From contig NZ_JFKC01000023.1 of NCBI RefSeq assembly GCF_002115805.1, positions 1-64,000 of the forward strand: 64,000 bases of DNA, written 5' to 3'. The notes beneath the pieces were generated by a model. That model did not search any database. It was not told the DNA's origin and saw nothing but the letters and a program-made list of their open reading frames with translations. The DNA comes from Marivita geojedonensis (GTDB lineage: Bacteria > Pseudomonadota > Alphaproteobacteria > Rhodobacterales > Rhodobacteraceae). Below, piece by piece: positions 1-64,000 of this stretch. Each line of letters begins with the position of its first letter. Within the stretch, counting starts at the first letter, position 1. The position numbers were made by a program, and so were the translations under genes.

Positions 1-15
1 GGTGGTGTCAGTCAT
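1..15 (-). CDS. 5' end of a gene leaving the window (first five codons only)
   Basis: Read on the minus strand, an ATG at position 15 is preceded by an AGGAGG ribosome binding site around 24-29 with good spacing, and is followed by codons for T-D-T-T before the window ends. A real start is therefore likely, but the product cannot be named. It lies downstream of the importer operon, beyond a terminator-like hairpin, so it probably has its own promoter or depends on read-through. Confidence 0.5.
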
Positions 16-31
16 TCCGTGTCCTCCTCTT

Positions 32-73
32 TGCTAAAAGAAAACCGCCCCCGCCGGGGAATGGCAAGGGCGG
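32..73 (-). terminator. Rho-independent terminator after the livF-like gene
   Basis: On the minus strand a CCGCCC/GGGCGG stem (68-73 pairing with 45-50) is followed directly by TTTTCTTTT. It lies about 30 bp past the livF-like stop codon and should end the five-gene importer transcript. Confidence 0.75.
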
Positions 74-103
74 CAAAGGTCGCATGGCTCTGAGGCGTCT
101 GCC

Positions 104-859
104 TCAGATTGCGAGGTATTCTGCGCGCAGTCCTTCGTTCTCGAGAACCTCTTCCGCCGTGCCGTCGAACACGATTGAGCCGGTGTCGAGAATGATGGCG
201 CGGTCGGCCAGCTGCAGTGCGCGGATCGCGTTCTGCTCCACCAGAATCGTGGTCATGCCCTGTTCCTTGATGTGGCGCAGGGTCTTTTCGATCTCGTCCA
301 CGATCACGGGCGCCAGGCCTTCGTAGGGCTCGTCCAGCAGCAGCACCTTGATGTCGCGGGCCAGAGCGCGGGCGATTGACAGCATCTGCTGTTCACCGCC
401 TGACAGGGTCACGCCTTCCTGCTTGCGGCGCTCGCCAAGGCGCGGGAAGAGGTCGTAAAGCCGTTCGATGGACCAGCCGATGGGCGGCGCGATCTGCGCC
501 AGTTGCAGGTTTTCCTCGACCGTGAGACCGGGAATGATGCAACGGTCTTCGGGCACGAGCCCAAGGCCGACCGATGCCGCCTCGTAGGAGGCCATGTTGT
601 GCAGCGGCTGGTGGTCCAGCCAGATCTCACCATGGTTGACCTGCGGGCTGTCCATCCGGGCAATTGAGCGCAGCGTGGTCGTTTTGCCGGCGCCGTTGCG
701 GCCGAGCAGGGCGACGATTTCCCCCTCGTGCACGTTGAAGGAAATGCCCTGCACGATGTAGCTCTCGCCGTAGTACGAGTGCATGTCCCACACCGACAGG
801 AAGGCGGGAGCCGTTTCCGCGCGGTTTGCGTTCTTAGAAAAATCTGGTCTGACGTTCAT
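104..859 (-). CDS. livF: Branched-chain amino acid/amide-type ABC transporter ATP-binding protein LivF
   Basis: This is one of the two cytoplasmic ATPases driving a HAAT-family importer. The 251-residue protein has Walker A (GRNGAGKTT, residues 53-61), an intact LSGGEQQ signature (152-158) and Walker B with catalytic Glu (LLLDEP, 173-178). Its length fits LivF, with about 15 extra N-terminal residues. It is the last gene of a five-gene minus-strand operon (binding protein, LivH, LivM, LivG, LivF) and is followed by a terminator. Known for the family: LivF pairs with LivG beneath a LivH/LivM channel. The substrate could be a branched-chain amino acid, an amide or another small organic solute; the sequence does not decide. 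Confidence 0.92.
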   Translation of the reverse strand: MNVRPDFSKNANRAETAPAFLSVWDMHSYYGESYIVQGISFNVHEGEIVALLGRNGAGKTTTLRSIARMDSPQVNHGEIWLDHQPLHNMASYEAASVGLGLVPEDRCIIPGLTVEENLQLAQIAPPIGWSIERLYDLFPRLGERRKQEGVTLSGGEQQMLSIARALARDIKVLLLDEPYEGLAPVIVDEIEKTLRHIKEQGMTTILVEQNAIRALQLADRAIILDTGSIVFDGTAEEVLENEGLRAEYLAI

Positions 860-913
860 GTGTCTGTCCTCACTCTGGGAGGGGTGACGGGGCAGGGCCC
901 CGTCAGATGGAGG

Positions 914-1669
914 TTACGCGGCTTCGCCGAGATAGGCTTCCTTGACCTTCGGATGGCCCTTGATGTTTTCGGGCGTATCTTCGACCAGGGGTGTGCCCTG
1001 CGCCAGAACGGTGATCCGTTCCGCCAGCGAGAACACCACATGCATGTCGTGTTCGATGATGGCGATGGTGATGTCGCGCTTTTCCTTGATCTCTTTGAGC
1101 AGGTCGATCGTGTTGTTCGTATCCGCCCGCGCCATGCCCGCTGTCGGTTCGTCGAGCAGCAGCAGTTTGGGGTTCTGAACAAGGCACATCGCCATTTCGA
1201 GACGGCGCTTGTCACCGCGCGACATGGAGGCGGAGTGCATGTTCCGCTTGTCGAGCATGTTCACGTCATCAAGCATCTGCTCGGCCTGATCGCGCAGTTC
1301 GCCTTCGCTCAGCACCGACCGGATGCCATGCAGGGCGAACGAACCATCGCGCTTTGCAAAGCACGGGATCAGCATGTTTTCCATCACCGTCAGATCGCCA
1401 AAGATCTCGGGCGTCTGGAACACGCGGGAAATGCCCATCTGGTTGATTTCAAACGGGGTCCGTCCGAGCACCGACTGTCCGTCGAACATGACCGATCCGG
1501 TGTCCGGGATCAGCTTGCCGACAAGGCAGTTGAGCAGGGTGGACTTGCCCGCGCCGTTGGGGCCGATGATCGCGTGGCAGGTGTTTTCTGCCACGCTGAG
1601 GTTCACGTTGCCCAAGGCTTGCAGGCCACCGAACCGCTTGTTGACGTCTTTGACTTCCAGAAGTCCCAT
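914..1669 (-). CDS. livG: Branched-chain amino acid/amide-type ABC transporter ATP-binding protein LivG
   Basis: This is the second ATPase of the importer, 251 residues. Walker A is GPNGAGKST (residues 36-44) and Walker B is LLLLDEP. The C-terminal part has the LivG-type IIEHDMHVVFSLAERI block. The ABC signature is degenerate: the segment before Walker B reads MSRGDKRRLE where LivG proteins usually have LS-x-G-x-x-R-x-L-E, so the usual Ser-Gly-Gly core is altered. The gene is 54 bp upstream of livF and 15 bp downstream of livM, consistent with one transcript. The LivF partner keeps a canonical signature, so the complex may have one consensus and one modified ATPase site. Confidence 0.92.
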   Translation of the reverse strand: MGLLEVKDVNKRFGGLQALGNVNLSVAENTCHAIIGPNGAGKSTLLNCLVGKLIPDTGSVMFDGQSVLGRTPFEINQMGISRVFQTPEIFGDLTVMENMLIPCFAKRDGSFALHGIRSVLSEGELRDQAEQMLDDVNMLDKRNMHSASMSRGDKRRLEMAMCLVQNPKLLLLDEPTAGMARADTNNTIDLLKEIKEKRDITIAIIEHDMHVVFSLAERITVLAQGTPLVEDTPENIKGHPKVKEAYLGEAA

Positions 1670-1684
1670 CTGTCCGTCTCCTTA

Positions 1685-2884
1685 TTATTCTGCAGGTTCG
1701 GTTTTGGCGGATTTGGGTTCATCCGTCTTCTTGCGACCAAAGAGCTTGGCCACGCGCTGACCGCCTTCCACAAGGCCGCCGGGCAGGAAGATCACCACAA
1801 GCATGAACACGATGCCGAGTGTCAGGTGCCAGCCTTTGCCGATGAAAGGGTAGATCATCGTCACGACCAGATCCTCAAGTCCATCAGGCAGGAAGGCAAA
1901 CCAGCCGTGCAGGATATCGGAGTTGATCTTGGAAATGATGTTTTCCATGTACTTGATCATGCCCGCACCGAGAACCGGACCGATGAGCGTGCCGACACCG
2001 CCGAGGATGGTCATAAGAACCACCTCACCCGATGCCGTCCAGAACATGCGTTCGGCACCGGCCAGCGGGTCCATCGAGGCCATCAGGCCACCGGCGAGAC
2101 CGGCATACATACCCGAGATCACGAAGGCCGCCAGCGTATAGGGGCGCGGGTTGAGGCCGGTGTAGTTGAGGCGCTGCTGGTTTGATTTCACGGCCCGCAG
2201 CATCATGCCGAAGGGCGAGCGGAAGATACGGATCGCGAGATAGAACGAAAGCAGCATCACGATTGCGGCGAAGTAGTAGCCGACGTTGAACGTGAACACC
2301 CAGTTGCCAAGCACGAGTTCGGAACTGTCACGCATCTCGAGGCCGAAGAGACCGGGAACCGGAATGTTTCCTTCTGCCGTGGTGGCGCTGCCAAAGATGC
2401 GCGGATCGTCCAGCGCCAGTTGGAGGCCAGTTTCACCGCCGGTGATCGGGGTCAGAACCGAATAGGCGAGGGCAAAGGACATCTGAGCAAAGGCCAGCGT
2501 CAGGATCGAAAAGTAGATGCCCGAGCGCCGCAGGCTCACATAGCCGATGACCAGAGCGAAGATTCCCGAGGTGATGACGGCGAGGATGATTGCCGGGAGC
2601 ACGTTCATGCTGAGAAGCTTGAACATCCAGACGGCGGCATAGGAACCGACTCCGAGGAAGGCGGCGTGACCGAAGCTGAGATAGCCGGTCAGGCCGAACA
2701 GGATGTTAAAGCCGATGGCGAAGATCCCGAAGATCACAAAGCGCTGCATCAGGTCAGGATACCCGGCGTTGAACTGCGCCATGGCCGAACCTTCGGGGAA
2801 AGGGTTCAGCAGGAAGGGAGCAAAGGCCACCAGCGCTGCAACGATCAGCAGGAGTGATGCGTCTTTTTTATCCAGTCCGAACAT
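1685..2884 (-). CDS. livM: Branched-chain amino acid/amide-type ABC transporter permease LivM
   Basis: This is an inner-membrane permease of the HAAT family, 399 residues, with multiple hydrophobic segments starting with [16 protein letters not shown] near the N-terminus. The family block [19 protein letters not shown] is present near residues 64-82, and the conserved [16 protein letters not shown] segment lies near the C-terminal third. The last 30 residues are charged ([16 protein letters not shown]) and probably cytoplasmic. The gene starts 3 bp after the livH stop, so the two permeases are almost certainly co-translated. It should form the transmembrane channel with LivH. Confidence 0.93.
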
Positions 2885-2887
2885 GGA

Positions 2888-3919
2888 TCAGTCCTCCATC
2901 ACGCCTTTGCGACCCATCAGGCCACGTGGACGCGTCAGTAGAATTACGATGGCGACAAGGTAAATAATCACCTGGTTGATGCCGGGAATGATGTCGATGA
3001 CTTCGCGCATCGAGGCAAAGCTTTCGAGGATGCCCAGCAGGAACCCGGCCAGAACGGCACCGGGCAGAGAGCCCATGCCGCCCACAACCACCACAACGAA
3101 GCTCAGGACCAGAAAGTCCATGCCCATGTGATAGTTCGGGGAGTTGATCGGGGTGTACATCACTCCGGCAAGGCCTGCGACCGCAGCAGCCAGACCGAAC
3201 ATGATAGTGAATCGCTTGTCGATATTGATGCCCAGAAGGCCTACTGTTTCGCGATCCGCCATACCTGCGCGGACGACCATCCCGAAGGTGGTGAATTGCA
3301 GGAAGGCAAACACGGCACCGATAATGACCGCAGCGAAGGCAAAGTAGACGAGGCGCCAGTATGGATAGATGATGGTGTTGGGATCAAAGCCGATTACGGC
3401 ACCGAAGTCGAAAGAACCTGTAAAGGCCGCTGGCGCGGGCGTAGGGATCGGGTTCGCACCATAATAGTACTTGATGATTTCCTGCAGCACGATTGCCAGG
3501 CCGAACGTCACGAGAATTTGGTCAGCATGGGGGCGCTTGTAGAAATGCTTGATCAGGCCGCGCTCCATGACCACACCGACAAGGATCATGATCGGGATCG
3601 CAAAGAGGATCGACAGCGGGACTGCCCAGTCGATGATGCTAGCGCCCACGGTTTCTCCGAAAATGTCAAAGACGTAGGGGACGTCCCGGGTCGCGGGGTT
3701 GCCGAGAAAGTCCGTTTGGCCCGGAATGGCAACCTCATGGCTGAGGCTCAGCAGACGCGACAGAGTCACGGCGCAGAACGCGCCAATCATAAACAGCGCG
3801 CCATGCGCGAAGTTCACCACGCCGAGCGTGCCGAAGATGAGTGTCAGGCCAAGCGCGATCAGCGCATAGGCCGAGCCCTTATCGAGCCCGTTGAGAATTT
3901 GCAGGATTATGGCGTCCAT
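2888..3919 (-). CDS. livH: Branched-chain amino acid/amide-type ABC transporter permease LivH
   Basis: This 343-residue inner-membrane permease has the LivH hallmarks: an N-terminal ILNGLDKGSAYALIALGLTL block, GVVNFAHGALFMIGAF, and the C-terminal VVVGGMGSLPGAVLAG motif. Compared with short LivH proteins of about 300 residues it carries an extra loop near residues 60-95, probably periplasmic. It lies between the binding-protein gene, separated by 108 bp that include two hairpins, and livM. Confidence 0.93.
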   Translation of the reverse strand: MDAIILQILNGLDKGSAYALIALGLTLIFGTLGVVNFAHGALFMIGAFCAVTLSRLLSLSHEVAIPGQTDFLGNPATRDVPYVFDIFGETVGASIIDWAVPLSILFAIPIMILVGVVMERGLIKHFYKRPHADQILVTFGLAIVLQEIIKYYYGANPIPTPAPAAFTGSFDFGAVIGFDPNTIIYPYWRLVYFAFAAVIIGAVFAFLQFTTFGMVVRAGMADRETVGLLGINIDKRFTIMFGLAAAVAGLAGVMYTPINSPNYHMGMDFLVLSFVVVVVGGMGSLPGAVLAGFLLGILESFASMREVIDIIPGINQVIIYLVAIVILLTRPRGLMGRKGVMED

Positions 3920-3958
3920 TGCCCCACCCTTTGCGGTCAGAAGTGTGGATGTGCAGGT

Positions 3959-4014
3959 AGCCCGTAGCTGAAACGGGCTGAGAGAGAAGTGAGGTGGGCC
4001 GGTTGGCCCACCTC
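3959..4014 (-). promoter_or_regulatory. Two intercistronic hairpins between the binding-protein gene and livH
   Basis: Two perfect inverted repeats sit between the genes: AGCCCGT/ACGGGCT (3959-3965 and 3973-3979) and GAGGTGGGCC/GGCCCACCTC (3991-4000 and 4005-4014, 4-base loop). Neither is followed by a clear T-run on the minus strand. Such hairpins commonly protect the upstream message or reduce read-through, which would favour binding protein over permease. The differential-expression role is inferred from position. Confidence 0.6.
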
Positions 4015-4027
4015 AGAAGACAGCGGA

Positions 4028-5374
4028 TTATGCGCCGTTGTTGCAGGAACCCAGCGCGCCACCTGCAAACTGCGGGTGGTCGGGGGCGTAGGTTACCTGC
4101 TCCACCGGAGTGACTTCCACGATCTCGAGGAGGTCAAATTCCGAGGACGGGTTTTCTTTACCCTTCACAACCAGAACGTCTTTGAAACACTGGTGGTCGT
4201 CGGCGCGGTAGAGCGTCTTGCCGTTGCCCATACCGTCGAATTCGAAGCCTTCGAGCGCCTCTACAACTGCGCACGGCGCAAACGAACCGGCACGCTCGAC
4301 TGCGTCTGCATAAAGCAGGGCCTGAACGTAGCAGGTGTGTGCGGCCTGCGACGGCGGGAAGCCGTACTTGGTGCCGAAGGACTGAACGAATGCCTTGGAG
4401 CCTTCGTCCTGCAGCGACCAGTGCCAGTTTGTGGAGCCGAAGATGCCCTTAACGTTTGCACCGGCACCCTTCGCCATGAGGCGCGAGTAGAGCGGAACGA
4501 TGATCTGGAAGTCCTTGCCGTTGACCTGCTTGTCGCGCAGACCGAACTGAACTGCGTTGGTGAGCGAGTTCACCATGTTTCCGCCGTAGTGGTTCAGAAC
4601 AAGAGTATCGGCGCCCGACTGCAGAACCGGCGCGATATAGGACGAGAAGTCAGTCTGGGTCAGCGGAGTTTTCACAGCCGCGATTGTTTCCCAGCCCATT
4701 GCTTCGGTTGAGGAGCGAATGGCTTCCTCGGTTGTGTAACCCCAGTTGTAGTCTGCGGTCAGGTGGTATGCCTTGCGGTCGGTGCCGTAGTTGGCTGCCA
4801 GCACCGGTGCGAGTGCCGCACCGGACATATACGAGTTGAAGAAGTGGCGGAAACCGTTGGCCCGCTTGTCCTTACCGGTGGTGTCGTTGGAGTGGGTCAG
4901 GCCCGCCATGAAAATGACGCCTGCTTCCTGGCAGAGCGCCTGCACGGCCACGGCCACACCCGAGGACGAACCCCCGGTGATCATCACTGCGCCGTCTTTT
5001 TCGATCATAGACTTGGCCGACGCACGTGCCGCGTCCGACTTGGTCTGGGTATCGCCTGTGACGTACTCGACTTTCTTGCCGAGGATACCGTTGCCCTGAA
5101 GCGCCTTCGACGAGAAGGTGTTCAGCATACCGCCGTCGCCTTCACCGTTGAGGTGCTCAACGGCCAGTTCGTAGGCGCGCAGTTCGTCTGCACCCTCGTC
5201 AGCGTAGGGGCCCGACTGAGGGACGTTGAAACCGAGAGTGACGGTCGATCCTGTTGGTGCGTTTGTAAAGCCTTCGTGGCTGGCTGCAGACAGGTAGGTC
5301 GGCAGAGCAAGACCCGCCCCCGCTACAGCACCTGTCTTGAGCACGCCGCGACGTGTCAGGTTGCCTTTGGACAT
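4028..5374 (-). CDS. Periplasmic substrate-binding protein of the HAAT importer, Tat signal
   Basis: This solute-binding protein of the Leu/Ile/Val- or amide-binding (Peripla_BP_6) type would deliver substrate to LivHM. The start chosen is the ATG at 5374, which has a GGAGG site about 8 bp upstream; the longer reading frame lacks this support. The 448-residue product begins MSKGNLTRRGVLKTGAVAG, a twin-arginine signal followed by a hydrophobic stretch and a likely cleavage site near ALPTYLSAASH. The mature part has typical features: LGFNVPQSGPYADEG, a VMITGGSSSGVAVAVQALCQEAGVIF hinge region and late cysteines. It is the first gene of the operon and is divergent from an ScfR-type regulator. The substrate is unknown. 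Confidence 0.9.
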   Translation of the reverse strand: MSKGNLTRRGVLKTGAVAGAGLALPTYLSAASHEGFTNAPTGSTVTLGFNVPQSGPYADEGADELRAYELAVEHLNGEGDGGMLNTFSSKALQGNGILGKKVEYVTGDTQTKSDAARASAKSMIEKDGAVMITGGSSSGVAVAVQALCQEAGVIFMAGLTHSNDTTGKDKRANGFRHFFNSYMSGAALAPVLAANYGTDRKAYHLTADYNWGYTTEEAIRSSTEAMGWETIAAVKTPLTQTDFSSYIAPVLQSGADTLVLNHYGGNMVNSLTNAVQFGLRDKQVNGKDFQIIVPLYSRLMAKGAGANVKGIFGSTNWHWSLQDEGSKAFVQSFGTKYGFPPSQAAHTCYVQALLYADAVERAGSFAPCAVVEALEGFEFDGMGNGKTLYRADDHQCFKDVLVVKGKENPSSEFDLLEIVEVTPVEQVTYAPDHPQFAGGALGSCNNGA

Positions 5375-5593
5375 ATAATCCTCCCAATGTCTTAAAGGGT
5401 CTGGCGGGGTTCCTCCTACCGCCAACACCGCACATATGTGCAAATTGATTATCGGCTATGCGCAGAAAACATAGCAATAAGCGCTTTGCTCAAAACGATT
5501 TTTCTGTCAAAAAATGAACAGCGCATTGCAGAAAGATGTAAATTAATTTTTTCCGCGATGCAGAAAGGGATTGATTCATCACAGGATTTTGCG
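5375..5593. promoter_or_regulatory. Divergent control region with repeated GCAGAAA boxes
   Basis: This 219-bp AT-rich stretch separates the importer operon (minus) from the ScfR-type regulator (plus). It contains three direct copies of GCAGAAA (about 5462-5468, 5528-5534, 5560-5566) and an opposed TTTTTCTG near 5500. A GTGCAAATTG lies near 5436, and GCTTTGCTCAAAAC near 5480 partly resembles the TTTGCAAA half-site of PccR-type regulators. The repeats are seen directly; that they are operators for the neighbouring regulator is inference. Confidence 0.4.
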
Positions 5594-6910
5594 ATGCCCC
5601 GCGACACTTTGACAGGCAGCCGAATTCGCGAGCGGCGTGTGATGGCCGGGCTGAAACAATCAGAACTGGCGAAGCGCGCGGATATTTCGCCGTCATACCT
5701 CAATCTGATCGAACACAATCGCCGCAGAATCGGCGGGAAGCTGCTGGTCGACATCGCGCATGCGCTTGGTGTCGAACCTGCCTCGCTCACCGAGGGTGCG
5801 GAAACCACGCTTCTGACAACCCTGCGCGAAGCAGCAACCGACACGGAAATGACCGAGGCGGAGTTCGCACGGGTCGAGGAATTCGCGGGCCGGTTCCCCG
5901 GTTGGGCGGCGCTTTTGGCGAACAGCCAGAGGCGGATCGAGACGCTACAGCGCAGCGTCGAAGCGCTGACAGACCGTCTGACACATGACCCGCATCTGGC
6001 TGCGTCGCTGCACGAAATGCTGTCGACGGTGACCGCGATCCGCTCTGCTGCGTCCATCCTTGCAGAGCCCGGAGATATCGAGCCGGAGTGGCAGCGCCGG
6101 TTCAACCGCAACATTTACGAAGACAGCGCCCGTCTGGCCGACACCAGCCGCAGTCTGGCGCAGTATCTCGAAGAAGCGGATACAGAGGCCTCTGAAACCA
6201 ATGCGCCGCAGGATGAGGTTGATGCGGTGTTCCAGAGGGTAGGCTTTCATCTTCCGGCTCTGGAGATGCCAGGTGCCAGCGTGGATGCCGTGCTCGAGGA
6301 TCTGGGACAGGGGTTGTCACAGTCCGCGCGTTGGCTTCTGCACCGCATCCTTTCGCGCTATGCCGAGGACGCGAAACGGCTTCCTTTGTCCGACTGCGCC
6401 GATGTCGTTGCGGCACAGGGCAGCGATCCGCTGGCATTGGCCCAACGGTTCGGCTGTGACGCGGCGCGTGCCATGCGGCGGCTGGCCCAACTTCCCGACG
6501 ATCTGTTGCCGGAACCGGTGGGCCTTGCCATCTGCGACGGCTCCGGCGTGACCACGTTTCGGAAGCCGCTGCCGGAATTCCCGCTGCCGCGTCTGGGCGC
6601 AGGCTGTGCGCTCTGGCCTCTCTACCGCGCCCTGGCCCGTCCGATGATGCTGTATTCCGAGCTGCTCGAACAATCCGCCCGTGCCGCTGCCCGGCATCGC
6701 ACCATTGCCATCGCGCAGCCCACAGGCCCGGCCAGACTGGGCGAGGATGTTCTGTTCGAAAGCCACATGCTGATCGTCCCGGAGCCCAAACGCGATACGG
6801 CCGAGCCGATCAGACAGGTTGGCCTGACCTGCCGCATCTGTCCGCACCCTTCCTGTGACGCCCGGCGTGAGCCGTCGATTATGCTCACTCCCGAGCAGAG
6901 GAAGTTTTGA
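5594..6910 (+). CDS. XRE-family transcriptional regulator of the ScfR (short-chain fatty acyl-CoA regulator) type
   Basis: This DNA-binding regulator has an N-terminal helix-turn-helix of the Xre type (residues about 10-63, GSRIRERRVMAGLKQSELAK then SPSYLNLIEHNRRRIGGKLL) and a C-terminal DUF2083-like domain. The domain ends in a Cys cluster, C413-x2-C416-x4-C421, which is shared with the second ScfR-like protein of this window. Members of this family respond to short-chain acyl-CoAs and control acetate or propionate metabolism. The ATG at 5594 matches the usual family N-terminus; a longer frame reaching back to 5438 looks non-coding. Immediate downstream neighbours are a receiver protein and a symporter-histidine kinase, suggesting a shared carbon-source response. 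Confidence 0.85.
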   Translation: MPRDTLTGSRIRERRVMAGLKQSELAKRADISPSYLNLIEHNRRRIGGKLLVDIAHALGVEPASLTEGAETTLLTTLREAATDTEMTEAEFARVEEFAGRFPGWAALLANSQRRIETLQRSVEALTDRLTHDPHLAASLHEMLSTVTAIRSAASILAEPGDIEPEWQRRFNRNIYEDSARLADTSRSLAQYLEEADTEASETNAPQDEVDAVFQRVGFHLPALEMPGASVDAVLEDLGQGLSQSARWLLHRILSRYAEDAKRLPLSDCADVVAAQGSDPLALAQRFGCDAARAMRRLAQLPDDLLPEPVGLAICDGSGVTTFRKPLPEFPLPRLGAGCALWPLYRALARPMMLYSELLEQSARAAARHRTIAIAQPTGPARLGEDVLFESHMLIVPEPKRDTAEPIRQVGLTCRICPHPSCDARREPSIMLTPEQRKF

Positions 6911-7003
6911 CACATTGCCCACTCTTCGTAATAGTTTACCCAAGCCGGCCTAAAATAACGGCAAAAAACGACAAGCCGAACGTGGCATCGGGGGAGGGGA
7001 CGC

Positions 7004-7372
7004 ATGTCCAAACAGGTCCTGTTGATCGAGGACGAACCGAATATCATCGAAGCGATCAGCTTCATCCTGTCGCGCGACGGCTGGACGGTGAAAACCCATT
7101 CAAACGGGGCCGACGCGGTGGACATCGTGCGGGAGCGGCAGCCCGATGTGGTGATCCTTGATGTCATGCTGCCCGGAAAAAGCGGTTACGACATTCTTCG
7201 GGAACTGCGAGAGGACCCCGACAATGCCAATCTGCCGATCCTGATGCTGACGGCGCGCGGACAGACCAAAGACCGCGAGATTGCGGAGCGTGCGGGCTGT
7301 GATGCCTTCATGACAAAACCGTTTTCGAACGCTGACGTTCTTGAAACCGTGCGATCGCTTGCCGCGAAATGA
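7004..7372 (+). CDS. Single-domain response regulator (CheY-like receiver)
   Basis: This 122-residue protein is a receiver domain only. It has the acidic pair (IEDEPN, residues 8-13), the phospho-acceptor Asp in VVILDVMLPGKSGYD, the switch Thr in LMLTARGQ and the Lys in FMTKPFS. There is no output domain, so it must act through protein contact or phosphotransfer. A GGGGAGGGGA site lies just upstream of the ATG. Its stop overlaps the start of the next gene (ATGA at 7369-7372), and the run continues with an ATGA overlap into the symporter-kinase gene, so the kinase is its probable partner. Confidence 0.9.
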   Translation: MSKQVLLIEDEPNIIEAISFILSRDGWTVKTHSNGADAVDIVRERQPDVVILDVMLPGKSGYDILRELREDPDNANLPILMLTARGQTKDREIAERAGCDAFMTKPFSNADVLETVRSLAAK

Positions 7373-7665
7373 CCGACGCTCCGGACAGGCCCGGATCGCC
7401 GCCCGTCTTTCATGAGAAACGGACGTACCGCAGGCGGCGCATCATGGATGCCGCACGGGTCGCGCCGGCGCTTGCGCTGATCCTTTGGTCGATTCCGATG
7501 CTTTGGCCGCAAACCGGTGAAGGCACGGTCAGCAGCGCCTCTGCCCTGATTTACATCTTTGCGGTCTGGGCCGGGGTGATCCTGCTGACTTGGGGGCTGT
7601 CGCGGTTTCTGGTCGAACCCGGTGAGACCGCGCCGGCCGATGACGGTCCGGATCGTTTGCCATGA
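7369..7665 (+). CDS. Small two-helix membrane protein in a symporter-kinase operon
   Basis: This 98-residue protein has a basic N-terminal region (EKRTYRRRRIMDAAR), two hydrophobic segments (about residues 30-46 and 58-78) and an acidic tail. It overlaps both neighbours by four bases, so translation is coupled to the receiver before it and the symporter-kinase after it. Small membrane subunits are known next to SLC5-type symporters, for example the DUF485/DUF4212 proteins near acetate permeases. This one occupies the same position but shows no clear family motif. A role as accessory subunit of the fusion is inference. Confidence 0.75.
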   Translation: MTDAPDRPGSPPVFHEKRTYRRRRIMDAARVAPALALILWSIPMLWPQTGEGTVSSASALIYIFAVWAGVILLTWGLSRFLVEPGETAPADDGPDRLP

Positions 7666-10349
7666 GCACGCTGAACCTGCTTGTTCTGGTCTCGATGGCC
7701 TATGTCATGTTTCTGTTCATCGTGGCCTTCGTCGCGGACAGGCTGGCGATGCAGGGAAAAAAGGCCTGGCTCCGGTCTCCGCTGATCTACACGCTGTCCC
7801 TGTCGATCTACTGCACCGCCTGGACATTCTATGGCGCGGTGGGGTCCGCTGCCCGCAACGGATTTGAATACCTGACGATCTACCTTGGTCCGACCCTTGT
7901 CATGGTCAGCTGGTGGTGGCTGCTGCGCAAACTGATCCGCATCGGGCGCACGCAGAAGATCACGTCCATCGCCGACCTCATCTCGTCCCGATATGGCAAG
8001 TCCAGCCTTCTTGCGGCAGGGGTCACGATCCTCGCGGTGATCGGCACGACGCCGTATCTCGCGCTGCAGCTGCAGTCGGTCACGCTGTCCTTTGCCGTCT
8101 TTGCCACGCAGGCCGACGGGACGCCACTCGAGAACCAGAACACTCTGGCGCTGTGGCTGTCGCTTGGTCTGGCGCTGTTTACCGTTCTTTTCGGAACGCG
8201 AAATCTCGATGTGAAGGAACGGCACGACGGCGTTGTGATGGCCATCGCGGTAGAGGCTGTGGTCAAGCTTGTGGCGCTGCTGTCGGTCGGGATCTTTGTC
8301 GTTTGGGGGGTGTCAGGCGGATTGTCCAATGCGCTGACCGCGATTGATGCATCTGAGTTCGGCCATTGGCACACCGACAGAAGCCGATGGGCCGGGCTTA
8401 TCTTCCTGTCCGCCGCGGCCTTTCTCTGCCTGCCGCGGACGTTCCAGGTGCTCGTGGTCGAAAACGATGACGAAAGCCACCTGCGCACGGCCAGCTGGGC
8501 GTTTCCGCTCTATCTCGGCCTGATCAGTCTGTTTGTCGTGCCGATCGCCGTTGTGGGGCTTGAGGTGATGCCGGACGGCTCGAACCCGGACCTCTTTGTT
8601 CTGACCGTGCCTCTTGCGCTTGGGGAAAACGGGCTGGCGATGCTGTCCTTTCTCGGCGGCTTCAGCTCGGCGACCTCCATGGTGATCGTCGCGGCCATCG
8701 CGATGTCGACGATGGTGTCGAACCACATCGTCATGCCGATCTGGCTGCAACTGCGCCCAAGCGGGGCGAGCGTGTCGGGTGACGTGCGTGCGGCCGTTCT
8801 TCTGGCGCGGCGCATCTCCATCGTCGGGGTGGTGATGCTTGGGTATCTCTATTTCCGCCTGTCCAGCGGGGGCGAAGCGCTGGCCTCCATTGGATTGGTC
8901 GCGTTCTGCGGCCTTGCGCAGGTGCTGCCCGCGATGCTGGGGGGCATGTTTTGGCGTGGGGCCACGCGACTGGGTGCGTTTGCCGGTCTGACAGCGGGTT
9001 TTGCCACATGGCTCTATACGCTTTACCTGCCCAGTTTTGGCGCAGGCACCATTCTGCCGCTCTCGGTCATCGAACATGGCATCTTCGGGCTGACCTGGCT
9101 GAAGCCTGATGCGCTTTTCGGGATCTCGGGTCTGGATCAGTTGATGCACGCGCTCCTGTGGAGCATGCTGTTCAACGTTGCGGCCTTCGTGACGGTTTCG
9201 CTTGTCACGTTCCCGTCGCCGCTTGAGCGGTTGCAGGCGGCGCAGTTCGTCAACATCTTCGAACACTCGGCCAGCACGCGCAGTTGGTCCCGGAGCAGCG
9301 CACAGGCCGAAGACCTTATGGTGATGGCGCAGCGTATTCTTGGGGCGACCGAGGCTCAGGCGCTCTTTTCACGCTATGCACGCACGCAGGGCGCACGCGG
9401 AAACCTGCCGGATCCGACACCCGAATTCCTCGAAGTGCTCGAGCGAGAGCTCGGCAGCTCGGTCGGTGCCGCGACCGCCCACGCAATGGTCGGGCAGATC
9501 ACCGGCGGGATGGCGGTGTCGGTCGAAGACCTCATGGCGGTGGCCGACGAAACGGCGCAGATGCTTGAATACTCGGCCCGGCTCAAGGAGCAGTCCGAGG
9601 AACTCAGCCGAACCGCGCTGGAGTTGCGCAACGCCAACCAGAAGCTCACCCGTCTGTCGATCCAGAAGGATGCCTTTCTCAGTCAGATCAGTCACGAACT
9701 GCGGACTCCCATGACGTCGATCCGGGCGTTTTCGGAGATATTGCGCGACACCGATCAGATGCAGCCGGAGGACCAGTCGCGCTATGCCTCGATCATTCAT
9801 GATGAAGCACAGCGGCTGACGCGTCTGCTGGATGACCTGCTGGATCTCAGCGTTGTCGAGAACGGACAGGTGAACCTGAACCTGCGGGACGGAACGCTGC
9901 GCGATGCGCTCGATCGCGCCGTGTCCTCGGCCGGGATTGGCGAGGATGGTGGCAAGCTGGCCATCGAGCGGGACACCGCGAAAGAGGAAATCGTCCTGCA
10001 CACGGACATGGATCGCCTCAGCCAGGTGTTCATCAACCTGATCGCCAACGCCCGCAAATACTGCGATGCAAAATCGCCGCGTCTGGTGATCCGCGTGATG
10101 CAGGAAGCGGACCGTGTCGTGATCGATTTTCAGGACAATGGCACCGGCATCGCACCCGAAGCCGTGGATATGATTTTCGAAAAATTCGCCCGCGTCAGCG
10201 ACCAAAAGGCGGGTGGCGCAGGGCTGGGCCTCGCGATTTGCCGTCAGGTGATGACCCGTCTTGGTGGCTCGGTGGATTATGTCCCGGCATCGCGCGGCGC
10301 GAATTTCCGGGTGGTGCTGCCGTATCGGACGGCAATGGCGGCGCAATAG
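7662..10349 (+). CDS. Sodium/solute symporter-histidine kinase fusion with STAC domain (CbrA/CrbS-like)
   Basis: This 895-residue sensor joins an N-terminal SLC5-type permease of about 13 membrane segments (residues 1 to about 510) to a cytoplasmic kinase. Between them lies a STAC-like linker (about 520-620: SAQAEDLMVMAQRILGATEAQALFSRYAR), then a coiled coil, a HisKA domain with the phospho-His at residue 678 (SHELRTPM) and a HATPase domain with N box (NLIANARKYCD), DNGTGIAPE and GLGLAICRQ. Known relatives are CbrA (histidine/carbon regulation) and CrbS (acetate switch). No receiver domain is fused; the single-domain receiver two genes upstream is the likely partner. The symporter half could either transport the ligand or only sense it. 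Confidence 0.92.
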   Translation: MSTLNLLVLVSMAYVMFLFIVAFVADRLAMQGKKAWLRSPLIYTLSLSIYCTAWTFYGAVGSAARNGFEYLTIYLGPTLVMVSWWWLLRKLIRIGRTQKITSIADLISSRYGKSSLLAAGVTILAVIGTTPYLALQLQSVTLSFAVFATQADGTPLENQNTLALWLSLGLALFTVLFGTRNLDVKERHDGVVMAIAVEAVVKLVALLSVGIFVVWGVSGGLSNALTAIDASEFGHWHTDRSRWAGLIFLSAAAFLCLPRTFQVLVVENDDESHLRTASWAFPLYLGLISLFVVPIAVVGLEVMPDGSNPDLFVLTVPLALGENGLAMLSFLGGFSSATSMVIVAAIAMSTMVSNHIVMPIWLQLRPSGASVSGDVRAAVLLARRISIVGVVMLGYLYFRLSSGGEALASIGLVAFCGLAQVLPAMLGGMFWRGATRLGAFAGLTAGFATWLYTLYLPSFGAGTILPLSVIEHGIFGLTWLKPDALFGISGLDQLMHALLWSMLFNVAAFVTVSLVTFPSPLERLQAAQFVNIFEHSASTRSWSRSSAQAEDLMVMAQRILGATEAQALFSRYARTQGARGNLPDPTPEFLEVLERELGSSVGAATAHAMVGQITGGMAVSVEDLMAVADETAQMLEYSARLKEQSEELSRTALELRNANQKLTRLSIQKDAFLSQISHELRTPMTSIRAFSEILRDTDQMQPEDQSRYASIIHDEAQRLTRLLDDLLDLSVVENGQVNLNLRDGTLRDALDRAVSSAGIGEDGGKLAIERDTAKEEIVLHTDMDRLSQVFINLIANARKYCDAKSPRLVIRVMQEADRVVIDFQDNGTGIAPEAVDMIFEKFARVSDQKAGGAGLGLAICRQVMTRLGGSVDYVPASRGANFRVVLPYRTAMAAQ

Positions 10350-10434
10350 AACCCGGATGTGGCTTCGCTAAACCCTTGGTAACCAATTCCCGCCATAACC
10401 GGGGATAAGCGGCAAAGGGGATGAACGCGAAACC

Positions 10435-11469
10435 ATGGCAGATGATGCGCCCGATACGGTTCTGGAACGCAAGGCGCAGGCGCAGCGGAAGGCCCTGGGC
10501 GTCGGCTCGGTCTCGCTGCCCCGCGCGTTGGGGCGGGGGCTGTCGATTGCTGCCGACGCGCTCTGGGGGCTCAGCCTTGCCGCCACACCTTCCGGGCAGG
10601 ACAGTCTGAGTCTGGATCGCGCTTTGGCGCGGATCGGGGGGGATTGCCTTCTGATCCTTCTGGACAACGAAACCGGCCCCTGCGCTCTGGCGGTCATTGA
10701 CCGGGCACTCGTGACCGGCGTGATTGAGGCGCAGACCCTGGGCAAGGTCACGCAGTTCCCAACCGACAGTCGCCCGTTCACGCCCACCGATGCCGCGATG
10801 ATGGCGCCGTTGCTCGACGCGGCGCTGCCGCGTTTTGTCTCCATGCTGGCGGGACAGCCAGAGATGTCGCATCTGTCCGGCTATGGTTTCGGCGCGCTGG
10901 TTGAGGATGCGCAGACGGCGGGCCTCGCGCTCGACGCTGATCAGTATCTTGTCGTGGCGTTCGACATCAGCCTCGCACAGGATACGCGCACGGGGCGGGC
11001 GCTCTTTCTGTTTCCCGAACCTCCGAAAAACCCAGACAGGGACAGTGCCGCAAAGACGGGCAGACATGCGGGGTTTCTGGGGTTGGTGCCCGCGCGGATG
11101 CAGGCCGTACTGACCCGGATCCATATCCCGCTTGACCGGGCGCGGGCTCTCAGGCCGGGGGATGTGCTGCCGATTTCGTTGCAGGCTGTGTCCGGGGCGT
11201 CTCTGGTGATGTCAGGGGGCCATGTGGTGGCGACAGGCAAGCTCGGTCAGATGAACGGCTTTCGCGCAATCCGCATCGGGGACGAAGCCACGCCATTCTG
11301 CAGACCGGAACCTGTTTCAGCGCCGACGGCAATGGCCGAGGTTCCGCAACACGCCGAAACGGTCGCGCCTCAAGGCGGGGCGGCACTGCCGCCCGCGACC
11401 GATCTGTCATTGGATATGGCGCTTGAGGATCTGGCGTCGGGCTTACCGGCGCCGCTTGACCTGACTTAG
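10435..11469 (+). CDS. FliM/FliN (SpoA-domain) C-ring-like protein, orphan
   Basis: This 344-residue protein has a C-terminal SpoA domain of the FliM/FliN type (about residues 222-280: VLTRIHIPLDRARALRPGDVLPISL then SGGHVVATGKLGQMNGFRAIRI). The N-terminal two thirds resemble the FliM middle domain only loosely. A disordered Pro/Ala-rich tail of about 55 residues ends in an acidic helix. SpoA domains build the flagellar switch ring or the sorting platform of type III secretion. No other flagellar gene lies in the window, so it is either a distant flagellar part or a repurposed SpoA protein. It ends tail-to-tail with the sulfur operon, overlapping by 4 bp. Confidence 0.8.
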   Translation: MADDAPDTVLERKAQAQRKALGVGSVSLPRALGRGLSIAADALWGLSLAATPSGQDSLSLDRALARIGGDCLLILLDNETGPCALAVIDRALVTGVIEAQTLGKVTQFPTDSRPFTPTDAAMMAPLLDAALPRFVSMLAGQPEMSHLSGYGFGALVEDAQTAGLALDADQYLVVAFDISLAQDTRTGRALFLFPEPPKNPDRDSAAKTGRHAGFLGLVPARMQAVLTRIHIPLDRARALRPGDVLPISLQAVSGASLVMSGGHVVATGKLGQMNGFRAIRIGDEATPFCRPEPVSAPTAMAEVPQHAETVAPQGGAALPPATDLSLDMALEDLASGLPAPLDLT

Positions 11470-11897
11470 CGCTGTGCGGCTGCTGCCGCGTCAAGTGTCG
11501 GGCGCAGCGCACCAAGGTCGTACCCGGCCTGAGCGACAGCCGACAGGATCGCATCCGACGACTGCTTTCCGGCCTGGCTCAGCGCCCACAGGATCGAACA
11601 GCGCGTTCCCGATGCGCAATAGGCCAGAACCGGCCCTTCGGACGCATCCACAAGCGCCGCCTGTTGGGCAACGCGGTCCGGTGTCATCGTCTGGTGAGTG
11701 ATCGGCAGAACTTCAAACCGCAGCCCCGCAGCCTCAACTGCCTCGCGCATCGCGTCTGACTGATGCGATGGCGGCACCTCGGCATCGGGGCGGTTGCAGA
11801 TCACCGTGGTTATTCCGGCCGCTTTGATGGCGGGCGCATCCTCGGGGTTGATCTGCGGCGAGACGTTGTAACGGTCTGTGATCTTGCGAATGTCCAT
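11466..11897 (-). CDS. TIGR01244/DUF442 sulfur-transferase- or phosphatase-like protein
   Basis: This 143-residue protein is of the DUF442 family, with a dual-specificity-phosphatase-like fold. It begins MDIRKITDRYNVSPQI and contains the Cys-based loop VLAYCASGTRCSILWAL, which fits the C-x5-R phosphatase/rhodanese-like signature. The ATG at 11897 is the family start; the longer frame reads through the preceding gene. In many bacteria this domain is fused to the N-terminus of the Blh metallo-hydrolase; here it is a separate gene at the end of an operon that also encodes the metallo-hydrolase. A role in handling persulfide or sulfane sulfur is inferred from that association. Confidence 0.85.
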   Translation of the reverse strand: MDIRKITDRYNVSPQINPEDAPAIKAAGITTVICNRPDAEVPPSHQSDAMREAVEAAGLRFEVLPITHQTMTPDRVAQQAALVDASEGPVLAYCASGTRCSILWALSQAGKQSSDAILSAVAQAGYDLGALRPTLDAAAAAQR

Positions 11898-11907
11898 GAC
11901 GCCAGTC

Positions 11908-12342
11908 CTACTGCGCGGGTGCGGGCCTGTCCAGCCACGACCGGAAGCCTGGCATGGCCAGCATACCCAACAGCATGGAACCGAGGAACACAAACCCCGA
12001 GACACCGCCATAACTCAGTGAGGCAATCGCCGGACCCGGGCACAGGCCGACAAGACCCCAACCCATCCCGAACAGCACCGAGCCAAGCACGAGGTTGCGA
12101 CCGAGTTTCGGCTCGGGTGGCGGCGGCATCGCATCCCCCAGCAGGGCATAGCGCCGCTTCGCCGCGATCTGCCATGCAATCGCCATCGGGATGATCGCGC
12201 CGCCCATGACAAAGGCCAGCGTCGGGTCCCAGTCTCCGAAAATGTCCAGCCAGCCCTGCACCTTGCGCGTGTCAGTCATTCCCGACACGAACAGTCCGGC
12301 ACCGAACAGGCCACCAGCGATGGAAGCAAACAATCCGCGCAT
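11908..12342 (-). CDS. YeeE/YedE-family (DUF6691) membrane protein, second half transporter
   Basis: This 144-residue inner-membrane protein has four hydrophobic segments and two family motifs: GLFVSGMTDTRKVQGWLDIFGDWDPTLAFVMGG near residues 17-50 and MGWGLVGLCPGPAIASL near 95-112. Its ATG overlaps the stop of the preceding gene by one base (TGATG). Paired short YeeE proteins together equal one full-length YeeE/YedE channel; thiosulfate is a known substrate for YeeE. The conserved Cys in GLCPGPA is present. With a persulfide dioxygenase-like neighbour, uptake or export of a reactive sulfur species is the likely job. Confidence 0.88.
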   Translation of the reverse strand: MRGLFASIAGGLFGAGLFVSGMTDTRKVQGWLDIFGDWDPTLAFVMGGAIIPMAIAWQIAAKRRYALLGDAMPPPPEPKLGRNLVLGSVLFGMGWGLVGLCPGPAIASLSYGGVSGFVFLGSMLLGMLAMPGFRSWLDRPAPAQ

Positions 12343-12767
12343 CAGACGATCCCCAGAATGTGGCGGAACAGAACGACTGTCAGCCCGCCCGCCAGAATGT
12401 AGAAAACGGTGGCCACCATGCCGCGCAGCGACATGCGGGAGATGCCGCATACCCCATGCCCGGACGTGCAGCCATTGGCCAGACGCGTCCCGACCCCGAC
12501 CAACAGGCCCGCCGCGATCAGCAGGGCAAAGTTGCCGGTGGCGTGGGTCTCTTTCGGCCCGAAAAACATCAGCAGCACAACCGGCACCGCTGCAAGACCG
12601 GCGAGAAAGCTCAGCCGTTCCCACTTGGTGCTCAGGCCGCTGCCATCGACAAGCCCGCCGATGATGCCGCTTGCACCCATGATGCGTCCATTGGCGAGCA
12701 GATAGACCGCGCCGCCCAGGCCGATCAGCAATCCGCCGAGCAGCCCGTAAATCCAATCCGGGTTCAT
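12342..12767 (-). CDS. YeeE/YedE-family membrane protein, first half transporter
   Basis: This 141-residue membrane protein is the partner of the next gene. It has the N-terminal GLLGGLLIGLGGAVYLLANGRIMGASGIIGGL block and the hallmark GCTSGHGVCGISRMS around residues 98-112, with its two conserved cysteines. About four membrane segments are visible. It starts 4 bp after the stop of the metallo-hydrolase gene, so the operon order is metallo-hydrolase, YeeE half, YeeE half, DUF442. This layout is seen in sulfide/persulfide-responsive operons. Confidence 0.9.
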   Translation of the reverse strand: MNPDWIYGLLGGLLIGLGGAVYLLANGRIMGASGIIGGLVDGSGLSTKWERLSFLAGLAAVPVVLLMFFGPKETHATGNFALLIAAGLLVGVGTRLANGCTSGHGVCGISRMSLRGMVATVFYILAGGLTVVLFRHILGIV

Positions 12768-12771
12768 GTAA

Positions 12772-13635
12772 TTACAATCCGTTTACTGGGACCTTGAGGA
12801 AGACCTTTCCGTCTTCATCGGCCGGTGGCATCTGGCCCGCGCGCATGTTGACCTGCAACGACGGGATGATCAGTTTTGGCATAGCAAGCGTCGCGTCACG
12901 CGCATCGCGCATTTCGACGAACCGCTCCTTCGAGGCGTCGCCGCCCACATGCACGTTTTTCGCTTTCTGCTCGCCCACGGTGGTCTCCCACGCGTAGTCG
13001 TCCCGGCCCGGTGCCTTGTAGTCGTGGCCGACAAAGATCCGGGTCTCGTCCGGAAGCGCGAGGATTTTCTGGACCGAGTCGTAAAGCTGTTCCGAAGACC
13101 CGCCTGGGAAGTCGCAGCGCGCGGTGCCGAAATCGGGCATGAACAGCGTATCGCCGACAAAGGCCGCGTCTCCGATCACATAGGTGAGACAAGCCGGTGT
13201 GTGACCCGGTGTATGAAGCACGTCAGCGCGCATCTGGCCGATGTGAAAGCTGTCGCCTTCGACGAAAAGACTGTCGAACTGGCTGCCGTCACGCTGGAAT
13301 TCGGTGCCTTCGTTGAAGACCTTCCCGAATGTGTCCTGAACGAACTGAATACGGTCCCCGATCCCGATTTTGCCGCCAAGCGCCTCCTGAAGATAGGGCG
13401 CGGCGCTCAGATGGTCGGCATGGACGTGGGTTTCCAGAATCCACTGAACATCGAGATCGTTCTCACGCACGAAGGCGATGATCGCGTCGGCGGATTTGGT
13501 GTCCGTCCGGCCAGAGGCGTAATCAAAGTCAAGAACGCTGTCGACAATGGCGCAGGCCCGCCCTGCGGGGTCCTGGACCACATAGGAAATCGTATTGGTT
13601 GCGTCGTCGAAAAAACCCGTGACTTTGGGTGTCAT
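12772..13635 (-). CDS. ETHE1/Blh-like metallo-beta-lactamase-fold persulfide dioxygenase
   Basis: This 287-residue metallohydrolase-fold enzyme has the HxHxDH motif (ETHVHADHLSAAPYL), a second metal ligand in HTPGHTPACLTY, the FVGDTLFMPDFGTARCDFPGG block and FVGHDY. These match ETHE1/Blh enzymes, which oxidise glutathione persulfide to sulfite with a mononuclear iron. It is the first gene of the sulfur operon and should act in the cytoplasm. The 105 bp upstream carry an AT-rich stretch (ATATAAGCAAAATTGAATA near 13664-13682) that could be a promoter. No BigR/SqrR-type regulator gene is adjacent, so control, if sulfide-dependent, would come from elsewhere. Confidence 0.87.
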   Translation of the reverse strand: MTPKVTGFFDDATNTISYVVQDPAGRACAIVDSVLDFDYASGRTDTKSADAIIAFVRENDLDVQWILETHVHADHLSAAPYLQEALGGKIGIGDRIQFVQDTFGKVFNEGTEFQRDGSQFDSLFVEGDSFHIGQMRADVLHTPGHTPACLTYVIGDAAFVGDTLFMPDFGTARCDFPGGSSEQLYDSVQKILALPDETRIFVGHDYKAPGRDDYAWETTVGEQKAKNVHVGGDASKERFVEMRDARDATLAMPKLIIPSLQVNMRAGQMPPADEDGKVFLKVPVNGL

Positions 13636-13740
13636 CTGTCAGCCCTCCTTGGTCTTTGCGAACATATAAGCAAAATTGAATACGTGGCAAGGGCGGGTTC
13701 TAAAAAATGCATGATTGCTGCAACTTTTTCTGTGCGCCCG

Positions 13741-14790
13741 TCAGGCGCCAGCAGGGGCACCTCCACCGGTGGGGTTCGTGAGGTATCGCAGCACGTCGAC
13801 CCTGTCGATCACGCCAATGGGGGTGCCACCGTCGATCACCGTGACAACGCCGCCGTCGAGCAGGCTGGTCATCACCTCCTGCACGCGCGCGTCGGCATCC
13901 ACATGCGGCACGCCATCCATCGGCGGGGCAGGGCGCAGGATGTCCCGTGCCCGTAGAACACCGAGCGGGTTCATGTGTTTGACGAAATCGGCGACATAGT
14001 CATTGGACGGGTGCCGGAAGATGTCCTGCGGCGTGCCACACTGCACGATCCGCCCGCCTTCCATGATGGCAATCCGATTGCCGATCTTGAACGCCTCATC
14101 CAGATCATGGCTCACAAAGATGATTGTGCGCTTCAACCGTTGCTGCAACTCGAGCAGTTCGTCCTGCAGCTTGGTGCGGATCAGCGGATCAAGCGCCGAA
14201 AACGGTTCGTCCATCAACAGGATCGGAGCATCGGTCGCGAACGCCCGTGCCAGACCCACACGCTGCTGCATACCGCCCGACAGCTCTGACACTTTGCGGT
14301 CGGCCCAGTCGGTCAGGCCCACCAATTCCAGCTGTGCATCGACACGTTCATTGCGTTCGGCTTTTGACAGGCCACCCAGTTCAAGACCGAGGCCCACATT
14401 TTCGCGCACCGTCCGCCATGGCAGCAATCCGAACTGCTGAAACACCATCGCGACATGGCGGAGCCGGATCGTGCGCAGAGCATCCGCGTTGGTATGAGTC
14501 ACGTCGACCAGACGGGCCCCGTCATGTACCCGGACGCAACCCCGAGCGACCGGGTTCAACCCGTTGACCGCCCGCAGCAGGGTGGATTTTCCCGACCCGG
14601 ACAGCCCCATCAGCACGAGGATTTCCCCCTCGGCCACTTCCAGCGAACAGTCATGTACGCCCAGCACCTGCCCAGTGTCCCTTTGGATCTGGGCGCGGTC
14701 CTGTCTCGCATCCATCAGTGGCAGGGCCGACTCCGGTTTGTCCCCGAAGACAATGGACACGTTATCGAATTCTACGCGGGTCTCGCTCAT
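13741..14790 (-). CDS. choV: Choline ABC transporter ATP-binding protein ChoV
   Basis: This ATPase energises choline import, 349 residues. Walker A is GLSGSGKST, the signature LSGGMQQRVGLARA, and Walker B LLMDEPFSALDP, as in the quaternary-amine (QAT) family. The last 90 residues hold CBS-like sequence (ILRPAPPMDGVPHVDADARVQEVM then VIDGGTPIGVIDRVDVLRYL), typical of ProV/ChoV and used elsewhere to sense ionic strength. It overlaps choW by 4 bp. With choX and choW it forms a minus-strand operon divergent from betIBA, so choline uptake and oxidation share one control region. Confidence 0.93.
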   Translation of the reverse strand: MSETRVEFDNVSIVFGDKPESALPLMDARQDRAQIQRDTGQVLGVHDCSLEVAEGEILVLMGLSGSGKSTLLRAVNGLNPVARGCVRVHDGARLVDVTHTNADALRTIRLRHVAMVFQQFGLLPWRTVRENVGLGLELGGLSKAERNERVDAQLELVGLTDWADRKVSELSGGMQQRVGLARAFATDAPILLMDEPFSALDPLIRTKLQDELLELQQRLKRTIIFVSHDLDEAFKIGNRIAIMEGGRIVQCGTPQDIFRHPSNDYVADFVKHMNPLGVLRARDILRPAPPMDGVPHVDADARVQEVMTSLLDGGVVTVIDGGTPIGVIDRVDVLRYLTNPTGGGAPAGA

Positions 14791-15623
14791 TTCTCGCGCT
14801 CCATCCGCAGCATCCGGTCAAGGATGATCGCCACCACGACAATCACGAATCCGCTCTCGAAGCCGCGGGCGGTGTTGACCTGATTCAGGGCCCGCACCAC
14901 CGGCACGCCCAACCCGTCCGCGCCGACAAGCGCGGCGATCACCACCATCGACAGCGACAGCATGATGGTCTGGTTCAACCCGGCCATGATCTGGGGCAGG
15001 GCCGACGGCAGTTCGACCTTCCACAGAAGCTGCGATTTGGTGGCACCGAAGGCCTCTGCCGCTTCGATCAGGGGAAGGGGGGTCGAACTCACGCCCAGAT
15101 GTGTCAGGCGGACCGGCGCGGGCAGGACAAAGATCACCGTTGCGATCAGTCCGGGCACCATGCCGATGCCGAAAAACACAATCGCGGGAATGAGATAGAC
15201 GAAGGTCGGCAGCGTCTGCATAAGGTCCAGAACCGGGCGCATCCATGCATAGAGCTTGGGGCGGTGTGCGACGGCGATGCCGATGGGAACACCCACGCCC
15301 ATGCAGACCACGCAGGCGGACAGGACCAGAGTGAGGCTCTCGGTCGTTTCTTCCCAGTAGCCCTGGTTGATGATGAACAGGAACCCGAGCGCGACGAACA
15401 GCGCGACCTTCCAGCTGCGTTGCAGGTAATATGTCAGCGCGACGAACAGCGCTACGATGACTAGCGGATGTGGGGTTTGCAGCAACCAGAGGAAGCCATC
15501 GATCATCGCCTCGAGCGCGTCAGACAGCGCATCGAAGAAGAAGGCCCCGTTGCTTTCCAGCCAGTCGAAAGCGTTCCCGGCGATTTGCCCGACCGGGATC
15601 TTGTTCTCTGTCAACCAGTCCAT
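14787..15623 (-). CDS. choW: Choline ABC transporter permease ChoW
   Basis: This 278-residue inner-membrane permease has a BPD_transp_1 core, with the EAA-type loop seen as LPLIEAAEAFGATKSQLLWKVELPSALPQIMAGLNQTIM. The N-terminus (MDWLTENKIPVGQIAGNAFDWL) is typical for ChoW/ProW. About six membrane segments follow. The stop overlaps the choV start, and choX lies 54 bp upstream. It forms the channel of the choline importer. Confidence 0.93.
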   Translation of the reverse strand: MDWLTENKIPVGQIAGNAFDWLESNGAFFFDALSDALEAMIDGFLWLLQTPHPLVIVALFVALTYYLQRSWKVALFVALGFLFIINQGYWEETTESLTLVLSACVVCMGVGVPIGIAVAHRPKLYAWMRPVLDLMQTLPTFVYLIPAIVFFGIGMVPGLIATVIFVLPAPVRLTHLGVSSTPLPLIEAAEAFGATKSQLLWKVELPSALPQIMAGLNQTIMLSLSMVVIAALVGADGLGVPVVRALNQVNTARGFESGFVIVVVAIILDRMLRMEREK

Positions 15624-15677
15624 GAAGGGGTCCTGTGGTCTGTAAAGGAAGGGCGGCTCATCGCCGCCCTGATCCGG

Positions 15678-16595
15678 TTACTGAAGCGCGGCCTTGACCG
15701 CTGCGGCGGCATCGCCGCCATCCTTGGTGGTCACGCCGTCCAGCCAGCCCATATAGGCATCCGGATTGGCCTTGAGCCATTCCGTCGCTGCATCCCGCGG
15801 TTCGGCCCCATCGTTCAGGATCGCGCCCATGATCTCGTTTTCCATGGCAAGGCTGAACACGAGGTTGTTGAGCAGCGCGCCAACGTTGGGGCAGGCATCC
15901 ACGTAGCCGGCGGCGGTGTTGGTGAATACGGTCGCACCACCGAGGTTCGGGCCGAACCAGTCGTCACCGCCCTCAAGGTAGGTCATCTCGAAATTCGCGT
16001 TCATCGGGTGCGGTTCCCACCCCAGGAACACCACCGGCTCGCCGCGGTCATCCGCGCGGGCCACCTGGGCCAGCATCCCTTGCTCAGAGCTTTCGACAAC
16101 CTCGAAGCCCTCGAGGTCAAACGCATTTGCCGCAATCATGTCCATGATCAGGCGGTTGCCGTCATTGCCCGGCTCGATGCCGTAGATTTCCCCGTCCAGC
16201 GCGTCGCGTTGTGCGGCGATGGCGGCAAAGCTGGTGATGCCCAGATCGGCACCAGCCTTGTTGGTGGCCAGCGTGTATTTCGCGCCTTCGAGGTTTGCGC
16301 GCACCGTGTCCACGGTGCCTGCCTCGCGGTAAGGGGCAATGTCGGCTTCCATTGTCGGCATCCAGTTGCCCAGGAACACGTCGACGTCACCTTCGGCAAG
16401 CGCGGTATAGGTCACCGGGACCGACAGAACCTTGATGTCGGTGTCGTATCCCAGCGCGTCGAGCACGACGGTGGTCGCCGCCGTCGTCGCGGTGATGTCG
16501 GTCCAGCCCACATCGGAAAACGTAACGGTGTCGCAATCGGCTGCAGCCGCACCGGCTGCGCAGATCGCGATAACGGAAAGAGAAGATTTCAGCAT
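15678..16595 (-). CDS. choX: Choline-binding periplasmic protein ChoX
   Basis: This 305-residue binding protein has a Sec signal peptide (MLKSSLSVIAICAAGAAAA, cleavage near residue 19). The mature part has the OpuAC/ChoX fold and the signature blocks VTFSDVGWTDITATTAAT, VDVFLGNWMPTMEADI and VVFLGWEPHPMNANFEM, with aromatic residues that in ChoX form the quaternary-ammonium cage. It is the first gene of choXWV. The divergent betI operator region begins directly upstream, which fits choline-induced expression relieved by BetI. Confidence 0.93.
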   Translation of the reverse strand: MLKSSLSVIAICAAGAAAADCDTVTFSDVGWTDITATTAATTVVLDALGYDTDIKVLSVPVTYTALAEGDVDVFLGNWMPTMEADIAPYREAGTVDTVRANLEGAKYTLATNKAGADLGITSFAAIAAQRDALDGEIYGIEPGNDGNRLIMDMIAANAFDLEGFEVVESSEQGMLAQVARADDRGEPVVFLGWEPHPMNANFEMTYLEGGDDWFGPNLGGATVFTNTAAGYVDACPNVGALLNNLVFSLAMENEIMGAILNDGAEPRDAATEWLKANPDAYMGWLDGVTTKDGGDAAAAVKAALQ

Positions 16596-16631
16596 GTCTC
16601 GAGTCTCCCTGACAGAGGTTGATTGTTTTTG

Positions 16632-16651
16632 TTGATTGACGAGTCAATTAA
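16632..16651. promoter_or_regulatory. BetI-type operator palindrome
   Basis: TTGATTGAC-GA-GTCAATTAA is an inverted repeat with 8 of 9 arm positions matching. It lies 36 bp upstream of choX and 49 bp upstream of betI, between the divergent units. BetI-family repressors bind such AT-rich palindromes in front of bet genes, so this site probably controls both directions in response to choline. Confidence 0.75.
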
Positions 16652-16700
16652 AAACGCCATACGGTCCGGCACGTCAAACACTATTTTGTCGAGGTCGAAC

Positions 16701-17297
16701 GTGCCGAAGCTCGGAATGGAGCCTATACGCCGCGAGGCGTTGGTGAAAGCGACGATTGCCGAGATCGGGCAGGCGGGGTCATTGGACGTGACCGTGGCCC
16801 AGATTGCGCGCCGTGCCGGCATGTCCTCTGCGCTGGCCCACCATTATTTCGGCGGTAAGGACCAGATCTTTCTCGCCGCAATGCGCCATACGCTCAGCCT
16901 TTATGGGGCGGAGGTGCGCGGCGCGCTGGCGATGGCCCAAGGGCCAAGAGCGCGTGCCGAAGCGATCATCCGCGCCGGGTTCACCCAGTCGAACTTCAGG
17001 CGCGAAGTCGTTGCGGCGTGGTTGAATTTTTATGTTCTCGCGCAGTCCGACGATGAGGCGCGGCGCCTGTTGGGCGTCTATCAGCGCAGGCTTCATTCGA
17101 ACCTCGTTTACAATCTGCGCGCGCTTGTCGGGCCGCGCGCGGCCGAGGTCGCGCTGCGCATCGCGGGCCTGATCGATGGCCTTTATCTCCGCGAAGCGCT
17201 CAGCAAGGACGCGCCGTCCGGCGATGAGGCCACGCGTCAGGTTCTCACGCTGCTCGACCACGAAATCACCCATGCGGACAGGGAGCCGACATCATGA
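16701..17297 (+). CDS. betI: TetR-family repressor BetI of choline/betaine genes
   Basis: This 198-residue TetR-type repressor has an N-terminal helix-turn-helix (about residues 8-52: [20 protein letters not shown] then [26 protein letters not shown]). The chosen start is the GTG at 16701, with GAGGTC about 6 bp upstream, which gives the usual BetI length. A longer TTG-started frame would run through the operator. The stop overlaps the betB start by 4 bp (ATGA). It should repress betIBA, and probably choXWV, until choline binds. Confidence 0.9.
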
Positions 17298-18751
17298 GTT
17301 ACGACACCCAGCCCAAAGCCAGCCATTTCATCGATGGCGCGTATGTCGAAGACACGACTGGGACGCCGATTCCCGTGATTTACCCCGCAACCGGCGAACA
17401 GATCGCGACCGTTTATGCCGCGACTCCAGCCATTGTGGATAAGGCACTCGCCGCGGCGCATCGTGCGCAAAAGGCATGGGCTGCGATGTCGGGCACCGAG
17501 CGGGGTCGCATTCTCCGGCGGGCTGCCGACATGATGCGCGAGCGCAATCACGATCTGTCGGTACTGGAAACCTACGACACCGGCAAACCCTATCAGGAAA
17601 CCATCGCCGTCGACGCCACCAGCGGCGCCGATGCGCTGGAGTATTTCGGCGGTCTCGCAGGCAGCCTGACCGGTGAACACATCCAGCTTGGCGAAGACTG
17701 GGTCTACACGCGCCGCGAGCCGCTGGGTGTCTGCGTCGGTATCGGCGCGTGGAACTATCCGACCCAGATCGCCTGTTGGAAAGGCGCGCCCGCTTTGGCC
17801 TGCGGAAACGCAATGGTCTTCAAACCGTCCGAGACAACACCGCTCTGTGCGCTCAAGGTGGCCGAGATCCTGCACGAGGCGGGCCTGCCTGCGGGTATCT
17901 ACAACGTGGTTCAGGGGCTGGGCGAGGTCGGCGCGTCGCTTGTCACCGATCCACGCGTGGCCAAGGTGTCGCTGACCGGTTCTGTACCAACTGGTAAAAA
18001 AGTCTACGCCGCCGCTGCTGAGCAGATGAAGCATGTGACGATGGAACTGGGCGGCAAATCTCCTTTGCTGATCTTTGACGATGCCGATCTGGAAAACGCG
18101 GTGGGTGGCGCGATCCTCGGCAATTTCTATTCCTCGGGTCAGGTCTGTTCGAACGGGACGCGGGTATTTGTGCAGAAGGGTATTAAAGAAGCGTTTCTGA
18201 AACGGTTGACGGAACGCCTTTCGACAGCCGTGGTTGGCGATCCTCTGGATGAGGCGACCAATTTCGGGCCGATGGTTTCCGAAAAACAGATGAAAATCGT
18301 CCTCGATTATATTGAAAAAGGCGAAAATGAAGGCGCGCGTCTGGTCGCCGGGGGGCGGCGCTTGAATCGGGATGGCTTCTATCTGCAGCCCACTGTTTTT
18401 GCAGATGTAAAAGACGATATGATCATTGCGCGCGAAGAGATTTTCGGCCCGGTCATGGCGGTTCTTGATTTCGAGACCGAAGAAGAGGCGATAACCCGCG
18501 CCAATTCCACGGAATTTGGTCTGTCAGCAGGGGTGTTCACCCGCGATCTGTCCCGCGCGCATCGGGTGATTGCGCAGCTTGAAGCGGGCAGTTGCTTCAT
18601 CAATTCCTACAACGACGCCCCCGTTGAAGCCCCGTTTGGCGGAACGAAAATGTCCGGCGTCGGGCGGGAAAACTCCAAGGCTGCAATCAACCATTACAGC
18701 GAAATGAAATCCGTCTACGTCCGCATGGGCGACGTTGAAGCCCCGTTCTAA
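17294..18751 (+). CDS. betB: Betaine aldehyde dehydrogenase
   Basis: This 485-residue NAD(P)-dependent aldehyde dehydrogenase oxidises betaine aldehyde to glycine betaine. The catalytic Glu lies in [14 protein letters not shown] and the catalytic Cys in [16 protein letters not shown], the form typical of BetB. The cofactor-binding segments [31 protein letters not shown] and [13 protein letters not shown] are present. It is co-translated with betI and lies 9 bp before betA. Codon use toward the 3' end is slightly less GC-rich than in its neighbours, but the frame is intact. Confidence 0.95.
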
Positions 18752-18760
18752 GGCTCTGAT

Positions 18761-20419
18761 ATGAATGCTGATTACGTCATCGTGGGCGCAGGCTCCGCAG
18801 GCTGCGCACTGGCTTACCGCTTGTCCGAGGCAGGACGCTCGGTGATCGTCATCGAACATGGCGGCACCGACGCAGGACCGTTCATCCAGATGCCAGGTGC
18901 GCTCAGCTATCCGATGAACATGAAGCGTTACGATTGGGGGTTCCGGACAGAACCCGAGCCGCATCTTGGCGGTCGCCGTCTGGCCTGCCCGCGGGGCAAG
19001 GTGATCGGAGGGTCATCTTCGATCAACGGCATGATCTACGTTCGCGGCCACGCGCGCGATTATGACCACTGGCGTGACCAGGGCGCATCAGGCTGGGGGT
19101 ATGCGGACGTTTTGCCGTATTTCCAACGTCTTGAGAGCTGGCATTCAGGTGGTCACGGTGGTGACCCGGCGTGGAGGGGCCGTCATGGTCCGCTTCATGT
19201 CACGCGAGGTGCCCGTGAAAACCCGCTCACCCGCGCCTTCGTCGAAGCCGGATCGCAGGCAGGTTATGCGGTCACCGGGGATTATAACGGTCATCAGCAG
19301 GAAGGTGTCGGCCCGTTTGACATGACGGTTTGGCAGGGTGAGCGCTGGTCTGCGGCCAAGGCGTATCTCCGGCCCGCACTGAAGCGCGAAAACTGCAATC
19401 TTGTCAGAAGCTTTGCGCGCAGAGTGATCATCGAGAACAAGCGCGCCGTTGGTATTGAGATCGAACAAGGTGGTGAGATCAGGGTGATCCGTGCCGATGT
19501 TGAAGTGATACTTGCAGCATCTGCTATCAACTCGCCGAAATTGTTGATGCTTTCTGGAATTGGTCCGGCGCGGCATCTGCGGGACAATGGTGTCGAGGTG
19601 GTCGCGGACCGACCCGGTGTGGGTCAGAATCTGCAGGACCATCTCGAAGTCTACGTGCAGGCCGCGGCGAGCCAGCCTGTCAGCCTGTTCAAATACTGGA
19701 ACCTGCTTGGCAAAGCCTATGTCGGCGCGCGCTGGCTTTTCACCAAAACCGGGCCCGGTGCGACCAACCAGTTTGAATCATGTGGTTTTCTCCGGTCCCG
19801 TGCCGGGGTGGACTACCCGGACCTTCAGATCCATTTTCTGCCCATCGCCGTGCGTTATGATGGTCAGGCCGCCGCCGAGGGTCATGGGTTTCAGGCGCAT
19901 GTTGGGCCGATGCGGTCGCCCTCGCGCGGCGAAATCACGTTGCGCTCTGGGGATCCGAAGGAAGACCCGCGCATATTCTTCAACTACATGAGCCACACGG
20001 AGGATTGGGTCGATTTCCGTCAGGGCATACGGCTTGTCCGGGAGATCTTCCATCAAGAGGCTTTCAAGCCCTATTTCAAGCACGAAATCCAACCCGGAGA
20101 TGACGCGCAAAGCGATGAAAGTCTTGATGAATTCATTCGGGATCATGCGGAAAGCGCCTATCATCCCTGCGGCACCTGCAAGATGGGGGCGGCGGACGAT
20201 CCCATGGCCGTTGTGGACCCGGAGACGCGCGTGATCGGTGTCGAGAGCCTCAGGGTTGCGGACAGCTCGATCTTTCCGCGCATCACCAATGGCAACCTCA
20301 ATGCGCCGTCCATCCTCGTTGGAGAAAAGGCTTCGGATCATATTCTCGGAAAGTCCCCCTTGCCGCTGGACAACCGGGAGCCCTGGATTCACCCGGACTG
20401 GCGGACCGCGCAGCGGTAA
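18761..20419 (+). CDS. betA: Choline dehydrogenase
   Basis: This 552-residue GMC-family flavoenzyme oxidises choline to betaine aldehyde at the membrane. The N-terminal FAD motif is [21 protein letters not shown], followed by the GMC signatures [28 protein letters not shown] and [19 protein letters not shown]. The C-terminal active-site region has [12 protein letters not shown], with its His, and a late [17 protein letters not shown] with Asn. It is the last gene of betIBA. The choline sulfatase gene betC, common in related operons, is absent here. Confidence 0.95.
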
Positions 20420-20423
20420 GCCG

Positions 20424-20440
20424 GGCACTCGCGGAGTGCC
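20424..20440 (+). terminator. Hairpin after betA
   Basis: GGCACTC-gcg-GAGTGCC is a perfect 7-bp stem starting 5 bp after the betA stop. No T-run follows, so it may be a weak terminator or a 3'-end stabiliser. Confidence 0.5.
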
Positions 20441-20632
20441 GCCCTGGGGCAATTGGTTTGCGGCGCGGATGCTGTTGCGCGTACCCCGAGGCACGAACGG
20501 GGCGCGGCTTCTGATGACTTGATGATCAGTCTCGCCCCCTTTTTTGACAACAGCCCGGAACCGGTCCGGCAGCCGCTGCGTTTCCGGGCCAATCGCCTGT
20601 CACCTGTCGCAAGGATCGCGTATCAAACGGCT

Positions 20633-21256
20633 ATGACCGACTCGGTGTCCGACCTCATTGCCTGCCCCAAATGCGATGTGCTGCATAAGCTGCCGCAGCT
20701 GGAGAAGGGCGCGCAGGCGAAATGCGTCCGCTGCGGGACGGTTCTGATGGCGCCACGCGACGGCGCAATGACGCGGATCGTGATGCTGTCGATCACGGCG
20801 CTCATCCTGATGATCGCGGCGGTGTTTTTCCCGTTCCTGGAACTGAGTGTCAAGGGGCTGGGGCGGAAGAGCTCGGTTTTCGATGCCATTCTGGCATTTT
20901 CGGAAGGGCTTATGCTGCCGCTGTCCTTTGCGGTGGCGGCGCTGATCGTAGTGTTGCCCGTGACGCGTTTCCTCGCGCTGATCTATGTGTTTGCGCCGAT
21001 GGCGCTGGGCTGGGCGCCGGCGCGACAGGCGCGCGAGGTGTTCAAGCTGGCAGAGGCGATCCGCCCTTGGGCCATGGCCGAAGTGTTCATCATCGGCGTG
21101 GCCGTGGCGCTGGTCAAAGTGGCGGGTCTCGCGCAGGTGACGCTTGGGCCTGCCTTCTGGGCCTTTGTCGGTCTCGTGATCATCACGGTTCTCAAGGATA
21201 ATTTCATGTGTCGGGTGACGGTATGGCAAACGCTGAACGCGCGCAGCCAGTCGTAA
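20633..21256 (+). CDS. pqiA: PqiA-family membrane protein, first half
   Basis: This 207-residue inner-membrane protein corresponds to one PqiA domain. It has a zinc-ribbon-like N-terminus (CPKC then CVRCG around residues 9-36) and four hydrophobic segments, with the PqiA blocks MLSITALILMIAAVFFPFLEL and RPWAMAEVFIIGVAVALVKV. The ATG at 20633 matches the family start; a longer frame back to 20453 runs through non-coding sequence. E. coli PqiA is a single protein with two such domains; here the second is the next gene. PqiABC moves phospholipids between membranes, with PqiA as the inner-membrane part. Confidence 0.88.
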   Translation: MTDSVSDLIACPKCDVLHKLPQLEKGAQAKCVRCGTVLMAPRDGAMTRIVMLSITALILMIAAVFFPFLELSVKGLGRKSSVFDAILAFSEGLMLPLSFAVAALIVVLPVTRFLALIYVFAPMALGWAPARQAREVFKLAEAIRPWAMAEVFIIGVAVALVKVAGLAQVTLGPAFWAFVGLVIITVLKDNFMCRVTVWQTLNARSQS

Positions 21257-21858
21257 CCGCGCGCGCCGCCGGGCTGGTGGGCTGCGCAGAATGCGGCCAC
21301 GTGTTTCCGGTCGGTGCCGAGCGATGCAGGGTCTGTGGAACGCGGCTGGTCAGCCGGGACATGGCCAGCCTTCAGAAAGTCTGGGCCTGGCTCTTTGCCG
21401 GGATGGTCGTCTACATTCCGGCCAACGTCTATCCGATGCTGCGCACCACGACTTTCGGCCGGACGCAGGAAAGCACAATCGTCGGCGGCGTGTTCGATCT
21501 GATCGATCACGGTTCGATCGGAGTGGCACTGATCGTCTTCGTGGCTTCAGTTGTCATTCCGGTGAGCAAGTTCATCGCCATCGCCTATCTGGCGTTGCGC
21601 GTGCAGCGTGGACAACCGGGCACGGCGAGCCATTTCCATCTGTACGAATTCGTCGAATTCATCGGTCGCTGGTCGATGATCGACGTATTTGTGGTGGCGA
21701 TCCTGTCGGCGCTGGTCCAGCTCAATTTCGTCGCGACAATTCACCCCGGAATCGCTGCCGTCAGCTTTGCGCTTTCGGTTGCATTCACCATGATTTCAGC
21801 CAATAGCTTCGACCCCAGACTGATCTGGGACGCACCCCGCGAAGGAACACAGCTTTGA
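21223..21858 (+). CDS. pqiA: PqiA-family membrane protein, second half
   Basis: This 211-residue protein is the second PqiA domain, with a zinc ribbon (CAECG then CRVCGTRL) and hydrophobic blocks including YIPANVYPMLRTTTFG and EFIGRWSMIDVFVVAILSALVQL. The ATG at 21223 lies inside the end of the preceding gene (34-bp overlap); a GTG at 21208 is an alternative start. The end overlaps the TTG start of the MCE protein. The three genes are thus translationally chained, so the split PqiA halves should be made in equal amounts. Confidence 0.85.
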   Translation: MANAERAQPVVTARAAGLVGCAECGHVFPVGAERCRVCGTRLVSRDMASLQKVWAWLFAGMVVYIPANVYPMLRTTTFGRTQESTIVGGVFDLIDHGSIGVALIVFVASVVIPVSKFIAIAYLALRVQRGQPGTASHFHLYEFVEFIGRWSMIDVFVVAILSALVQLNFVATIHPGIAAVSFALSVAFTMISANSFDPRLIWDAPREGTQL

Positions 21859-24308
21859 GCGATCCAACCCCCGCAGAGATGACAGTTTCCCCTCCGCGCA
21901 GGTCCTTCCTGCGCAACCTGTCCTTTGTCTGGCTGGTGCCGTTGTTGGCGCTTGGCGTGTCTCTGGGCATCGCCTGGCAGAGCTTTTCCGACCGGGGCAC
22001 GCTGATCCAGGTATCCTTCGGCAACGCCTCGGGCGTGGTCGCGGGGGAAACCACGCTGCGCTACCGCGACGTGGTTGTGGGCACCGTGGAAGAGGTGCGT
22101 TTCACCGAGGATCTGGGGCGCGTTCTCGTCTACGTCCGGATCGACAACGACGTGGTCCCGTTCATCGACGACGAGGCAGTGTTCTGGGTGGTGCGGCCCG
22201 AAGTGTCTGCGCGCGGGATCAGCGGCCTGTCAACGGTGCTGTCGGGGGTGTATATCGAGGGGGCGTGGGACAATGTGCCCGGGACGCTGACCTATGAATT
22301 TCAGGGGTCCGACACGCCTCCGTTGAACCAGCCGGGGCGACCGGGGCGGCGGATCACCCTGGCGACGGAAGACGGTACGACGATTTCCTATGGCTCCCCC
22401 GTTCTGTTCCGCGGGGTTGAGGTCGGGCGGCTGGAGACTCCGCGCCTGTCCGCCGATGGCCGGTCGGTGCTGGTGGACGCCTTCATCGACGCGCCGCATG
22501 ACGCACGGCTCAGCCAGGCGACCCGGTTCTGGGACACCTCCGGGTTTGAACTGTCCTTTGGCGCTTCGGGCTTTTCGGTGGATTTCGACAGCCTTGCGTC
22601 ATTGGTCACGGGCGGGGTCGTCTTCGACAACCTGTATGATGACGGTGAGCCGCTGACGCCGGGCTACGTCTTCACGCTCTACGAGGACGAGGAAGAAGCG
22701 CGGCGCAACCGTCTGGTGCGGGGTCCGGCGCGTGGGGTGGCGTTCTCCATCCATTTCGACGAGTCCGTGAACGGGCTCGAGGCTGGGGATGACGTGACCT
22801 ATCAGGGTCTTGATGTGGGGGTCGTCACCGGGCTGCGGTCGCAGGTTCTCGAAGGGGATTTCGGGCCGGAACTTTCGCTGATCGTGGATGTCGCCATCGA
22901 CCCGCAGCGCATGGGGCTTCCTGCCGAGGCAGGGACCGAAGAAACCGTGGATTTCTTCCGCTTTGCCGTTGAGACAGGCATGCGCGCGCGCTTGGCGACA
23001 GAAAGCCTGCTGTCGAGCGATCTTCGGGTGGAACTGGTCGTGATGGACACCGCCCCCGCCGCGCGGCTGCGCGAGGTCGAGGGTGAGGCGCCGCGTCTGC
23101 CGAGCGTCGAGTCCAACCTGTCGGACTTCACCGCCACCGCCGAAGGGGTGCTGGAGCGGATCAATGCGCTGCCCATCGAAGAGGTGATGCAGCAGGCGAT
23201 CAGCCTGATGGAGGCGTTCGAGCAATTGGCGCGCAACGAAGACTTGCAGCGGGTGCCGGGGTCCGCTGTGGCGCTGCTGGATGACACCCGCGCGCTGGTC
23301 GGTAGCGAGGCGATCCAATCCATTCCAGCGCAGATCGAAGCGGCGGTCAATGACCTGACTGCTCTGGTGGCTGAGGTGCGCGAGGGCGGCGCGGTGGAGT
23401 CGCTCAACAGCGCATTGGCGCAGCTGGATGAGGCGATGGCCGGGATCAACACCGCATCGCAATCGGCACCGGCCCTGGCCGAAAATCTTGCCAAGCTGAC
23501 GGAAGAGGACATTCCGGCGGTGCTGGCTGAATTGCAGGGCGTGGCGCAGACCGCGCAGGAGCTGAAGCTGGACGAACTTGTGGCCAGTGCCACGGCGACG
23601 CTGAACCGGGTCGATGCTTTGATCGCACAGGAGGCTGTGCAGGGCATCCCGGCGGCTGTCACGGCGGCGATCGAGGATGTGCGCACCATTGTGGCCGATG
23701 TGCGCGCCGAGGGCGCGGTACAGGCTTTGGGCTCATCTCTGCGCAATCTGGATCGGGCGATGGCGGATATCAGCGTGGCGTCGCAGGACGCGCCTGCGCT
23801 GACGGCGAACCTCCGGCAGATCACCGAGACCGACATCCCCGAATTGCTGACGGAGCTCGAGGCGGTGGCGACAACGGCGAAAGAGCTGGAATTGCAGGCG
23901 CTTGTGGACAGCGCGACCAGCACGCTGAACCGTGTGGATGCGCTTGTGGGGTCGCAGGACACGCTGGAATTGCCTGGCACGATCAACGACGCGCTGACCG
24001 AGATGCGCCTGGCGCTGACCGAACTGCGCGAGGGCGGTGTGGTCGAGAACCTGAACGCGACGCTGCAATCGGCGTCGGATGCGGCCGGATCGGTGGCGGA
24101 GTCGGTGGAAGACCTTCCGCAGCTGACCGCGCGGCTTGAGCGATTGGTGGCCGAGACCGAGACCGTGGTACGGTCGTACGGAGAACGGTCGGATTTCAAC
24201 ACGCAGACGCTGTCGGCGCTGCGCGAGGTGCAGAATGCAGCCAAGGCGATCTCGGAACTGGCGCGCGCGATCGAGCGCAGCCCCAATTCGCTGATCTTCG
24301 GGCGCTGA
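21855..24308 (+). CDS. pqiB: PqiB-like MCE protein with tandem 108-residue C-terminal repeats
   Basis: This 817-residue protein forms the periplasmic lipid conduit. After a short cytoplasmic tail and one membrane anchor (about residues 24-42) come three MCE (MlaD-type) domains, near 50-140, 165-245 and 290-400. The remaining half is an Ala/Leu/Glu-rich helical region with three tandem units starting near residues 476, 584 and 692, spaced exactly 108 residues apart. Each begins with a D-A/T-R/D-A-L-V/I-like segment and contains ALA-x-NL followed by E-x-DIP. Known PqiB forms stacked MCE rings with a helical needle; the repeats probably lengthen that needle. Start is a TTG overlapping the preceding stop (TTGA). 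Confidence 0.88.
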   Translation: MSDPTPAEMTVSPPRRSFLRNLSFVWLVPLLALGVSLGIAWQSFSDRGTLIQVSFGNASGVVAGETTLRYRDVVVGTVEEVRFTEDLGRVLVYVRIDNDVVPFIDDEAVFWVVRPEVSARGISGLSTVLSGVYIEGAWDNVPGTLTYEFQGSDTPPLNQPGRPGRRITLATEDGTTISYGSPVLFRGVEVGRLETPRLSADGRSVLVDAFIDAPHDARLSQATRFWDTSGFELSFGASGFSVDFDSLASLVTGGVVFDNLYDDGEPLTPGYVFTLYEDEEEARRNRLVRGPARGVAFSIHFDESVNGLEAGDDVTYQGLDVGVVTGLRSQVLEGDFGPELSLIVDVAIDPQRMGLPAEAGTEETVDFFRFAVETGMRARLATESLLSSDLRVELVVMDTAPAARLREVEGEAPRLPSVESNLSDFTATAEGVLERINALPIEEVMQQAISLMEAFEQLARNEDLQRVPGSAVALLDDTRALVGSEAIQSIPAQIEAAVNDLTALVAEVREGGAVESLNSALAQLDEAMAGINTASQSAPALAENLAKLTEEDIPAVLAELQGVAQTAQELKLDELVASATATLNRVDALIAQEAVQGIPAAVTAAIEDVRTIVADVRAEGAVQALGSSLRNLDRAMADISVASQDAPALTANLRQITETDIPELLTELEAVATTAKELELQALVDSATSTLNRVDALVGSQDTLELPGTINDALTEMRLALTELREGGVVENLNATLQSASDAAGSVAESVEDLPQLTARLERLVAETETVVRSYGERSDFNTQTLSALREVQNAAKAISELARAIERSPNSLIFGR

Positions 24309-24323
24309 GGAAGGACGAGTAGG

Positions 24324-24896
24324 ATGATGCAGATGAATGTGCGCGCTCTGGCTGTTGTGATGGCGTTGCCGCTTGCGGCCTGCGGTTCTGGCGACAGTGC
24401 GCGCTACCTGATCGACGCGCCGGTTTCGGCAACGGGTGAGACCCGCGTATCGGTGCGCAGCGTGGAATTGCGTGACGTGTCGCTGCCCAGCCATGCCTCG
24501 GGAGCCGAGATCCTCGTGCGCGACGAGGGCGGCGCGTTGAAGCCTTTGGGCGATGCGGTTTGGGCGGATGACCCCGAGCGTGCCGTGACCGGCACGCTGG
24601 CGCAATTGCTCGACACCCGCAGCACGGCGACGGTTTCGGCAGAGCCCTGGCCGCTGCTGGATGGTCCGTCGGCGCGGCTTGATGTGCGGATTGACAAGAT
24701 GCTGGCCAGCGTGTCGGGCGTGTTCGAGATTACCGGTCAGGCGGCGGTGAGCGCCGTGGACGGACGCCCGCGCGAGCGGGTCGAGCGGTTTGCGATCTCT
24801 GTTCCGATCTCCGAGATCACCGCAGCGGCGGTGACCGAAGCGCAGGGCCGCGCTCTTGCGGCGCTGTCAGACGAATTGATTGGGCTTTTGCGCTAG
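24324..24896 (+). CDS. pqiC: PqiC-like outer-membrane lipoprotein (ABC-type transport auxiliary)
   Basis: This 190-residue lipoprotein has a signal peptide with a lipobox LAAC near residue 19 (MALPLAACGSGDSARYLID). The mature domain (YLIDAPVSATGETRVSVRSVELRDVSLPSHA, then the conserved RLDVRIDKM strand) matches the PqiC/DUF330 family, which anchors the PqiB tube at the outer membrane. It lies 15 bp after pqiB, completing a pqiAABC operon. The product should be periplasm-facing. Confidence 0.87.
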   Translation: MMQMNVRALAVVMALPLAACGSGDSARYLIDAPVSATGETRVSVRSVELRDVSLPSHASGAEILVRDEGGALKPLGDAVWADDPERAVTGTLAQLLDTRSTATVSAEPWPLLDGPSARLDVRIDKMLASVSGVFEITGQAAVSAVDGRPRERVERFAISVPISEITAAAVTEAQGRALAALSDELIGLLR

Positions 24897-24901
24897 GTTT
24901 C

Positions 24902-25957
24902 ATGCCGCTGACCCCATCCAGCCTGACCGAACTGCTCGACCACGGGTATGACACCGTGATCGACGTACGCAGCCCTGCGGAATTCGCCGAGGACCATGTG
25001 CCCGGTGCGATCAACCTGCCGGTTCTCGACAACGAGGAACGGGCGCGGGTGGGCACGATGTACAAGCAGGTCAGCCCGTTTGACGCGCGCAAGATCGGGG
25101 CGGCCTTGGTGTTTCGCAATGCCGCTCACCATATCGAAACCTCTTTGTCCCATCATGACGGTCGCTGGCGTCCTTTGATCTATTGCTGGCGCGGGGGGCA
25201 AAGGTCGGGGTCTTTCGCGTGGCTGCTCAGGGAAATCGGCTGGCGGTCCGACGTGGTTCAGGGCGGGTACAAGACCTATCGGCGGCTTGTGGCGGACATG
25301 CTGCATCATAGCCCTCTGCCGTTCCGGTTCGTGCAGCTGGGCGGCTATACCGGCACGGCCAAGACAGAGCTGTTGCCGCTTCTGGCGGCGCGGGGTGTGC
25401 AGGTGATCGACCTCGAGGGGCTGGCCAACCATCGCGGGTCGCTTCTGGGGTCGATGGGGGAACAGCCGTCGCAGAAGGCGTTTGAAAGCGCCTTGGCGGG
25501 GGTGCTGTGCCGTCTTGATCCGGCGCGGCCCGTGCTGGTGGAGGCGGAGAGCAGCAAGATCGGGCAGATCCTTGTGCCTCCGTCACTGTGGGACGGGATG
25601 AAGGTGGCGCCTTGGATCGAGGTGACCGCACCGCTTGAGGCGCGGACGGAGTATTTGCTGCGGGCATATGACGACATCCTGTCGGACCGGCCCACGCTGC
25701 ACGCCCGCCTTGCCCCGCTCAAGGCGCATCGGGGTGAGGAATTGGTCGCGCAATGGATCGTGTTGAGCGCGGCGGGTGACAAGCGGGCGCTGACGCGGTC
25801 GTTGATGGAGGACCATTACGATCTGGCTTACGCCAAGTCGATGAAGGCGATGGCCCCCAATGTGATTGCGCAGGTCGCGGCAGAAGGGTTGACGCCTGCG
25901 CATCTGGAACAGGTGGCAACTCAGGTCGAGGCTGCGCTTCAGGCGATGGAGACCTGA
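24902..25957 (+). CDS. mnmH: tRNA 2-selenouridine synthase
   Basis: This 351-residue enzyme replaces sulfur with selenium in 2-thiouridine at the wobble position of tRNAs for Lys, Glu and Gln, using selenophosphate. The N-terminal rhodanese domain has VIDVRSPAEFAEDHVPGAINLPVL and the active Cys in YCWRGGQRSGS (about residue 98). A P-loop-like segment follows (GGYTGTAKTELLPLL), where the usual Gly-Lys pair appears as A-K-T. The gene starts 5 bp after pqiC, so it may be transcribed from the pqi operon. Its end overlaps selD by 19 bp on the opposite strand. Confidence 0.93.
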   Translation: MPLTPSSLTELLDHGYDTVIDVRSPAEFAEDHVPGAINLPVLDNEERARVGTMYKQVSPFDARKIGAALVFRNAAHHIETSLSHHDGRWRPLIYCWRGGQRSGSFAWLLREIGWRSDVVQGGYKTYRRLVADMLHHSPLPFRFVQLGGYTGTAKTELLPLLAARGVQVIDLEGLANHRGSLLGSMGEQPSQKAFESALAGVLCRLDPARPVLVEAESSKIGQILVPPSLWDGMKVAPWIEVTAPLEARTEYLLRAYDDILSDRPTLHARLAPLKAHRGEELVAQWIVLSAAGDKRALTRSLMEDHYDLAYAKSMKAMAPNVIAQVAAEGLTPAHLEQVATQVEAALQAMET

Positions 25958-28107
25958 CCAACCGGACCTGCATGCAGGTGGCCGATGATGGCGCTGTCGG
26001 GGTGGCCGTTCTGGCGCAGTGTGTCGACCAGAGCATCCGCCTGATCCACCGGTACAGCGGCCAGAAGCCCACCACCGGTTTGCGGATCAAAGAGCAATCG
26101 GCTGTGCGGGCTGTCGGGGATGTTTGAAAATCCGGCGCGATTGTTCGCGTAAAGCGAAGAATGTTCTCCGCGTTCGGACAGGACCAGCGCGCCGGGCAGG
26201 AGCGGGATGGTGTCAAGCGTCAGGGTGGCTGACAGGCCAGAGGCGATGCAGATGTTCTGCGTGTGCCCTGCAAGGCCGAATCCGGTGAGGTCGGTCATCG
26301 CCTGCGCCACGTCGCGCAGGATGTGGGCTGCGGTTTTCTGGCCCTGCTGCATCGTATCCAGCGCGCCCGCAACGTCTGCACCGCGCGCTTTGCCGGACAT
26401 CAGGGCTGCCATGATCACGCCGGTGCCAATGGATTTGGTGAGGATGAGCGCTGCGCCGTCCTGCGCTCCGCCAAGTGTGATCGCATCCCGGTCGAGCAAT
26501 CCCGTGACGGCGAGGCCGATGGTCAGTTCGTCGCCCAGTGTGCTGTGGCCGCCGACGATATCGGCACCGGCATCTTGCAGGATGGTCTGGGCCGAAGTGA
26601 GGATCTCGGTCAGGGTGCGTTCGGCCAGTGGTTCAGACAGGCGCGGCAGGGTGATCGACAGGGTCGCCGCCTGCGGGTTCGCGCCCATCGCCCAGATGTC
26701 GCCCAGCGCGTGATGGGTCGCGATGCGGGCCATCACGGCAGGATCGGACCAGAAGCTGCGCAGATGGTCCGTGGTAAAGACCTGCCGCGCACCGCCTGTC
26801 AGAAGAAGCGCTGCGTCATCGCCGGGGAGCGGCGTGATGTCGGCGCGCTGGGCGGGTTTCAGCGTGGCAAGGGATTTCGACAGTGCATCGCGCCCCAGTT
26901 TCGCGCCACAGCCACCGCAAAGCGGTTTCGGGCCCATCGCCTGCTGAACGCCTTTGGCGCGGGGATAGGGCAGGGGCGGTGTGGGCATCTTGGGCAGGTC
27001 ATCGAACTGGTCCATGAACTTGCGGTCGATGCGGTCTTTCCAGTCCCACACCCAAGGGCCGGTAAAGGTGAGGCCGAAGCGATCGCCCAGCGCCGACTTT
27101 TTCCCGAGCGAGATAAGCTTCAGGTAATCTTTCTGTGGCACGTAGGTCTTGAGCGGACCACCCGAGAGAGCGGAGGCAAGATTATGGAATAGAACCGGGG
27201 CCTGCCGCACGGCATAGACACCCGCCTTGGGCCGCGGGGCCTGGGCCATATGTGCACAGTCGCCGACAGCAAAGATGCGCGCGTCGCTGGTTTGCAGGCG
27301 GTCATTGACCGTCAGAAAGCCGTCATGTGTGGTCAGGCCCGTCTCGGCCAGCCAGGGATAGGGGCGTGCGCCAGCAGCGCCGGTGATGAACCGGGCGGTG
27401 ATGCTGCTGCCGTCGTCGAGGGTGATGGTGTCCTTGCCCAGATGCGTGATCTGCGCGTTCTCGTGCAGCACGATGTTGAGCGCCTTGATGGCAGCGCGCA
27501 GTTGGGTGGCGCTTTTTGCGGGTAGGGCCGTCAGGGCCGTGGCGTTGTCGATCAGGTGGATCGTGGCGTGGCGTTTGCGCTGCTTGAGCGCGTGGGCCAT
27601 CGCCATCGCCAGTTCCGCGCCCGCAACGCCGCCGCCGATGACGGCAACCGTGGCCGGACCTGTGCCATTGCGGAACGCGTCCCATTGCGCGGCGAAGGGG
27701 CCGAGCGGTTTGGCGGGCACGGCATGGTCGGGAAAACCGGGCAGGTCGGGCATGTCCGAGGTGATGCCGACATCGACCGAGGCGACATCGAACCCGATGG
27801 GCGGGTGGGTGTCGGTCTGGATCAGACCACGGGCCGGGTCTATGCCGGTGACCGATCCGAGGATCAGGCAGGCATTGGCGGCCTGGGCGAGTCGGACAAG
27901 GTCGATATCAAGCTGATCGCGGCTGTAGTGACCCGCGACAAAACCGGGGAGCATACCTGAATAGGGGGCTGTCGGGCCGGGGTTGATCAGCGTGAGGCGC
28001 GCGCCGGGCAGCGGCTTCATCGCCCATTTGCGGAGCACCAGCGCATGGGTGTGGCCGCCGCCGATGAGGACGAGATCTTGGGTCAGGGGCAGGGGCGGCT
28101 GATGCAT
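25939..28107 (-). CDS. selD: Selenide, water dikinase fused to an N-terminal pyridine-nucleotide oxidoreductase
   Basis: This 722-residue bifunctional protein has an N-terminal NDH-2-like FAD/NAD(P) domain (residues 1 to about 380: LIGGGHTHALVLRKW, VIGGGVAGAELAMAMA, FAVGDCAHM) and a C-terminal SelD domain. SelD makes selenophosphate from selenide and ATP. The catalytic pair aligns as GGCGAK, with Cys in the position that is Cys or Sec in other SelD proteins. Later motifs GDDAALL and VGGHSTLGDELTIGLAVTG are present. Such fusions are known; the oxidoreductase may supply reduced selenium, which is inference. It converges on mnmH, which consumes selenophosphate. No selA or selB is visible, so selenouridine may be the main product. 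Confidence 0.93.
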   Translation of the reverse strand: MHQPPLPLTQDLVLIGGGHTHALVLRKWAMKPLPGARLTLINPGPTAPYSGMLPGFVAGHYSRDQLDIDLVRLAQAANACLILGSVTGIDPARGLIQTDTHPPIGFDVASVDVGITSDMPDLPGFPDHAVPAKPLGPFAAQWDAFRNGTGPATVAVIGGGVAGAELAMAMAHALKQRKRHATIHLIDNATALTALPAKSATQLRAAIKALNIVLHENAQITHLGKDTITLDDGSSITARFITGAAGARPYPWLAETGLTTHDGFLTVNDRLQTSDARIFAVGDCAHMAQAPRPKAGVYAVRQAPVLFHNLASALSGGPLKTYVPQKDYLKLISLGKKSALGDRFGLTFTGPWVWDWKDRIDRKFMDQFDDLPKMPTPPLPYPRAKGVQQAMGPKPLCGGCGAKLGRDALSKSLATLKPAQRADITPLPGDDAALLLTGGARQVFTTDHLRSFWSDPAVMARIATHHALGDIWAMGANPQAATLSITLPRLSEPLAERTLTEILTSAQTILQDAGADIVGGHSTLGDELTIGLAVTGLLDRDAITLGGAQDGAALILTKSIGTGVIMAALMSGKARGADVAGALDTMQQGQKTAAHILRDVAQAMTDLTGFGLAGHTQNICIASGLSATLTLDTIPLLPGALVLSERGEHSSLYANNRAGFSNIPDSPHSRLLFDPQTGGGLLAAVPVDQADALVDTLRQNGHPDSAIIGHLHAGPVGQVSIA

Positions 28108-28130
28108 GGGTTTGGTCCTTTGATGGTCTG

Positions 28131-28190
28131 GCGTGGCTTACCACGCAGGGGCGTCCGCGCCCATGCGACGGGTGATCAACTTTTGATCAC
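28131..28190 (-). promoter_or_regulatory. Two inverted repeats in the selD upstream region
   Basis: GCGTGG-ctta-CCACGC (28131-28146) and GTGATCA-acttt-TGATCAC (28172-28190) are both perfect and lie 24-83 bp upstream of the selD start. The first would form a hairpin in the mRNA leader; the second looks more like an operator. Their function is not known. Confidence 0.4.
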
Positions 28191-28302
28191 ATCCGGGTCT
28201 GGCGGTTTGAGGCCTTTTTCCAAGGCGTCCTTGACGGGGGCGTCCGGGGAAACCGTTACAAGAGCGGACGTGTCGGGTGCGCGTTTGCGGTTGTGCTGGT
28301 GG

Positions 28303-29709
28303 TCAGCTCTCGTAGCGTGTCTGTCCGCGACGGTTGGCGTCGACGGGCAGGGTCACGTGCAAAGGTTGGTGTGCGCGCTGCGGGCAGGCGGTGCGGGGGC
28401 AGACATGGCAGCTTGTGCCGATCTGGGCAAAAAGCGTCTTGTCGTCCATGTTGAAGCGCTGGGCGTAACCCACCTGGTGCGCCTGATCGATGTCGCACCC
28501 TATGGCGACGACAAGACGGCGCTCCTGCAACCGTGCGCCCACCACTGGCCGGTCCGAGGTGCGCGACAGAGTGAAGAACCGTCCACCGTCGGGCATCTCG
28601 ACGAATTGCGGGAGCAGCTGTCCCGGCACCTGAAACGCGCCGTGAATGTCCCAGACCGGGCAGGCGCCGCCCTCTTCGGCCAGCGAGATCGTGGTGGCGT
28701 TGAAGCGTTTGGACACGTTGCCCGCGCGGTCGACCCGAAGAAAGAAAAACGGGATGCCGCGCTGGCCGTCGCGTTGCAGGGTGGTGAGCCGCTGGCAGAC
28801 CATTTCGAAGCTGACGCCAAAGCCGGAAATGATGCGGTCAATATCGTATCGCGTGGCCTCGGCCAGTGTCAGGAATTCGGTGTAGGGCATCAAAAGCGCA
28901 GCGGCGAAGTAGTTGGTCAGTTCCACCGTCAGGCGCGCTCGGCCGGCGTCTTCCGTTATGCCGCTGGCCGCAACATAGCTTTGCACGGTCTCGCGCGCTT
29001 CGAGCAGGCCAATGACGTGGGCGAGCTGGAACACCCGGTTGGGGTGATCCAGCGCCTCGGACAGATGAACGATACCATCGGTTTCGCGGAACAGCCGCAA
29101 GGCGCCGGGCATGTCGGAGAGTTTCTGTACCGTGCAGGTGACGCTGTGTTCGAGGCGCAGGTGGCGTTTGAGCAGGGCGTACATGTCGTCATGCGACCCG
29201 CCCAGCCGCGCGCGCAGGTCTTCGGCCTGCCGCTCCAGCGGGTCGAAATGATTCTCGTGGGCGCGGAACACGTCGTGGATCGCGGTCTCAGGAGTCTTGA
29301 AACGCAGGTCGCCGCCATCGGTCTGTCCGGCGAGGCGGCGGAACTGTTCGGCCATAGAGCGATGCGCCTGATGCAGGTGCAGGAATCGGTCGACAAGAGT
29401 GGGCGCATGATCGAGCGCACCACGCAGTTCGGTCAGGTCAGGCGGGTCGTCTCCGAAGACCGGGTCGCGTACGGCCGCGCGCAGATCGGCCAGCTTGGTC
29501 GCCTCGGTATTGGTGACAAGGCTGCGCATATCGATACCGTAGGCTTCGGTCAGGGCGACGAGCACCTGTACCGACAGGCTGCGCTGATTGTTTTCCAGCA
29601 AGTTTACATAGGCCGGCGAGATGCCAAGCCTCTGGGCCATCTCGGCCTGCGTATGCTTGTTCTGGCGGCGCAACTGGCGGAGTTGGGGGCCAACAAAGGT
29701 CTTGCTCAT
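28303..29709 (-). CDS. XRE-family short-chain fatty acyl-CoA regulator (PccR-like)
   Basis: This 468-residue regulator has an Xre helix-turn-helix (about residues 8-62: GPQLRQLRRQNKHTQAEMAQ then SPAYVNLLENNQRSLSVQVL). A central IrrE/M78-like domain follows without the HExxH metal motif (ELTNYFAAALLMPYTEFL), then a DUF2083-like C-terminus with C434-x2-C437-x4-C442. PccR of Rhodobacter, in the same family, senses propionyl-CoA. The ATG at 29709 is the family start; the longer frame runs into AT-rich intergenic DNA. It is divergent from the tctCBA transporter operon and likely regulates it and the adjacent acyl-CoA ligase. No clear Shine-Dalgarno is visible, so the mRNA may be nearly leaderless. 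Confidence 0.87.
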   Translation of the reverse strand: MSKTFVGPQLRQLRRQNKHTQAEMAQRLGISPAYVNLLENNQRSLSVQVLVALTEAYGIDMRSLVTNTEATKLADLRAAVRDPVFGDDPPDLTELRGALDHAPTLVDRFLHLHQAHRSMAEQFRRLAGQTDGGDLRFKTPETAIHDVFRAHENHFDPLERQAEDLRARLGGSHDDMYALLKRHLRLEHSVTCTVQKLSDMPGALRLFRETDGIVHLSEALDHPNRVFQLAHVIGLLEARETVQSYVAASGITEDAGRARLTVELTNYFAAALLMPYTEFLTLAEATRYDIDRIISGFGVSFEMVCQRLTTLQRDGQRGIPFFFLRVDRAGNVSKRFNATTISLAEEGGACPVWDIHGAFQVPGQLLPQFVEMPDGGRFFTLSRTSDRPVVGARLQERRLVVAIGCDIDQAHQVGYAQRFNMDDKTLFAQIGTSCHVCPRTACPQRAHQPLHVTLPVDANRRGQTRYES

Positions 29710-29874
29710 GTTTACAAATTTACAATTTATTATTTTGTTAATGCAAGAATTAACTCCATGACCCTTATGCGCGTGAAATTTTATTTCGTCCAGATATCTA
29801 TTTCTCAAGTCCGAGGGAGGAGTGGCGGCATCTGTCGCTTACAGGAGCGGGCTTTTTGATCGGGAGGATATTAC
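29710..29874. promoter_or_regulatory. Divergent AT-rich control region with tandem TTTACAA boxes
   Basis: Tandem octamers TTTACAAA and TTTACAAT (29711-29726) abut the start of the PccR-like gene, followed by TTTTGTTAATGCAAG (29733-29747). PccR-type regulators bind paired TTTGCAAA half-sites, so these near matches are candidate operators. A GGGAGG-type ribosome site precedes tctC at 29859-29866. Confidence 0.45.
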
Positions 29875-30864
29875 ATGATCTACAAAATGACACGTCGCGC
29901 TGCGCTGGCAGGGGTCGCATCGGTTGCGATGATTGCAGCAGGAGCCACATCGGCACTTGCCGAAGGCTGGAAGCCGCAGAAGCCGATTGAAATGGTCATC
30001 ATGGCCGGTCAGGGCGGCGGCGCAGACCGCCTGGCGCGCCTGTTCCAGTCGATCATCCAGAAAGAAAACCTTGCCTCGATGCCGGTTCTGCCGGTGAACA
30101 AGGGTGGCGGTTCCGGCGCCGAGGCTCTGCGCTATCTCAAGGACAGCGAGGGCGACGCGCACAAGATCATGGCGACGCTGAACAGCTACTACACCACGCC
30201 GCTGCGCACCGATATCGGGGTCGATATCGAAGAGTTCACACCGATCGCGCGAATGGCGCTTGATACGTTCGTGCTGTGGGTCAATGCCGACAGCGATATT
30301 CAGACGCTGGATGATTACGTGGCCGCGGTCAAAGCATCGGGCGGTGAGTGGAAGATGGGTGGCACCGGCACCGGGCAGGAAGACAGCCTCGTGACCGCGA
30401 TGCTGGAAAAGGAATTCGACATCAAGGTAACCTACGTGCCCTTCAAAGGCGGCGGCGATGTGGCGAAAAACCTTGTTGGCGGTCATATCGACAGCACGGT
30501 GAACAACCCCTCCGAAGCGCTGGGCTTCTACCAGGCAGGGAAGGTGCGCCCGATTGTGGCCTTCACCCCGAACCGGATTGACGTGTTCCCGGACACGCCG
30601 ACCGCGACCGAACTCGGCCACGACATCGTTTACTGGATGCAGCGGTCCTTCGTGGCGCCAAAGGACATGCCGGCGGAAGCGGTTGCCTACTACACCGAGA
30701 TGTTCCAGAAGCTGTCCGAAACCGAAGAGTGGCAGACCTACACCAAGGACAAGGCTCTGATGGCGGACTTCCTGACCGGAGACGAGCTTCAGGCCTATTT
30801 TCTCGAAGAGCGGAACAAACACGCTGCCATCCTTGCCGACATGGAAGGCGACGGGTCTTCGTAA
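29875..30864 (+). CDS. tctC: TctC-family periplasmic substrate-binding protein of a TTT transporter
   Basis: This 329-residue binding protein of a tripartite tricarboxylate transporter has a signal peptide (MIYKMTRRAALAGVASVAMI, ending near ATSALA). The mature domain has the Bug/TctC blocks KPIEMVIMAGQGGGADRLAR, GTGTGQEDSLVTAML and YVPFKGGGDVAKNLVGGHIDSTVNNPSEA. TctC proteins bind carboxylates such as citrate or aromatic and branched acids. It is the first gene of tctCBA, then an acyl-CoA ligase; the substrate is probably a carboxylate activated by that ligase. Confidence 0.9.
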   Translation: MIYKMTRRAALAGVASVAMIAAGATSALAEGWKPQKPIEMVIMAGQGGGADRLARLFQSIIQKENLASMPVLPVNKGGGSGAEALRYLKDSEGDAHKIMATLNSYYTTPLRTDIGVDIEEFTPIARMALDTFVLWVNADSDIQTLDDYVAAVKASGGEWKMGGTGTGQEDSLVTAMLEKEFDIKVTYVPFKGGGDVAKNLVGGHIDSTVNNPSEALGFYQAGKVRPIVAFTPNRIDVFPDTPTATELGHDIVYWMQRSFVAPKDMPAEAVAYYTEMFQKLSETEEWQTYTKDKALMADFLTGDELQAYFLEERNKHAAILADMEGDGSS

Positions 30865-30897
30865 GCGGCTTTGCTGAGAGCCAAAGCACGTGAGAGT

Positions 30898-30923
30898 GGC
30901 CGGGGTGTGCGTTTGTCCCGGCC
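30898..30923 (+). promoter_or_regulatory. Intercistronic hairpin between tctC and tctB
   Basis: GGCCGGG and CCCGGCC form a perfect 7-bp stem with a 12-base loop in the 116-bp gap, followed by CTTTC. It resembles the attenuating or stabilising hairpins found after binding-protein genes, giving more TctC than membrane subunits. Confidence 0.55.
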
Positions 30924-30980
30924 CTTTCGACCAACCGGACAGGGTGATCCGGAGATATCATACATACTGGGGAGACTGCG

Positions 30981-31469
30981 ATGCTTGTTGCGGACAGAGT
31001 GATCGCCATCGCCATCATGGCGCTATCCGCCTATTTCATGTGGCACGCCACGGAACTGCCGATCGGTTGGAACGGCATGACAGGTGGACCGGGGGGCGGC
31101 GCGTTTCCATTCTGGCTGTCTCTGGTCATGCTGCTGGCTGCCGGGGGCATTTTTGTCCGCAGCCTTGGTGAAGATCATGGCGGGCAGTCGTTCTTCGACG
31201 GGGTGATGCTCAAATCCGTGATTTCGGTCGTGATCGCGCTGTTCGCGACAATCGCGCTGATCCCGGTGGCCGGTGCGTATATCGCCATCCCGCTGTTCAT
31301 GTTCTGGTACGTCAGGATTTTCGGTCGCCATTCGTGGTTCCTGACCGGTTGCCTGGCACTTGGGACGCCGGTTTTCCTGTTCTTCTTCTTCGAAGTGACA
31401 CTGAAAATCCTGCTTCCCAAGGGCTTTACGGAGCCGCTTTTCTTCCCGCTTTACGCAATGTTCTTCTGA
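30981..31469 (+). CDS. tctB: TctB-family small membrane subunit of the TTT transporter
   Basis: This 162-residue protein has four hydrophobic segments (about residues 7-22, 38-55, 75-105, 120-145), the size and layout of TctB. The loop AGGIFVRSLGEDHGG follows the second helix. GGGGAGA precedes the ATG. It lies 15 bp before tctA. TctB stabilises the large subunit, and its detailed role is poorly understood. Confidence 0.87.
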   Translation: MLVADRVIAIAIMALSAYFMWHATELPIGWNGMTGGPGGGAFPFWLSLVMLLAAGGIFVRSLGEDHGGQSFFDGVMLKSVISVVIALFATIALIPVAGAYIAIPLFMFWYVRIFGRHSWFLTGCLALGTPVFLFFFFEVTLKILLPKGFTEPLFFPLYAMFF

Positions 31470-31484
31470 TCCGGGGCTGAGACT

Positions 31485-33002
31485 ATGGACACGCTGGCAC
31501 TTCTTGCGGACGGCTTTGCAACCTCGCTTTCCCCGCTCAATCTGATGATTGTGATCCTTGGGGTCACGGCGGGGCTGTTTATCGGCGCGATGCCGGGTTT
31601 GGGTTCGGTGAACGGGGTGGCCATCGTGCTGCCGCTGACCTTCATCGTGCCGCCCAGTTCCGCGATCATCCTTCTTGCCGCGATCTACTACGGGGCGATG
31701 TACGGCGGCGCGATTTCGTCTATCCTTCTTGGAATACCCGGGGCCTCAACAGCCGTTGCGACCACGTTCGACGGGCGACCGATGGCACAACAGGGCAAAG
31801 CGGGGCTGGCGCTGATCGCCGCTGCGGTTGCGTCCTTCATAGGAGGCACGCTGTCGGTTGTGCTGTTCACGCTGTTTGCCGTGCCTCTGGCCGATCTTGC
31901 GCTGGCGTTCGGCCCTGCCGAGGAATTCGCACTGGTTCTGATGGCGTTCACCACCTTTGTTGGCCTTGGCGGAGATGACGTTCTCAAGACCATTGTCATG
32001 ATCTGCCTCGGGCTGGTGCTGAGCACCGTCGGTCTTGACCTCATCTCGGGACAGCCGCGCCTGATCTTCGGTGATCTGCCGGGGTTCTTTTCGGGGATCA
32101 GTTTCCTTGTGCTGGCGATTGGGGTCTACGGGATCGGGGAGATCCTTTACACGCTCGAAACCTCGCGGACCGCGCCACAGGTGACGCCTGCGCGCATTAC
32201 CCTCAAGGAACTAAGCGCAGGGATGCGCGCGATGAACCGCCTTTGGAAGACCATGAGTCTCGGATCCTTCCTCGGCTTCTTCGTCGGGATGCTGCCCGCG
32301 GCGGGGGCGACCCCGGCGGCATTGATGGCCTACGGCATTGCCCGGTCGACCTCGAAAGAGCCGCACACGTTCGGCAAGGGCAACATCGAAGGCGTGGCTG
32401 CGCCTGAGACCGCGAACAACGCGGCATCGACCGGGTCTTTGCTTCCCATGCTGACGTTGGGTATTCCGGGCTCGCCCACAACTGCGCTTCTGTTGGGCGG
32501 TATGGTGATGTGGGGACTGATGCCCGGCCCGATGCTGTTCATCGAGCAGCCGGATTTCGTCTGGGGCCTGATTTCGTCGCTCTACACCGCGAACTTTGCC
32601 GCCGTGGCGATCAATATCGCGCTGATCCCGCTCTTTGTCTGGGCGCTTCGGATGCCATTTACCGTGCTGTGCGCCATCGTGATCGTGCTCTGCATCGTCG
32701 GTGGCTTTGCCCCGAGCCAGAAAATGCATGATGTCTGGCTCATCGCGGGCTTTGGCGTAGCGGGGTATCTGCTGCGCAAGGCAGACTACCCGCTGGCCCC
32801 CCTGGTGTTGGCGCTTGTTCTTGGCCCGTTGATGGAAAAGAGCTTCCGTCAGACCCTGATCGCAGAGCAGGGAAATGTCCTCGCGTTCATCGAACGACCG
32901 CTCTCTGGCACATTTATTGCACTGGCAGCGCTTTTCTTTGTGCTTCCGCTGGTTAAGTATCTGCGCAAGGGAGGATCCCGGAGCATCGCTCCGGCGGAGT
33001 GA
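31485..33002 (+). CDS. tctA: TctA-family large permease subunit of the TTT transporter
   Basis: This 505-residue inner-membrane permease has about 12 membrane segments and the family-defining blocks GLFIGAMPGLGSVNGVAIVLPLTF, ISSILLGIPGASTAVATTFDGRPMAQQGKAG and a second half beginning SLGSFLGFFVGMLPAAGATPAALMAYG. The repeat KGNIEGVAAPETANNAASTGSLLPMLTLGIPGSP is diagnostic. It transports the solute delivered by TctC using an ion gradient. It is followed after 34 bp by the acyl-CoA ligase, likely in the same transcript. Confidence 0.93.
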   Translation: MDTLALLADGFATSLSPLNLMIVILGVTAGLFIGAMPGLGSVNGVAIVLPLTFIVPPSSAIILLAAIYYGAMYGGAISSILLGIPGASTAVATTFDGRPMAQQGKAGLALIAAAVASFIGGTLSVVLFTLFAVPLADLALAFGPAEEFALVLMAFTTFVGLGGDDVLKTIVMICLGLVLSTVGLDLISGQPRLIFGDLPGFFSGISFLVLAIGVYGIGEILYTLETSRTAPQVTPARITLKELSAGMRAMNRLWKTMSLGSFLGFFVGMLPAAGATPAALMAYGIARSTSKEPHTFGKGNIEGVAAPETANNAASTGSLLPMLTLGIPGSPTTALLLGGMVMWGLMPGPMLFIEQPDFVWGLISSLYTANFAAVAINIALIPLFVWALRMPFTVLCAIVIVLCIVGGFAPSQKMHDVWLIAGFGVAGYLLRKADYPLAPLVLALVLGPLMEKSFRQTLIAEQGNVLAFIERPLSGTFIALAALFFVLPLVKYLRKGGSRSIAPAE

Positions 33003-33036
33003 ACTGAACATAATTGACTGAAGAGGGGACAGGGCA

Positions 33037-34566
33037 ATGGCTACCAACGTCAAGGCACTGCTTGAGGGACATGACGCCAATTCAAAGGCACTGGGTGCGC
33101 CGGGACGGGAGTGGCTGAGCTATGGCGGGCTGCGCGATCTGTCGGCTGAGGTGAGCGCGTCGCTGCGCGGCTTCGGGATCGGGCCGAGCGACCGGGTGGC
33201 GATCGTGCTGCCGAACGGACCGGAAATGGCGTCGGCCTTTGTGACCATCGCTCAGGCGGCCACAACCGCGCCTTTGAACCCGGCCTACCGCGAGGACGAA
33301 TACGCGTTCTACCTCGAAGACCTTGGCGCAAAGGCGATTGTTCTGGCGGATGGCTATGACGGCCCTGCCTTGGCGGCGGCGAAGACGCTGGGACTGATGG
33401 TGCTGCGCACTGTTGTGGCCGAGGGCGCACCTGCGGGGTACTTTACCCTGTCCGCCGATGGCGCGACGGGTGATGCGTTGCCTGCGAGCGATCCGACGGA
33501 TGGGGATGTGGCGCTGATCCTGCACACGTCGGGCACTACGTCGCGACCGAAGATCGTGCCGCTGTTGCAATCGAACGTGGCGGCGTCGGCGCATAACATC
33601 GCCAAGTCGCTGAACCTGACGGCGGATGACCGCTGCCTGAACGTGATGCCGTTGTTCCACATTCACGGGCTTTTGGCCGCTGTGTCGGCGTCGCTCTCGG
33701 TTGGGGCGTCGATCTGGTGCGCGCCGGGCTTTGACGCGCTGCGCTTCTTTGGCTGGATGCGTGATGCAACACCCACCTGGTACACCGCCGTTCCGACCAT
33801 GCACCAGGCGATCCTGACCCGCGCTGGGCGCAATGCCGATGTGATCGCAGAAGTGCCGCTGCGCTTCCTGCGGTCGTCCTCGGCGTCTTTGCCGGCGCAG
33901 GTTATGGAGCAGTTGCGCGAGACGTTCAACGCACCGGTGATCGAAGCCTACGGTATGACCGAAGCCGCGCACCAGATGTGCTGCAACCCGTTCGATCGGC
34001 AGAAGCCGGGCGCTGTGGGTGTGGCTGCTGGCCCGGAAGTGCGTGTGGCGCATGAGACCGAAAACCGCCTGATCGATGGCACCGGCGAGGTGGTGATTTC
34101 GGGCCCGAATGTCACGCCGGGCTACGAGAGCAACCCCGACGCCAACGCGAAGAACTTCTTTGAATCAGATGGCAAGCGCTGGTTCCGCACCGGCGATCAG
34201 GGTGCGTTTGACGAGGATGGGTTCCTGCATCTGACCGGGCGATTGAAGGAAATCATCAATCGCGGCGGCGAGAAGGTTTCGCCGCTGGAGGTGGATGGCG
34301 TTCTGCTGGATCACCCGGCGATCGCGCAGGTGGTGACCTTTGCTTTGCCGCATCCCAAGCTGGGGGAAGAAGTGGCTGCTGCCGTCGTGCTTAAGGACGG
34401 TGTCGCGGCGACCGAGCGGGACATCCGTGATTTTGCAGCGACCCGCATGGCTGACTTCAAAGTGCCGCGCAAGGTGATCATCCTTGACGAGATCCCCAAA
34501 GGCGCAACCGGCAAGATGCAGCGGATTGGTCTGGCAGAGAAGCTGGGGCTTGTGGAACCGGCCTGA
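33037..34566 (+). CDS. Acyl-CoA ligase, oxalyl-CoA synthetase/Pcs60-like AMP-forming enzyme
   Basis: This 509-residue member of the ANL superfamily activates a carboxylate to its CoA thioester via an acyl-adenylate. Motifs seen are the P-loop ILHTSGTTSRPKIVPL, the HIHGLLAAV loop, EAYGMTEAAHQM, RTGDQGAFDEDGFLHLTGRLKEIINRGGEKVSP and the catalytic Lys in PKGATGKMQRIGL. The overall pattern, including PLFHIHGLL and SSSASLPAQVMEQL, is closest to the oxalyl-CoA synthetase (AAE3/Pcs60) group, but malonate- or other dicarboxylate-activating relatives are similar. It sits after tctCBA and near a PccR-like regulator, so it probably activates the imported acid. It ends before a hairpin repeat at 34591. 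Confidence 0.85.
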   Translation: MATNVKALLEGHDANSKALGAPGREWLSYGGLRDLSAEVSASLRGFGIGPSDRVAIVLPNGPEMASAFVTIAQAATTAPLNPAYREDEYAFYLEDLGAKAIVLADGYDGPALAAAKTLGLMVLRTVVAEGAPAGYFTLSADGATGDALPASDPTDGDVALILHTSGTTSRPKIVPLLQSNVAASAHNIAKSLNLTADDRCLNVMPLFHIHGLLAAVSASLSVGASIWCAPGFDALRFFGWMRDATPTWYTAVPTMHQAILTRAGRNADVIAEVPLRFLRSSSASLPAQVMEQLRETFNAPVIEAYGMTEAAHQMCCNPFDRQKPGAVGVAAGPEVRVAHETENRLIDGTGEVVISGPNVTPGYESNPDANAKNFFESDGKRWFRTGDQGAFDEDGFLHLTGRLKEIINRGGEKVSPLEVDGVLLDHPAIAQVVTFALPHPKLGEEVAAAVVLKDGVAATERDIRDFAATRMADFKVPRKVIILDEIPKGATGKMQRIGLAEKLGLVEPA

Positions 34567-34590
34567 TTTCAGGTTCGGATGAAGCGCCGG

Positions 34591-34639
34591 GTGGCTCCTG
34601 CGGGAGCCTCCGGCGGGAGTTTATTTGGCAAGATGAAGG
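34591..34639 (+). repeat. Hairpin repeat ending in GGAGTTTAT..GGCAAGATGAAG (copy 1)
   Basis: Two short stems (GGCTCC/GGAGCC and CTCC/GGAG) are followed by TTTATTT and then GGCAAGATGAAG. A related element follows the dehydratase gene at 37871. Elements of this type are common between genes in Rhodobacterales and probably act as terminators; here it lies 24 bp past the ligase stop. Confidence 0.6.
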
Positions 34640-34683
34640 AGGAGCGGTTCGCAGACCATCGGCGGATCGTTTTGGGGTGAGCG

Positions 34684-35664
34684 ATGAAGATTTGCGTATT
34701 CGGAGCGGGCGCCATTGGCGGCTATATGGGTGTGAAGCTGGCGCAGGCCGGCGCGGATGTGAGCCTTGTGGCGCGCGGGCCGCATCTGGCGGCGATGCAG
34801 GCCAACGGGTTGAAGCTGATCGAAGAGGGGGGCGAGGAAACGGTTGTCTCTGTAACCGCGTCGGACAATCCGGCTGACCTTGGCGTTCAGGATTACGTCA
34901 TCGTCACGCTCAAGGCACATTCGGTGCCGCCGATCGTGGACAAGATGCAGCCTCTCATCGGGCCGAACACCACCATCGTGTCCGGCGTGAACGGCGTGCC
35001 GTGGTGGTATTTCCACATGATCGGTGGCGAACACGAAGGCACGCGGCTGGAAAGCGTCGATCCGGGCAATGCGCAGTGGGACGGGTTCGGCCCGGACCGG
35101 GTGCTGGGCTGTGTCGTCTACCCGGCGGCTGAAGTGATCGAGCCGGGTGTGGTCAAGCACATCGAGGGCAACCGGTTCTCTTTGGGTGAGCCGGACGGGT
35201 CGAAATCCGAGCGGGCTGTGGCGCTGTCGCAGGCCCTGTCCTCGGCAGGGCTCAAAGCGCCGGTCCGGCCGCGTCTGCGGGATGAGATCTGGGTGAAGCT
35301 TTGGGGCAACCTGTCGTTCAATCCGATCTCGGCACTGACCCATGCCACGTTGGATGTGCTCTGCACCGACCCCGGCACGCGCGCGGTGGCCAAGGGCATG
35401 ATGCTCGAGGCGCAGGAGATTGCGGAAAAGCTGGGTGTGAAGTTCCCGATTGATGTGGAACGGCGCATTGATGGCGGTGCGGCTGTTGGTGCGCATCGCA
35501 CATCGATGTTGCAGGATCTGGATCAGGGCCGTCCGATGGAGATCGATGCGCTGGTCGGATCGGTGCAGGAGTTGGGCCGTGTTGTGGGTGTGCCAACACC
35601 GACGATTGATACGGTGCTGGCGCTGGTGCAGTTGCGGGCGCGGACCGCCGGTCTTTATTCGTAA
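34684..35664 (+). CDS. Ketopantoate reductase (PanE/ApbA)-family oxidoreductase
   Basis: This 326-residue NAD(P)-dependent enzyme starts with the Rossmann motif [32 protein letters not shown] and has the PanE blocks [23 protein letters not shown] and a C-terminal all-helical domain ([24 protein letters not shown]). True PanE makes pantoate, but paralogs in catabolic clusters reduce or oxidise other 2-oxo or 2-hydroxy acids. The neighbourhood (acyl-CoA ligase, IlvD/Edd dehydratase, SDR, carboxylate transporters) favours a catabolic role. It ends tail-to-tail with the RidA gene, overlapping by 10 bp. Confidence 0.82.
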
Positions 35665-35996
35665 GCTGCGGTCACGATCACTTCGACTTTAAGCTCGGGG
35701 CGGGCCAGCTTGGCCTCCCCACAGGCGCGGGCGGGGGCGTGGCCTTCGGGCACCCAGGCATCCCAGACCGCGTTCATTTCCGCGAAATCGGCCATGTCAG
35801 CGACCCAGATGACGGCCTGCAGGATCTGTTCGCGCGACGATCCGGCCTTTTCCAGCAGCGCATCCACGCGGGCGAGGCAGTCCTGCGTCTGTTCGGTGAC
35901 GGTCTCGCCTGCGCCCACCTGACCGCAGAGATAGACGGTGCCGTTGTGTTTGACGATCTTGCTCATCCGCGTGCCGATGTCCTGGCGTTCGATCAT
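35655..35996 (-). CDS. RidA/YjgF/YER057c-family protein
   Basis: This 113-residue protein has the RidA blocks [45 protein letters not shown] and, near the C-terminus, [26 protein letters not shown]. RidA proteins hydrolyse reactive enamine/imine intermediates; the active-site Arg of canonical RidA aligns with the Arg in PARACGEA. The ATG at 35996 has an AGGAGA site upstream. It is the only minus-strand gene in this stretch and is divergent from the dehydratase, with start codons 90 bp apart, so the two promoters must overlap. Confidence 0.88.
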
Positions 35997-36086
35997 GGGG
36001 TTTCTCCTCTTCAATGTTTGCGCTGACACTTGCTGTTGGCGCGCGGATTGTCCAGAACGCTTGGGACAGATGAGGGGAGAGATCAG

Positions 36087-37868
36087 ATGTCCGACACGCG
36101 CGCGAAGAAGCGGTTCCGGTCACAGGAATGGTTCGACAATCCCAACAATCCGGGCATGACGGCGCTCTATCTCGAACGCTACCAGAACCAGTCTTTTACC
36201 CAAGGCGAATTGCAGGCGGAAAAGCCGATCATCGGGATCGCCAATACCGGGTCGGATCTGGCACCCTGCAACAAGATCCATGTGTTCCTGATGGACCGGA
36301 TCAAGGCGGGGATTCGCGATGGCGGGGGTATTCCGATGGAGTTCCCTGTGCATCCGATTCAGGAGACCGGCAAGCGCCCTACGGCGGCGCTGGACCGGAA
36401 CCTCGCCTATCTGAGCCTTGTCGAAGTGCTGCACGGCTATCCCATCGACGGGGTGGTGCTGACCACGGGCTGTGACAAGACCACGCCGGCGCAGCTCATG
36501 GGGGCGGCGACGGTGGATATTCCGGCGATTGCGCTCAATGGCGGTCCGATGCTGGATGGCTGGTACAAGGGCAAGCGCGCAGGGTCCGGCACGACGATCT
36601 GGGAAGGGCGGCGTCTGATGGCGCGGGGTGAGATCGGCTATGGGGAGTTCATGGATCTCGCCTGTGCCTCGTCGCCCTCATTGGGTCATTGCAACACGAT
36701 GGGCACGGCCTCGACCATGAACGCGATGGCCGAGGCGTTGGGCATGACCCTGCCGGGGTCGTCGGCCATCCCCGCGCCGTTCCGCGAGCGAATGGCCATG
36801 GCCTATGAGACCGGCAAGCGATGCGTGCAGATGGTGCTCGACGATCTGAAACCGTCGAACATCCTGACGCGCGAGGCGTTCGAGAACGCGATTGTGGTCA
36901 ACGCAGCGATTGGCGGCTCGACCAACGCCCCGCCGCATCTGCAGGCGATTGCGCGCCATGCGGGGGTGGAGCTGGACGTGACCGATTGGGAGAAGATCGG
37001 CTTCGATGTGCCGCTGATGGTGAACATGCAGCCGGCAGGCGAATATCTGGGCGAGAGCTTCTACCGCGCGGGCGGTGTGCCTGCAGTTATGGGCGAGCTG
37101 CGCAAAGCCGGGCGGTTGCATGAGGGGGTGATGACCGCCTCGGGGCAGCGGCTGGGGGATGTGCTGGCGTCGTGGGAGAGTTTGGACCGGGATGTGATCA
37201 CCACCTATGATGCGCCGCTGCGCGACAAGGCGGGGTTCAAGGTGCTGTCGGGCAACCTCTTTGACTCCGCGCTGATGAAGACCAGCGTGATTTCCGCCGA
37301 TTTCCGCAAGCGTTTCCTGTCCAAACCCGGAGAGGAAGGCGTGTTCGAGGCGCGGGCGATCGTGTTCGAGGGGCCTGAGGATTATCACGACCGGATCAAT
37401 GATCCGGACCTCGCGATTGACGAGAATTGCATCCTTTTCATTCGAAATGTGGGGTGTGTGGGCTATCCTGGTTCAGCGGAGGTGGTGAACATGCAGCCGC
37501 CCGATGCACTGGTTAAGGCGGGGATCAACCACCTGCCGACGGTGGGGGATGGGCGTCAATCCGGGACATCGGAAAGCCCGTCGATCCTGAACGCGTCACC
37601 GGAGGCGGTTGTCGGCGGCGGATTGGCCTATCTCCAGACCGGGGACAGGGTTCGGCTGGATCTCAATGCCTCGACCCTGAATGCGTTGGTCGATGAGGCG
37701 GAATGGGAGGCGCGGAAGGCGGCGTGGGAGGCGCCGGAGATCGTCAACCAGACCCCGTGGCAGGAGATCTATCGCCGGCATGTCGGGCAACTCGCAGATG
37801 GTGGCTGCCTTGAACTGGCGACGGCGTATCAGCGGATTGCCAGGGACCTGCCGCGGGACAACCACTGA
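36087..37868 (+). CDS. IlvD/Edd-family dehydratase (sugar-acid or dihydroxy-acid type)
   Basis: This 593-residue iron-sulfur dehydratase removes water from a 2,3-dihydroxy acid to give a 2-oxo acid. Cluster cysteines are visible as C61 ([10 protein letters not shown]), C129 ([16 protein letters not shown], with the adjacent Lys) and C202 ([20 protein letters not shown]). The N-terminus ([26 protein letters not shown]) is typical of the aldonic acid dehydratases (arabonate/xylonate group) rather than biosynthetic IlvD. The ATG at 36087 has GAGGGGAGAG just upstream. With the SDR and TRAP transporter downstream this suggests sugar-acid catabolism; the exact substrate is not readable. Confidence 0.87.
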
Positions 37869-37870
37869 CC

Positions 37871-37934
37871 GGGTGGGGGCGCTGCCCCCGTCCGCCATTG
37901 GCGGACTCCCCCGGAGTTTATGGGCAAGATGAAG
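37871..37934 (+). repeat. Hairpin repeat ending in GGAGTTTAT..GGCAAGATGAAG (copy 2)
   Basis: Stems GGGGGC/GCCCCC and GTCCGCC/GGCGGAC are followed by CCCCCGGAGTTTAT and GGCAAGATGAAG. It begins 2 bp after the dehydratase stop and shares its 3' motif with the element at 34591. Probably a terminator-like intergenic repeat. Confidence 0.6.
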
Positions 37935-37959
37935 CCCGGGATGAAGACAAGGAGGCGGC

Positions 37960-38691
37960 ATGGGACAGACGATCATCATTACGGGCGCGGGCAGCGGTAT
38001 CGGCAAGGCCTGTGCCGAGGCGTTTCTGGCGGCGGGCTGGAAGGTCGGGCTGATCGGGCGGCGGGCGGCGCCGCTGGAGGAGATCGCGGCGGGGTCAGAG
38101 GCGGCGCTGGCGCTGCCCTGTGACGTGACCGACGAGGCGGCGGTGGACGCCGCGTTTTCCACGGTGATGGAGCGTTGGGGGCGGCTCGATGCGCTGTTCA
38201 ACAATGCGGGCACGGGCGTGTTCGGTGCGACCATCGACGAGATCCCGCTGGAGGATTGGAAGCACTGCATCGACGTGAACCTGACGGGCAGTTTCCTCTG
38301 TGCGCGGGCGGCTTTTGCGCGGATGCGGATGCAGGACCCGCAGGGCGGGCGGATCATCAACAACGGGTCGATCTCGGCCCACGTGCCGCGTTGGGGATCG
38401 GTGCCCTATACGGCATCGAAACACGCGATCACCGGGCTGACGCGGACGCTGTCTTTGGATGGGCGACCGTTCAACATTGCCTGCGGGCAAATCGATATCG
38501 GCAATGCCGAGACTGAGATCGTGCACGGGTTGCGTGCGCAGGCCGAAGAGGCGGGCAAACCGATCGAGCCGGTGATGGATGTGGCGCATGTGGCGACATC
38601 GGTGCTGCACATGGCGAGCCTGCCGCTCGATGCGAATGTGCAGTTCATGACGGTGATGGCGACCACCATGCCCTATATCGGGCGCGGCTAG
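37960..38691 (+). CDS. Short-chain dehydrogenase/reductase
   Basis: This 243-residue classical SDR has the cofactor motif [15 protein letters not shown] (residues about 7-21), NNAGTGVFG, and the catalytic Ser/Tyr/Lys in [27 protein letters not shown]. The C-terminal region has the usual [11 protein letters not shown] substrate loop. An AAGGAGG site precedes the ATG. Placed between the IlvD/Edd dehydratase and the TRAP transporter, it may oxidise a sugar or hydroxy-acid intermediate; its substrate is unknown. Confidence 0.88.
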
Positions 38692-38756
38692 TTTTTCCTT
38701 GGATTCCCTGCCGGCTTTGTGCGTTTATGCCTGCACAAAACAGGGAGGAGACTACC

Positions 38757-39791
38757 ATGATCAAGCGTGCATTTCTGAAGCTCGCGGGGACCACTGCGCT
38801 GGCAACAATGCTGGCCACCGGAGCCTTTGCGCAGGAGGTGACCCTGCGGATGCACCAGTTTCTGCCGGCACAGGCGAACGTGCCCAAGAACGTGCTGATT
38901 CCGTGGGCGGAGCGGGTGATGGAAGCGTCGGGCGGGCGGATCGAGATCCAGCATTTCCCGTCGATGCAACTGGGTGGTACGCCGCCGCAGCTTATTGACC
39001 AGGCGATTGACGGTGTGGCCGATATCATCTGGACGGTGTCGGGGTATACGCCGGGCCGTTTCCCGCGCGCCGAGGTGTTCGAACTGCCCTTCACCATGAC
39101 CGATGCGGGTGACATGTCGGCCGCCTATTGGGAGCTGGCCGAAGAGCAGATGATGGATCAGGACTTTGCCGACTTCAAAGTGCTGGCGGTCTGGGTTCAC
39201 GGTCCTGGCGTTATTCATTCGGCCGACCCGATTGAGTCACCGGGAGATCTGAACGGGGTCAAGCTGCGCGCACCGACGCGGGTCACGAACAAGCTCTTTA
39301 CCAATCTGGGTGCCACCACCGTCGGCATGCCGGTTCCGGCCATTCCCGAGGCTCTGTCCAAGGGTGTAGTGGATGCAACGGTTATTCCGTGGGAAGTGAC
39401 GGGCGCGCTCAAGGTTCCTGAACTGGTGTCGAACCATACCGAGTTTGACGGACCGGCGATTTATACCACGACCTTCATCTTTGCGATGAACAAGGAGAAG
39501 TACGAGAGCCTGCCGGATGACCTCAAGGCGGCGATCGATTCTCAGTCGGGTGCCGAGTTCAGCCGCATGGCCGGTGCGCAGATGCAGGCGGACGATGCGC
39601 CGGGGCGCGAACAGGCGCTCGACCTTGGCAACAACGTGATCACCATCTCCGAGGCTGATGCCGCACCGTGGCGCGAGGCGGCGGCGGCAACAACGGCGGA
39701 ATGGATCGCCGAGATGGATGAGAAGGGCATCGATGGAAATGCCCTGATCGCACGTGCGAAAGAGCTTTTGGACAAGCACAACACGCAGTAA
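38757..39791 (+). CDS. dctP: TRAP transporter periplasmic binding protein (DctP family)
   Basis: This 344-residue binding protein has a signal peptide (MIKRAFLKLAGTTALATMLA, cleavage near GAFAQ). The mature part has the DctP blocks LRMHQFLPAQANVPKNVLIPWAERV, DGVADIIWTVSGYTPGRFPRAEVFELPF and the carboxylate-binding region LNGVKLRAPTRVTNKLFTNLGATTVGMPVPAIPEALSKGVVDA, in which the conserved Arg is seen. The start has AGGGAGGAG upstream; a longer frame adds ten unlikely residues. It is followed by dctQ and dctM, so the imported compound is likely an organic or sugar acid used by the upstream enzymes. Confidence 0.92.
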   Translation: MIKRAFLKLAGTTALATMLATGAFAQEVTLRMHQFLPAQANVPKNVLIPWAERVMEASGGRIEIQHFPSMQLGGTPPQLIDQAIDGVADIIWTVSGYTPGRFPRAEVFELPFTMTDAGDMSAAYWELAEEQMMDQDFADFKVLAVWVHGPGVIHSADPIESPGDLNGVKLRAPTRVTNKLFTNLGATTVGMPVPAIPEALSKGVVDATVIPWEVTGALKVPELVSNHTEFDGPAIYTTTFIFAMNKEKYESLPDDLKAAIDSQSGAEFSRMAGAQMQADDAPGREQALDLGNNVITISEADAAPWREAAAATTAEWIAEMDEKGIDGNALIARAKELLDKHNTQ

Positions 39792-39800
39792 AGCGTGATG

Positions 39801-39825
39801 CGCCGTCCGGGAAACCCGGGCGGCG
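39801..39825 (+). promoter_or_regulatory. Intercistronic hairpin between dctP and dctQ
   Basis: CGCCGTCCGGG-aaa-CCCGGGCGGCG forms an 11-bp stem with a single G-U wobble, 9 bp after the dctP stop. No T-run follows. It likely raises the amount of binding protein relative to the membrane subunits. Confidence 0.65.
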
Positions 39826-39852
39826 CCAAGACCGGCGGGGGGACAGAGCAGC

Positions 39853-40437
39853 ATGAAAACGGCGATAGAACGCCTTGCCCGGGCCATGGCGATCCTCGGA
39901 GGTGTCGTGCTGACGCTTCTGGTTCTGCTGACCTGCGTGTCGGTTCTGGGACGAGGTCTGAACTCGATGGGCCACAGCGACTGGCTCATCGCGCTGTCGC
40001 AGACGGTCGCAGACGGGCTGATCGCCTCGGGTGTGGGGCCGGTCACCGGTGACTTCGAACTGGTCGAGGCCGGTATCGCCTTTGCCATTTTCGCGTTCCT
40101 GCCGATCTGTCAGCTTTATTCCGGACATGCGACGGTGGATATCTTTACGTCGCGCCTGTCGGATCGGGTGAATACCTGGTTGGTGGCGTTCTGGGACGTT
40201 GTCCTGTCTCTGCTGATCTGGCTGATCACCTGGCGGTTGTTTGCGGGTCTGCTGGACAAGTTGGGCAATGGCGAAACCACCTTTCTGCTGCAATTCCCCA
40301 TGTGGTGGGCCTACGCGGCAAGCTTTGTTGCCGCTCTCGTAGCATCCGTTACGGCGCTCTATTGCTCGGTCGGGCGTGTGGCCTATGCGGTTACGGGCCG
40401 GTCGGTCCTGCCGCCATCGGGAGCCGACGCGACATGA
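39853..40437 (+). CDS. dctQ: TRAP transporter small membrane subunit (DctQ family)
   Basis: This 194-residue protein has four hydrophobic segments. The first is VVLTLLVLLTCVSVLGRGLNSMG, with the family Arg/Gly pair, followed by a long loop, FAIFAFLPICQLYSGHATVDIF and two C-terminal helices. The insertion between the first two helices is longer than in short DctQ proteins. Its stop overlaps the dctM start by 4 bp (ATGA). Confidence 0.88.
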   Translation: MKTAIERLARAMAILGGVVLTLLVLLTCVSVLGRGLNSMGHSDWLIALSQTVADGLIASGVGPVTGDFELVEAGIAFAIFAFLPICQLYSGHATVDIFTSRLSDRVNTWLVAFWDVVLSLLIWLITWRLFAGLLDKLGNGETTFLLQFPMWWAYAASFVAALVASVTALYCSVGRVAYAVTGRSVLPPSGADAT

Positions 40438-41930
40438 GTATGCTGGAACTTGGCATCTGGTCCTTTCCGGTGCTGCTGACGTTGATCTTTCTGCGCGCGC
40501 CGATCGGGTTGGCGATGATGCTGTGCGGCATTGCCGGGTTCTGGCTGGCGCTGGGCAGCCCGGACGTGGTGCTGGCCAAGCTGAAATCCGAAACATATTC
40601 AACGTTTTCCAGCTATTCGCTGTCGATTATTCCGATTTTCCTTTTAATGGGCCAGTTCGCTACCCTGTCCGGCATGTCCTCGGCCTTGTTCAAGGCAGCT
40701 GAATCCTGGCTGGGGCACCGCAAGGGTGGTGTGGCGATGGCGTCGGTAGGGGCATGTGCCGGGTTCGGGGCGATCTGCGGATCGTCACTTGCGACCGCAG
40801 CCACGATGAGCCGCGTGGCCTTGCCCGAGTTGAAACGCAACGGCTATTCGGGCGGGTTCTCGACCGCCACGCTTGCGGCCGGGGGGACGTTGGGGATTCT
40901 GATCCCGCCTTCGGTGATCCTTGTCATCTATGCGATCCTGACCGAGCAGAACATCGCCAAGCTGTTTCTCGCCGCGTTCATCCCCGGTGTGCTGGCTGCG
41001 ATTGGGTACATGATCACCATTTCGATCTATGTGCGGCGTTATCCTGAATCTGCCGGGATGCGTGATCCGGTGCCTTACGGTGAACGGGTGCGTGCGCTGA
41101 TCGACGTGTGGCCTGTTCTGCTTGTCTTTGGGCTGGTGGTGGGCGGCATCTACCTTGGCTGGTTCACGCCCACAGAGGGTGCAGCGGTTGGGGCCGCGGG
41201 CACAGGACTGATTGCGCTGGTTTCGGGAAACCTGAGCTGGCACGTGTTCAAACAGAGCATCATTCAAACGGCGGTCAGTACCGCGATGATCTTTTTCATC
41301 GTGCTGGGCGCGTCGTTCTATAATGGGTTCCTGGCGCTGACGCAGGTGCCGCAGGAACTGTCGAACTGGGTGGTCGAAATGGGACTGAGCCCGTTCATGG
41401 TGCTTTCGCTGATCCTGCTCTTCTATCTTGTCTTTGGCTGCCTGATGGACAGCCTGTCGATGATCCTTCTGACGATCCCGATCTTCTTCCCGGTGATCTC
41501 GGTCATGGATTTCGGTTTTGTCGATCTGGCTGTGATGCAGGCCGATGCCGCACGCGAGGTGCTCGCGGCGGGTATTCCAGAGGGCATGACGCAGGAAATG
41601 CTGCAAAGCATCGAGGCCGCGATTGCCGGTGGCATCGAACTGACCCGTGAACAGATGCAGGCGCTCGACATTCGTGTGACGCAGGGCATGGCAAACCGGA
41701 TCGAGGCGGAATGGGTCGCGATCTGGTTCGGGATTCTCGTTTTGATCGTGGTCGAGGTGGGGTTGATTACGCCGCCGGTCGGCATGAACCTGTTCATCAT
41801 CAACTCGATGGATCGCGAGACACCGATGATGGAGACCTACCGTGCGGTGATCTGGTTCGTCACCTCGGACATCCTGCGCGTGATCCTTTTGGTTCTGTTC
41901 CCGGCGATCACGCTTTTCTGGCTGTATTGA
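40434..41930 (+). CDS. dctM: TRAP transporter large membrane subunit (DctM family)
   Basis: This 498-residue permease has about 12-13 hydrophobic segments and DctM hallmarks: LRAPIGLAMMLCGIAGFWL, FLLMGQFATLSGMSSALFKAAESWLG, GAICGSSLATAATMSRVALPELKRNGYS and LAAGGTLGILIPPSVILVIYAILTEQN. A hydrophilic insertion of about 60 residues (about 370-430, MQADAAREVLAAGIPEGMTQEM) interrupts the C-terminal part and is longer than in most relatives. The ATG overlaps dctQ. It forms the sodium-driven channel of the system. Confidence 0.92.
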   Translation: MSMLELGIWSFPVLLTLIFLRAPIGLAMMLCGIAGFWLALGSPDVVLAKLKSETYSTFSSYSLSIIPIFLLMGQFATLSGMSSALFKAAESWLGHRKGGVAMASVGACAGFGAICGSSLATAATMSRVALPELKRNGYSGGFSTATLAAGGTLGILIPPSVILVIYAILTEQNIAKLFLAAFIPGVLAAIGYMITISIYVRRYPESAGMRDPVPYGERVRALIDVWPVLLVFGLVVGGIYLGWFTPTEGAAVGAAGTGLIALVSGNLSWHVFKQSIIQTAVSTAMIFFIVLGASFYNGFLALTQVPQELSNWVVEMGLSPFMVLSLILLFYLVFGCLMDSLSMILLTIPIFFPVISVMDFGFVDLAVMQADAAREVLAAGIPEGMTQEMLQSIEAAIAGGIELTREQMQALDIRVTQGMANRIEAEWVAIWFGILVLIVVEVGLITPPVGMNLFIINSMDRETPMMETYRAVIWFVTSDILRVILLVLFPAITLFWLY

Positions 41931-41985
41931 AGGCGCGGGCAGGGGCACAGCCTGCCGCCCTGCACCCGCCGTTCGTTCAAGGGGA

Positions 41986-42366
41986 TCAGGTGCTGCGCTG
42001 TTCTTCCAGAACGGAGTTCATTTCCGTCAGAAGTTCAGTGACAAGCGCGTGGGTCGATGTCCAATCGAGCCGTGAGCCCCCTTCGACAATGGCAGCATCG
42101 GTTTGCGCGGCTAGAGAGCCGAGCCGCGGGAAGCCGAGAGTGGCGGCGACGCCGGCAATCTTGTGGGCGTGATGGCCAAGCTGGGCGACCGCCTCCGGTG
42201 TCAGCCCGCTGTCCTCGATGTCATTGACGATGTCCTCAAGCTCGAAAGAGCGGACCACCAGACGTTCGAGAAAGTTCTCGCGGATCACGGCGATCCGGGC
42301 GTTGAGATTGACCGATCCCTGGGCTCGGTCACCGGGACGGGTGTGTTTCTGTGCAAGACTAGGCAT
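41986..42366 (-). CDS. Hpt (histidine phosphotransfer) domain protein
   Basis: This 126-residue helical protein contains the Hpt signature AQLGHHAHKIAGVAATLGFPRLGSLAAQTD, with the phospho-His within H-H-A-H-K near residue 66. There is no other domain, so it should shuttle phosphate between receivers. Its start overlaps the end of the receiver/pseudo-GGDEF gene by 8 bp, so they are co-translated. It is the last gene of a minus-strand signalling run: kinase, receiver, receiver-pseudo-GGDEF, Hpt. Confidence 0.88.
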   Translation of the reverse strand: MPSLAQKHTRPGDRAQGSVNLNARIAVIRENFLERLVVRSFELEDIVNDIEDSGLTPEAVAQLGHHAHKIAGVAATLGFPRLGSLAAQTDAAIVEGGSRLDWTSTHALVTELLTEMNSVLEEQRST

Positions 42367-43297
42367 AGTTGACCGCGCTTTGGTTGTGATGTTTGGAGCT
42401 TTGAATGGCTTCGTCGATCAGACGCGACGGCGCTGTGATGTTCGAGGCGCTGCACGTGACCGCAGGTCCGATGGAAATTACCGGTTTGCAGATCGACAGT
42501 TTTTCATAGGTGTCCTGGAATTCGGCCATATAGCTGAGCAGCTGGTCCGAGAAGTTCGTCAGGTTTTCTTCGTTGTTGTTGGGAAGGATACAGACGAATT
42601 CGCCAGCACCCTTGTACGCGATCATCTTTTCCGGAAAGGACAGGCTGTCCGAGATGCAGGTCGCAATGTCCAGCATCACGTCGCCGAAAGCGGAACTGCC
42701 CTCCATGTCGTAGATATCGCGGGCGTTGTCGACATGGATGCCGACGACCGCGACCCGCAACGCCCGGAAGAAGCCAAGCGCGTTCAGGTAGTTTTCCATC
42801 GCCAGGATGCCGATGCCGCCATCGATTTCTTTCATCGGAATGCTGTCGAAGAACCCGTAGGACGGTGATTGCAGGCGAAGGGGGGATACGGCCTTCGGAT
42901 CTGTCTCGGCGCGGTGCCGTTCATCCAGAAGAAGCTGCACCATGCCAAGGCGGCTTTTGATTTCGAGCGGATCGATGGGTTTTGTGAGGTAGTCCGTTGC
43001 ACCGGCTGCAAAGGCTTCATCAATCGAACCCTTGTCGGACATGACCGTGTTCATGATGATCGGAACATCGGCATAGGCGGCATCAGCCCGAAGCTGTCTG
43101 CACAGCTCAATCCCGCTCATTTCGGGCATGCGAATGTCGATGATCACACATTCGAAATCATGTGTCGCGCGCTCGACAAAGGACAGCGCCTGAGGACCGG
43201 AGATCGCGGTTGTGACATCGAAATAGCCAAGGTCGTTCAGGCTGTCGACAAACAGTGCGGAGAAGTCAAGATCGTCATCTACAAGCAGAATTCTCAT
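42359..43297 (-). CDS. Response regulator with degenerate GGDEF-like output domain (copy 1)
   Basis: This 312-residue protein has an N-terminal receiver (LLVDDD at residues 4-9, phospho-Asp in CVIIDIRMPEMSG, Thr in MNTVMSDKG, Lys in YLTKPID). A C-terminal domain of about 170 residues has the spacing of a GGDEF domain, but the active loop reads Y-K-G-A-G-E-F in place of R-Y-G-G-D-E-F. Loss of the GGDEF core suggests no cyclic-di-GMP synthesis; the fold may bind a nucleotide or act as a protein interface. Two homologous proteins lie at 49274 and 54690. It overlaps the Hpt gene downstream. Confidence 0.82.
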   Translation of the reverse strand: MRILLVDDDLDFSALFVDSLNDLGYFDVTTAISGPQALSFVERATHDFECVIIDIRMPEMSGIELCRQLRADAAYADVPIIMNTVMSDKGSIDEAFAAGATDYLTKPIDPLEIKSRLGMVQLLLDERHRAETDPKAVSPLRLQSPSYGFFDSIPMKEIDGGIGILAMENYLNALGFFRALRVAVVGIHVDNARDIYDMEGSSAFGDVMLDIATCISDSLSFPEKMIAYKGAGEFVCILPNNNEENLTNFSDQLLSYMAEFQDTYEKLSICKPVISIGPAVTCSASNITAPSRLIDEAIQSSKHHNQSAVNYA

Positions 43298-43438
43298 GTC
43301 TCATCCGTTCTTGGTGAATCGCCCCTTACATGCAGGCCTTCGTTTCAGTGCAATTCTGGACCAGGAATGTGGTTCAATTTGGGCGCTCGCCCATAAGATG
43401 AAGAATTCCGAGCGGCTACCCGCGCATTGCATAAAAGT

Positions 43439-43819
43439 TTAGCGTTTGGACCAGGCGTCTCGAATCTGGCTGCCCAGCGACATTGGATCGAATGGCTTGG
43501 TGATCACTTCCAGCGCCCCGGCGGCATACAATTCCTGACAGACCGACTGCTCGGCTTTGGCTGTCATGAAGATGAACGGCGTATTCAACGCGGCATGCCG
43601 CTCGCGCACGTTGCGGCTCAGTTCCGGGCCGGTCATGCCGGGCATCATCACGTCAAGCAACATCAGCTGCGGCGCAACCGTTTCAAACGCATCAAGAGCG
43701 GCTGCTCCTGAGTTGAACTGATGGAGTTCGAATCCGTCCACCATTTCCAAGGCCATTTTCGCGATTTCGAGAATGTCCTCGTCATCATCGACATGCATGA
43801 TCTTTTTCAGCTCTGACAC
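43439..43819 (-). CDS. Single-domain response regulator
   Basis: This 126-residue receiver-only protein has HVDDDEDI, the phospho-Asp in LMLLDVMMPGMTGPEL, Thr in IFMTAKAEQ and Lys in VITKPFDP. The best start is the GTG at 43819 with GAGGGGAAA upstream; an in-frame TTG at 43852 would overlap the kinase gene. It lies 25 bp after the kinase stop and is the obvious phospho-acceptor for it, passing phosphate toward the Hpt and pseudo-GGDEF proteins. Confidence 0.87.
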   Translation of the reverse strand: MSELKKIMHVDDDEDILEIAKMALEMVDGFELHQFNSGAAALDAFETVAPQLMLLDVMMPGMTGPELSRNVRERHAALNTPFIFMTAKAEQSVCQELYAAGALEVITKPFDPMSLGSQIRDAWSKR

Positions 43820-43844
43820 CTGATTTCCCCTCGATCGCAAATTT

Positions 43845-45515
43845 TTAGGCAACTGCCGTTTCGTTCATGCTCATTTCGGACGCGACGCTCTTCTCCAGAT
43901 CAAAGTAGAAGGTTGTTCCTTCTCCCACCTTGGTGTCGAAGGAAATCTGTCCGCCGTGGCGATGAACGATTTCCCGACAGATCGTCAAACCGAGCCCCGT
44001 GCTCGGGAACGCGTTGCTTTGCGTGCCTTCGATCTGGATGAAACTGTCAAACAACGTGTCGCGCGCATGTTCGGGAATGCCCGGTCCCTGATCTTCGACA
44101 CAGACGCGCCAGACATCGCCGGAATCCCGGATCCGCATTTTGACATCTGATCCGGCGGGCGAAAACTTCGCGGCGTTGGAGAGCAGGTTGGACATAACCT
44201 GCATCAGGCGCTGTGGGTCGGCGCGCACATGGGCAGGTTTGCCGATGTCCTCGACCGTGAACTTCACGTTGCATTCGGCCGCAAAGGGCGCATTCGCCTC
44301 AGCAGAGTCCGTCAGAATGGTTCGCAGGTCAACGTCATTGGCCGAGATCATCAGGTTTCCGGAATGGAGTTTCTCCAGTGTCAGGATATCGTTGACGATG
44401 GCCAGAAGCCGTTCCGAGTTGCGATGCGCCACGTTCACAAGCTTGCGCGCGTCATGCGTCATCTCGCCCATGAGCCCGGAATCGAGCAACCGCAGCGCCC
44501 CCTTGATGGACGTCAGTGGAGTCCGCAATTCATGGCTCACGGTCGAGACAGAGCTCAGTTTCAGCTGTTCCGCTTTCTTGCGTTCGGAAATGTCGCGTAC
44601 GACCGAGATGAGACTGCGCTTGCCGGGCATGTCTTCAATCGCGTGCGTGAGAACCTCGACCGGGCCGCTGGCATGGTCGAATTCGAACATCACCTGATGT
44701 GCTTCATTGTTCAGTAGCGGACCGAGATAGCGCTGGAACAACTGCATTTCATGTTTGTGGAACAGGTCGTTCAGCGACTTGGGATCTTTGGTGTCGGTGG
44801 CCCACCTCGACCGCCTTATGAACGCGTCATTCGTATAGCTGACCTCATACGACCAGGGATCGTAAATGATGACCCCGTCGCGAAGGATTTCGACAAGCTC
44901 GTTTCTACTGTCCTCTGCGCTTTGGGCGATGGCGCTTGTCACATCAGTGCGGATAAAGACAAATCCTACAACCTGTCCGTTGCGACCGACTTTCGGCGAG
45001 ATGGTTGTCTGAGTGGTGATCCGGCGCCCGAACTTGTCCGAAAGTTCTTCGAGACCGGACCAAAGGCTTCCCTGCTTCACGGTGATGAGCGCGGCATGAT
45101 AGACGGACCCGGCCGCATCGGTCCGGTAGAGCGCCGAGGCAGGCTGTCCGATGATTTCGTCTTTCGTATAGCCGAACGTTTCGGAAAAATTCTTGTTCAC
45201 TTCGGTGATTGTGCCGAACGTGTCGGTGACGCAGACGATGGTGTGTTCGCTGAGTATCTGTTCCTGCAGGGCGACGGTCATGCTGTCGGCCATCATCTGG
45301 CCGGACAGGTTTCGTGCTCGGATGACATTTTTCAGACTGCCGGCTCCGGCGGAAACCAGAAGCACCACGGCTGTCGCCAGAAGAAATGAGTCGACCCGTC
45401 CGGAGGTTTGCATCGCCCAGAACGCGCCGACGAGCAGAAGCGAAACGACTAACGCCGAGAAGACCCAGGAGAGGTCGCTTTGAACCCCTCTTCGCTTGTC
45501 GAATTTCTGCTTCAT
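43845..45515 (-). CDS. Membrane PAS-PAS sensor histidine kinase
   Basis: This 556-residue kinase has two hydrophobic segments (about residues 17-35 and 43-61) with almost no periplasmic loop. Two PAS domains follow (about 85-195, ILSEHTIVCVTDTFGTITEVN, and 205-315, ending VVRDISERKKAEQ). The HisKA domain has phospho-His 328 (SVSTVSHELRTPLTSIKGALRLL), and the HATPase domain shows NLLSNAAKFS, VEDQGPGIPEHA and STGLGLTICREI. It has no receiver of its own. The ATG at 45515 has GAGGCAGG upstream; the longer frame lacks support. It heads the kinase, receiver, pseudo-GGDEF, Hpt gene run. Confidence 0.9.
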   Translation of the reverse strand: MKQKFDKRRGVQSDLSWVFSALVVSLLLVGAFWAMQTSGRVDSFLLATAVVLLVSAGAGSLKNVIRARNLSGQMMADSMTVALQEQILSEHTIVCVTDTFGTITEVNKNFSETFGYTKDEIIGQPASALYRTDAAGSVYHAALITVKQGSLWSGLEELSDKFGRRITTQTTISPKVGRNGQVVGFVFIRTDVTSAIAQSAEDSRNELVEILRDGVIIYDPWSYEVSYTNDAFIRRSRWATDTKDPKSLNDLFHKHEMQLFQRYLGPLLNNEAHQVMFEFDHASGPVEVLTHAIEDMPGKRSLISVVRDISERKKAEQLKLSSVSTVSHELRTPLTSIKGALRLLDSGLMGEMTHDARKLVNVAHRNSERLLAIVNDILTLEKLHSGNLMISANDVDLRTILTDSAEANAPFAAECNVKFTVEDIGKPAHVRADPQRLMQVMSNLLSNAAKFSPAGSDVKMRIRDSGDVWRVCVEDQGPGIPEHARDTLFDSFIQIEGTQSNAFPSTGLGLTICREIVHRHGGQISFDTKVGEGTTFYFDLEKSVASEMSMNETAVA

Positions 45516-45911
45516 ACCTGCCTCGAACACCAACTCGAACCCTGATAACCGCTGCGCTGACTTGGACACTGTTGGCCAAACTCTCATTAAAATTCGGCAT
45601 GAATTAGGCGCCAAGGTCCTGAAAAGATGAAACGAATGCGTCGCAATGAGGCAGGATGGGCCCACATGCTCCAAGCCGAATTCATCCAATGATTGTGTTT
45701 GATGTTTAAGAAATCCTGAATATTCTTGTCATGGTTGTGCGTTGTCCCGAATTCCCGAGACACATGCATACGATTGTCATGGCCGCAATTGTGCCCGATT
45801 TCGCGAGGGACTTTCGGTCAATGGCCCACCGAGCCATAGATCGTGACGATAGATTAAGAGAATCGAGGAACGCGGGCGCGCGTTTAGACGGGACGCAAAA
45901 CCCGCCGTGTG
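45516..45911. other. Non-coding 396 bp with paired direct repeats, upstream of the kinase
   Basis: No convincing gene is present. Two imperfect 35-bp direct repeats each begin TTGTCATGG (45726 and 45774, spacing 48 bp) and share CCCGA-x-TTC-x-CGAG later in the unit. A short AT-rich stretch near 45690-45725 could hold the kinase promoter. The repeats could be binding sites for a regulator, but none is identified. Confidence 0.45.
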
Positions 45912-46496
45912 TCAGGCGACGGAGGTTTGGGATTCCGACCCGTTATTCGCCTTAAGGTTGACCCCAAGAAGAACGAGTTTTTCGTTCAGACCAGCATAGC
46001 TGCGCGGCTCTGAAATCTGAGAAAACCCGTAGAGACGGCTGTAGAACTGCACCCGATCCGGCTGAACCGATGCGACGCCGTAATCGGCGCCGATCTCGTC
46101 CGCGTAAAGAGCGTATCTGCGCAGGGTATGACGGGCGATGGAGAGCCGCAGACTGCCAAGATCCGGTGCTACGGCGAAACGCGCCCCGTCGATCAGCGTC
46201 AGGCCAGATTTGACCTTGGGCAACAGGATATCAGAGAAAGCCGCCATGGTGGCCGAACGGTGATCGTCCGCCGTCAATACGTGCAACCGGATGGTGCCGA
46301 CAATGCGCCCGCCGCTGCGCAGCATGTAAATATGCGCAGAGCCGGCATAGTCGTATTCATCGAGAAACAGCTTGTCGGGCCGTTCCGAAATCAGACCTTC
46401 CGACAAATAGCAGTTGTACCGAAACGACCCGACGGCGATCAGGTCGGCTTCGTTTTCAACTCTTGTCACTTCGACTGTTTTGGCCAACACTCTCAC
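45912..46496 (-). CDS. FeeM/autoinducer-synthase-like N-acyltransferase (GNAT superfamily)
   Basis: This 194-residue protein resembles the N-acyl amino acid synthase (FeeM) and acyl-homoserine-lactone synthase branch of GNAT enzymes. These enzymes transfer an acyl chain from acyl-ACP to an amine. Seen in order are the N-terminal R26-Y-x-x-Y30 element, an acidic D46-E-Y-D-Y cluster, the central strand GGRIVGTIRLHV (63-73), IDGARFAVAP (102-111) and FYSRLYGFSQI (151-161). The length is typical. Its start overlaps the end of the methyltransferase-like gene by 4 bp, so the two are translated together. The donor and acceptor are not readable. A stand-alone acyltransferase linked to an esterifying enzyme suggests an N-acyl amino acid methyl ester. 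Confidence 0.72.
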   Translation of the reverse strand: MRVLAKTVEVTRVENEADLIAVGSFRYNCYLSEGLISERPDKLFLDEYDYAGSAHIYMLRSGGRIVGTIRLHVLTADDHRSATMAAFSDILLPKVKSGLTLIDGARFAVAPDLGSLRLSIARHTLRRYALYADEIGADYGVASVQPDRVQFYSRLYGFSQISEPRSYAGLNEKLVLLGVNLKANNGSESQTSVA

Positions 46497-47038
46497 TGCC
46501 TCGCGGTGATCTTGGGGAAAACGAACCCGGCATGTCTCTGGTATTCCAGGTACTTTTCTCCGTATGGGCCCTGCTTAAGCAGTCCTTCCTCGCGGATGGC
46601 GGAGTAGCCGTAGATAAAGAGAAGCGTCACGAAGACGGCGAATGATGTGGGATGCAGCGTGCCGAGCGCGCAGGCAAACCAGAAGATGGCGTAGGATTCA
46701 TAAAACGGATGCCGCACGTATTTCCAAGGCCCGTTAGTGATGATGTCATCGACCCGAGACTGCTCATCGAACGCGAGCGACAGATTGCGTTTGGCGCTGT
46801 GACGGACGGCCCAGATGAACAGGCCAAAAGCGACGAGCATGAGCAGAAGAGGCACCAGCGTATTTGACAGGCCCCATATGAAGGCATGGGCAAGGAACGT
46901 TGCGATGCCGAGAAGCGACAGGATGGAGATGACATACATCCCCAGCGGATACTTCTCGGACGCGAAATGCTGTTTGGTCGCGAGCGAAATCACGAGAAAA
47001 TATGCAAGCGCGATCAAGCCTACGAGAAAGTCCATCAC
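46493..47038 (-). CDS. Isoprenylcysteine carboxyl methyltransferase (ICMT/PEMT)-family membrane methyltransferase
   Basis: This 181-residue integral membrane protein has about five hydrophobic segments. The C-terminal SAM-binding elements are GPWKYVRHPFYESYAIFWF (about residues 103-121) and, after the next helix, REEGLLKQGPYGEKYLEYQRHAG (about 149-171). These are the R-H-P-x-Y and E-E-x-x-L motifs of the ICMT/PEMT fold. Such enzymes methylate carboxylates, amines or thiols of lipid-like substrates at the membrane. The stop overlaps the N-acyltransferase start by 4 bp, which makes the acylated product a plausible substrate. Confidence 0.82.
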   Translation of the reverse strand: MMDFLVGLIALAYFLVISLATKQHFASEKYPLGMYVISILSLLGIATFLAHAFIWGLSNTLVPLLLMLVAFGLFIWAVRHSAKRNLSLAFDEQSRVDDIITNGPWKYVRHPFYESYAIFWFACALGTLHPTSFAVFVTLLFIYGYSAIREEGLLKQGPYGEKYLEYQRHAGFVFPKITARQ

Positions 47039-47183
47039 ATGTTCTGCCCATTTCGCGAACCGATTTTTTTGTCCGCGTTGTGTTGTTTTGTTGAGCGACG
47101 CGTCCGACCGTCGTCTGAAAAGACTGTTAAACTGGCAAGGTACATAGTGCGCTGCTCCACAGGTTGTTTCGGAGCCTTTAACT

Positions 47184-47202
47184 AAACTGTAGGGTACAGT
47201 TT
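47184..47202. promoter_or_regulatory. Palindromic operator candidate upstream of the methyltransferase-acyltransferase pair
   Basis: AAACTGTA-ggg-TACAGTTT is a perfect 8-bp inverted repeat with a 3-bp centre, 146 bp upstream of the first gene of the pair. Its CTGT...ACAG core recalls LuxR-type boxes, but the spacing is 5 bp between those tetramers instead of 8. It is probably a binding site for a dimeric regulator controlling the pair; the regulator is unknown. Confidence 0.5.
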
Positions 47203-47271
47203 TCTCACGCGCAAGCAGCTAAAATCAAGCGGCGGCGAGACCTTGTTTTCAGGCCACGCCCTTGAAATTAT

Positions 47272-47289
47272 TGACGCTATTTAGCGTCA
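47272..47289 (-). terminator. Likely terminator after the six-helix kinase
   Basis: TGACGCT-attt-AGCGTCA is a perfect 7-bp stem 14 bp past the kinase stop, followed on the minus strand by ATAATTTC. The stem is moderately strong and the T-run is weak, so termination may be partial. Confidence 0.55.
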
Positions 47290-47302
47290 GAGAATTTTGA
47301 TT

Positions 47303-48739
47303 TTATGTGCGTGCTGACAGAGCAAGAGGGGTGACGACCGAAGTGTCATAGTGGTCATCCCGCGACGCGTATTCCGCCGTTTTTTCCGACGCGTGTACGA
47401 CTGCGCAGGGCAATTCGACAAAGAAGGTGGTTCCGACGCCCAGCTCGCTTTCGTAGTCGATCGATCCGCCAATGGCTTCGATGATTTCGCGCGAGATGTT
47501 CATGCCGAGGCCGGTCCCGCCGAATTTGCGCTGATCCGAGGAGTCGAGCTGAACGAACCGGCCAAACACATCGTCCTTCGATCCATCCGGTATTCCAACC
47601 CCATGATCCCGAACAAAAATTCGGACGCGGCCGTTCTCGGCATTGAAACCGACTTCCACGTTGCCGTGTTCCTCGGAAAACTTCGCAGCGTTCGAAATGA
47701 CGTTTCCAAGAACCTGCATCAGACGTGACGGATCGGCCTGGACGAAGACCGTTGCATCTGCATCGAAATCGCCTGTCAGAGTAACCCTGTACCGGTCGGC
47801 AAGACCCTGGTGCGAGTGGATGGCATCGGCAACGAACTTGGCCACATCAATGGTTTCCTTGTCGAATGTCATCTTGCCTTCCTCGATTTTCTGAAGATCG
47901 AGAAGGTCGTCGACAAGGTCAGCAAGGCGCTGGCTGTTGCGGCCTGCCACATCGAGGAGCGATTTGGTCTGCGGCGAAAATTCGCCGAACTTGCCCGAAG
48001 AAATCAGGTCGAGCGATCCCTTGATCGATGTAAGCGGCGTGCGAAGTTCGTGACTGACGACGGCGACGAACTGCGACTTGAGCACCAACGCGGCTTTAGC
48101 GCGCTCGTGCTCGATCTCCAGATCTTCGAGACGTTGCAGGCCTTGCCGGTACATGCTGAGGAAGCCAAGAGAGCAATCGATCAGGAAGTACATGACGAAG
48201 ATCACGGTGAAGAACTGAAGCCACATGTCGGACGACAGGGGCGGGCGATAGACCCAGAGGTCCCGCACCGTGATGATCAGGAACGACACTCCGTACAGAG
48301 CAAGTCGGATGGCCAGAGTGCCCACAATCTGATGATTGTTGATCGCGGCATACAGCGCCGCCGCAAACAGACAGAACAGCGCTGTAAACATCCCCACGCC
48401 GTCTTCGGTGATTCCGACCCAGACGGCATAGGTGCAGATTGCAATGGCGCTGACCGCTGTATTGAGAATGAACCCCTTGTGGACGTTCCTGGCAATCTGA
48501 ACATCGCCGGCTGTGTTCGCCTCAACCCGTTTGGCCAGCCAGAGGTCGACATATTCGCATGCCATGCAAACGGTGAAGAACAGGGATGCTTTCAGCGGAT
48601 CGAAGAACCAGCCTGTCAGAAGCGCCACGGCAGCAAAAAGCGCCTGGCGTTGCCAGGTGAGCGTCATCACAGCGCGGGAATAGTCCCGCGTGTTTTTCAG
48701 CAAACGCTTGTGTTTCGTGACGGCGTTCTTCGGGGTCAT
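47303..48739 (-). CDS. Histidine kinase with six-helix membrane sensor domain
   Basis: This 478-residue kinase has an N-terminal membrane domain of about six helices (residues about 30-195) with very short loops, a layout suited to sensing hydrophobic or membrane signals. A short coiled coil (200-222) leads into a HisKA domain with phospho-His 230 (FVAVVSHELRTPLTSIKGSLDLI). The HATPase domain has NVISNAAKFSEEHG, VRDHGVGIPDGS and GTGLGMNISREIIEAIGG. There is no receiver. The HisKA region is nearly the same as in the kinase at 43845, so the two are paralogs or share partners. A 46-codon reading frame ends 5 bp before this ATG. Confidence 0.9.
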   Translation of the reverse strand: MTPKNAVTKHKRLLKNTRDYSRAVMTLTWQRQALFAAVALLTGWFFDPLKASLFFTVCMACEYVDLWLAKRVEANTAGDVQIARNVHKGFILNTAVSAIAICTYAVWVGITEDGVGMFTALFCLFAAALYAAINNHQIVGTLAIRLALYGVSFLIITVRDLWVYRPPLSSDMWLQFFTVIFVMYFLIDCSLGFLSMYRQGLQRLEDLEIEHERAKAALVLKSQFVAVVSHELRTPLTSIKGSLDLISSGKFGEFSPQTKSLLDVAGRNSQRLADLVDDLLDLQKIEEGKMTFDKETIDVAKFVADAIHSHQGLADRYRVTLTGDFDADATVFVQADPSRLMQVLGNVISNAAKFSEEHGNVEVGFNAENGRVRIFVRDHGVGIPDGSKDDVFGRFVQLDSSDQRKFGGTGLGMNISREIIEAIGGSIDYESELGVGTTFFVELPCAVVHASEKTAEYASRDDHYDTSVVTPLALSART

Positions 48740-48744
48740 TGTCT

Positions 48745-48885
48745 TTACCGGGGTGCTCCTGTCGTTGTGCTGAGGACAGGAAGCAGGGCGCGCCCCTTGG
48801 GGCGCGGTCGCAGGACGCGCGCGGATTTTGAGCCCGTATCGTTTGTCGTGCGCAGGAGTGGTCGCGCAGACTCTTGTGGTTTCAT
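48745..48885 (-). CDS. Possible 46-residue basic peptide coupled to the kinase gene
   Basis: On the minus strand an ATG at 48885, preceded by AAGGACG with 5-base spacing, opens 46 codons ending in TAA just 5 bp before the kinase ATG. The peptide begins MKPQESARPLLRTTNDTG and is rich in Arg, Pro and Thr with no membrane segment or signal peptide. The kinase ATG has no close ribosome site of its own; the nearest, AGGAG, lies inside this frame. It could therefore be a translational leader that couples to the kinase, or a chance frame. Confidence 0.4.
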   Translation of the reverse strand: MKPQESARPLLRTTNDTGSKSARVLRPRPKGRALLPVLSTTTGAPR

Positions 48886-49273
48886 TGGACGTCCTTCGCG
48901 GTTCTGCCTGGAATTTCCCGACGCCTTTGAAGCGAATATGGGTAAGGACTGAGGCGAAACAGTGATCAGAAAACGGTGATCTTGGGGTCAGTTACGGCGA
49001 CAATCGATGCTGAAATGGGCGGGATCGAAGCACAAAACGGGTCGTGATCACGTAAGGTAGCATGTGTTTCCGAACGCAGTCTTGCCGCCAAATCCCAATG
49101 TTTTTGGGCTTTTGCCGCGCTGCCGAAAACGCGCGGCCTTCTGTCGGAGTGATGCCGCAATCTGGACATGAAAACGCCCGACGCCCGTTAGAGTCTGACG
49201 CTACGATTCGTAATGGATACCTGTGTATCCGCGTTCTGGTTTCTCCGGATCACGTGAACCGCTGAGGTAGAGA
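48886..49273. other. Non-coding divergent region of 388 bp with a GGATAC palindrome
   Basis: This stretch separates the kinase (minus) from a receiver/pseudo-GGDEF gene (plus). GGATAC-ctgt-GTATCC (49215-49230) is a perfect inverted repeat 44 bp before the plus-strand ATG. A GAGGTAGAGA ribosome site lies at 49264-49273. A 67-codon frame at 48966-49169 lacks a ribosome site and was not accepted. Confidence 0.45.
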
Positions 49274-50425
49274 ATGAGAATTCTGGCTGTAGATGACGAC
49301 AGTATTGCGCTTGAGATTCTCGAGGTGTCGTTGGCTGCCGCCGGTTACGACGAGATTGATCTCGCGCAGTCCGCCAAGGAGGCGATCAAGCGCATCGAAT
49401 CCGCCGAAACCCCGTATGACTGCATGCTGCTCGACATTGTGATGCCGAATACCGGCGGGATCGAGCTGTGCAAGATGGTGCGGCAGATGCCTGAGTATTT
49501 CGGCATACCCATTATCATGATCACCGCCGTGGAAAGCCATGAGACCCTGAAAGAAGCCATTCAGGCCGGGGCCACGGATTATGTGCACAAGCCCTTCGAC
49601 GGGATCGAACTGGGCACCCGCCTGCGCGCTGCCGCTATTCTGGCCGAAGCCGTCAAGAAGTCGGAAATGAACCTCTTTGGCGGCGAAGGTTTCTCTGAGG
49701 AAGAGCGGGGCTTTTCGGATCTGAAGCTTTCGGACGCGTTCTCGCTCGAAAGCAGAACCGGGATCGTGAGCCAGTCGCAGCTTTGGTATGATCTGGCCGA
49801 ACGCGACCCGCTGCCTGAAACCGTACATCTGTTTGCCGTCTCAATCGCCGGAGCGCCGGCGATTTTCCGAACCGTGTCCAATACCGTGTTCCGGGCCTTC
49901 ATCAACGAAGCGGCCATGTCCATCGTCCACACGACGAACCAATGGCAACCGCGCGTCTCTTATATTGGCAATGGAACCTTCATCGTTGCGCTCCTGGAAG
50001 CCCAGTCATTCTCGATCGAGAAGGCGCAGGCGGTGTTTTCGGTCAGTCTTGCAGAAATGCCGTTCAATTCTCTGACGGTCTACAAAGGCAAGATCCGGTT
50101 CTGTTTCGAGCATGTGCTGCACGACGATATCGCAGGCCGCAGCAGCGCGCATGCGTTGTGTGAGCTGTTGCAGGCCGGGGCGGATGCCCGCAAGACCGCC
50201 AGTGATTACCGGTCCGTTGAACAGCAACGCGAGTTACGACAGCGGTTCCTGGGGCGGGGACAGCCAAAACCGGTCACCTCCTGGGAAACCATCTGGTCAA
50301 AACCGGCACGTCGCGTAACCCCCAAGCGGATTGCTCCCCAACCTGCTGGCCGCAAGGGCCGTCAGGAAGACGGCAAAGGGCAGGGCGGCGCGAGTTTCGA
50401 CAAGAACATCTTTACGAAGTTCTGA
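49274..50425 (+). CDS. Response regulator with degenerate GGDEF-like output domain (copy 2)
   Basis: This 383-residue protein has an N-terminal receiver (MRILAVDDDSIALEIL, phospho-Asp in CMLLDIVMPNTGG, Thr in MITAVESHE, Lys in YVHKPFD). A central domain follows in which the GGDEF loop reads Y-I-G-N-G-T-F, so catalytic residues are missing. A basic, Pro/Gly/Lys-rich tail of about 70 residues ends DKNIFTKF and is unique to this copy. The gene is divergent from the six-helix kinase, its probable phosphate donor. Homologs are at 42359 and 54690. Confidence 0.82.
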   Translation: MRILAVDDDSIALEILEVSLAAAGYDEIDLAQSAKEAIKRIESAETPYDCMLLDIVMPNTGGIELCKMVRQMPEYFGIPIIMITAVESHETLKEAIQAGATDYVHKPFDGIELGTRLRAAAILAEAVKKSEMNLFGGEGFSEEERGFSDLKLSDAFSLESRTGIVSQSQLWYDLAERDPLPETVHLFAVSIAGAPAIFRTVSNTVFRAFINEAAMSIVHTTNQWQPRVSYIGNGTFIVALLEAQSFSIEKAQAVFSVSLAEMPFNSLTVYKGKIRFCFEHVLHDDIAGRSSAHALCELLQAGADARKTASDYRSVEQQRELRQRFLGRGQPKPVTSWETIWSKPARRVTPKRIAPQPAGRKGRQEDGKGQGGASFDKNIFTKF

Positions 50426-51258
50426 GACCCCTCAGGCGTCCCGCCGCTCTGGCATGGACGATCCTTGAGGAAGGGTGTTCCACATCTGACGACCGGTCTG
50501 GTCGAACGTTTTCGCGAATTTCAAGGCACGCGCGCAAAATTTGCCGCCAATGCCACCAATCCGGCAAAATCCTCTGGTCAGCCTTCGATCTTCAGTCAGT
50601 CACGGCCTTCAGGCTTTGAGTGGCTCCGGCGGGAATACGCCGGTAAATCGCGTCGAAATCACGTGTTTGCGCAAAATACTGCTGATCCCTCCGGGTTCGC
50701 GATTTAGCCGTTTGCGAGGTTGCGTGGCATCCGGCAACCCTCAACGTGACATTAATAGACTCAATTAATGGCACTGAATTGCAGATCATTTTCACGATTT
50801 CAGGCGGGCAGAATCAGGGTAAGTGATTCGTGTTGAGTTCTGAAATCTGCATGCGAAATGCGGCAATATTATGGAGACTGAAGCTTAACTTTGGCCCTTG
50901 CCATTCCGCGCAAATTGGAACCGGGCGGTTCTGACCAAGTATTGCCTTACTTGCACGTGTCGGTGCGTTTTTTCTTGTAAAACAAGGGTGATATCCCTGA
51001 TCCTTTTCGAAATGGCCCATGTTGCGGCCGTTTGTGTGAATATAGCGGGATGTCGAAAGCCGAATTTCGCAGGGTAAATATCTGATTAGGAAATTGTGAA
51101 TTTCCGCTGCCAACAGATGCTCTGTGTTTCCGGGAATTACATCGTGATCAATCTGATTTGGTCATGTGTGGTTCCTCTTTGAGGCTGCCTGAAATTCGAT
51201 CTCTTGCTGTCGGTATTTCGTGCTCGTGCGCTATGCCGGGAATAAATGAGGGAAGAAA
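50426..51258. other. 833-bp region with no convincing gene, several palindromes
   Basis: Reading frames here are short, lack ribosome sites and show no family resemblance. Inverted repeats seen are CCGGCG/CGCCGG (about 50626-50643), GGTTGC/GCAACC (about 50718-50740), CATTAAT-agactca-ATTAATG (50750-50770) and CTTGT-aaa-ACAAG (about 50974-50986). Overall it is more AT-rich than the flanking genes in its second half. It must hold the promoter of the TadG/TadE-like operon; a regulatory RNA is possible but cannot be shown by eye. Confidence 0.5.
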
Positions 51259-53205
51259 ATGGAACATCGGAAGAGTTTTCGGGATTGCCTGAAGGATGAT
51301 GACGGGACGGTCACAATTTTTTCCCTGTTTATGGTCCTGATTATTCTGATTGCTACAGGGGCCGCTGTGGACCTTATGCGGCAAGAATCCACGCGCGTTG
51401 CATTGCAGAGCGCGATGGACCGGGCGGTGATTTCAGCAGCGGACCTCGATCAGGCTCAGGACCCTTCGCTCGTGGTCGAAGATTACCTCCACAAGGCTGG
51501 ATTGGGTCATGCGCTCAGCGACGTTTCTGTCGTGAATGGGCTTAACTCCCGAACGGTTTCCGCTGCGGGATCTGTTGAACTGAATACGCTCTTCACACGG
51601 ATGGCGGGGTTCGACCAGCTGAGCGCGCCTGCGCTCAGCATCGCGGATGAGCGCATAGCCAATGTGGAGATCTCGCTTGTTCTCGACATCTCGGGCTCTA
51701 TGCGTGAAAATGATCGCGTGTCTCTCATGAAGCCCGCGGCGCAGGACTTCGTGACGAAAGTTATGTCAGAAGAGTCGGCGGGGGTCACAACACTTAACCT
51801 TGTGCCATTCGCGGGCCATGTGAACCCCGGCGACACACTCTTCGATTTCTTCCGCGGTGAACGCCCCAAGTTGAAGAAGGGCAATAACGGTTGGGGCAAC
51901 GGTGATCAGGACGCGCCTGGTGGTTCGCTCTGCAGCAACAATGCAGAAAATGCCGATGAGGCGCTGCTGTCTCCGGAGTGTGGAGATGTACCTCCAGATG
52001 CGGATCCAGCGGCGGAAATCGAAGTGGTTACCACCTTCTTTCCTGAGTGGCCCAACGCGATCGAGCAGGTCATGTTCTATTTTGATACGGACAATGACGA
52101 CGTTTATAACCGCGCGCATCTGGTCACCGATTTCCCAGTGAACGCGCCGCGTGACGCAGACCACTTCTTCCGCGGTCTTGCGGCGTATCTGATCAGCCAG
52201 GACAGCGAGTTAACCAGTGCCACCCAGTTCCTTGGTGTGTCGATTGAAGGCGGCTGGGCGAAGGATACGCGCTACTTTCAGGTCAAGGGTGACCAGAACA
52301 TGGAAGACTCCGATCTGGGCCCGAGCAAACATAAAGGGAAGTTCCCAGGCAACACTTACAGCTATGGCAATGTGGACATCGGTCACTGGACCGAGGCCTA
52401 CGTGTCGCCGAACCTTGAACTCGTCGCTGCTGAAGGCGCAGATGTTACTTCGGCGGACACCATTACCGGCGCGGACTCCGATCAGAACATCAACATGCCG
52501 TCCTCCTGTGTCGAGATCTACGACTCTGAATTCCTGACAACGGTCATGCCGACTTCAGTCGACTACGTGCCGCACTTCATGTTCTGGGAAATCGACCGTG
52601 AGGCAATGGAGTGGGGCTGGTGTCCGGGTGAAGACGCAACCATCCAATACTATTCGTCCGACCGTCAGGCGCTTGTCGATTACATCCGTGACCTGCCTCT
52701 GTATGACGGCACCGGCATTCAGTATGGCATGAAATATGCGTTGTCCTTGTTGGACCCCAACACGCGTGATGAAGTGAGCTATCTGATTTCCGAAGGCCTT
52801 GTGGATGGGCAGTTCCTCGGCCGCCCGATCGATTGGAATGACAAGGAGACTGAGAAATATATCGTTCTGATGACTGATGGCCAGACTTCTGCACAGTACC
52901 GTCCAACCGATCCGACAGCGGCCATTAACGGAGAGGTAGAACTGAGCACTCAAGGCTCATCGGCCTACACGACTTTCTCCGGGGGAGGCACCAATGTGTC
53001 CAATCTGCTGTCCCAGTGCGAACTGGCCAAGCAAATGGGGGTGACCGTGTTCACCATCGCGTTCGAGACAAATGCAGCGGCCACCGCAGACATGCGCGAA
53101 TGTGCCTCCTCTGTCAGCCACTCCTTCCACGTTCAGGGTGCCGAGATCTCTGATGCATTCGATATGGTGGCGCGCCAAATCAACAACCTGAGGCTCATCC
53201 AATGA
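51259..53205 (+). CDS. TadG-like pilus assembly protein with von Willebrand factor A domain
   Basis: This 648-residue protein has a pilin-like N-terminus (DDDGTVTIFSLFMVLIILIATGAAVDLMRQESTRVALQSAMDRAV), with one hydrophobic helix at about residues 18-38. A VWA domain follows with a MIDAS motif D143-I-S-G-S147 and later MTDGQTS. The VWA domain is interrupted by a long acidic insertion with Asn/Asp-rich segments (FYFDTDNDDVYNRAHLVTDF), making the protein longer than typical TadG. TadG-type proteins are surface or periplasmic parts of Flp/Tad systems. It is followed by two TadE-like genes, but no tadA, tadB/C, rcpA or flp gene is in the window. Confidence 0.83.
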   Translation: MEHRKSFRDCLKDDDGTVTIFSLFMVLIILIATGAAVDLMRQESTRVALQSAMDRAVISAADLDQAQDPSLVVEDYLHKAGLGHALSDVSVVNGLNSRTVSAAGSVELNTLFTRMAGFDQLSAPALSIADERIANVEISLVLDISGSMRENDRVSLMKPAAQDFVTKVMSEESAGVTTLNLVPFAGHVNPGDTLFDFFRGERPKLKKGNNGWGNGDQDAPGGSLCSNNAENADEALLSPECGDVPPDADPAAEIEVVTTFFPEWPNAIEQVMFYFDTDNDDVYNRAHLVTDFPVNAPRDADHFFRGLAAYLISQDSELTSATQFLGVSIEGGWAKDTRYFQVKGDQNMEDSDLGPSKHKGKFPGNTYSYGNVDIGHWTEAYVSPNLELVAAEGADVTSADTITGADSDQNINMPSSCVEIYDSEFLTTVMPTSVDYVPHFMFWEIDREAMEWGWCPGEDATIQYYSSDRQALVDYIRDLPLYDGTGIQYGMKYALSLLDPNTRDEVSYLISEGLVDGQFLGRPIDWNDKETEKYIVLMTDGQTSAQYRPTDPTAAINGEVELSTQGSSAYTTFSGGGTNVSNLLSQCELAKQMGVTVFTIAFETNAAATADMRECASSVSHSFHVQGAEISDAFDMVARQINNLRLIQ

Positions 53206-53738
53206 CGACACGTCTCAAGAACCTTCTGTCTCGCTTTCGTAAGGACGAAACCGGATCAGCGACTGTAGAGTTCGTATTGCACTTTTCAGTGTTAGTGACG
53301 ATCCTTGCCGCATCTGTGGAACTGTCTAATATTAACATCCGGCACGCGATGCTGGAACGTGCGGTTGACGTTGCTGTCCGGGATATTCGACTAAACACTG
53401 GCCAGACACCTACCTTTGAAAGTGTCCGCGCGACGATCTGCGAAGAGGCGCGTATCATCGACGGGTGCGAGTCCAACCTGATGCTTGAGATGAAGCAGGT
53501 GGATCCTACCAACTTCACACCACTGCCGGCAGTGCCTGACTGCATCAACGCGCAGGAGGAGCCACGCCCGGTTCGCGATTTTGTAGCAGGGCAGGACAAT
53601 GATCTGATGCTGATCCGGGCCTGTCTGAAATATAACCCGATCTTCCCGTCGACACCCCTCGCTCTTGCGCTCGACATGGACGAAAACGGATATGCCAAGA
53701 TGATCGTGAATTCTGCTTTCGTTCAGGAACCAAGGTAA
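53202..53738 (+). CDS. TadE-like pseudopilin (first of two)
   Basis: This 178-residue protein has the TadE-like N-terminus RFRKDETGSATVEFVLHFSVLVTILAASVELSNINIRHAMLERAVD: a Gly-S-A-T-V-E-F motif followed by one hydrophobic helix (about residues 20-45). Four cysteines lie in the remainder (ICEEARIIDGC, PDCINAQ, RACLK). Its ATG overlaps the TadG-like stop by 4 bp. Minor pseudopilins TadE and TadF are processed by a prepilin peptidase; here the Gly before the hydrophobic helix is the likely cleavage site. Confidence 0.78.
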   Translation: MTTRLKNLLSRFRKDETGSATVEFVLHFSVLVTILAASVELSNINIRHAMLERAVDVAVRDIRLNTGQTPTFESVRATICEEARIIDGCESNLMLEMKQVDPTNFTPLPAVPDCINAQEEPRPVRDFVAGQDNDLMLIRACLKYNPIFPSTPLALALDMDENGYAKMIVNSAFVQEPR

Positions 53739-53744
53739 TATGCC

Positions 53745-54323
53745 ATGTTGAAGTCAATCAAATCACGCCTCTCTAATTTTGCGAGCAACACTAAAGGAAA
53801 CATTACGCTAGAAGCGGTGATCTTTGTGCCGTTCCTGCTCACGTTGCTGACCGCCACCTTCTCGTATTTTGACGCGTTTCGATTCAAGACCTTAAATACG
53901 AAAGCGGCCTATACCGTCTCAGACGCACTCTCACGGCAAACGGATGCGGTTACTGCGGAGTTTCTGGATGGCATGGTGGAAACTATGAAGTTCCTGACCC
54001 GTTCGGAAAACCAATATTCGTTGCGGGTAACGACGGTTCAGTTCGATGCTGACGAAAACAAGCACCTTATCAAATGGTCCGAAGGTCGCGGCAAATTCAT
54101 TGGCATGGGGGAGTCGGAACTCACAACACTTGTGAACCAGCTACCTAAGATGTTGGACAATGAGACGGTTATCGTCGTCGAAACCCATACGTCTTATGCG
54201 CCCCCATTTGTTACCAGCGGCTTCGTGACGGATGATCTGTTTTACAACTTCACTGTGGCGCGCCCGCGCTTTGCGCCACAATTGATCTGGGCAGACACGC
54301 TAGACGCGGAAGGCGCTGTATGA
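53745..54323 (+). CDS. TadE-like pseudopilin (second of two)
   Basis: This 192-residue protein has the N-terminal segment FASNTKGNITLEAVIFVPFLLTLLTATFSYFDAFRFKTLNTKAAY: a Gly then N-I-T-L-E and one hydrophobic helix, the pattern of TadE/F-type minor pilins. The rest is soluble and has no recognised motif. It lies 6 bp after the previous gene and ends the operon; a strong terminator follows at 54459. Codon use is less GC-rich than in the metabolic regions, as in the other two genes of the operon. Confidence 0.75.
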   Translation: MLKSIKSRLSNFASNTKGNITLEAVIFVPFLLTLLTATFSYFDAFRFKTLNTKAAYTVSDALSRQTDAVTAEFLDGMVETMKFLTRSENQYSLRVTTVQFDADENKHLIKWSEGRGKFIGMGESELTTLVNQLPKMLDNETVIVVETHTSYAPPFVTSGFVTDDLFYNFTVARPRFAPQLIWADTLDAEGAV

Positions 54324-54458
54324 CACGCGCGGGCTTTTCTCCAACCTTGCCTCCGGCCGCCTTCGGCTGGACGCCTCGGATGTCTCGGGAGCAGATCCGG
54401 TTTGCACTTCGGGTAGTTCCGCACCCTTGATTGTCGGATCGCAACCCAAACTGTTGGG

Positions 54459-54498
54459 CCGCAGCCCCGGAGATCTATCTCCGGGGCTGCGGTTTTTT
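54459..54498 (+). terminator. Strong rho-independent terminator after the TadE-like operon
   Basis: CCGCAGCCCCGGAGAT pairs with its complement across a short loop (stem about 14 bp) and is followed by GGTTTTTTGC. It lies 136 bp after the last TadE-like stop; the intervening 135 bp hold no gene. Confidence 0.9.
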
Positions 54499-54689
54499 GC
54501 CGATCAATACGCAATTCTATGCTGATGCGTCTCATCGCCATTCGGGGAACGTTAAAATTGCGCATTCTTGCCAGATTTTGCGCCGATGGTACTTTTGTGC
54601 AAACAGGAGAGTGGACCGCTCCATATCCGTTGGTGATCCAGAGATTGGTGTGAGGTGTCCAGGATGTCCGGGTTATGGGAGATCGGCAA

Positions 54690-55679
54690 ATGAGAATACT
54701 TGCGGTTGACGACGATCCGATCGTGATCGATTTGCTGGAGGCGATGCTCTCCGACCTGGGTCATACGGATGTGCAATCCGTGCAGGATGGCAAACTTGCG
54801 ATCAAGGCGCTGACGGAGTCGCGCCGCGAATTCGATTGCATCCTCCTCGACATCAGTATGCCGAACATCACAGGGATAGAGGTGTGCCGGCTGATCCGGT
54901 CAGAACCGGAATTCGCAACGATCCCGATCGTCATGATGACCGCCTTGCGGGACAAGGAGTCGGTCGACTCCGCCTTTCGCGCCGGGGCGACGGACTATGT
55001 CAACAAACCGCTCGATGTCGTTGAACTGGAAATGCGGCTGCGCGCCGTCCAAAACATCAACGACAAGCGCCGCCACGCGCTCGAAAACGCAGTTGAGTAC
55101 CCGCCGCTGAACCTGCGGACGGTCAACCGGTACGACGTCATCAAGGTGGACGGGGTCGATGATCTGATCGACTACACCGCGCTTTGCAACTACCTCGCGC
55201 ATCTGTCCCTTGCCGGTTTGGAAACCCGTCAGGTTTTAGGTGTTAAATTGCACGACTTCGAACAGATCGCGATGCGCGCGTCGGCTCAGGAGCTGAGCTT
55301 TTTCCTGTCCGAGATCGCCGATGTGATCGCCGACCAGTTCCGCCGATATGACTGCATGATGTCCTATTGCGGCGACGGATCCTTCATCGTTGTTACGGAC
55401 AAGTCGAAGCTGGAATCCTCGGTTTACTTGGAAGAGCGCGTGGCCGCTGCTCTGACCGACCGCAATCTCGAATACGATGACGGGCGCGTGGTTTACCTCG
55501 ATGTGTCGATCAGCAATCCGATCCGCCCGAACACCAGCAAAAAGCAGCGTGTGCGCAAAACCTTCGACCGCGCCATCGGCCGGGCCGAAGCCCGCATGGC
55601 CCGCAAAACTCGTATGCGCTCCCGTCACAACCAATATGGCGGAACTGACTTGCGTGTCGTGAGGTCTGGGCAGGGGTGA
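54690..55679 (+). CDS. Response regulator with degenerate GGDEF-like output domain (copy 3)
   Basis: This 329-residue protein has a receiver (MRILAVDDDPIVIDLLEAML, phospho-Asp in CILLDISMPNITG, Thr in MMTALRDKE, Lys in YVNKPLD). The output domain is pseudo-GGDEF with loop Y-C-G-D-G-S-F, again without the catalytic residues. A basic C-terminal tail (RKTFDRAIGRAEARMARKTRMRSR) follows. The receiver is close in sequence to copy 2. The ATG at 54690 has GGAGATCGG upstream. It lies after the TadE-like operon terminator and has its own 190-bp leader. Confidence 0.82.
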   Translation: MRILAVDDDPIVIDLLEAMLSDLGHTDVQSVQDGKLAIKALTESRREFDCILLDISMPNITGIEVCRLIRSEPEFATIPIVMMTALRDKESVDSAFRAGATDYVNKPLDVVELEMRLRAVQNINDKRRHALENAVEYPPLNLRTVNRYDVIKVDGVDDLIDYTALCNYLAHLSLAGLETRQVLGVKLHDFEQIAMRASAQELSFFLSEIADVIADQFRRYDCMMSYCGDGSFIVVTDKSKLESSVYLEERVAAALTDRNLEYDDGRVVYLDVSISNPIRPNTSKKQRVRKTFDRAIGRAEARMARKTRMRSRHNQYGGTDLRVVRSGQG

Positions 55680-56077
55680 GCCCGCCGCTAAGGCAATGTC
55701 TGAGTATATCTGAAAAGCTTGACCGGGCCCGTGGTGCGTCGTCTTTCATATCCGAACCTTGCGATGGGCGACTGCCCTGCATTTCAGTTTGGAACGAGTA
55801 TGGCGACTTCTTTTTGCGCGCTATCGCTGCGCTGCTTGAGGGCTTCTGTCAGTGCCCTACCGCTTTGCTACTTGAGGGCTTGCGTTATCGGGCATTTGAC
55901 GCAAGTTTCGGATCCGAGATGTAGATGGCAGGCAGTCGGCCCATGGCGATTGCAGGGGAGGCGAGCAAATCTTATCGGATTTATTGCGACTCCGGCTTGG
56001 GACATGCGGCGGCAGTATGGGTTTTATCGAAGCTGCTGCTCTCGAGGGGCGCTGAGGGAATGGCAGGCGATTTTCTT
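55680..56077. other. Non-coding 398 bp before the methyltransferase-like gene
   Basis: No gene is supported. A short direct repeat CTTGAGGGCTT occurs at about 55835 and 55871. An 82-codon GTG-started frame at 55676-55924 overlaps the preceding stop, but its product (Cys- and Arg-rich, no family) is unlikely to be real. The downstream frame is open from 55925, so the start of the next gene is uncertain. Confidence 0.4.
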
Positions 56078-56695
56078 ATGCAAGGTTCCGACAGACAAGC
56101 GGGCAGGGCGATTGTAGATCGACCCGAGCTCACATTTCCGAAGGACGTCGCCGAGTGGGTGCGTGAGTGTTACAGCCAGGCTGAGACCATCTTGGAGTAT
56201 GGCAGCGGCGGCTCCACCGTGATGGCGTCGGAAATGACCGGCAAGACGATCTTTTCGGTCGAGTCCGATCCCGACTGGTGCCAGGATATGCAGGCCTATT
56301 TTAAACGTGTCGGGACGAATTCCGAGGTGCATTTGCACTACGCTGACATCGGTCCTGTCGGGAAGTGGGGGCGCCCGAGATCTCACAAGGCTTGGGCCCA
56401 GTATCATCTCTATCCAAATTCGGTATGGGATCGGAGCGATTTCAAAGCTCCCGATCTCGTGCTTGTGGACGGTCGGTTTCGGACGGCTTGTTTCGTCACA
56501 GCGCTGCTGCGCACTGAAAAACCGGTGACAGTGCTGTTTGATGATTATGTCCGACGCAAAGCCTATCATGTGGTGGAACGGTTTGCGGAACCCGTGGAAA
56601 TTCGCAACCGAATGGCGCGGTTTGACATCTTGCCGACTGAGTTGCCGCGGCATGCTCTGTCGGACATTTTGGCTACCTACACGCGACCGTTCTAG
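56078..56695 (+). CDS. SAM-methyltransferase-fold protein of unknown substrate
   Basis: This roughly 205-residue protein (start ATG 56078; 56060 or 55925 are alternatives) has a Rossmann-like methyltransferase core. Motif I is TILEYGSGGSTVMASEM, motif II has FSVESDPDWCQDM, and an acidic strand DLVLVDGRFRTACFVTALL follows, then VLFDDYVRRKAYHVVERF. This pattern is seen in Rhodobacterales proteins located near polysaccharide genes. Ahead of a glycosyltransferase cluster it may modify a sugar or aglycone. The initial codon is unclear, with only AGGCG eight bases upstream. Confidence 0.6.
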   Translation: MQGSDRQAGRAIVDRPELTFPKDVAEWVRECYSQAETILEYGSGGSTVMASEMTGKTIFSVESDPDWCQDMQAYFKRVGTNSEVHLHYADIGPVGKWGRPRSHKAWAQYHLYPNSVWDRSDFKAPDLVLVDGRFRTACFVTALLRTEKPVTVLFDDYVRRKAYHVVERFAEPVEIRNRMARFDILPTELPRHALSDILATYTRPF

Positions 56696-57345
56696 AATGC
56701 CGTGCAAGGCGCGGCTTACGGGTGTGGATCGGTTGTATGTGCGCGGATGCGGCATGCGTGTCGTGAAGATCTGGGTCTTGCGGTGGCAATGCCAGGGCGC
56801 AACAACTCATGCGAGTCCGGTATGCCTTGCTCGTGAATATTTGTTGCTCTGCCGCTCATGGTTAGTTTCTCTTCGGCGTCCCAACAAGCTCGCTTTCCTG
56901 TTCGTTTTGGTCGTCCCTGCTTCGTTCTCCGGCCCCTGACTTATGGCACGCAGATGCGCGCTGAGTGACAACTGAGAAGACTCCTTATTCATGTGTTTTC
57001 GGTCGTTTGCAGAAGACAGGGTGTGGTGTTTCGACGGCGGCTAACCTCCGTCGCGTGCTGTGTTTTACTCAAGAGGTGCTTCGCAACCAGCATAACGCTG
57101 GCGGCGGAACGATTGCCAGATACGAAAGCCGAACTCTCCGTTAGCGAGATACTTGGTCAAAGAAATTCGGATCATCGGATAGCGGATCTAAACGAGTAGA
57201 CTGCTCAATCAAAGCCACTTGTCACGATCTTTGTGCGACGTGTACTTAATGTTAACGTCCATGCAGAAACGAGATTCTTGGTGGTTTTCATAGATAACCG
57301 AATATCGGAATTGGGGCAGGGCGTTCCGTCATCTCAAAAAATTCA
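56696..57345. other. 650-bp stretch without a supported gene
   Basis: Frames in this segment are broken and lack ribosome sites. The second half (about 57150-57345) is AT-rich and may contain the promoter of the GT4 gene. No clear terminator or palindrome stands out. It could be decayed coding sequence, but no ancestor can be named. Confidence 0.45.
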
Positions 57346-58353
57346 TTGAATATTGTGTTCCCCCTGATCCGGACCAATACCGGATCTGAAGTCTGGACGC
57401 GCAGGTTGGCGACGCTGCTTGCAGACCGGGGCCACAGGGTTGCGCTAGAGGACGTCGCACATGGGTTTCAATATGCACCCTGGCTCGCGCCAATACGTAT
57501 TCCCGATGAGACCGACGTGATTATCGCCAACAGCTGGTCTGCTTCAGCATTTGCGAGAAAAGGTATTCCGCTGGTGTCGATAAACCACCTAGTCGTGCAG
57601 GATCCATTGCTTGCTCCGTTCAAGAGCTTTCCACAGGCACAGTTTCACAAGATGTTCGTTACGCCTATGGAGCTAGCCGCCGCACAGCGCGCGCAAAAAA
57701 ACGTCGCTGTCAGCAGTTATGTCGCGCGCAAGATGCAAGAGCTTCTTGGTATTGAAGACGTATCGGTCATCGAAAACGCAGTGGATACCGAATTCTTCTG
57801 CCCAAGCGAGCGGCCCCGGCAGACCTCGGAAAAGTTCAGATTGCTATTTGTGGGGAACCCCAGCCGCAGGAAAGGCTTCGATCTTATTGCGCAAGTCATG
57901 GAAGCACTTGGCGATCGTGTGCAATTGACCTGCGTTGGTCCGAAACCAGGACCTACTTTGCCAAGGCCTGAGGCGACTTATACCGGTCTGCTTGATCGTA
58001 CAGGGGTGCGCGAAGCTTATCGCGACGCGGATCTTCTTTTGTTTCCATCGCGGGCGGAAGGTTTTGGCTATGCTGCGGCGGAAGCTCTGTCGTGTGGGCT
58101 TCCTGTAATATGCAGCGGGAATACGGCAGTTGCAGAGATAGTCGACAAGACGTGTTCAATCACTTGCAGAGCAAATGATGTAGAAAAATGCGTCGAAGCA
58201 ATTCTGTCTTTGAGTATGGACCCCTCTCGACACGAGAAAATGAAATATGCGGCGCGGCAATATGCACGGACACGCTTTGCAGAGAGCCGCTGGGCCGACG
58301 CATTCGAAGCCTTGCTATTCGAGCTTCACAACAAGGACCTGAGACGTCGGTAG
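57346..58353 (+). CDS. GT4-family glycosyltransferase
   Basis: This 335-residue glycosyltransferase has the GT-B fold. Seen are an N-terminal FPLIRTNTGSEVWTRRLATLLADRGHRV acceptor region, the donor-domain start FRLLFVGNPSRRKGFDLIAQVMEAL, and the E-x7-E element FPSRAEGFGYAAAEALSCGLPVI. The only in-frame start near the N-terminus is a TTG at 57346 without a clear ribosome site, so the start is uncertain. Codon use is less GC-rich than in most of the window. The last 28 bp overlap the end of the convergent GT2 gene. Probably part of capsule or exopolysaccharide assembly. Confidence 0.82.
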   Translation: MNIVFPLIRTNTGSEVWTRRLATLLADRGHRVALEDVAHGFQYAPWLAPIRIPDETDVIIANSWSASAFARKGIPLVSINHLVVQDPLLAPFKSFPQAQFHKMFVTPMELAAAQRAQKNVAVSSYVARKMQELLGIEDVSVIENAVDTEFFCPSERPRQTSEKFRLLFVGNPSRRKGFDLIAQVMEALGDRVQLTCVGPKPGPTLPRPEATYTGLLDRTGVREAYRDADLLLFPSRAEGFGYAAAEALSCGLPVICSGNTAVAEIVDKTCSITCRANDVEKCVEAILSLSMDPSRHEKMKYAARQYARTRFAESRWADAFEALLFELHNKDLRRR

Positions 58354-59138
58354 GCCAGATAGGTTGGCCAGTAGGCGGCGTAAATAGCACGCATGGCGAG
58401 GTTTGGGCAGTGCGTTAAGTGCACGCGCCGTTCCTCGGCAAATCGAGCTTTTAATGAAGGCCAGTCGGTTCTCGAGCTGAGCCCGCTGTCATCCATGTAC
58501 GATAAGATTACGGGCACTGAGCGAAACTTTGCCCCAGCATTTCGGGCACGGAAAAAGAAATCGTAATCCATCGTGACGCGATATGATGTATCAAAGCCGC
58601 CAATCCTTTCGAAGAGATCTCGTCGAGTGAGTGCCCCTTGATGCGGTATGGTCTTGAATAACAATCGTTGCTGGGCACAGTGGCAATGCCGATCTCTGTT
58701 TTGGGCCCATCCACCACGACGTATGCTGCAGAGCAAAATATCTATGTCCGGTCCAAGGAATTTGATTGCGTTTTTTAAGCTATCAGGCTCTGCAAACCGA
58801 TCACCAGCGTGGAGAACCACGATCCACTCTCCATGCGCAAGTGCAATAGCCTTGTTCATCGCGTCGGCAATGCCAAGATCGGGTTCGCTGATCCAATTGA
58901 TCTTGTCGCTTGAGGCTGCGAGGTCATCTGTGGTGCCGTCGGTCGATCCGCCGTCGGCGATGACATGTTCCACTTCGAGACCCTGCTCTGCGACGCTTTG
59001 CACCGTGTCGCGCAGCAAATCCCGTGCGTTGAGCGTGGCCGTCACGACCGAGACCAGAGGACGCAGCGAGCCTGAGGCTGGATCGATCCGTGGCACGTCG
59101 GGCAGGGGGCGCGCCGACGATGTCCCGCGACGGATCAC
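58326..59138 (-). CDS. GT2-family glycosyltransferase
   Basis: This 270-residue GT-A enzyme has PLVSVVTATLNARDLLRDTVQSV, the D-x-D-like region VIADGGSTDGTTDDL, the conserved SEPDLGIADAMNKAIALAHGEWIVVLHAGDRF and the later RVTMDYDFFFRARNAG. The start is the GTG at 59138, whose GTGA overlaps the stop of the upstream GT4 gene and which has GGAGG upstream. It ends inside the convergent GT4 gene. It resembles the partial glycosyltransferase at the window end in its D-A-M-N-K-A segment. Confidence 0.85.
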   Translation of the reverse strand: MIRRGTSSARPLPDVPRIDPASGSLRPLVSVVTATLNARDLLRDTVQSVAEQGLEVEHVIADGGSTDGTTDDLAASSDKINWISEPDLGIADAMNKAIALAHGEWIVVLHAGDRFAEPDSLKNAIKFLGPDIDILLCSIRRGGWAQNRDRHCHCAQQRLLFKTIPHQGALTRRDLFERIGGFDTSYRVTMDYDFFFRARNAGAKFRSVPVILSYMDDSGLSSRTDWPSLKARFAEERRVHLTHCPNLAMRAIYAAYWPTYLAYRRLRSLL

Positions 59139-60190
59139 TGGAAGACCTCCGTGGTCATGCTGACCGTGCGGTGCCAATTGAAATGCTGTCTGGCCGATAC
59201 CCGGGCCCGGTTCTTTCTGCGCTCCCGTTCGTCCTCGGATAGGGCTACGATGTCGTCGATCGCCGTGATCCAGGCGTTCGCGTCGCCAGGCGGCAAGAGC
59301 GTGCCGGTTTCGCCGTCAATCACCGACGTCTCGTAGCCGTCAAGGCGGGACGCGAGGACGAGACCGCCCGCGGCAGAGGCTTCTGCCGCGATCAGCCCGA
59401 AGCCTTCGAACTGGTGGGAACCAGCCTGCACGTTCGGGATCACCACCGCCAACGCACCCGCCATCTTGCGATGCAATTCGGGCTGGGACAGAGGACCCAG
59501 GAAGTCGACGCGTGGATGGCTCAAGGCGGCGTCCTCGGATGCGTCCCAGCGCGTCCCGGCAACCGCGAGGCGGATCTCGGGGGGGAGTTGAGGCAGGACT
59601 GCGTCGACGAACCACGACAGCCCCTTGCGCGTCACCAGCCGCCCGGCAAAGAGCAATGTCCGGGCGAAGTTGCGGTCCGGCTTTTCGTCGGACACCCGGC
59701 AGCCGAGCGGTACGGTCGCGACAGACGCAAAACCGCGCGCCGCGACGCGCGCAGCGGTGGCGTGGGAATTCGAGATGACCTTGAGCCTGGGCAGCATCTT
59801 TCTCCCCAAACTCAGGTAGGCGGCAAAGAGACGGCCCTTGATGTCCGGGCGTCCGGCAAGGCTGATGTCGGTGCCATGCACGGCGATAACCGGCTGTGCG
59901 TCGCTGCCGATAGCGGCGGCCCAGACCAGTGGCCAGACCGCGAGATCGCCGCCGAAGATCACGGCGCCGGAATGTCGTTGGAACAGTAGCCGCATTCCGT
60001 TGCGAAGACCGAAGTCGATCAGCGCCGCGGTCCCGGGGGCGCCGCCACCCTCACGCCCTGGCAAGGCGATCACCTCGATGTCGAAGCCATGACGTTTAAG
60101 ACCCGCGGCCATTTCCACGCAATAGGTCTCCATTCCACCCACGGCAGGGGGCCACTTTCGCGTCAGGAAGAGCACCTTTTTCGATGTCAT
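59135..60190 (-). CDS. GT4-family glycosyltransferase
   Basis: This 351-residue GT-B enzyme starts MTSKKVLFLTRKWPPAVGGMETYCVEMAAGLKRHG, with the family G-G-M-E-T element. The donor domain starts ARTLLFAGRLVTRKGLSWFVDAVLPQL, and E-x7-E is seen as HQFEGFGLIAAEASAAGGLVLAS. The ATG at 60190 fits the family; the longer frame adds 34 unlikely residues. It is GC-rich, unlike the convergent GT4 gene at 57346. It is co-translated with the following GT2 gene (4-bp overlap) and divergent from the ABC exporter. Confidence 0.87.
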   Translation of the reverse strand: MTSKKVLFLTRKWPPAVGGMETYCVEMAAGLKRHGFDIEVIALPGREGGGAPGTAALIDFGLRNGMRLLFQRHSGAVIFGGDLAVWPLVWAAAIGSDAQPVIAVHGTDISLAGRPDIKGRLFAAYLSLGRKMLPRLKVISNSHATAARVAARGFASVATVPLGCRVSDEKPDRNFARTLLFAGRLVTRKGLSWFVDAVLPQLPPEIRLAVAGTRWDASEDAALSHPRVDFLGPLSQPELHRKMAGALAVVIPNVQAGSHQFEGFGLIAAEASAAGGLVLASRLDGYETSVIDGETGTLLPPGDANAWITAIDDIVALSEDERERRKNRARVSARQHFNWHRTVSMTTEVFQ

Positions 60191-60454
60191 ATTTGAAGTG
60201 TTGCCCCGCACCGCGGCCAGCCGTCCCGACGCGCTTCGATGAATAGTAAACTGCGGAAAGACAATCGTTTTTTCCCGGACCAAACATTTCACAATGCCGC
60301 TGGTTCTGCAAGACTTCGACGCTTGGGGGCGGCTTTGGAGGACAGTTGGACGAGTTTCGGCAACAGGTCCGGCCCGGGCGTGCCGGGTGCGGTTCTCTCC
60401 GGTTCAATCCGATGCTACGACGGGGCAGATCGTAACGACAGCTTGGACCCCGGC

Positions 60455-62308
60455 TTGAAAATACTTTGGGAAACACTCGCTGACCTTTGGCGTCTGCTGG
60501 ATCGGCGGGAGCGGCGGGTGGCCGTGGTCCTTGTGGTCATGCTGTTCATCAGCGGCCTCTTCGAGATGGGCGGCATCGTGTTCCTTTTCGGCTACATCGG
60601 CGCGCTGTCGGGGGAGGCCGACGGGAACCCCGCAGTGACGTTATACCAGAGCATCGCCGGGGGGCTTAATGACCGCGCCTTTGCGTTGGTGGCGGGGCTG
60701 CTGTTGCTGGTGATCTTCGCGCTCAAGAACGCCTCCGGCTTGTTGACCGCCTTCATGCTTACCCGGTTTTCGATGAAGCGGTACGAGCGCATATCGACAC
60801 GGCTGTTTGCCACCTATCTGGGGCTGAGGCTCGAGGTATTTTACGGCAAGGGGGCAGTGCAGGCGATGCAGATGCTTCGCGTCGCGACCCGGGTCTTCCG
60901 CAACAGCTTCAGCGCTGCGCTGGCGGCGCTATCGGAGATCGCGATCATCAGCACGGTGATGCTGGCCTTGCTGCTGTTTCTGCCGCTGACCTTCGTGCTG
61001 ACCAGCGGGCTGCTGTTTGGGCTTGGCGGCTACCTGTTCATGGTCTCGACCAAGGCGCTGTCGGACAGGCTGGGGGCGCGTCAGGCGCTCGAGGAACGCG
61101 AGATCACGAAGGTGATGCAGGAAGGGCTGCGCGGGATCGTTGATCTTCGGTTGGCCGGGCGGGAGGACGTCATGACCGACCGTTACGCGCGCGCGCTGCA
61201 GAGCCTTTCGCTAGCCGACCGGCGAGGCGCCGGGCTTCGGATGCTGCCGCGGGCCTTCAACGAGATGCTGCTGGCCGCGGGCATCGTTCTCGCCGCAGTG
61301 TATTTCGCGGATCAGGCAGGAGGTATCGCCGGGGCCGTGCCGACACTTGCGGTGGCGGGCTTTGCGGGCCTGCGCCTGACCGCGGCGCTGTCGCGGCTGA
61401 CGGCAAACTTGCAGCGGTTGCGGCAGGGAATACCCGACCGGGAGGCGCTAGTGGCCGAGTTGCGCATCGTGGCGCCCACGCTGATCGGGCTGGCCGACGC
61501 GGGCAATGGCGTCTCTGCCGTGCCCGCAACCGGCGCACCGTTGCGGCTCACCTCCGAATTGCGCACCGAGGGTCTGTCCTTTGCCTATCCGGGCTCGTCG
61601 GACTCGGCGCTCAGGGACATTTCGCTGAGCATTTCAAAGGGTGAGTTCGTGGGCTTCTGCGGGCCTTCGGGTGGCGGAAAATCGACACTGGCGCTTAGCC
61701 TTATGGGGCTGATCACACCCGATGCGGGCCGCGTGTTGTGCGACGGGCGGGACATTTGCGAAGACCTTGCTTCGTGGTTCGGGCAGATCGGCTATGTCGG
61801 CCAACAGCCCTTCATCGTGCCGCGCAGTCTGCGCGAGAACGTGGCGTTTTCCTACGAGGGTGCCGATATCGACGACGACAAGGTCTGGGCGGCGCTCGAG
61901 GTAGCCAGAATCGCCGATGTGGTGCGAGGGCTGGAACACGGGCTGGGCACCGAGCTGGGTGAGGAGGGCAGCCGGTTGTCGGGCGGCCAGCGGCAACGCA
62001 TTTGCATCGCCCGCGCGCTCTACCGTGACCCGGAAGTGCTGGTCTTCGACGAGGCGACTGCGGCGCTCGACAGTGTCACGGAGGCGGAGTTGACGCACGC
62101 GATCGACCGCTTCAGCGGCACGAAAACGATCATCGCCATCGCGCACCGCCTGACGACGCTGCGGTCCTGCGACCGGATTTACCTGGTCAAGGACGGACAC
62201 ATCGCGGCAAGCGGCAGCTTTGAGAAGCTTGAACGTGACAGCCAGGAATTCCAGAGGCTGTTGCGGGGGATTTCGGAGGATCGGTTCGGGGGAACTATTC
62301 CGCCTTAA
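60455..62308 (+). CDS. ABC exporter, fused permease-ATPase (MsbA/polysaccharide-export type)
   Basis: This roughly 617-residue half transporter has six membrane helices (first two: VVLVVMLFISGLFEMGGIVFLFGYI and ALVAGLLLLVIFALKNASGLLTAFML) and a C-terminal ATPase. The ATPase has Walker A GPSGGGKST, signature RLSGGQRQRICIARAL, Walker B LVFDEATAALDS and the switch IAIAHRLTTL. Start is uncertain: a TTG at 60455 fits the expected N-terminus LKILWETLADLWRLLDRRERR, while the frame is open back to an ATG at 60239 through sequence that looks non-coding. It should export or flip a lipid-linked saccharide or related product of this cluster. Confidence 0.87.
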   Translation: MKILWETLADLWRLLDRRERRVAVVLVVMLFISGLFEMGGIVFLFGYIGALSGEADGNPAVTLYQSIAGGLNDRAFALVAGLLLLVIFALKNASGLLTAFMLTRFSMKRYERISTRLFATYLGLRLEVFYGKGAVQAMQMLRVATRVFRNSFSAALAALSEIAIISTVMLALLLFLPLTFVLTSGLLFGLGGYLFMVSTKALSDRLGARQALEEREITKVMQEGLRGIVDLRLAGREDVMTDRYARALQSLSLADRRGAGLRMLPRAFNEMLLAAGIVLAAVYFADQAGGIAGAVPTLAVAGFAGLRLTAALSRLTANLQRLRQGIPDREALVAELRIVAPTLIGLADAGNGVSAVPATGAPLRLTSELRTEGLSFAYPGSSDSALRDISLSISKGEFVGFCGPSGGGKSTLALSLMGLITPDAGRVLCDGRDICEDLASWFGQIGYVGQQPFIVPRSLRENVAFSYEGADIDDDKVWAALEVARIADVVRGLEHGLGTELGEEGSRLSGGQRQRICIARALYRDPEVLVFDEATAALDSVTEAELTHAIDRFSGTKTIIAIAHRLTTLRSCDRIYLVKDGHIAASGSFEKLERDSQEFQRLLRGISEDRFGGTIPP

Positions 62309-62317
62309 ACCGGTTCG

Positions 62318-63052
62318 CTAAAGGTTGACCGACTCCTTGAAGTGCCAGTGACCTGGCTTTTCAAATTCATACCCGAAGAGTGTAATATCCCGCTGCCAGA
62401 CCAGCGAAACAGCTTGGCGTGTCTCATCGTCATAGGCCTCTAGGTAGGAAGCAGCATCGGGTGTTGCAGCCTGAATGTGCGTTGTACCAAGATCGGCAAT
62501 TCCTATCTTCTGCGCGATATCGGCGATGCGCGCATGGCGGTCCTCGAACGGAATGATTGTGGAGACTATGGCCTCCCCGGTCTCGTCGAAGATGAAGTCG
62601 GCCGCGGCTATCCGCAACGGCGGGTAGCGAAAATACGGCGTGAATTCGTTAGCCGCGGCAAAGCGCAGAACATATTCCCGGAAGGTCCAATCTGCCGGGA
62701 TCTCTTCGACCTTCTTCCGGTAAAAATAGAGCGAGTGCATCCGGTCCCAAGGATTTCGCACGATAGTAAAGGTGAAGAGGTCGTTCCAGATGTCGGCGCC
62801 AATCATCGCGCGTACCTCAGTGGCGCGCATGTGGTCGGGAAACTGCTGCTTGGTTGCAAAGTCGGGTTCGTTCACATTCATCTTGCCGAACGCGGCTCCG
62901 AATTGTCTGGCAAGTTCGTATTTCAAGGACGTTGAGGAGGTCCGGGGAATATCCACGAACCACACTCCAGCTGTCCTGATGGACTCAACCGCTGCGTCGA
63001 AAACGCGCTGTCTTTCCCGAGCTTCTTCACGTTCGCGTCGCGATCGCAACAT
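62318..63052 (-). CDS. Sulfotransferase-family protein
   Basis: This 244-residue protein (263 if started at an upstream TTG at 63109) has features of the PF03567-type sulfotransferases. The 5'-phosphosulfate loop appears as GVWFVDIPRTSSTSLKYELARQFG, and the 3'-phosphate site as FTIVRNPWDRMHSLYFYRKK. The C-terminal half has PFEDRHARIADIAQKIGI. Such enzymes transfer sulfate from PAPS to sugars. In a glycosyltransferase/exporter cluster it probably sulfates a surface polysaccharide. It converges on the ABC exporter gene with only 9 bp between the stops. Confidence 0.82.
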   Translation of the reverse strand: MLRSRREREEARERQRVFDAAVESIRTAGVWFVDIPRTSSTSLKYELARQFGAAFGKMNVNEPDFATKQQFPDHMRATEVRAMIGADIWNDLFTFTIVRNPWDRMHSLYFYRKKVEEIPADWTFREYVLRFAAANEFTPYFRYPPLRIAAADFIFDETGEAIVSTIIPFEDRHARIADIAQKIGIADLGTTHIQAATPDAASYLEAYDDETRQAVSLVWQRDITLFGYEFEKPGHWHFKESVNL

Positions 63053-63367
63053 TCGTCTCAGCGGCAAGTCGAACCTCTTTTTGTCCCGTGGAGCGTGCAG
63101 TTCCTCCAATATCGGTCACGAATGTTCGTCGCAATGGAAATGAGCTGACGGTTTGATCCGGCGAGCTCTCCGATTGAAGGGAAAACTCCGCCTGTGAAGC
63201 GCCTATTTTCACCAACCCGGTAGATTGCAATCGGCTGAACGTCTTCACGGTGGGCACCCGATGCTATCATAATCGACGCGCCGAGACCGCAGAGCGGTTC
63301 GGGTCTTTCGTCTACTTGGTCCGCATTGAACAATCAGCCTCGATGAGCCCTGCTCTTGCCTATCAAG
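63053..63367. other. Intergenic 315 bp without a supported gene
   Basis: This segment lies between the sulfotransferase and the partial glycosyltransferase, both on the minus strand. Frames here are short and lack ribosome sites. It probably holds the sulfotransferase promoter; no palindrome or terminator is clear. Confidence 0.4.
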
Positions 63368-64000
63368 TCATCTTAGCATGCGTCTAAAGTGTTGAGGAAT
63401 GATCTCGGTGAGCAAGAGCTTAATGAAATAGATGTGGGTGGATATTTTTGGTCTTATTTTCGCTACGACCGACCAGCGTTCGAAGGTGCGCTTGTAGATC
63501 CCAAGGTCTGATATTCCGCCGGGCAGCATGTAGGCGATTGGAAAATCGAGATTAAAAAATATGCATCCCTCCGTATAACGCTCAAAGATGAACTTATAGT
63601 CTGCAACAATCTTCAATGAGGTGTCGAACGGGCGTCTCTTCAGCAAGTTGGTTCGGGAAAATAAACTCTGATGCGAAAATGCATTGCGTTTCCACATTTC
63701 GTTTAAAGGCCGGGTTTTCCAATCGGAAAGTTTTCCGTCGTTGATCCAATATGAGATGCCATAGAGAAAATCGGCTTCGTCTGGACTGATGCGTCGTGCC
63801 AGTGACAGTACATTGTCTGTCGCAAATACATCACCAGCATTGATAAAAATGATATATTTACCAAGTGCTTGGGCCGCGGCCTTGTTCATGGCATCATAGA
63901 CACCCTTGTCTGGTTCAGAGACAAATTGGTCGATGAACTCTCGGTAGTTATCAATAACCTCAAGCGATCCATCGTCTGACGCTCCATCGACGACGATGTA
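63368..64000 (-). CDS. GT2-family glycosyltransferase, 5' end outside the window
   Basis: The frame is open to the window edge, so the N-terminus is missing; 210 residues are visible. They begin YIVVDGASDDGSLEVIDNYR, the D-x-D-like region, followed by SEPDKGVYDAMNKAAAQALGKYIIFINAGDVF and a C-terminal GT2 part (FSHQSLFSRTNLLKRRPFD, then IVADYKFIFERYTEG). The segment D-G-A-S-D-D-G and K-G-V-Y-D-A-M-N-K mark the WcaA/WbbD-like colanic- or O-antigen-type group. The gene is clearly more AT-rich than its neighbours, suggesting recent acquisition. Confidence 0.87.
   Translation of the reverse strand, partial: YIVVDGASDDGSLEVIDNYREFIDQFVSEPDKGVYDAMNKAAAQALGKYIIFINAGDVFATDNVLSLARRISPDEADFLYGISYWINDGKLSDWKTRPLNEMWKRNAFSHQSLFSRTNLLKRRPFDTSLKIVADYKFIFERYTEGCIFFNLDFPIAYMLPGGISDLGIYKRTFERWSVVAKIRPKISTHIYFIKLLLTEIIPQHFRRMLR

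Follow-up and report, generated by a model that had tools for sequence, protein, structure and literature searches.

What does a bacterium make with an N-acyltransferase and a membrane methyltransferase whose genes overlap, and what use does it have for the product? The question is raised by the 64,000-nucleotide stretch of Marivita geojedonensis DNA analysed here, hereafter the window, in which such a pair had been described as a biosynthetic unit. The pair is real, and our main addition concerns its surroundings: judged by gene neighbourhood, it belongs to a recurrent synthase–sensor cassette related to LuxI–kinase systems. The preliminary description had missed the sensor kinase, and the locus is likely to be a signalling cassette.

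The overlapping pair and its protein families

Both genes lie on the minus strand. The methyltransferase MT (46493..47038, 181 amino acids) is followed by the FeeM-type N-acyl amino acid synthase AAT (45912..46496, 194 amino acids), whose GTG start codon overlaps the MT stop codon in the 4-bp GTGA at 46493..46496 (minus strand), as first described. By our own reading, the start codon of the FeeM frame also touches the methyltransferase stop codon in 8 of 10 other loci with an ICMT-type methyltransferase, the contact being absent in L093 and L095. Profile searches of the whole genome of the window returned one PF21926 match and one LuxI, located elsewhere, and an AAT homologue is carried by 5 of the 17 genomes of the window's Marivita-like genus.

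AAT scores 123.8 bits against the FeeM family (PF21926, curated cut-off 27), as opposed to 14.1 bits against LuxI (PF00765, curated cut-off 24), and its predicted fold is a FeeM-like GNAT, with FeeM (PDB 2g0b) as the closest solved fold. By profile and by model, AAT is a clear member of the FeeM family and not a LuxI, which bears out the FeeM-like GNAT acyltransferase originally proposed. AAT shares with FeeM its Pfam family and closest solved fold, whereas the two are ~20% identical and AAT has a methyltransferase and a sensor kinase as its partners.

The proposal of an ICMT/PEMT-type membrane enzyme for MT holds at the level of the superfamily, to which MT belongs by its score against the PEMT Pfam (27.1 bits, cut-off 25) and its sequence relation to Ma-ICMT (4a2n, E 9e-7). 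It falls below both thresholds for ICMT proper, narrowly for PF04140 (22.4, cut-off 24) and by far for NCBIfam NF040696 (40.9, equivalog cut-off 160). ICMTs (4a2n and the eukaryotic 5v7p) are the best fold match of the MT model, yet Foldseek alone gave no significant match. ICMT-type enzymes methylate carboxylates, and the substrates of PEMT/ICMT-type enzymes at large are varied; the substrate proposed here for MT, as opposed to those of the ICMTs, is an N-acyl amino acid. Methyltransferases 29–33% identical to MT occur in 14 plasmid records of Neorhizobium and Rhizobium. They were considered as further FeeM partners and set aside, as none of the 14 is among the nine records with a FeeM match; the annotated surroundings of two of them, L078 and L079, contain no FeeM, and a neighbouring L078 gene that carries no product name has no Pfam match.

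Pairing of FeeM with methyltransferases across genomes

We surveyed the pairing in a family-wide sample of 394 genomes, almost every one from a different genus. PF21926 matches at E <= 0.001 are widespread (264 of 394 genomes), but only nine genomes have a match at E < 1e-30, the next standing at 2e-15. The MT profile separates as sharply, with four genomes at E < 1e-90 and the next at 3e-9, and all four are among the nine with strong FeeM. In each of these four ICMT-type genomes, of which the window's is one, homologues of MT, AAT and the kinase HK1, described below, occur together. Four further loci (L085, L086, L087 and L089) encode a FeeM 28–30% identical to AAT with a soluble class-I methyltransferase adjoining, and in L085 the two are fused into one 529-amino-acid protein. 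The ninth genome, G010, has a strong FeeM that AAT does not match in blastp, adjoined by another class-I methyltransferase, and holds no HK1 relative at the threshold of the sensor-domain search. A methyltransferase thus adjoins FeeM in nine of nine strong-FeeM genomes: it is of the ICMT type in four, of class I in another four, and of the other class-I kind in G010.

Searching with AAT added three further Marivita loci, all three with methyltransferase and kinase. Later searches with the FeeM profile alone, covering one small genus, Loktanella and the whole order (16 of 376 genomes, all examined), added 14 strong loci, with a methyltransferase of either kind adjoining in all 14 and an HK1-type sensor in 13. 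Three Sulfitobacter plasmid copies carry the class-I-type cassette with its kinase. In all, each of the 29 strong loci examined has a methyltransferase next to FeeM (11 membrane methyltransferases, 17 class-I and G010), two further kinds being added to that of the original pair; near-copies among the 29 (the three Sulfitobacter loci; G416 and G417) reduce the number of independent cases. With G010 set apart, 27 of 28 strong loci have an HK1-type kinase nearby. The 29 exclude a FeeM fragment of 48 residues that abuts the edge of a contig (G398), the plasmid of a second L. salsilacus strain (H2), and FeeM matches in Rhizobium leguminosarum, R. rhododendri and Acidiphilium.

Controls were drawn from both sides of the pairing. 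Neither methyltransferase profile matches any of 40 HK1-type loci that lack FeeM, and among 21 loci with weak PF21926 matches, searched with 1.5 kb of flank, a methyltransferase profile match was found in one, L019, a diverged FeeM with a class-I methyltransferase. Against a strict pairing rule, the FeeM relatives of Palleronia, Shinella and Rhizobium tumorigenes (99–121 bits) are accompanied by a match to neither methyltransferase profile and by no kinase. Within these surveys, the linkage of FeeM, methyltransferase and kinase is recurrent by sequence comparison, the methyltransferase families involved are unrelated, and the arrangement is related to LuxI–kinase systems.

Some cassettes in Sulfitobacter and Loktanella are plasmid-borne (L166, L167, L168 and L006). 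In Sulfitobacter sp. OXR-159 the cassette is present on two different plasmids, and in one of these copies an IS256-family element has inserted into the methyltransferase gene; the class-I locus L168, interrupted by an insertion sequence, is counted among the 17. In another phylum, a Deinococcus actinosclerus plasmid (L169, 3913-6363) has a fatty acid desaturase, a FeeM and a class-I methyltransferase in a row, with no kinase.

A sensor kinase family shared with LuxI

Upstream of MT on the same strand, 47303..48739 encodes the histidine kinase HK1, the candidate receptor, with a membrane N-terminal sensor domain followed by HisKA and HATPase domains. Residues 51–187 hold five hydrophobic segments, which are transmembrane by hydropathy only, and the multi-transmembrane N terminus joined to HisKA and HATPase is the architecture of the LuxN/CqsS type. 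The sensor domain is homologous in both cassette types, the window's being 36–40% identical to those of class-I loci. Some of its sites distinguish LuxI-linked from FeeM-linked kinases and are candidates for ligand specificity; one such position is an invariant histidine when the kinase is LuxI- or ICMT-linked and a serine when it is class-I-linked.

This sensor domain was found in 50 of the 394 genomes, eight of which have a FeeM cassette and are themselves rows of the search profile. Among the 42 FeeM-free genomes, 40 were analysed, with G156 and G212 left out, as were second copies in G241, G390 and G202. In 32 of these 40 loci a LuxI-type protein lies within ~4 kb of the kinase, and all 32 match PF00765; in the remaining eight, of which some are truncated by contig ends, the stretch contains no synthase of either type. 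LuxI and FeeM both above 25 bits occur together in no stretch examined. By these neighbourhoods, LuxI and FeeM are exchanged beside one kinase family.

In a maximum-likelihood tree of 61 kinases, which omits L165 (very long branch) and L194 (no kinase), the kinases of ICMT-type and of class-I-type FeeM cassettes each form one clade (100/100), and both clades stayed intact when five new loci were added. A single joint clade of FeeM kinases is rejected (delta lnL 41, p-AU 0.0006) in a test that came after a quick tree had already been viewed. On a starred branch, five LuxI-linked kinases join the ICMT-type clade. The simplest reading is that FeeM and its methyltransferase took the place of LuxI twice beside an HK1-type kinase. 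The five LuxI-linked kinases are those of L126, L130, L135, L139 and L141. All of these loci except L130 share a protein cluster. The single member analysed, L135:7745-9094, is a cytochrome P450 (E 3e-75), and this P450 may modify the acyl-homoserine lactone of these LuxI–kinase loci.

A synthase gene beside a histidine kinase has a precedent in roseobacters. Passages of Cude and Buchan 2013 (PMC3824088) describe orphan luxI genes that neighbour a histidine kinase (topologies H, I and J) and suggest LuxN-like sensing; the passages on these genes do not mention FeeM. The FeeM cassettes resemble these topologies in gene layout and differ in carrying FeeM and a methyltransferase, in two kinase clades, in place of LuxI.

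Divergent from HK1, RR383 (49274..50425, plus strand, Response_reg) is a possible output. Long RR383 matches accompany the kinase in 25 of 32 LuxI loci, as opposed to only 3 of the 23 FeeM cassettes searched (the window, L094 and L006), and window-like response regulators in general near 26 of 32 LuxI-linked kinases versus only 4 of 23. Downstream of AAT, and on its strand, lie a second histidine kinase with PAS domains, HK2 (43845..45689), a possible further branch; a single-domain response regulator, RR137 (43439..43852); a response regulator with a weak GGDEF match, RR312 (42359..43297; Response_reg; GGDEF 24.1 bits, cut-off 23.8); and the phosphotransfer protein Hpt (41986..42366; PF01627, E 4e-9). 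HK2 has a 53% identical homologue in L094 and matches of more than 300 residues also in L133, L152, L156 and L159; among the FeeM cassettes searched, only L094 has an HK2 match of that length.

Two perfect palindromes with 8-base arms (47272-47289 and 47184-47202) occupy the gap between HK1 and MT. They recur in none of six other loci compared, and a conserved operator upstream of MT was discarded as a candidate; a search of 45600-49300 gave no sigma-70-like promoter. Beyond Hpt, two consecutive plus-strand open reading frames (39853-41930) look by eye like the small and large membrane subunits of a TRAP-transporter pair.

Product and role of the cassette

These observations can be assembled into a mechanism in which a two-step synthase would replace the LuxI autoinducer synthase within a cell–cell signalling cassette. 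AAT, by analogy with FeeM, would transfer a long acyl chain, probably from acyl-ACP, onto the amine of a small amino acid. In the membrane, MT would then methylate the free carboxylate with S-adenosylmethionine, as its family and its pairing with FeeM suggest. The putative product, a neutral and lipophilic N-acyl amino acid methyl ester, would be an acyl-homoserine lactone analogue. HK1 would sense the ester through its membrane domain, a role suggested by the gene neighbourhood and by the link of its kinase family to LuxI, and would pass phosphate to a response regulator, perhaps RR383, the weakest step. The occurrence of a methyltransferase at every strong locus, of unrelated kinds and once fused to FeeM, fits methylation of the free carboxylate and hence a neutral acyl-homoserine lactone analogue.

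Of the possible product classes, sequence comparison gives most support to an N-acyl amino acid methyl ester. The pathway to such an ester, put forward in the preliminary description, is upheld in its protein families, gene coupling and chemical logic, while the product itself is a prediction. We lean slightly towards the full reading, a signalling cassette in which FeeM and MT would make a methyl ester sensed by HK1, with substrates, product, ligand and output all deduced, and our confidence is tempered by the recount of response regulators above and by the stieleriacine precedent below. The wider proposal, that FeeM and a methyltransferase form an autoinducer synthase that twice replaced LuxI, so that the ligands of this kinase family would be acyl-homoserine lactones in some species and, in other species, the methyl esters of acyl amino acids, we put a little short of even. 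If true, quorum sensing would on two occasions have changed its chemical language by exchanging the synthase and keeping the kinase, and methyltransferases of unrelated families would have been taken on to make the product neutral. The synthase standing beside a LuxI-associated sensor family suggests a new kind of bacterial signal.

Esters of the predicted class are known from the same bacterial group. Passages of PMC6296433 attribute the methyl esters of N-acyl alanine, aminobutyrate and valine to Roseovarius, and those of N-acylglycine to isolates related to Loktanella. Known producer strains are Roseovarius tolerans EL-164, Roseovarius sp. D12_1.68 and Loktanella sp. F13, F14 and D3. In the genus to which Loktanella salsilacus DSM 16199 belongs, 8 of 9 genomes contain a strong FeeM gene, as opposed to 8 of the 393 other genomes in the family sample (Fisher p 7e-12), a genus-level comparison that mixes two profiles, ignores shared ancestry and covers genomes other than those of the producer strains. 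These esters have been known as metabolites, and the portion of PMC11580390 drawn on here states that previous studies had found no candidate synthase genes for them. Our literature search, whose scope took in few subscription papers, returned no recognised report of such genes in the passages covered. The cassette offers candidate genes for this class.

That the product serves some role other than signalling is unlikely, though it is the alternative that fares best. N-acyl amino acids include surfactants, and minor antialgal and antimicrobial activities are reported for NAMEs, both according to passages of PMC11580390. Such a role sits poorly with the LuxI linkage of the kinase family in 32 of 40 other loci and with the two clades of FeeM-linked kinases, a pattern expected of receptors that changed ligand along with the synthase.

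Somewhat less probable again is that MT acts elsewhere, on an amino acid side chain or on the acyl amide of another amine, to give a methylated acyl amide and no amino acid methyl ester. The variety of PEMT/ICMT-type substrates would allow this, and the amine specificity of FeeM is not readable from sequence. The portion of PMC12479983 on stieleriacine (N-acyl tyrosine) clusters proposes ring methylation of the tyrosine by a methyltransferase encoded close to the N-acyl amino acid synthase, as opposed to the methylation of the carboxylate proposed here; those clusters have nitroreductase and ThiF partners, and that portion makes no mention of a histidine kinase. Recruitment of unrelated methyltransferases beside FeeM, in one case by fusion, points instead to one shared step, and a free carboxylate is common to any N-acyl amino acid. 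Carboxylates are also the ICMT-type target. Furthermore, the Loktanella-related esters in passages of PMC6296433 carry glycine, which has no side chain. Methylation of the carboxylate is the reading we retain.

It is improbable that AAT is an unusual acyl-homoserine lactone synthase beside an MT with an unrelated task: the idea has in its favour the RefSeq name of a Loktanella homologue and was set aside on Pfam scores and fold ranking. The homologue concerned is the FeeM at 7995-8534 of the Loktanella salsilacus plasmid L006, named acyl-homoserine-lactone synthase in RefSeq, and the family evidence on the window protein points to a misnomer.
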